From contig JAFEEK010000082.1 of assembly GCA_018241165.1 (NCBI GenBank), positions 1 through 15,896 on the forward strand: 15,896 bases of DNA, read 5' to 3'. The stretch's first letter is position 1, and each line of letters begins with the position of its first letter. This document shows positions 1 through 15,896 of this stretch, piece after piece. A program made the position numbers and the translations under genes. Below the pieces are notes generated by a model. That model had not been told where the DNA came from and did not search any database. It saw only the letters and a program-made list of their open reading frames with translations. This DNA is from Pseudomonadota bacterium (GTDB lineage: Bacteria > Pseudomonadota > Gammaproteobacteria > Xanthomonadales > Rhodanobacteraceae).

Positions 1-452
1 GGATCGCCCAAGCCGTAGATCGCCGACACCGTGGATACGATCACCGCGTCGCGGCGCTCGATCAGCGCCTTGGTCGCGGACAGGCGCATCTGCTCGATGT
101 GCTCGTTGATCGACGAATCCTTCTCGATGTAAGTGTCGCTGGAAGGAACGTAAGCCTCGGGCTGGTAGTAGTCGTAATAACTGACGAAATACTCCACCGC
201 GTTGTGCGGAAAGAATTCCTTGAACTCGCCGTAAAGCTGCGCCGCCAGCGTCTTGTTCGGCGCCATCACGATGGTTGGTCGCTGCACGCGTTCGATGACG
301 TTGGCGATGGTGAAAGTCTTGCCCGAGCCGGTGACGCCGAGCAGGGTCTGGTGCGCGAGCCCGGACTCGAAGCCGGCGACGAGTTTCTCGATCGCTTCGG
401 GCTGGTCGCCGGCGGGCTTGAATGGTGCAACGAGCTGGAAGCGTTCGGACAT
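1..452 (-). CDS. uvrB: UvrABC excinuclease subunit B, N-terminal part (truncated by window edge)
   Basis: UvrB is the helicase-like damage-verification subunit of nucleotide excision repair. It is loaded by UvrA and recruits UvrC for the two incisions. Reading the minus strand from the ATG at 452-450 gives 150 codons that match the UvrB N-terminus throughout. It begins [18 protein letters not shown], with a Walker A motif GVTGSGKT at residues 39-46 (K45 the phosphate-binding lysine) and the motif Ia stretch [11 protein letters not shown] at 63-73. The tyrosine-rich beta-hairpin that clamps one DNA strand starts at about residue 92 ([17 protein letters not shown]). The remaining roughly 520 residues lie beyond position 1. 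The upstream Shine-Dalgarno is weak (CGGAAC). The gene is divergent from the pseudopilin gene that follows. Identification is certain; only the exact start could be argued, and the chosen ATG gives the usual N-terminal length for the family. Confidence 0.97.
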
Positions 453-477
453 CGCAGGTTCCGGAGGCGAACCGGTG

Positions 478-507
478 ATTATAGTCCGGTAGCGAACTCG
501 AAGTCGG
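478..507 (-). promoter_or_regulatory. Probable uvrB promoter
   Basis: On the minus strand a perfect TATAAT box (complement of 478-483) lies 25 bases upstream of the uvrB ATG. A weak -35 match (CCGACT, complement of 502-507) lies 18 bases further up. Transcription would start near 471, giving a leader of about 20 bases. The -10 is convincing, the -35 is not. No SOS box of the CTG-N10-CAG type was recognised beside it. Confidence 0.5.
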
Positions 508-595
508 CGTTTTCCTACACGCGATGACGCCCGCCGCCGATTCTGCCCGCACCACGCGATTCCTAGCATGACGTCATCGCCGAGGAGAAATCGTC

Positions 596-1156
596 ATGCG
601 CCAGCCGTCATCGAAGTGCGTGCGTGGAATTACCCTGATCGAATTGATTTTCACCATCGCGATCGGGTCCATCCTGTGTGCTGTCAGCCTGCCTGCGCTC
701 GGAGGCTTGATGCAAAGCGGACAGTCGCGCAGCGCGCACAACGCTCTGGTCGCGGCGCTGAATCTCGCCCGCAGCACGGCAGCATCACGCCAGTCTGGTG
801 TTTCGGTCTGCCCGAGCAGCGATGGCGCGACCTGCGACAACGCGATCTGGTGGCAGCACGGCTGGATCGTGTTCGCCGATGCCAACCATGACGGAGTGCG
901 CACTCCCAACGAAGCGCTGATCCATGTCGGGCAGATGCAGGATGGCGTGGCCATCGCCAGCACGGCCGGGCGCCGGCACGTCATCTATCGTGGCGACGGC
1001 ACCTCGGCCGGCAGCAATCTGACCATTACGTTCTGCGATCATCGCGGTCCGGCGAGTGCCGATAGCGTGGTGATCAGCAATGCCGGACGCATCCGTTCCG
1101 GCAAGGCCGCCCCGGCCCAGGCTGCGGCAGCTTGTGCCGGATTGCCGGTACCTTGA
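596..1156 (+). CDS. Type IV pilus minor pseudopilin, FimT/GspH family
   Basis: This is a 186-residue prepilin-like protein. The N-terminus carries a short basic leader ending in glycine (G11), followed by ITLIELIFTIAIGSIL. That is the type III signal cleaved by prepilin peptidase PilD before residue 12, with the conserved glutamate at +5 (E16). The hydrophobic helix to about residue 36 would anchor the protein in the inner membrane and in the pilus core. The rest is a globular GspH/FimT-like domain with the alternating small and hydrophobic pattern of the family and cysteines near residues 73, 80, 145 and 181. GspH/FimT proteins are minor pilins that start pilus or pseudopilus assembly, and some FimT proteins bind DNA for uptake. 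The start is supported by GAGGAG at 582-587, nine bases before the ATG. It stands alone between uvrB and tRNA-Asn, with no other pilus gene in view, so it is probably an orphan minor pilin acting with a pilus encoded elsewhere. Confidence 0.88.
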   Translation: MRQPSSKCVRGITLIELIFTIAIGSILCAVSLPALGGLMQSGQSRSAHNALVAALNLARSTAASRQSGVSVCPSSDGATCDNAIWWQHGWIVFADANHDGVRTPNEALIHVGQMQDGVAIASTAGRRHVIYRGDGTSAGSNLTITFCDHRGPASADSVVISNAGRIRSGKAAPAQAAAACAGLPVP

Positions 1157-1181
1157 CCTTGATCGCGTTGTCCCTGAAAAT
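1153..1181 (+). promoter_or_regulatory. Probable promoter of tRNA-Asn
   Basis: TTGACC at 1153-1158 and GAAAAT at 1176-1181 are separated by 17 bases, the ideal sigma-70 spacing. They are followed by a GC-rich discriminator (GCGGCTC), typical of stringently controlled stable-RNA promoters. Transcription would begin about 13 bases before the mature tRNA. The -35 box overlaps the stop codon of the pseudopilin gene (1154-1156). Confidence 0.55.
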
Positions 1182-1201
1182 ACGCGGCTCGCTCCGACTA
1201 T

Positions 1202-1276
<75 letters not shown>

Positions 1277-1284
1277 TATGGATG

Positions 1285-1320
1285 AAGGCCCGCAGATTTC
1301 TTGCGGGCCTTTTTTCTTTT
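1285..1320 (+). terminator. Intrinsic terminator of tRNA-Asn
   Basis: AAGGCCCGCA (1285-1294) pairs perfectly with TGCGGGCCTT (1302-1311) around a 7-base loop, and a T-rich tail runs to 1320. It begins nine bases after the CCA end of the tRNA. Confidence 0.93.
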
Positions 1321-1384
1321 CCGCAAGCCGATACCCATGAAAGTCTTGCCGTGGTGCATCACCGGCCTGCGTTTCGGAATTCCT

Positions 1385-1413
1385 TAACGAATTGCTGATA
1401 CATTATATCGTTA
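1385..1413 (+). promoter_or_regulatory. Candidate operator/promoter of the efflux operon (TAACGA-N17-TCGTTA)
   Basis: A perfect 6-base inverted repeat, TAACGA (1385-1390) and TCGTTA (1408-1413), encloses an AT-rich 17-base core. It lies 34 bases before the ATG of the outer-membrane factor gene. The only plausible promoter elements sit inside it: a TTAACG/TATCGT pair with 16-base spacing, or CATTAT at 1401-1406. A repressor bound here would block the promoter. TetR- or MarR-type regulators commonly control RND operons through such palindromes. No regulator gene is present in the window, so its identity is unknown. Confidence 0.5.
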
Positions 1414-1446
1414 CATGGCCGGCCCCGCCGGTTGGATGGAATCGGT

Positions 1447-2937
1447 ATGACGGTTTGCAGGTATCCGGTGGTTGCGGGCGCGATCGTGGCGACGTTGCTG
1501 CTTGCCGGCTGCGTGGTCGGCCCGGATTTCCACAAACCTGCGGCGCCGGATGTGAAAACGTACACGTCCGAAACAGTGCCGGCGCAGACGGCCAGCGCGC
1601 CGGTCGCTGGCGGGGCAGCACAACACGTCGAGAGCGGGGCGGATATTCCCGGCGACTGGTGGAAACTGTTCCAGTCGGCGTCCTTGAATGCTCTGGTCGA
1701 ACGATCGCTCAAGCAGAACCCGGACCTTGCCGCCGCGCAGGCGGCGTTGACTGCCGCGCATGAAAACGTGCTGGCGCAACGCGGCGCCTATTATCCGGCG
1801 ATCGATGCGGATGCCTCCGCGAACCGGCAGAAACAGGCGGGATCGCTGGCGCCGACGCCCGCGAACAACGCGATGCAATACAGCCTGTTCACGCCGCAGT
1901 TGAGCGTGTCCTATGTGCCGGACGTGTTCGGATTGAACCGGCGCACGGTCGAATCGTTGCAGGCCCAGGCACAGGGCGCACGATTCCAGATGATCGCTGC
2001 GCATATCGCGCTGACCGCGAACGTCGTGAACGCGGCAATTGGCGAAGCCAGTTTGCACGAACAGGTGAAGTCCACCGAGCAACTGGTCGATATCGAAACG
2101 CACGCCGTCGGGATTTTGCGCTATCAGTTCGAAAAAGGTTATGCGAGCAGGCTCGATCTCGCCGCGCAGGAGTCGCAACTTGCGCAGACGCAAGCTGCAT
2201 TGCCGCCGCTGCACAAGCAACTCGAGCAACAAAAGCACCTGATTGCGGTGCTCGCCGGCGAGTTTCCCGCGCAGGCGGCCGCCACCGATTTCGACCTGGC
2301 GGGTCTGACCTTGCCTCACGATTTGCCGTTGAGCCTGCCATCGCAATTGGTCGAACAGCGCCCTGATGTGCGCCAGGCACAAGCGAACTGGCACGCGGCC
2401 AGCGCGCAGGTCGGCGTCGCCATCGCCAGCCGCCTGCCGCAGATCACGCTGAGTGCGAACGCAGGCAGCACGGCGCTGGAAATCGGCAACGTGTTCAAGT
2501 CCGGCACCGGGTTCTGGGGCGTTGGTTTGGATCTTGCCGCACCGGTTTTCCAGGGCGGGAAATTGCTCCACGCCGAGCGCGCGGCCAAGGCGCAGCTCGT
2601 GCAAGCTGCCGCGCAGTATCGCAGCACGGTGATGACCGCGTTCCAGAATGTCGCCGACACATTGGTAGCGCTGGACGAAGATGCAAAGACCTTGCAAGCC
2701 GCATCCGCCGCCGCGGATGCCGCGAAAGTCACCCTCGATCTTGCGCAACGGCAGACGCAATCTGGATATGCGAGCGAGCTGTCGCTGCTCAATGCACAAC
2801 AGGCGTGGCAACAGGCACGCATGGCGCTGATTCAGGCACAGGCCAATCGCTACACCGACACGGCGGCGCTGTATCTGGCGCTCGGCGGCGGTTGGTGGCA
2901 TTACACGGATTTGACCGGGAACGATCATGAAAAGTGA
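1447..2937 (+). CDS. Outer-membrane efflux lipoprotein (NodT/OEP family), channel of RND system
   Basis: This is the outer-membrane channel of a tripartite efflux pump. The product starts with a lipoprotein signal peptide: a hydrophobic stretch ending in the lipobox LAGC, with C22 as the acylated cysteine. The family's typical VGPDFHKP follows. Two outer-membrane-efflux repeats then follow, at about residues 65-250 and 280-480. They are alanine- and glutamine-rich helices forming the periplasmic tunnel, with the family motif LVEQRPDVRQAQANW near residue 300. The 496 residues fit NodT-type channels (usually 460-500). The ATG at 1447 is chosen over a TTG five codons earlier because GGATGGA at 1434-1440 sits correctly before it and gives a normal signal peptide. 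The gene overlaps the next by 11 bases. Gene order (channel, adaptor, pump) is the czcCBA order. The substrate cannot be deduced from this subunit alone. Confidence 0.93.
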   Translation: MTVCRYPVVAGAIVATLLLAGCVVGPDFHKPAAPDVKTYTSETVPAQTASAPVAGGAAQHVESGADIPGDWWKLFQSASLNALVERSLKQNPDLAAAQAALTAAHENVLAQRGAYYPAIDADASANRQKQAGSLAPTPANNAMQYSLFTPQLSVSYVPDVFGLNRRTVESLQAQAQGARFQMIAAHIALTANVVNAAIGEASLHEQVKSTEQLVDIETHAVGILRYQFEKGYASRLDLAAQESQLAQTQAALPPLHKQLEQQKHLIAVLAGEFPAQAAATDFDLAGLTLPHDLPLSLPSQLVEQRPDVRQAQANWHAASAQVGVAIASRLPQITLSANAGSTALEIGNVFKSGTGFWGVGLDLAAPVFQGGKLLHAERAAKAQLVQAAAQYRSTVMTAFQNVADTLVALDEDAKTLQAASAAADAAKVTLDLAQRQTQSGYASELSLLNAQQAWQQARMALIQAQANRYTDTAALYLALGGGWWHYTDLTGNDHEK

Positions 2938-4060
2938 TTCACGCATTCGCGCACTGGCGATCTTTGCGCTGGCCTGCCTCGCCGGCTGTGCATCAAAGGC
3001 GAACGACGCGCCGCCGGCATCAACCAAGCCCAGCGACGTGAAGCTGAGCACGCAGCAACTCCAGCGCATCGTGCTGTTCACGGTCGCGGACGAACATTTC
3101 CACGAATCGATGCGCAGCAACGGCACGGTGGATTTCGACAATGAGCGCGCTACCGGCGTGCTCGCGCCGATGTCCGGGCCAGTGACGAAACTGCTGGTGG
3201 CACCGGGCGATCGGGTGCAGAAGGGACAGGCGCTGGCGCTGGTACATTCACCGGATTTCGCCGCCGCCGCCGGAGCGTATCGCAAGGCGCAGGCTGCCGC
3301 GACCAACGCACGTCGCATCGCCGACGTGGACAAGGATCTGCTCGCGCACAAGGGCGTGTCGGAGCGCGAAGCCGCGCAGGCGCAGTCCGATGCGATCGGC
3401 GCCGAGGCGGATGCGAGCGCGGCGTTGCAGGCACTGGTCGCGCTCGACATCGATCCGAAAGCTCTCGACGCGCTGCGGCAGGGCAAGGCCGCGCCGCAAA
3501 TCGAAGGCGTGATCCGCGCGCCGCTGGCCGGCACCGTGGTCGAACGTCTGATCGCGCCCGGCCAACTTCTTCAAGCCGGCACCACGCCGTGTTTCACCAT
3601 CGCCGATCTGTCGCGCGTGTGGGTAATGACGCAGTTGTTCGGCGACGATGCGAATCGGGTAAGCGCAGGCGATACCGCGCATGTCGATGCGGGTCCGACA
3701 ACGCTCGAAGGCACGGTGACGAATGTCGCTGCCGAGGTCGATCCCGCCACGCGTGCGGTGCTGGCGCGCGTGAGCGTCGACAATCCGCACGGTGTGTTGA
3801 AAAAACAAATGTACGTGCCGGTGACGATCGTCTCACGCAAGGACAGCACCGGCCTGCTGATCCCCGCCGCGGCCGTCCTGCGCGACGACGAAAACCTTCC
3901 GTTCGTGTATGTCGCGCAGGCCGATGGCGGATTTGCGCGGCGCCCGGTCGTACTCGGTTACCACGACGGCGAGCATGACCTTGCCAGCGAAGGCTTGCAT
4001 GCCGGCGACAAGATTGTCGCGCAAGGCGCCATCTTCCTGCGTTTCATCGAAACCCAATGA
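2927..4060 (+). CDS. Periplasmic adaptor (membrane-fusion protein) of RND efflux system, CzcB/CusB-like
   Basis: The adaptor joins the inner-membrane pump to the outer-membrane channel. The 377-residue protein begins with a lipoprotein signal peptide ending LAGC (C21), so it is probably membrane-anchored. A first half-lipoyl/barrel segment lies around residues 65-110 (GVLAPMSGPVTKLLVAPGDRV). An alanine-rich alpha-helical hairpin at about 112-165 contacts the channel. The second half-lipoyl motif (GVIRAPLAGTVVERLIAPGQ) spans roughly 190-210. The beta-barrel and membrane-proximal domains end at GAIFLRFIETQ. Helical hairpin length and spacing match CzcB/CusB-type adaptors. No N-terminal His- or Met-rich metal-binding segment and no C-terminal metal-binding domain is seen, so metal specificity is not visible in this subunit. 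It starts inside the end of the channel gene (11-base overlap), and its stop shares ATGA with the pump gene. Both point to translational coupling. Confidence 0.92.
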   Translation: MKSDSRIRALAIFALACLAGCASKANDAPPASTKPSDVKLSTQQLQRIVLFTVADEHFHESMRSNGTVDFDNERATGVLAPMSGPVTKLLVAPGDRVQKGQALALVHSPDFAAAAGAYRKAQAAATNARRIADVDKDLLAHKGVSEREAAQAQSDAIGAEADASAALQALVALDIDPKALDALRQGKAAPQIEGVIRAPLAGTVVERLIAPGQLLQAGTTPCFTIADLSRVWVMTQLFGDDANRVSAGDTAHVDAGPTTLEGTVTNVAAEVDPATRAVLARVSVDNPHGVLKKQMYVPVTIVSRKDSTGLLIPAAAVLRDDENLPFVYVAQADGGFARRPVVLGYHDGEHDLASEGLHAGDKIVAQGAIFLRFIETQ

Positions 4061-7000
4061 GCGACGAAACCTTGCCCGGCGGCGCGCAGCTGCGCACGCC
4101 TTCGCTGATCAACCGCATCGTCGCGACCGCGCTGGAGCAGCGTTTCCTGATCGTGTTGCTGGCCTTGATCCTGTTTGGCGCGGGCTGGTGGTCGCTCGAA
4201 CGCCTGCCGATGGATGCGTATCCGGATCTGTCGCCGCCGATGGTCGAAGTCATCACGCAATGGCCTGGACATTCGGCCGAGGAAGTCGAGCGACTGATCT
4301 CGGTGCCGGTCGAATTGGCAATGAACGGCCTGCCGAAGCTGGCGACGAAACGCTCGATCTCGCTGTACGGACTGTCCGATGTCACCCTCACCTTCGACGA
4401 CGGCACCAACAACGACTATGCGCGCCAGCATGTGCTCAACCGCTTCGGCGACATCACCCTGCCGAGCGGCGTGACGCCGTCGATTTCGCCGCAGTCGTCG
4501 CCGTCGGGATTGATCTATCGCTACGTGCTGCAAAGTTCCGACCGCTCGCCGATGGAGCTGAAAACCATCGACGACTGGATCGTCGCGCCGCAGTACCGCT
4601 CCGTGCCCGGCGTCGCCGACGATTCCGGTTTCGGTGGCGGCACGATGCAATACCAGGTGCTGCTGGATCCGGCAAAAATCGCCGCGACCGGATTGTCGGT
4701 CGCGCAGGTGCAGGCCGCGCTGGGCGCGAACAACTCCAACGCCGGCGGCGGCTTCTATTCGCAGGGCGGGCAGTTCTACTATGTGCGCGGCCTCGGCCGC
4801 ATCGAAACGCTGGACGACATCGGCAACACCGTGCTGGCCGTGCACAACGGCACGCCGGTGCTGGTGAAGAATGTCGGCCGCGTGCAGATCGGCATCGCGC
4901 CGCGCCTCGGCGAATTCGGCTACATGGATCACAACGACGCTGTCGAAGGCGTGATCCTGATGCGCACCGGCGAGAAAACGCAGAACGTGCTCAAGCGCAT
5001 CGAGGCGAAGACGCAGGAGATCAATTCCGCGATCCTGCCGCCGGACGTGAAGGTTCATCCGTTCTACGACCTTAGCAACCTGATCCACGAAACCACGCAG
5101 GTCGTGCAGCGCAATCTTTTGCACGGCATGTTGCTGGTCGTCGTCGTGCTGATTTTCTTCCTCTACGATTTGCGCGCCGGGCTGATCGTCGCGGTCACGA
5201 TTCCCTTGTCGCTGTTGTTCGCGTTCTGTTGCCTCGACTTGCAAGGTGCGTCGGCAAACCTGCTGTCCATCGGCGCGGTCGACTTCGGCATATTGGTCGA
5301 CGGAGCGATCTTCATGGTGGAGAACATCTTCCGCCAGCTCGCGCTGCGCGAAGGCAAACCGCTCGATGCCAAAGGACTGGTCGAGGTCATCAAGGATGCC
5401 GCCGCGGAAGTGGATCGTCCGCTGGTGTATGCGGTCGCGGTGATCGTCGCGAGCTTCCTGCCGATCTACGTGCTGACCGGGCCATCCGGCACGCTGTTCA
5501 GGCCCATGGCGGACACCATGATCTTCGCCCTGATCGGCTCGCTGATCGTCACGCTTACGCTGTTGCCGGTGCTGTGCGCGTGGTTCATGCGCCGCGGCGT
5601 GCGCGAGCGGCGCAACCGCATTTTCGAGGCTATCAAGGCGGCCTACACACGCGGGCTGGATTTCTGCCTCGCGCGCGCACGCGCCACGACGCTCGCCTGC
5701 GGCGCGATCCTTGCGCTGTCGCTGCTGCTGGTGCCGTCCATCGGCGCCGAATTCATGCCCAAGCTCGACGAAGGTGCGCTGTGGGTGCGCGCGACCATGC
5801 CATACACGATCTCCTACGACGAAGCTGCGAAAATCTCGCCGCAGATCCGCGCGATCCTGCGCTCGTTCCCGGTCGTCACCACGGTGACCTCGGAACTCGG
5901 TCGCCCCGACGACGGCACCGATTCGACCGGATTCTTCAACGACGAATTTTTCGTCGGCCTGAAACCGTATGCGCAATGGAACGGCAAGTATCGCAACAAG
6001 GCCGAATTGATTGCGGCGATCGACAAGAAACTGCAGGTGTTTCCCGGCATCCAGTTCAACTACACGCAACCGGCCGAAGACGCGGTGGACGAAGCCGAAA
6101 CCGGCCTGAAGAGCGCGCTCGCGGTAAAGATATTCGGCCCCGACCTGCACACCCTGCAGGACAAGGGCAAGGCGATCAAGCAGGTGATGGAGCATGTGCG
6201 CGGCATCGGCGACGTGACCCTGGTGCATGAACTCGGCCAGCCGAGCCTCGCGATCAAACTCGATCGCAGCAAGTTGGCGCGCTACGGACTCAACGTCGAC
6301 GACGTCAATGCGATGATCGAAGCCGCGATCGGCGGCAGCGTGGCGACGCAGGTCGTGCAGGGTGAAAAGGAGTTTGATCTCGTCGTGCGCCTGGACCGCC
6401 AGTACCGCGACAATCCGCAGGAAATCGGCAACATCCCGATGGCCACGCCGGACGGCGCGCAGATTCCGCTCAGGGAACTTGCCGACATCGGCATCGCCAA
6501 CGGCGCCTCGTTCATCTATCGCGAAAACAATTCGCGCTACATCGGCGTGCAATTCTCGGTGGCCGGCCGCGATCTCGCCGGCGCGGTGGAAGACGCGATG
6601 GCGCAGGTGGCCAAGCAGGTGAAGATGCCGCCGGGTTACCGGCTGGACTGGGGCGGCGAATACAAGCAATACACGGCCTCGCGCGCGCAGATGAACGTGA
6701 TCCTGCCGGTGACCTTGTTCGTGATCTTTCTGCTGCTGTTCGTGTTGTACGGCAACATCAAGTTCCCGTTCATCACCGTGCTCGGCGTGCTGCTGTCCGC
6801 ACCGGCCGGCGGCATCCTCGCGCAGTGGCTGACCGACACGCCGTTCTCGGTATCGTCCGGCATCGGCTACATCGTGCTGTTCGGCGTCTCGGTGCTCACC
6901 GCCGTCGTCTACATTTCCTATGTCAATGAATTGCGCCGCGGCGGCATGGCGATGGATGCGGCGATCCGCGAAGGCGCGATCCTGCGCCTGCGCCCGATCA

Positions 7001-7191
7001 TGATGACCGCGCTCGTCGCCGCGCTCGGCCTTCTTCCTGCCGCGCTCGCCAGTGGCGTCGGCACCGATTCGCAGCGTCCGTTCGCACTGGTCATCGTCGC
7101 CGGCATGCTCACGCGTCTTGCGTTGAGCGTGTTCCTGATGCCGGCGTTGTATGCGCTGGTGGCGAGGGAAGGGGATCGCCTCGAAGTGTAG
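4057..7191 (+). CDS. RND efflux pump, heavy-metal efflux (CzcA/CusA-type) permease
   Basis: This is a proton-driven inner-membrane pump of 1044 residues, the normal length for HME-RND proteins. Twelve transmembrane helices are expected. TM1 is at about residues 29-48, TM2-TM6 at about 355-510 and TM7 near 545-565, and the second set begins near 880. TM4 contains VDFGILVDGAIFMVEN, placing acidic residues at D409, D415 and E422. They match the proton-relay residues D402, D408 and E415 of CzcA. The DFG-VDG-VEN pattern is that of divalent-cation pumps (Zn, Co, Cd, Ni) rather than the Cu/Ag pump CusA. The first large periplasmic loop carries the family's PMDAYPDLSPPMVEV near residue 51. The second loop has GRPDDGTDSTGFFNDEFF, and I see no obvious CusA-like methionine relay there. 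It overlaps the adaptor gene by ATGA. Its TAG stop lies at the edge of a palindromic repeat. The transport substrate is inferred, not proven. Confidence 0.92.
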   Translation: MSDETLPGGAQLRTPSLINRIVATALEQRFLIVLLALILFGAGWWSLERLPMDAYPDLSPPMVEVITQWPGHSAEEVERLISVPVELAMNGLPKLATKRSISLYGLSDVTLTFDDGTNNDYARQHVLNRFGDITLPSGVTPSISPQSSPSGLIYRYVLQSSDRSPMELKTIDDWIVAPQYRSVPGVADDSGFGGGTMQYQVLLDPAKIAATGLSVAQVQAALGANNSNAGGGFYSQGGQFYYVRGLGRIETLDDIGNTVLAVHNGTPVLVKNVGRVQIGIAPRLGEFGYMDHNDAVEGVILMRTGEKTQNVLKRIEAKTQEINSAILPPDVKVHPFYDLSNLIHETTQVVQRNLLHGMLLVVVVLIFFLYDLRAGLIVAVTIPLSLLFAFCCLDLQGASANLLSIGAVDFGILVDGAIFMVENIFRQLALREGKPLDAKGLVEVIKDAAAEVDRPLVYAVAVIVASFLPIYVLTGPSGTLFRPMADTMIFALIGSLIVTLTLLPVLCAWFMRRGVRERRNRIFEAIKAAYTRGLDFCLARARATTLACGAILALSLLLVPSIGAEFMPKLDEGALWVRATMPYTISYDEAAKISPQIRAILRSFPVVTTVTSELGRPDDGTDSTGFFNDEFFVGLKPYAQWNGKYRNKAELIAAIDKKLQVFPGIQFNYTQPAEDAVDEAETGLKSALAVKIFGPDLHTLQDKGKAIKQVMEHVRGIGDVTLVHELGQPSLAIKLDRSKLARYGLNVDDVNAMIEAAIGGSVATQVVQGEKEFDLVVRLDRQYRDNPQEIGNIPMATPDGAQIPLRELADIGIANGASFIYRENNSRYIGVQFSVAGRDLAGAVEDAMAQVAKQVKMPPGYRLDWGGEYKQYTASRAQMNVILPVTLFVIFLLLFVLYGNIKFPFITVLGVLLSAPAGGILAQWLTDTPFSVSSGIGYIVLFGVSVLTAVVYISYVNELRRGGMAMDAAIREGAILRLRPIMMTALVAALGLLPAALASGVGTDSQRPFALVIVAGMLTRLALSVFLMPALYALVAREGDRLEV

Positions 7192-7282
7192 GGCGGGAGC
7201 AGCCGCGCAGCGGCGAATCCCGCCATGACGTGTAAGTTGCCGCGACGATCGGCGGGATTCGCTTCGCTTCTCCCGCCCTACG
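7188..7282. repeat. REP/BIME-like paired palindromes after the efflux operon
   Basis: Two hairpin-forming units face each other. The left unit (7189-7224) is TAGGGCGGGAG, a 13-base insert, then GCGAATCCCGCC. The right unit (7251-7280) is its inverted copy, GGCGGGATTCGC then CTCCCGCCCTA, with a shorter centre. Each unit folds on its own (GGCGGGA with TCCCGCC), and the two together can form one long cruciform. There is no T-tract, so it is not a standard terminator. The shape resembles REP/BIME intergenic repeats, which are often moved by REP-associated (RAYT) transposases. The first three bases of the left unit are the stop codon of the pump gene. Confidence 0.75.
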
Positions 7283-7312
7283 AAATGCAAGGCCGCAACG
7301 CGCCTGCGTGAT

Positions 7313-7343
7313 TTGCCGCCGCCCGTGACTTTAGTCCTATAAC
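7313..7343 (+). promoter_or_regulatory. Possible promoter of the LolA-like gene
   Basis: A good -10 box, TATAAC, lies at 7338-7343. A partial -35 (TTGCCG, 7313-7318) is 19 bases away, longer than ideal. Transcription would start near 7350, about 55 bases before the ATG. The palindromic repeat upstream separates this unit from the efflux operon. Confidence 0.4.
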
Positions 7344-7404
7344 AACCTCCGCCCGCGGGAGTAAGCTCGCCGAACCTTCACCAGCAAGCGTCGGGGAGAA
7401 TTCC

Positions 7405-8163
7405 ATGCTCAAGGTTTGCGTGGCGGCACTGGGTGCCGCAGGTTTGCTTGCCGCCTTTTCGGCGCAAGCGATAACGGCGGATGAACTGATCGCCAAAAAC
7501 GCAGCCGCACGCGGCGGGCTGGACAAGATCGAGGCGATCAAGACGCTCAAATTCGAAGGCAATCTGCGCGTCAGCGGCGACTTCGGGTCGTTCCAGCTCA
7601 CGCTGGTGCAATACCAGAAGGCGCCGGACTCGGTGCGCACCGAGGCCACGGTGCAGGGTCTGACGCAGATTCAGGCGTGGGACGGCCACGAAGCGTGGCA
7701 GATCTCGCCGTTCCAGGGCCGCCGCGATCCGGAACGCATGTCCGCCGACGACGCCAAGTCGCTGGCAGACGGCGCGCCGATCGCAGGCTCGCTCATCGGC
7801 TACAAGGCGCGAGGCAGCCAGGTCGCGTATCAGGGCACCGAGGATGTCGACGGCACCAACGCCTACAAACTCAAGGTCACGCTGGGCAACGGCGACGTCC
7901 AGTACGTGTATCTGGATCCGGATGCCTATCTCGAAATCCGCACCGTGAGCCAGATCGAGGTGCGTGGCACGCAAAGCGAAACGATTTCCGATTACGGCGA
8001 CTACGAACAGGTCGCCGGCGTGTACTTCCCGTTTTCGATCACCGCGCGCAGCAAGGATGGCGGCGGCGGCACCACCACCATTTCCATCGACAAGGGCGAA
8101 GCCAATGTTGCGGTCGCCGATTCCCTGTTTGCATTTCCGGCCGCGGCCAAGGTGAGCCCATGA
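7405..8163 (+). CDS. Exported LolA-like (outer-membrane lipoprotein-sorting type) protein
   Basis: This 252-residue protein has a Sec signal peptide. Its hydrophobic stretch ends SAQA, with cleavage expected after A22. The mature protein begins ITADELIAKNAAARGGLDKIEAIKTL, typical of the COG2834 LolA-like superfamily rather than of true LolA. The body is a run of antiparallel strands (QLTLVQYQKAP, VQYVYLDPDAYLEIRTV, YFPFSITARS) expected to form the half-open beta-barrel that binds lipid acyl chains in this fold. It ends with a glycine-rich loop (DGGGGTTT) and a last strand. Housekeeping LolA is shorter and usually sits near lolB or ftsK-type genes, so this is probably a specialised paralogue. 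The ATG is supported by GGGGAG at 7393-7398. It overlaps the following gene by ATGA, so the two products are probably made together. Function is unknown; lipid or lipoprotein handling is an inference from the fold. Confidence 0.8.
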   Translation: MLKVCVAALGAAGLLAAFSAQAITADELIAKNAAARGGLDKIEAIKTLKFEGNLRVSGDFGSFQLTLVQYQKAPDSVRTEATVQGLTQIQAWDGHEAWQISPFQGRRDPERMSADDAKSLADGAPIAGSLIGYKARGSQVAYQGTEDVDGTNAYKLKVTLGNGDVQYVYLDPDAYLEIRTVSQIEVRGTQSETISDYGDYEQVAGVYFPFSITARSKDGGGGTTTISIDKGEANVAVADSLFAFPAAAKVSP

Positions 8164-11100
8164 ACATGCATCGCACCTCAAGCCTGCTCGCTGTCGCGTG
8201 CGCCCTTGGTACGTCGCTCGCATTGGCCGCGCCCGCCGACAACGGCATCGCCCACTTCGATTCTGGCGCAATCTCCGGGTTGGGCATGCGCAACATCGGC
8301 TCGGCCGCGATGAGCGGTCGCGTCGCGGCGCTCGCGGCGGTTGCCGGCAAGGACGGCAAGACCTTGCTGTATGTCGGCGCCGCTTCCGGCGGCGTGTGGA
8401 AATCCACCGACGGCGGCACCACGTTCAAGCCGGTGTTCGATCGCGAGCCGGTGCAATCGATCGGCGCGATCGCGATCGATCCGAAGAACACGAACACGGT
8501 CTGGGTCGGCACCGGCGAAAGCTGGACGCGCAATTCGGTGTCGGTCGGCAATGGCATCTACAAGTCGACCGATGGCGGCGAGTCCTGGACCCACATGGGT
8601 CTGCCCAATTCCGAACGCATTGCACAGATCATCGTCGACCCGAATGCGGACAGCACCGTGTACGCCTGCGTGCCGGGCAAGTTGTGGAGCGATTCGGCCG
8701 AGCGCGGTTTGTACAAGACCACCGATGGCGGGGCGCACTGGAGCCTGGTACTCAAGGGCGAGAATCTGTCGACCGGCTGCGCCTCGATCAGCATCGATGC
8801 GCAAAAACCGAGTACGATTTTCGCGTCGCTGTGGGACTTCCGGCGCAAGGGCTGGACGTTCCGCTCCGGCGGCGAATCGCCGACCGCAAAATCCGGCAGC
8901 GGCCTGTTCCGCTCCGACGACGGCGGCACGTCGTGGACGCAAATCACGCCCGCGGCGAACAAGGGCTTTCCGCCGAAGCCCTATGGCCGCATCGCGGTGA
9001 CGGTGGCGCCGTCGGACGCGAAGATCGTGTACGCGTTCGTCGAATCCACCGACTCGGCGCTGTTCCGTTCCGACGACGGCGGCAAGACCTGGGACAAGCG
9101 CGACAAGAGCCAGATGATGGTGTGGCGCCCGTTCTATTTCGCACGCCTGATCGTGGATCCGAAGAATCCCGAGCGCGTGTTCAAACCCGATCTCAACCTG
9201 GTGCAAAGCCTCGACGGCGGCAAGAGTTTTTCGCCATCGGGCGGCGGCACGCACGGCGATCACCATGTCGTGTGGATCGATCCGACCGATACCAAGCATG
9301 TGTACACCGGCGACGACGGCGGCCTGTGGCAGTCCTTCGACGGCGGCAACAAGTGGTGGAAGCAGAACAATCTGCCGATCTCGCAGTTCTATCACGTCAG
9401 CGTCGACGACGCCGATCCGTTCCACGTCTACGGCGGCTTGCAGGACAACAGCTCCTGGGTCGGCGCCAGTGCGTTCCCCGGCGGCATCGCCAACGCGCAG
9501 TGGGAAAACATGTACGGCGGCGACGGTTTCTGGATGTTTTCCGATCCGGCCGATCCCAACTACCTGTACGCCGAAGCACAAGGCGGCACCATCGGTCGCG
9601 TCAACCGGCATACGCACGAGATCCGCAGCATCCAGCCCGAAGCCGGCTACAACGAGAAGCTGCGCTGGAACTGGAACACGCCGATCGCGCTGTCGCCAAA
9701 CGACAAGAACGCGCTCTACATCGGCGCGCAGTTCCTGTTCCGCACGCGCGATCACGGCCAGAGCTGGCAGCGCATCTCGCCGGACCTGACCACCAACGAT
9801 CCGGCCCGGCAGAAGCAGGAAGAATCCGGCGGCGTGACGGTCGACAATTCCGCCGCGGAGATGAACACGACGATCTACTCGATCAGCGAATCGCCGAAGG
9901 CCGCTGGCGAAATCTGGGTCGGCACCGACGACGGCAACGTGCAGCTCACGCGCGATGACGGCGCGCACTGGACGAACCTGATCGGCAACATCAAGGGCGT
10001 GCCGAAGGGCTCGTGGGTGTCGTGGGTGCAGGCCGGAAACTTCGACGCCGGCACCGCCTATGTCGCCTTCGATCGGCACAGCTTCGGCGACATGGCGCCG
10101 TACATCTACGCTACATCCGACTACGGCAAGAACTGGACCGCGCTGGTCACTCCGCAGGATGCGAAGGGTTTGCACGGCTATGTGCACGTGGTCAAGCAGG
10201 ACACGGTCAAGCCGAACCTGCTCTACGCCGGCACCGAGTTCGGGCTGTGGGTTTCGATCGATGGCGGCAACCACTGGGCGCAGTTCAAGGCCGGCAATTT
10301 CCCGGCCGTGGCGGTGCGCGACATCGCCTTCCAGAACCGCGACGCTTCGCTGGCGCTGGCCACGCACGGCCGCGGTATCTGGATCGTCGACGACCTGACG
10401 CCGTTGCGCGCGCTCGACGAGAAAGCGCTCGACAGCGAATTCGCGTTCCTGCCGGTCAGGCCGATCCAGCAACGCATCAGTGCGCAGGGCGGCTGGCCCG
10501 AGGGCGATGCATCGTTCACCGGGCCTAACCCGCACAGCGGGGCGGAAATCGCGTACTACCAGAAATCGAGGCATTTGTTCGGCAAATTGAAGATCGACAT
10601 CCTCGACGCGAACGGGACGGTGATCGACACGCTTCCCGCGAATGTCCGCCGCGGCATCAATCGCGTGTTCTGGCCGATGACCGCCAAGCCGCCGCGCGTG
10701 CCGCCGGCGGCGCAGGTCGCGTTCAATTCCACGCAGGGCGCGCGCGTGCCGCCCGGCACCTACGCGGTGCGCATGACCAAGGGCAAGGAAACGTTCGAGA
10801 CGAAGATCGATGTCGGCCTCGACCGCCGCGCGACCTACACCGCAGTCGACCGCCAGGCGCAGTACGACGCCGCGCAGCGCGTCAGTGCGTTGTTCGGGCG
10901 CATGAGCGATCTCGTTTACAAGATCGGCGCGGTGCGGGCACAGGCCGGTGCGGTGGCCGCAAACAAATCCGCCAGCGAAGGTTTGCGCAAGCAGATGACC
11001 GACCTGAACGCCAAGGCGGACGAGATCCGCAAGAAGATCGTGGCGACCAAAGAAGGCGGCGCGATCACCGGCGAGGAACGCCTGCGCGAGCACATGGATA

Positions 11101-11360
11101 CGCTATACGGCGCGATCATGTCCTACGACGGCAAGCCGTCCGACTACCAGCTCGCGCGCATCGACACGCTCGCGCGTGAACTGGGCGACGTCGAGAAGCA
11201 ATTCGCCGATTTCGAGAAGACGGATTTGCCAAAGGCGAACGCCACGCTGAAGTCCGACAAGCTTCCGGCCATCGCCGTGCCGGCTGCCGCGCCGGCGCAG
11301 GACGGTGGCGGCAGCGCCGAAGCGGCGAAGGCGTATTTCAGCCGCGCCGAGCGGGATTGA
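8160..11360 (+). CDS. Secreted Asp-box (BNR/VPS10-like) beta-propeller protein, 1066 aa
   Basis: This large exported protein begins with a signal peptide (hydrophobic to about residue 23, ending LALAA). Repeated Asp-box motifs, S/T-x-D-x-G-x-x-W/F, fill roughly residues 80-760. Clear copies are STDGGTTF (S82), STDGGESW (S136), TTDGGAHW (T187), SDDGGTSW (S252), SDDGGKTW (S304), SLDGGKSF, SFDGGNKW, TRDHGQSW, TRDDGAHW, TSDYGKNW and SIDGGNHW. These mark the turns of beta-propeller blades as in sialidases and sortilin/VPS10 proteins. I do not see the sialidase catalytic arginine triad, so catalysis is doubtful. A beta-sandwich-like segment follows near residues 810-900 (LKIDILDANGTVIDTL, FlgD/Ig-like). 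A charged helical, probably coiled-coil region at about 905-1030 and an alanine-rich tail complete the protein. The start ATG lies in the stop region of the LolA-like gene (ATGA). Many such proteins are annotated as glycosyl hydrolases without experimental support. The role is unknown; binding or surface processing is plausible. Confidence 0.82.
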   Translation: MNMHRTSSLLAVACALGTSLALAAPADNGIAHFDSGAISGLGMRNIGSAAMSGRVAALAAVAGKDGKTLLYVGAASGGVWKSTDGGTTFKPVFDREPVQSIGAIAIDPKNTNTVWVGTGESWTRNSVSVGNGIYKSTDGGESWTHMGLPNSERIAQIIVDPNADSTVYACVPGKLWSDSAERGLYKTTDGGAHWSLVLKGENLSTGCASISIDAQKPSTIFASLWDFRRKGWTFRSGGESPTAKSGSGLFRSDDGGTSWTQITPAANKGFPPKPYGRIAVTVAPSDAKIVYAFVESTDSALFRSDDGGKTWDKRDKSQMMVWRPFYFARLIVDPKNPERVFKPDLNLVQSLDGGKSFSPSGGGTHGDHHVVWIDPTDTKHVYTGDDGGLWQSFDGGNKWWKQNNLPISQFYHVSVDDADPFHVYGGLQDNSSWVGASAFPGGIANAQWENMYGGDGFWMFSDPADPNYLYAEAQGGTIGRVNRHTHEIRSIQPEAGYNEKLRWNWNTPIALSPNDKNALYIGAQFLFRTRDHGQSWQRISPDLTTNDPARQKQEESGGVTVDNSAAEMNTTIYSISESPKAAGEIWVGTDDGNVQLTRDDGAHWTNLIGNIKGVPKGSWVSWVQAGNFDAGTAYVAFDRHSFGDMAPYIYATSDYGKNWTALVTPQDAKGLHGYVHVVKQDTVKPNLLYAGTEFGLWVSIDGGNHWAQFKAGNFPAVAVRDIAFQNRDASLALATHGRGIWIVDDLTPLRALDEKALDSEFAFLPVRPIQQRISAQGGWPEGDASFTGPNPHSGAEIAYYQKSRHLFGKLKIDILDANGTVIDTLPANVRRGINRVFWPMTAKPPRVPPAAQVAFNSTQGARVPPGTYAVRMTKGKETFETKIDVGLDRRATYTAVDRQAQYDAAQRVSALFGRMSDLVYKIGAVRAQAGAVAANKSASEGLRKQMTDLNAKADEIRKKIVATKEGGAITGEERLREHMDTLYGAIMSYDGKPSDYQLARIDTLARELGDVEKQFADFEKTDLPKANATLKSDKLPAIAVPAAAPAQDGGGSAEAAKAYFSRAERD

Positions 11361-11369
11361 AGGTGACCT

Positions 11370-11396
11370 AAAAAACCCCCTTCGGCACGAAGGGGG
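11370..11396 (-). terminator. Intrinsic terminator of the DoxX-family gene (minus strand)
   Basis: The 9-base arms CCCCCTTCG (11376-11384) and CGAAGGGGG (11388-11396) pair perfectly around a 3-base loop. The run of A at 11370-11375 becomes a U-tract on the minus strand, so the signal works for leftward transcription. No T-tract follows on the plus strand. Confidence 0.88.
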
Positions 11397-11398
11397 TC

Positions 11399-11461
11399 GA
11401 TGCACAGCATCGGGGGGATGACCACAAAGCACATCCCCCTCAATCCCCCTTTCTGAGGAAG
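11399..11461. repeat. Tandem hairpins and C-rich direct repeat in the convergent spacer
   Basis: Between the Asp-box gene and the doxX stop there are two further hairpins. One is GATGC-aca-GCATC (11399-11411). The other is GGGGGATG (11413-11420) with CATCCCCC (11432-11439) around 11 bases. A short direct repeat, ATCCCCCT, occurs at 11433-11440 and 11443-11450. Neither hairpin has a clear T-tract on the plus strand. They may slow both convergent transcripts or be remnants of an intergenic repeat family. Confidence 0.5.
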
Positions 11462-11484
11462 GGAGAAGCACGGAGGCGGAGCAA

Positions 11485-11946
11485 TCAATCCGCGCCATGC
11501 AATCCAAGCCGGCGCGCGATGCGATGGTCGAGGCTGGCCTTGCCCGGCCCGGCGATGAACAGCCAGAAGAAGATCAGGATGTAGAGGAACTCGTCGAGTT
11601 CGACGAATTCGTCCAGACCCGACACGTTCTTGATCACCACGAATGCGATGGCCACGATCATGTTGAACGCCATCACCAACGAAGTGAAGCGGGTGAGCAG
11701 GCCGAGGATCAGCAAAGCCCCGCCCACGAATTCCACGCCGGCCGACAGCGGCGCGCTCCACATCGGATACGGCAGGCCCCAGTCGACGAAGCGTGCGATC
11801 GCGCCGTCGAGGTTGTGCAGCTTGCCCCAGCCGGTTTCCAGCCAGAAATAGCCGAATCCCAGGCGCAGGACCAGCGGGCCCAGCCAGCGCAGGCGCGCGC
11901 AGGCATCGATCAATCGTTGTTGGCATTGCAGCAGTCGGGCGAACAT
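11485..11946 (-). CDS. DoxX-family inner-membrane protein, candidate BufD of bufferin locus
   Basis: This 153-residue protein has four predicted membrane helices: LGPLVLRLGFGYFWLETGWGK, LSAGVEFVGGALLILGLL, LVMAFNMIVAIAFVVI and FLYILIFFWLFIAG. It shows the DoxX family's ETGWGKLHN and EFVGGALLILGL motifs. DoxX proteins such as BufD/HvfD are frequent partners of DUF692/DUF2063 RiPP metallophore clusters, and an electron-transfer or quinone-linked role has been proposed but not settled. The ATG at 11946 is chosen because GGGGAAA precedes it. The longer frame to 12051 would add a basic, non-membrane extension with no ribosome site. It is transcribed away from the precursor gene across a 256-base shared upstream region, and its own terminator follows at 11396-11370. 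Family membership is clear; the link to the bufferin pathway rests on neighbourhood. Confidence 0.88.
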   Translation of the reverse strand: MFARLLQCQQRLIDACARLRWLGPLVLRLGFGYFWLETGWGKLHNLDGAIARFVDWGLPYPMWSAPLSAGVEFVGGALLILGLLTRFTSLVMAFNMIVAIAFVVIKNVSGLDEFVELDEFLYILIFFWLFIAGPGKASLDHRIARRLGLHGAD

Positions 11947-12202
11947 GAATTTCCCCTTGTCGGACTTGCGGTTGCGGGATGGTACGTGCTGTCGGGCAAA
12001 ACTGACCCGCCTTGCAGCGAAAATCTTTCGCGCCGCAACATGGATTTCCACGCGGGGTTAACAGTGACTGCGTAATATCCGCATGGGGTGAAAGATGACG
12101 TTGCCTTCGCGGGTCTTGAATACGTCCGCGGCATGGCTGTCCACTTGGGACCGGCAACGCGCGACATCCACTCCACGACAATTCCCAATCAGAGGACTTC
12201 CC
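11947..12202. promoter_or_regulatory. Divergent control region between doxX-like and bufA2-like genes
   Basis: This 256-base spacer must hold the promoters for both the DoxX gene (minus) and the precursor gene (plus). A perfect inverted repeat, GCGAAA-ATC-TTTCGC, lies at 12017-12031, 71 bases upstream of the DoxX ATG, and is a possible regulator site. TAATAT at 12073-12078 is a possible -10 in either direction, with no convincing -35. Bufferin operons in Caulobacter are controlled by an ECF sigma factor, but I could not recognise a confident ECF-type promoter pair here. AGAGGA at 12191-12196 is the ribosome site of the precursor gene. Small open frames in this stretch have no family resemblance and are not called. 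Confidence 0.45.
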
Positions 12203-12469
12203 ATGAAAGCTTCCGCCATCAAGAGTCTCGCACTCGCCACCGCCGTCGCCGGCTTGTTCGCGGTGACCACTGCCAGCGCGGCGAATGCCACCGCCGGCGA
12301 TCAGGCCCAGGTGAAATGCATGCATTCGACCGCATGCAAGGGTTCGGGTGCGTGCAAGACCAAGGCAAATTCCTGCAAAGGCCAGAACTCGTGCAAGGGC
12401 CAGGGCTTCACCATGCAGAAGGACGCAGCTTCCTGCAAAGCCGCGCAGGACGAAGCAAAGGCCAAGTAA
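12203..12469 (+). CDS. Bufferin-type RiPP metallophore precursor, BufA2-like, six cysteines
   Basis: This 88-residue precursor has a full Sec signal peptide (MKASAIKSLALATAVAGLFA to about A26, site ASA), so the peptide is made for the periplasm. The mature part is small, lysine-rich and has six cysteines at residues 39, 45, 51, 58, 64 and 78. Five sit in a semi-regular array, Cys-x5-Cys-x5-Cys-x6-Cys-x5-Cys, built from CK repeats, including CKGQNSCKGQGF. In described bufferins, DUF692 enzymes convert conserved cysteines to thiooxazole rings, and the product sequesters copper. The small CK-rich precursor followed by DUF692 and DUF2063 genes identifies this one as BufA2-like. The ATG at 12203 is set by AGAGGA seven bases upstream and by the signal peptide; a longer in-frame start at 12095 is rejected. 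The first motif reads KCMHSTACKG, where I expect tyrosine-glycine after the first cysteine. An intrinsic terminator follows. Which cysteines are modified is unknown. Confidence 0.86.
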   Translation: MKASAIKSLALATAVAGLFAVTTASAANATAGDQAQVKCMHSTACKGSGACKTKANSCKGQNSCKGQGFTMQKDAASCKAAQDEAKAK

Positions 12470-12484
12470 GTCGATTCACGAAGC

Positions 12485-12522
12485 GCGGCGGCCGGTGCGT
12501 ATTCGCCGGCCGTCGCCTTTTT
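12485..12522 (+). terminator. Intergenic terminator/attenuator between bufA2-like and bufB-like genes
   Basis: GCGGCGGCCGG (12485-12495) pairs with CCGGCCGTCGC (12506-12516), giving eleven pairs with one G-U around a 10-base loop, followed by five T at 12518-12522. It stands 15 bases after the precursor stop and ends four bases before the bufB-like ATG. It should end most transcripts after the precursor and let a minority through to the enzymes, as in other RiPP operons where precursor must exceed enzyme. Confidence 0.8.
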
Positions 12523-12526
12523 CGCC

Positions 12527-13375
12527 ATGACGAAAACATCCGACCCGCGTTTCCCCTCACTGGGCTTTGGCCTGGGCTTGCGTGCGGATCATTACGATGC
12601 CTTGCTCGAACCGCAACCGCGCATCGACTGGCTTGAAGCGCTTTCCGAGAATTACCTTGTCCCCGGCGGCAAGCCGCTGGACTGGCTGCGCCGCATGCGC
12701 GAGCGCTATCCGGTCGTGTTGCACGGCGTGTCGTTGTCGATCGGCAGCCACGATCCGCTTGACTTGGACTATCTGACCGCGCTGAAGAAACTTGCCGATT
12801 CGATCGAGCCGGCATGGATGTCCGATCACCTGTGCTGGACCGGTGCGCACGGCCGCAACCTGCACGACCTGCTGCCGCTGCCGTACATCGAGGAAGCGAT
12901 CGCGCATGTCAGCGATCGCGTGCGCGAGGTACAGGATTTCCTTGGCCGGCGCATCGCGCTGGAAAACGTTTCCAGCTATGCCGAGTTCAAGGCGTCGACG
13001 CTGAGCGAGTGGGAATTCCTCGCCGCGATCGCCGAGCGCGCCGATTGCCTGATCCTGCTCGACGTCAACAACATCCATGTCAGTGCGCACAACCACGGTT
13101 TCGATGCACGCGAATACCTCGCCGGCATTCCGCCGCGGCGCGTGCAGCAGTTCCACATCGCCGGACACACGTTCCAGAACAACCTCATCATCGACACCCA
13201 CGATCAGCCCGTGTCCGATCCGGTTTGGGATTTGTATGCCGATGCGGTGCGCCGCTTCGGTGCGGTGTCGACCATGATCGAGCGCGACGACAACATCCCG
13301 CCGCTGTCCGAACTCGTCGCCGAACTCGACCACGCGCGCGCCATCGCCGAGCCGATCTTGCGGGCCGCGGCGTGA
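12527..13375 (+). CDS. bufB: DUF692 multinuclear non-heme iron enzyme (MNIO), BufB-like
   Basis: This enzyme belongs to the MbnB/BufB family of TIM-barrel oxidases that use a di- or tri-iron centre and oxygen to remodel cysteines of a peptide. The 282-residue length is usual. Motifs with likely metal-ligand residues appear in order: EALSENY (E41), VLHGVSLSIGS (H66), SDHLCW (D100, H101), LPLPYIEEA (117-124), ALENVSSY (E146), LLDVNNIHVSAHNHGFD (D179, N182, H184, H188), HIAGH (H210, H214), IDTHDQPV (D223, H225) and IERDDNIP (E252). Together these form the complete DUF692 signature, with no obvious missing ligand. The substrate is presumably the CK-rich precursor encoded just upstream. The ATG at 12527 has no recognisable ribosome site, because the preceding bases are the terminator hairpin and T-tract. 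Translation may therefore depend on hairpin opening or a leaderless mechanism. The stop overlaps the next gene as GTGA. Confidence 0.95.
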   Translation: MTKTSDPRFPSLGFGLGLRADHYDALLEPQPRIDWLEALSENYLVPGGKPLDWLRRMRERYPVVLHGVSLSIGSHDPLDLDYLTALKKLADSIEPAWMSDHLCWTGAHGRNLHDLLPLPYIEEAIAHVSDRVREVQDFLGRRIALENVSSYAEFKASTLSEWEFLAAIAERADCLILLDVNNIHVSAHNHGFDAREYLAGIPPRRVQQFHIAGHTFQNNLIIDTHDQPVSDPVWDLYADAVRRFGAVSTMIERDDNIPPLSELVAELDHARAIAEPILRAAA

Positions 13376-14163
13376 GCGTGCTGGCACCGCTGCAGGATGC
13401 GTTTCAGCGTCGCATTCTCGATGGCGGCGTCGACATGGCCATCCTCGATGGCGTCGTCGGCAATGCGATTGCGGATGCCGGCGAGCGCGTCGGCGTGTAT
13501 GTGTACGCTTATGCTGCGCGCCTCGTCGAGGCGCTGGGCAACGACTATCTGACCTTGCGCTTTGCCGCAGGCGACGAAACCTTCGAGCAACTGTGCCGCG
13601 ACTACGTGATGGCGACGCCATCGATCCATCGCAATGTGCGCTGGTACGGGCGCGGCCTTGCGGAGTTTCTTCGTGCGACCGCGCCGTGGAAGCACACGCC
13701 GGCCCTTGCCGAACTCGCTGCGCTGGATTGGGCGATCGGATTGTCGTTCGACGCGTTGGACGAAGAAGGCATCGCCGAGGCGGACATCGCCGCCATTCCG
13801 TTCGAGCGTTGGGGCGAGATGATCCTGCGCCTGCCGCGGCACGTGCAGCGCGAGAGGTTTGCGTGGAACGTCGGCGAGGTGCGCCACGCCCGCGATCATG
13901 CACAGCCGTGTCCGCCGTTGCAGCGGGTGCAGTTTCCGCAAACCTGGATTTTTTCGCGCAAGGATCTCGAAGTGCATTACCGCGCGCTGGAATCCGACGA
14001 AGCGGCTGCGCTCGATGCCATCGCTGGCGGACGTCCGTTCGAAGCAATGTGCGCGGCGCTGTGCGACTGGCACGCGCAGGAAGATGTCGCCCTGCGTGCC
14101 GCCGGCCTGCTCAAGGCCTGGATCGGCAACGGCTGGATCGCTGCGGTCGCGTCGCCGGATTGA
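13372..14163 (+). CDS. bufC: DUF2063 (HvfC/BufC-like) partner protein of the MNIO enzyme
   Basis: This 263-residue protein has the DUF2063 N-terminal helical domain (LAPLQDAFQRRIL at the start, YVYAYAARLVEALGNDY near 43-59, YVMATPSIHRNVRWYGRGLAEFL near 78-100). The C-terminal part shows strands such as LQRVQFPQTWIFSRKD and a last helical section. DUF2063 proteins form complexes with DUF692 enzymes (HvfC/BufC, analogous to MbnC) and help recognise and bind the precursor peptide; they have no catalytic metal site of their own. The start is the GTG at 13372, which overlaps the bufB-like stop by four bases (GTGA). This gives a normal family N-terminus, whereas the frame upstream is only antiparallel-free shadow of the enzyme gene. 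A GTG two codons later is a weaker alternative. The next gene is an unrelated porin with its own leader, so this is the last gene of the cluster. The assignment is firm by family and context. Confidence 0.92.
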   Translation: MSVLAPLQDAFQRRILDGGVDMAILDGVVGNAIADAGERVGVYVYAYAARLVEALGNDYLTLRFAAGDETFEQLCRDYVMATPSIHRNVRWYGRGLAEFLRATAPWKHTPALAELAALDWAIGLSFDALDEEGIAEADIAAIPFERWGEMILRLPRHVQRERFAWNVGEVRHARDHAQPCPPLQRVQFPQTWIFSRKDLEVHYRALESDEAAALDAIAGGRPFEAMCAALCDWHAQEDVALRAAGLLKAWIGNGWIAAVASPD

Positions 14164-14175
14164 CAGCGCCGATTC

Positions 14176-14242
14176 GTCATAAGCGCGCGTCACAATTTCG
14201 TAACCGGCATCAAGCTGGACTGTAGCATTCGCGCCCGATACT
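14176..14242 (+). promoter_or_regulatory. Possible promoter region of the porin gene
   Basis: GATACT at 14237-14242 could be a -10 box, with TGGACT at 14216-14221 as a poorly spaced -35 (15 bases). Upstream are GTCAT (14176), GTCAC (14189) and GTAAC (14200). The last two are 11 bases apart, like half-sites of a Pho box, but the first is 13 away. GGAG at 14261-14264 is the ribosome site. Weak evidence. Confidence 0.28.
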
Positions 14243-14274
14243 GCCGGCATCGACATTATCGGAGTCCAACAACC

Positions 14275-15303
14275 ATGCGCCATTCCCCGATCGCCGCCGC
14301 GCTCGCAGCAGCCCTGATTACTTCCTCTGCCTTCGCGCATGCGGATGTTCTTGCGGACACCACGATCAGCGGCAAGACTTTCATCGACTTCACCAGCATC
14401 GACCAGACCAGGAACGGAACCGACACCGCCAATGCCGGCACCGGCATGGACGTCAAGCGCTTCTATCTCGGCGTCGAGCACAAATTCGACGACGTCTGGT
14501 CGGCCGGATTGACCACCGATTTCAACTACACCTCGAGCAGCGGCGAGACCCAGGTGTTCGTGAAGAAGGCCTGGGTGCAGGCCAAGCTCAGTGATGCATT
14601 CAAGCTGCGCGCAGGCGCCGACGACATGCCGTGGATTCCGTATGTGGAGGGCCTGTACAACCTGCGCTATGTCGAAAACACCCTGATCGACCGCCTCAAG
14701 TACGGCACTTCGTCCGACTGGGGCCTGCATGCTTTCGGTGGCGGCAATGACCTGTGGGCCTACAACATTGCCGCCGTCAATGGCGCCGGCTACAAGAATC
14801 CGTCGCGCGGCAACAATGTCGACGTCGAAGGCCGATTCGCGATCACCCCGCTGAAGGGCCTGAGTTTCGCGGTCGGTGGCTACAGCGGGGAACTTGGCAA
14901 GGACACGGCGAATCTGCCGGCCGGATCCACGCGCACCGCGAAGCGCCTGGATTTCGTCGCCGCCTACGTGAATCCGCAATTCCGCGTTGGCGCCGAATAT
15001 TTTCGCCAGAACAACTGGAACAATGTACTCACCAGCGGGCCGAAAGATTCGGCCGACGGCTACTCGGTGTGGGGACAGTACAAGTTCGCGCCGGAATTTT
15101 CCGCCTTTGTGCGCTACGACCACGCCAACCAGAGCCGTGACATCAATCCGAAACTCAAGGACACCTACTACAACGCCGGCATCGAATGGATCGCGCGCAA
15201 GGGCGTGCGCCTGGCGGCTGTGTACAAGCACGAAAATCTTGCCGACGCCGTCAACACGACCAAGAGCAACGAAATCGGCGTGTGGGCGGAAGTCGCGTTC
15301 TGA
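14275..15303 (+). CDS. Outer-membrane porin, possibly OprO/OprP-like
   Basis: This is a 342-residue beta-barrel porin. The Sec signal peptide covers about residues 1-23 (ending AFAHA). Many alternating amphipathic strands follow (for example KRFYLGVEHKF, VWSAGLTTDFNY, QVFVKKAWVQAKL, YSVWGQYKF, FSAFVRYDH). The last strand EIGVWAEVAF ends in phenylalanine, the signature recognised by the BAM machinery. Loop sequences rich in Asn, Gly and Asp fit extracellular loops. The strand pattern resembles phosphate-selective or carbohydrate porins of the OprO/OprP type, but the basic arginine ladder that proves phosphate selectivity cannot be judged by eye. GGAG ten bases before the ATG supports the start. 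It is monocistronic, with a strong terminator 30 bases after the stop. There is no evidence that it belongs to the bufferin locus, although a porin could admit the metal or small solute. Family is likely; substrate is unknown. Confidence 0.85.
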   Translation: MRHSPIAAALAAALITSSAFAHADVLADTTISGKTFIDFTSIDQTRNGTDTANAGTGMDVKRFYLGVEHKFDDVWSAGLTTDFNYTSSSGETQVFVKKAWVQAKLSDAFKLRAGADDMPWIPYVEGLYNLRYVENTLIDRLKYGTSSDWGLHAFGGGNDLWAYNIAAVNGAGYKNPSRGNNVDVEGRFAITPLKGLSFAVGGYSGELGKDTANLPAGSTRTAKRLDFVAAYVNPQFRVGAEYFRQNNWNNVLTSGPKDSADGYSVWGQYKFAPEFSAFVRYDHANQSRDINPKLKDTYYNAGIEWIARKGVRLAAVYKHENLADAVNTTKSNEIGVWAEVAF

Positions 15304-15333
15304 CGATCGGGCCACTCTCCTCGATCGGGGTTG

Positions 15334-15359
15334 ACGGGCGCTACGGCGCCCGTTTTTTT
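15334..15359 (+). terminator. Intrinsic terminator of the porin gene
   Basis: ACGGGCGC (15334-15341) and GCGCCCGT (15346-15353) pair perfectly around the tetraloop TACG, followed by seven T (15353-15359). The T-tract overlaps the stop codon of the convergent nth gene. Confidence 0.95.
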
Positions 15360-15896
15360 AGCGCGTCTTGTGCTTGTACTCGCACAGGTCGCGGATGATG
15401 CAATTCGGGCAATCCGGCTTGCGCGCCTTGCACACGTAACGCCCGTGCAGGATCAGCCAGTGGTGCGCGTCGCGCTTGAATTCGTCCGGCACCACTTTTT
15501 CGAGCTTGTCTTCGACCGCGCGCACGGTCTTGCCGGGCGCAAGCCCGGTGCGGTTGGCGACGCGGAAGATGTGCGTGTCCACGGCGATGGTCGGCTCGCC
15601 AAAGGCGGTGTTGAGCACGACATTCGCGGTCTTGCGGCCGACGCCGGGCAGGGCTTCGAGTGCTTCACGCGAACGCGGCACTTCGCCGCTGTGTTCGGCG
15701 ATCAGAATTTCACACGTTGCGATGACGTTTTTCGCCTTGGTGTTGAACAGCCCGATCGTGGCGATGTGCTTCTTCAGCTTTTCCTCGCCCAGCGCCAGGA
15801 TCGCTTGCGCCGTGCCGGCAACGGGAAAAAGCCTGCGCGTTGCCTTGTTCACACCGACATCGGTGGCCTGCGCGGACAGCATCACCGCGATCAGCA
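15358..15896 (-). CDS. nth: Endonuclease III (DNA glycosylase/AP lyase), 5' end outside window
   Basis: Nth removes oxidised pyrimidines and cleaves the abasic strand in base-excision repair. About 179 codons are present and match the family to the C-terminus. The helix-hairpin-helix LPGVGRKTANVV holds the catalytic lysine, VDTHIFRVANRTG carries the catalytic aspartate, and HHWLILHGRYVC leads into the 4Fe-4S ligand set. That set is Cys-x6-Cys-x2-Cys-x5-Cys (C-KARKPD-C-PN-C-IIRDL-C), all four present. The frame continues to the window edge (LIAVMLSAQATDVGVNK), so an internal ATG near 15885 is not the start. About 30 N-terminal residues lie beyond 15896. The TAA stop at 15358-15360 sits in the T-tract of the porin terminator, and the genes converge there. 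Upstream genes are not visible. Confidence 0.97.
   Translation of the reverse strand, partial: LIAVMLSAQATDVGVNKATRRLFPVAGTAQAILALGEEKLKKHIATIGLFNTKAKNVIATCEILIAEHSGEVPRSREALEALPGVGRKTANVVLNTAFGEPTIAVDTHIFRVANRTGLAPGKTVRAVEDKLEKVVPDEFKRDAHHWLILHGRYVCKARKPDCPNCIIRDLCEYKHKTR

Follow-up and report, generated by a model that had tools for sequence, protein, structure and literature searches.

The window, as we call the whole 15,896-nucleotide stretch of Rhodanobacteraceae DNA that was analyzed, contains four neighboring genes whose coordinates, with those of the features between them, are given in Table 1. Three of the genes, encoding an exported six-cysteine precursor, a DUF692 enzyme and a DUF2063 protein, follow one another on the plus strand (12203–14163), and the fourth, encoding a DoxX protein, lies upstream on the minus strand, head to head with bufA. 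The first-pass annotation had described both the trio and the opposed doxX gene, and both descriptions held. All members of the trio pass profile cut-offs, with 67.2 bits for the precursor against BufA2 (NF050166; cut-off 60), 383.2 bits for the enzyme against MNIO BufB (NF050167; cut-off 310) and 59.0 bits for the bufC product against DUF2063 (PF09836; cut-off 27.2), for which no NCBIfam match was found; the doxX product scored 71.5 bits against PF07681 (cut-off 23.6). E-values for the quartet range from 6e-16 (bufC) to 5e-115 (bufB), far outside chance, and BufA2, MNIO and DoxX have one match each in the assembly (89.55% complete, 515 contigs). With BufA2 and BufB both above NCBI curated cut-offs, the bufferin-type cluster that had been proposed belongs, judged by its profile matches, to the previously described bufferin-2 clusters (Buf2, "Cys-Lys"). 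It had also been stated that known clusters make thiooxazole-containing peptides that bind copper, and this is indeed reported for Buf2-type relatives in the available text of PMC12668002.

Table 1. Features of the divergent buf locus (positions in the window)
Feature	Position	Strand	Remarks
doxX (bufD-like)	11485–11946	minus	ATG at 11946; 153 aa; PF07681
divergent intergenic region	11947–12202	none	256 bp between start codons
promoter-like bipartite block YGAAAG-N17-GGTC facing doxX	12004–12030	minus	84 bp before ATG
promoter-like bipartite block YGAAAG-N17-GGTC facing bufA	12089–12115	plus	113 bp before ATG
bufA, Buf2 precursor	12203–12469	plus	88 aa; NF050166 BufA2
hairpin with U-tract	12485–12516	plus	terminator-like; candidate attenuator or 3' stabilizer
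bufB, MNIO (DUF692) maturase	12527–13375	plus	NF050167 MNIO_BufB
bufC, DUF2063 (PME1-type) partner	13372–14163	plus	PF09836; GTG start

By inspection the precursor carries a Sec-type signal (lysine, hydrophobic core, Ala-x-Ala), and five of its six cysteines stand within Cys-Lys; six cysteines are likewise present in each BufA of 37 correctly paired divergent loci. The BufB protein is closest to 3bww (E 1.8e-51) and has ERDD at the catalytic-Asp motif, as against ERDF in 3bww, the Asp-Asp pair being present in all 38 divergent BufB proteins. According to the available text of PMC12668002, the change from Phe to Asp after the catalytic Asp is a mark of Cys-Lys MNIO enzymes, and the Lys-Cys enzyme FonBC does not process a cysteine followed by a charged residue. 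The bufC gene comes directly after the MNIO gene, with a 4-nt overlap between its start and the end of bufB.

With bufferin-2 (Buf_6/12Cys, in the available text of PMC12452194) the cluster has in common an exported six-cysteine precursor, the bufABC order, MNIO, DUF2063 and the presence of DoxX among the core genes, but its doxX points the other way, head to head with bufA; in the main text of that paper, as available, the word "opposite" is absent and "divergent" appears once, within the title of a reference. Captophorins of Cys-Lys type (BufA2B2C2; PMC12668002, available text) share with it the Cys-Lys precursor motifs and Asp for Phe after the MNIO catalytic Asp. Oxazolin/Hvf (HvfABC-X) has MNIO, DUF2063 and a DoxX-like protein in common with the window, but the 88-residue precursor has no EGKCG repeats, the MNIO scores 288.7 bits of the 360 required for HvfB, and the DoxX protein 64.5 of the 80 required for HvfX (NF050144), a cut-off that seven further DoxX proteins from three architectures also miss (47.0–73.8 bits). 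Likeness to methanobactin (MbnABC) would lie, by analogy, in cysteine oxidation by an MNIO for copper binding; the window MNIO scores 80.6 bits against an MbnB cut-off of 325, and the cluster instead has an exported precursor and a DUF2063 partner. Finally, the bufferin-1 precursor is a DUF2282 protein with four cysteines, whereas the six-cysteine precursor of the window matches no Pfam family at E 0.001.

The doxX product is presumably a membrane protein with the topology of the DoxX family. It belongs to a recognizable subfamily, which we call ETG-type, marked by FGYFWLETG, D112, E116 and E119 and by the lack of a conserved cysteine, which argues against a thiol-oxidase role by way of its own cysteines. 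A preprint (PMC13419390, available text) calls HvfX "yet uncharacterized", and PMC12668002, in the text available, suggests that DoxX might contribute as an additional factor to the binding of copper.

How common the divergent arrangement is was judged from 91 family loci, which were chosen rather than drawn at random (30 from a BufA2 search, 60 picked with priority to the same genus and otherwise from a range of genera, and the window itself). The doxX gene was divergent in 38 of these, and it was so in each of the seven genomes of the genus that matched BufA2. A search by DoxX yielded 66 ETG-type proteins, of which 53 are encoded divergently from bufABC (one, L254, was counted by hand from its coordinates, its bufA frame overlapping doxX), 9 on the same strand and 1 in a mixed arrangement, with 3 lacking buf genes; some relatives of the window DoxX close ordinary bufABC-doxX operons. 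All 11 non-ETG DoxX proteins found in the same search had no buf genes nearby. The first-pass annotation was correct that doxX is separated and divergent, but the order is a conserved arrangement of the family found across many genera, and we rejected the notion that it is peculiar to the window genome.

Could DoxX be an unrelated neighbor that lies outside the system? Of 60 loci from the wider class (59 genomes, mostly the best-scoring rows of a class-wide BufA2 search), just 2 have a DoxX gene adjoining BufA2, which argues that the core chemistry can do without DoxX, and the available text of PMC12668002 reports for fontiphorin that a cluster with only the ABC genes suffices for modification in E. 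coli. Yet 62 of the 66 ETG-type proteins (the divergent and same-strand groups together) are encoded next to buf genes; when 12 window genes were sought, the quartet alone was present in all 40 loci (37 divergent and 3 longer stretches; flanks of about 5 kb in most), the other genes not being conserved beside the cluster; and the doxX and bufB trees (the latter with 89 rows) agree, both sorting by architecture. We therefore regard an unrelated DoxX as highly improbable. The Buf2 branch offers a clean case for asking what DoxX does in copper-peptide clusters with an MNIO, a recognizable DoxX subfamily being tied to one precursor type both within operons and divergently.

The intergenic region measures 225–361 bp in 37 of the 38 divergent loci (L053 was left out for its spurious bufA frame). 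Within it we spotted by eye the pattern YGAAAG-N17-GGTC, one copy facing each gene, whose bipartite spacing we take to be ECF-like. The pattern is present on both strands in all six close same-genus loci, window included, and is absent from 29 of the 38 divergent loci; a version of the block in Dyella and Rhodanobacter, tested on 52 divergent regions of which 28 had already been used, was recovered in 22 of the 24 held out, and it is unique in 8 genomes, every one of them a contributor to the block. The likeness of the two blocks in the genus was reached by 12, 2 and 6 of 300 shuffles in a consensus test at three widths. A single-locus test of 30-base inverted similarity was weak, shuffles not being exceeded in most loci, and the best such pair in the window (0 of 30 shuffles) differs from the block pair. 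Relying on the consensus test, we conclude with moderate confidence that the two blocks are alike, being similar but not identical.

Opposed promoter-like blocks that are conserved by clade suggest shared control of doxX and bufABC. This bears on the first-pass annotation's further idea that divergence is a rearrangement giving DoxX a timing or dose of its own. The 256 bp between the genes would permit independent control, doxX is read from a separate strand with a promoter region to itself, and the blocks fall short of identity; but the order is conserved over many genera, similar blocks face both ways at distances that are steady within clades, and 9 of the 66 relatives have doxX on the same strand, so we consider that idea unlikely. 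Nor do we favor reading the blocks as a structured RNA leader rather than as DNA sites. The bufA-side block lies 111–168 bp before the ATG across loci, which leaves room for a leader, and in the genus the leader sequence is slightly more foldable than its shuffled versions (z −2.5), but a 25-locus clade has no consensus fold (alifold 0.0) and no Rfam family was matched above cut-off (one match, at 24.2 of 47 bits, was taken as chance). Given the lack of a consensus fold and the weak genus folding, a leader at this block is very unlikely and was set aside.

A bolder extension of shared control is that, in Rhodanobacteraceae and some relatives, a dedicated bidirectional region switches bufABC and ETG-type DoxX together through two equivalent opposed sites read by one putative regulator, that DoxX, with its invariant acidic set, acts on the mature copper peptide at the membrane, and that the hairpin sets the ratio of precursor to enzyme. 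We hold this joint proposal only tentatively, at odds clearly below even. In the genus the strict pattern occurs 35 times across 14 of 16 genomes, 10 times in buf regions and 25 times elsewhere, as against 7 sites for a reversed-pattern control, and the sites outside buf regions, some of which recur between genomes or fall within long frames, lower the odds of dedicated control. PMC12452194, in the text available, finds no sigma genes in Buf2 clusters (as none was found among the window genes scanned), and the conserved divergent region offers short, testable DNA sites for studying how Buf2 clusters are regulated.

A change in dose is more likely, from sequence comparison, to lie within the plus-strand unit than at doxX. 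The gap between bufA and bufB holds a strong hairpin, with a negative folding z in each of the 38 gaps (mean −3.3) and an alifold z of −13.5 in the genus, whose structure is kept while its sequence changes; terminator-like U-tracts follow in only 10 of the 38 gaps.

The gene identities, motifs, conserved linkage, blocks and hairpin observed here lead us to the reading that this is a Buf2 copper-buffering RiPP cluster in which DoxX is a co-controlled partner and the hairpin holds the precursor above the enzyme (probability about 0.85). Chemistry, export route and copper binding are carried over from relatives. By analogy, BufA would be made in the cytoplasm and presented by BufC to the MNIO BufB, which would oxidize cysteines, probably those in Cys-Lys, to 5-thiooxazoles; the modified peptide would then be exported by Sec and bind excess copper in the periplasm. 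DoxX may act as a dedicated membrane partner of the Buf2 branch, encoded here on the opposite strand and putatively controlled from the common intergenic region through a promoter-like block equivalent to the one facing bufA, and the hairpin may keep the output of precursor above that of enzyme.

It is improbable that the cluster serves chiefly against gold, mercury or oxidative stress, or some other metal or stress, and that copper is incidental to it. The available text of PMC12452194 notes MerC fusions and gold-linked clusters, and a CusA/CzcA-family efflux system lies about 4 kb from the cluster; but G216 is the only relative in which the pump was seen next to the cluster (most loci reach about 5 kb), and the characterized relatives bind copper (PMC12668002, available text). 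Copper induction cannot be assumed, since the related Microbulbifer mmr system (MNIO/DUF2063, Lys-Cys type) went undetected in proteomes whether or not copper had been added, as the available text of PMC12538549 reports.

Precursor homologues away from a DUF692 gene, which the first-pass annotation had counted as evidence against its proposal, do exist, but their occurrence does not discriminate. In 8 of the 60 class loci bufA stood without bufB within the stretch covered, some of these loci being cut by contig ends, and PMC12452194, in the text available, records precursors apart from MNIO genes while finding none of 864 genomes with Buf_6-12Cys precursors to lack an MNIO. One orphan BufA2 copy (L040, genome G223) lies about 5 kb from the nearest MNIO gene and has the YGAAAG-N17-GGTC pattern 109 bp before it. 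The one ECF sigma gene that we followed up, upstream of this orphan, was set aside as a candidate regulator, as it has no match at E 1e-20 in the window genome and does have matches in five same-genus genomes that gave none for BufA2. Finally, the 13 loci that we had labeled "down_same" have BufA2 matches under the cut-off (29.8–33.5 bits), and the precursors of two of them, together with the Gln or Thr that follows the catalytic Asp, suggest that they are Buf1-like clusters.

The bufferin-type cluster with a divergently transcribed DoxX gene that the first-pass annotation had recognized is real and was well read: protein models confirmed all four genes, which together span positions 11485-14163 of the window (see table). 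BufA2, DoxX and the MNIO enzyme each had a single match in the window's assembly. In the portions of PMC12452194 available, Buf2 bufferins are described as exported precursors with six or twelve cysteines, encoded in the order bufABC, with DoxX among the core genes and sigma or anti-sigma genes absent. Lysine directly follows five of the six cysteines of the window precursor. In the alignment, the MNIO enzyme has ERDDN against ERDFN in the solved relative 3bww, and this second aspartate was present in 38 of 38 BufB proteins from divergent loci, 32 of 34 with doxX upstream on the bufABC strand and three of four from loci lacking doxX, versus none of 13 with doxX downstream on that strand. The aligned DVNN and DTH segments appear to hold counterparts of N175, D242 and H244, the residues named for site 3 of HvfB in the portion of PMC13419390 available. 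Because of the five Cys-Lys pairs, the ERDD aspartate and the match to the Buf2 description, we assign the cluster to the known Buf2/Cys-Lys kind. The gene content proposed at first pass stands, but the divergent doxX is not the oddity it had been taken for: it is a conserved arrangement in a known kind of system.

Features of the window and the evidence for each
Feature	Position	Strand	Details
tRNA-Asn gene (gtt)	1202-1276	+	
Three-gene heavy-metal efflux system	1432-7191	+	Outer membrane factor, adaptor, CusA/CzcA-family pump; TIGR00914 911 bits (cut-off 701)
Large Sortilin-Vps10/BNR-repeat protein	8157-11360	+	Ends just short of doxX
doxX	11485-11946	-	153 aa; 256 bp upstream of precursor; Pfam DoxX
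Promoter-like block facing doxX	12004-12030	-	YGAAAG-N17-GGTC
Promoter-like block facing bufA	12089-12115	+	YGAAAG-N17-GGTC
bufA2 precursor	12203-12469	+	88 aa, six Cys; NCBI curated BufA2 model 67.2 bits (cut-off 60)
Hairpin	12485-12516	+	Between bufA and bufB
bufB, DUF692/MNIO enzyme	12527-13375	+	282 aa; BufB model 383.2 bits (cut-off 310); Pfam MbnB_TglH_ChrH
bufC, DUF2063 protein	13372-14163	+	263 aa; GTG start overlapping MNIO stop; Pfam DUF2063
Porin_O_P-type porin	14275-15303	+	Directly after bufC

BufA2 was matched in 132 of the 233 Rhodanobacteraceae genomes (own included), above the cut-off in 91. Among 91 family loci that were mapped (30 returned by the search, 60 chosen, and the window), doxX was divergent in 38, upstream on the same strand in 34, downstream on the same strand in 13, absent in five and otherwise placed in one. 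Seven of the 16 genomes of the window's own genus had a BufA2 match, and all seven carried the divergent set. Across the Gammaproteobacteria, BufA2 was matched in 97 of 369 genomes (own included), and DoxX lay beside bufA2 in just two of 60 loci taken from these. A Pfam search of 51 of the matching genomes found DoxX in 48; by coordinates it adjoined the same two loci and one strong bufA2 copy outside those 60 (genome G462, contig C7). In the class, DoxX was often found about 2 kb or less from weak BufA2 matches that are Buf1-like (for example, in genomes G352, G325 and G414). Loci L074-L086, in which doxX follows bufABC, the BufA2 match is weak and Gln or Thr stands behind the catalytic aspartate of BufB, are probably Buf1-type. 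Locus L043 encodes a twelve-cysteine (duplicated) Buf2 precursor (5022-5474), preceded on its own strand by the gene for a distinct DoxX of WAGWGK type.

Searching named genomes with a DoxX alignment returned 78 loci, one of which yielded no DoxX and 66 of which carried the subfamily with the motif FGYFWLETG (ETG-type). Fifty-three of the 66 were divergent from bufABC (52 by script and L254, read by hand), 28 of the 52 being regions already mapped. Nine had doxX on the strand of the buf genes (eight in the order bufABC-doxX, one doxX-bufABC), L204 was mixed, and L207, L208 and L211 lacked a buf gene. None of the 11 non-ETG loci had a buf gene within 4 kb on each side (less at contig ends). Taxa with the divergent form included Dyella, Rhodanobacter, Dokdonella, Rudaea, Frateuria, Pseudolysobacter and Solimonas aquatica, and those with the operon form Pseudoxanthomonas, Stenotrophomonas, Solimonas flava and Hydrocarboniphaga effusa.

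doxX and bufABC are one unit. We looked for 12 window proteins in 40 stretches, of which 37 were divergent loci, mostly with about 5 kb on each side, and three were longer. The products of doxX and bufABC alone were present in every stretch; four stretches had the Vps10 protein, two the pump, and one each the porin and nth. In BufB trees (75 and 89 rows) and a DoxX tree (86 rows), sorting by architecture beat every label shuffle, with close relatives contributing to the sorting. On a tree of 67 ETG-type proteins the divergent label required four changes, and the arrangement may have arisen once or several times. Divergent DoxX proteins share FGYFWLETG (its Leu nearly invariant), the acidic set D112, E116 and E119, and GPG, with no conserved cysteine among them; at the position of FGYFWLETG, proteins encoded upstream on the same strand have SGRTK (two outliers set aside). 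All eight DoxX proteins tested missed the HvfX cut-off. From these sequence features we infer that the ETG type is a dedicated subfamily, whose tight link with Buf2 may be new: none of the matches listed from the open-licence literature (titles and abstract openings) deals with divergent doxX or with Buf2 in the genera concerned.

We read the doxX-bufA intergenic region as a candidate shared control region, which may likewise be new. A MAFFT alignment of the 38 divergent intergenic regions revealed conserved blocks. The pattern YGAAAG-N17-GGTC, first spotted by eye, so that counts in its source loci are not independent of it, occurred on both strands in all six close genus loci, the window included, with block starts 57-59 bp apart and the bufA-side copy 112-114 bp before bufA. 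L039 had the bufA-side copy alone (at 111 bp), L041 and L042 the doxX-side copy alone, and 29 of the 38 divergent loci neither. An orphan bufA in genome G223, unused in drawing the pattern, had the block 109 bp before its ATG. The strict pattern occurred exactly twice in the window genome, both times in the doxX-bufA intergenic region. In the 16 genus genomes it is not restricted to buf regions, since these held 10 of its 35 sites (the reversed pattern occurred seven times).

In a 25-locus clade (Dyella, Rhodanobacter and kin) the block sequence differs from the genus pattern. There, the likeness of the two strands' consensuses exceeded all 300 conserved-letter shuffles at three widths; in the genus the observed likeness was reached by 12, 2 and 6 of 300. 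Both blocks were present at similar positions (143-168 bp on the bufA side, 92-104 bp on the doxX side) in 22 of 24 held-out divergent regions, which came mostly from close relatives. In one of the 22, L223, the top-scoring shuffle overall did as well as the doxX-side block. Of the other two regions, L213 lacked both blocks and L237 had only a degenerate bufA-side one. With up to three mismatches, the bufA-side block was found once, always before bufA, in seven of eight genomes, all of which had contributed to it, and was not found in the eighth, G101.

The hairpin between bufA and bufB fits an attenuator or stabiliser favouring the precursor over the enzyme. Fold energy of this gap lay under the shuffle mean at all 38 divergent loci (mean z -3.3, range -0.6 to -6.5). 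A strict terminator-like form was found in 10 of 38 divergent gaps versus 138 of 1,520 shuffles, in 8 of 32 gaps from loci whose upstream doxX shares the bufABC strand versus 69 of 1,280, and in 24 of 46 class gaps versus 403 of 1,840. In the genus the stem is preserved (four two-sided and three one-sided changes, one broken cell of 66; alifold z -13.5). Stems in other genera are of unrelated sequence.

Finally, we note several features of the surroundings. Some 4 kb separate the efflux system from the bufferin cluster, and the system is near it also in genome G216 (L192), the only relative with the porin beside the cluster; the Sortilin-Vps10/BNR-repeat protein adjoins it in three close relatives only. 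In G223, the stretch 5041-6302 of L040 (contig C19) has an orphan BufA2 copy that follows an ECF sigma gene and a short open reading frame; the available portions of PMC12452194 report sigma genes for Buf1 and not for Buf2 clusters, and this sigma gene also occurs in five relatives lacking a BufA2 match. G223 also encodes a second precursor (L040, 7768-8046, minus strand, and L204), which has four cysteines and is DUF2282-like by eye; a separate doxX-bufB-bufC set lies about 1.8 kb from it.
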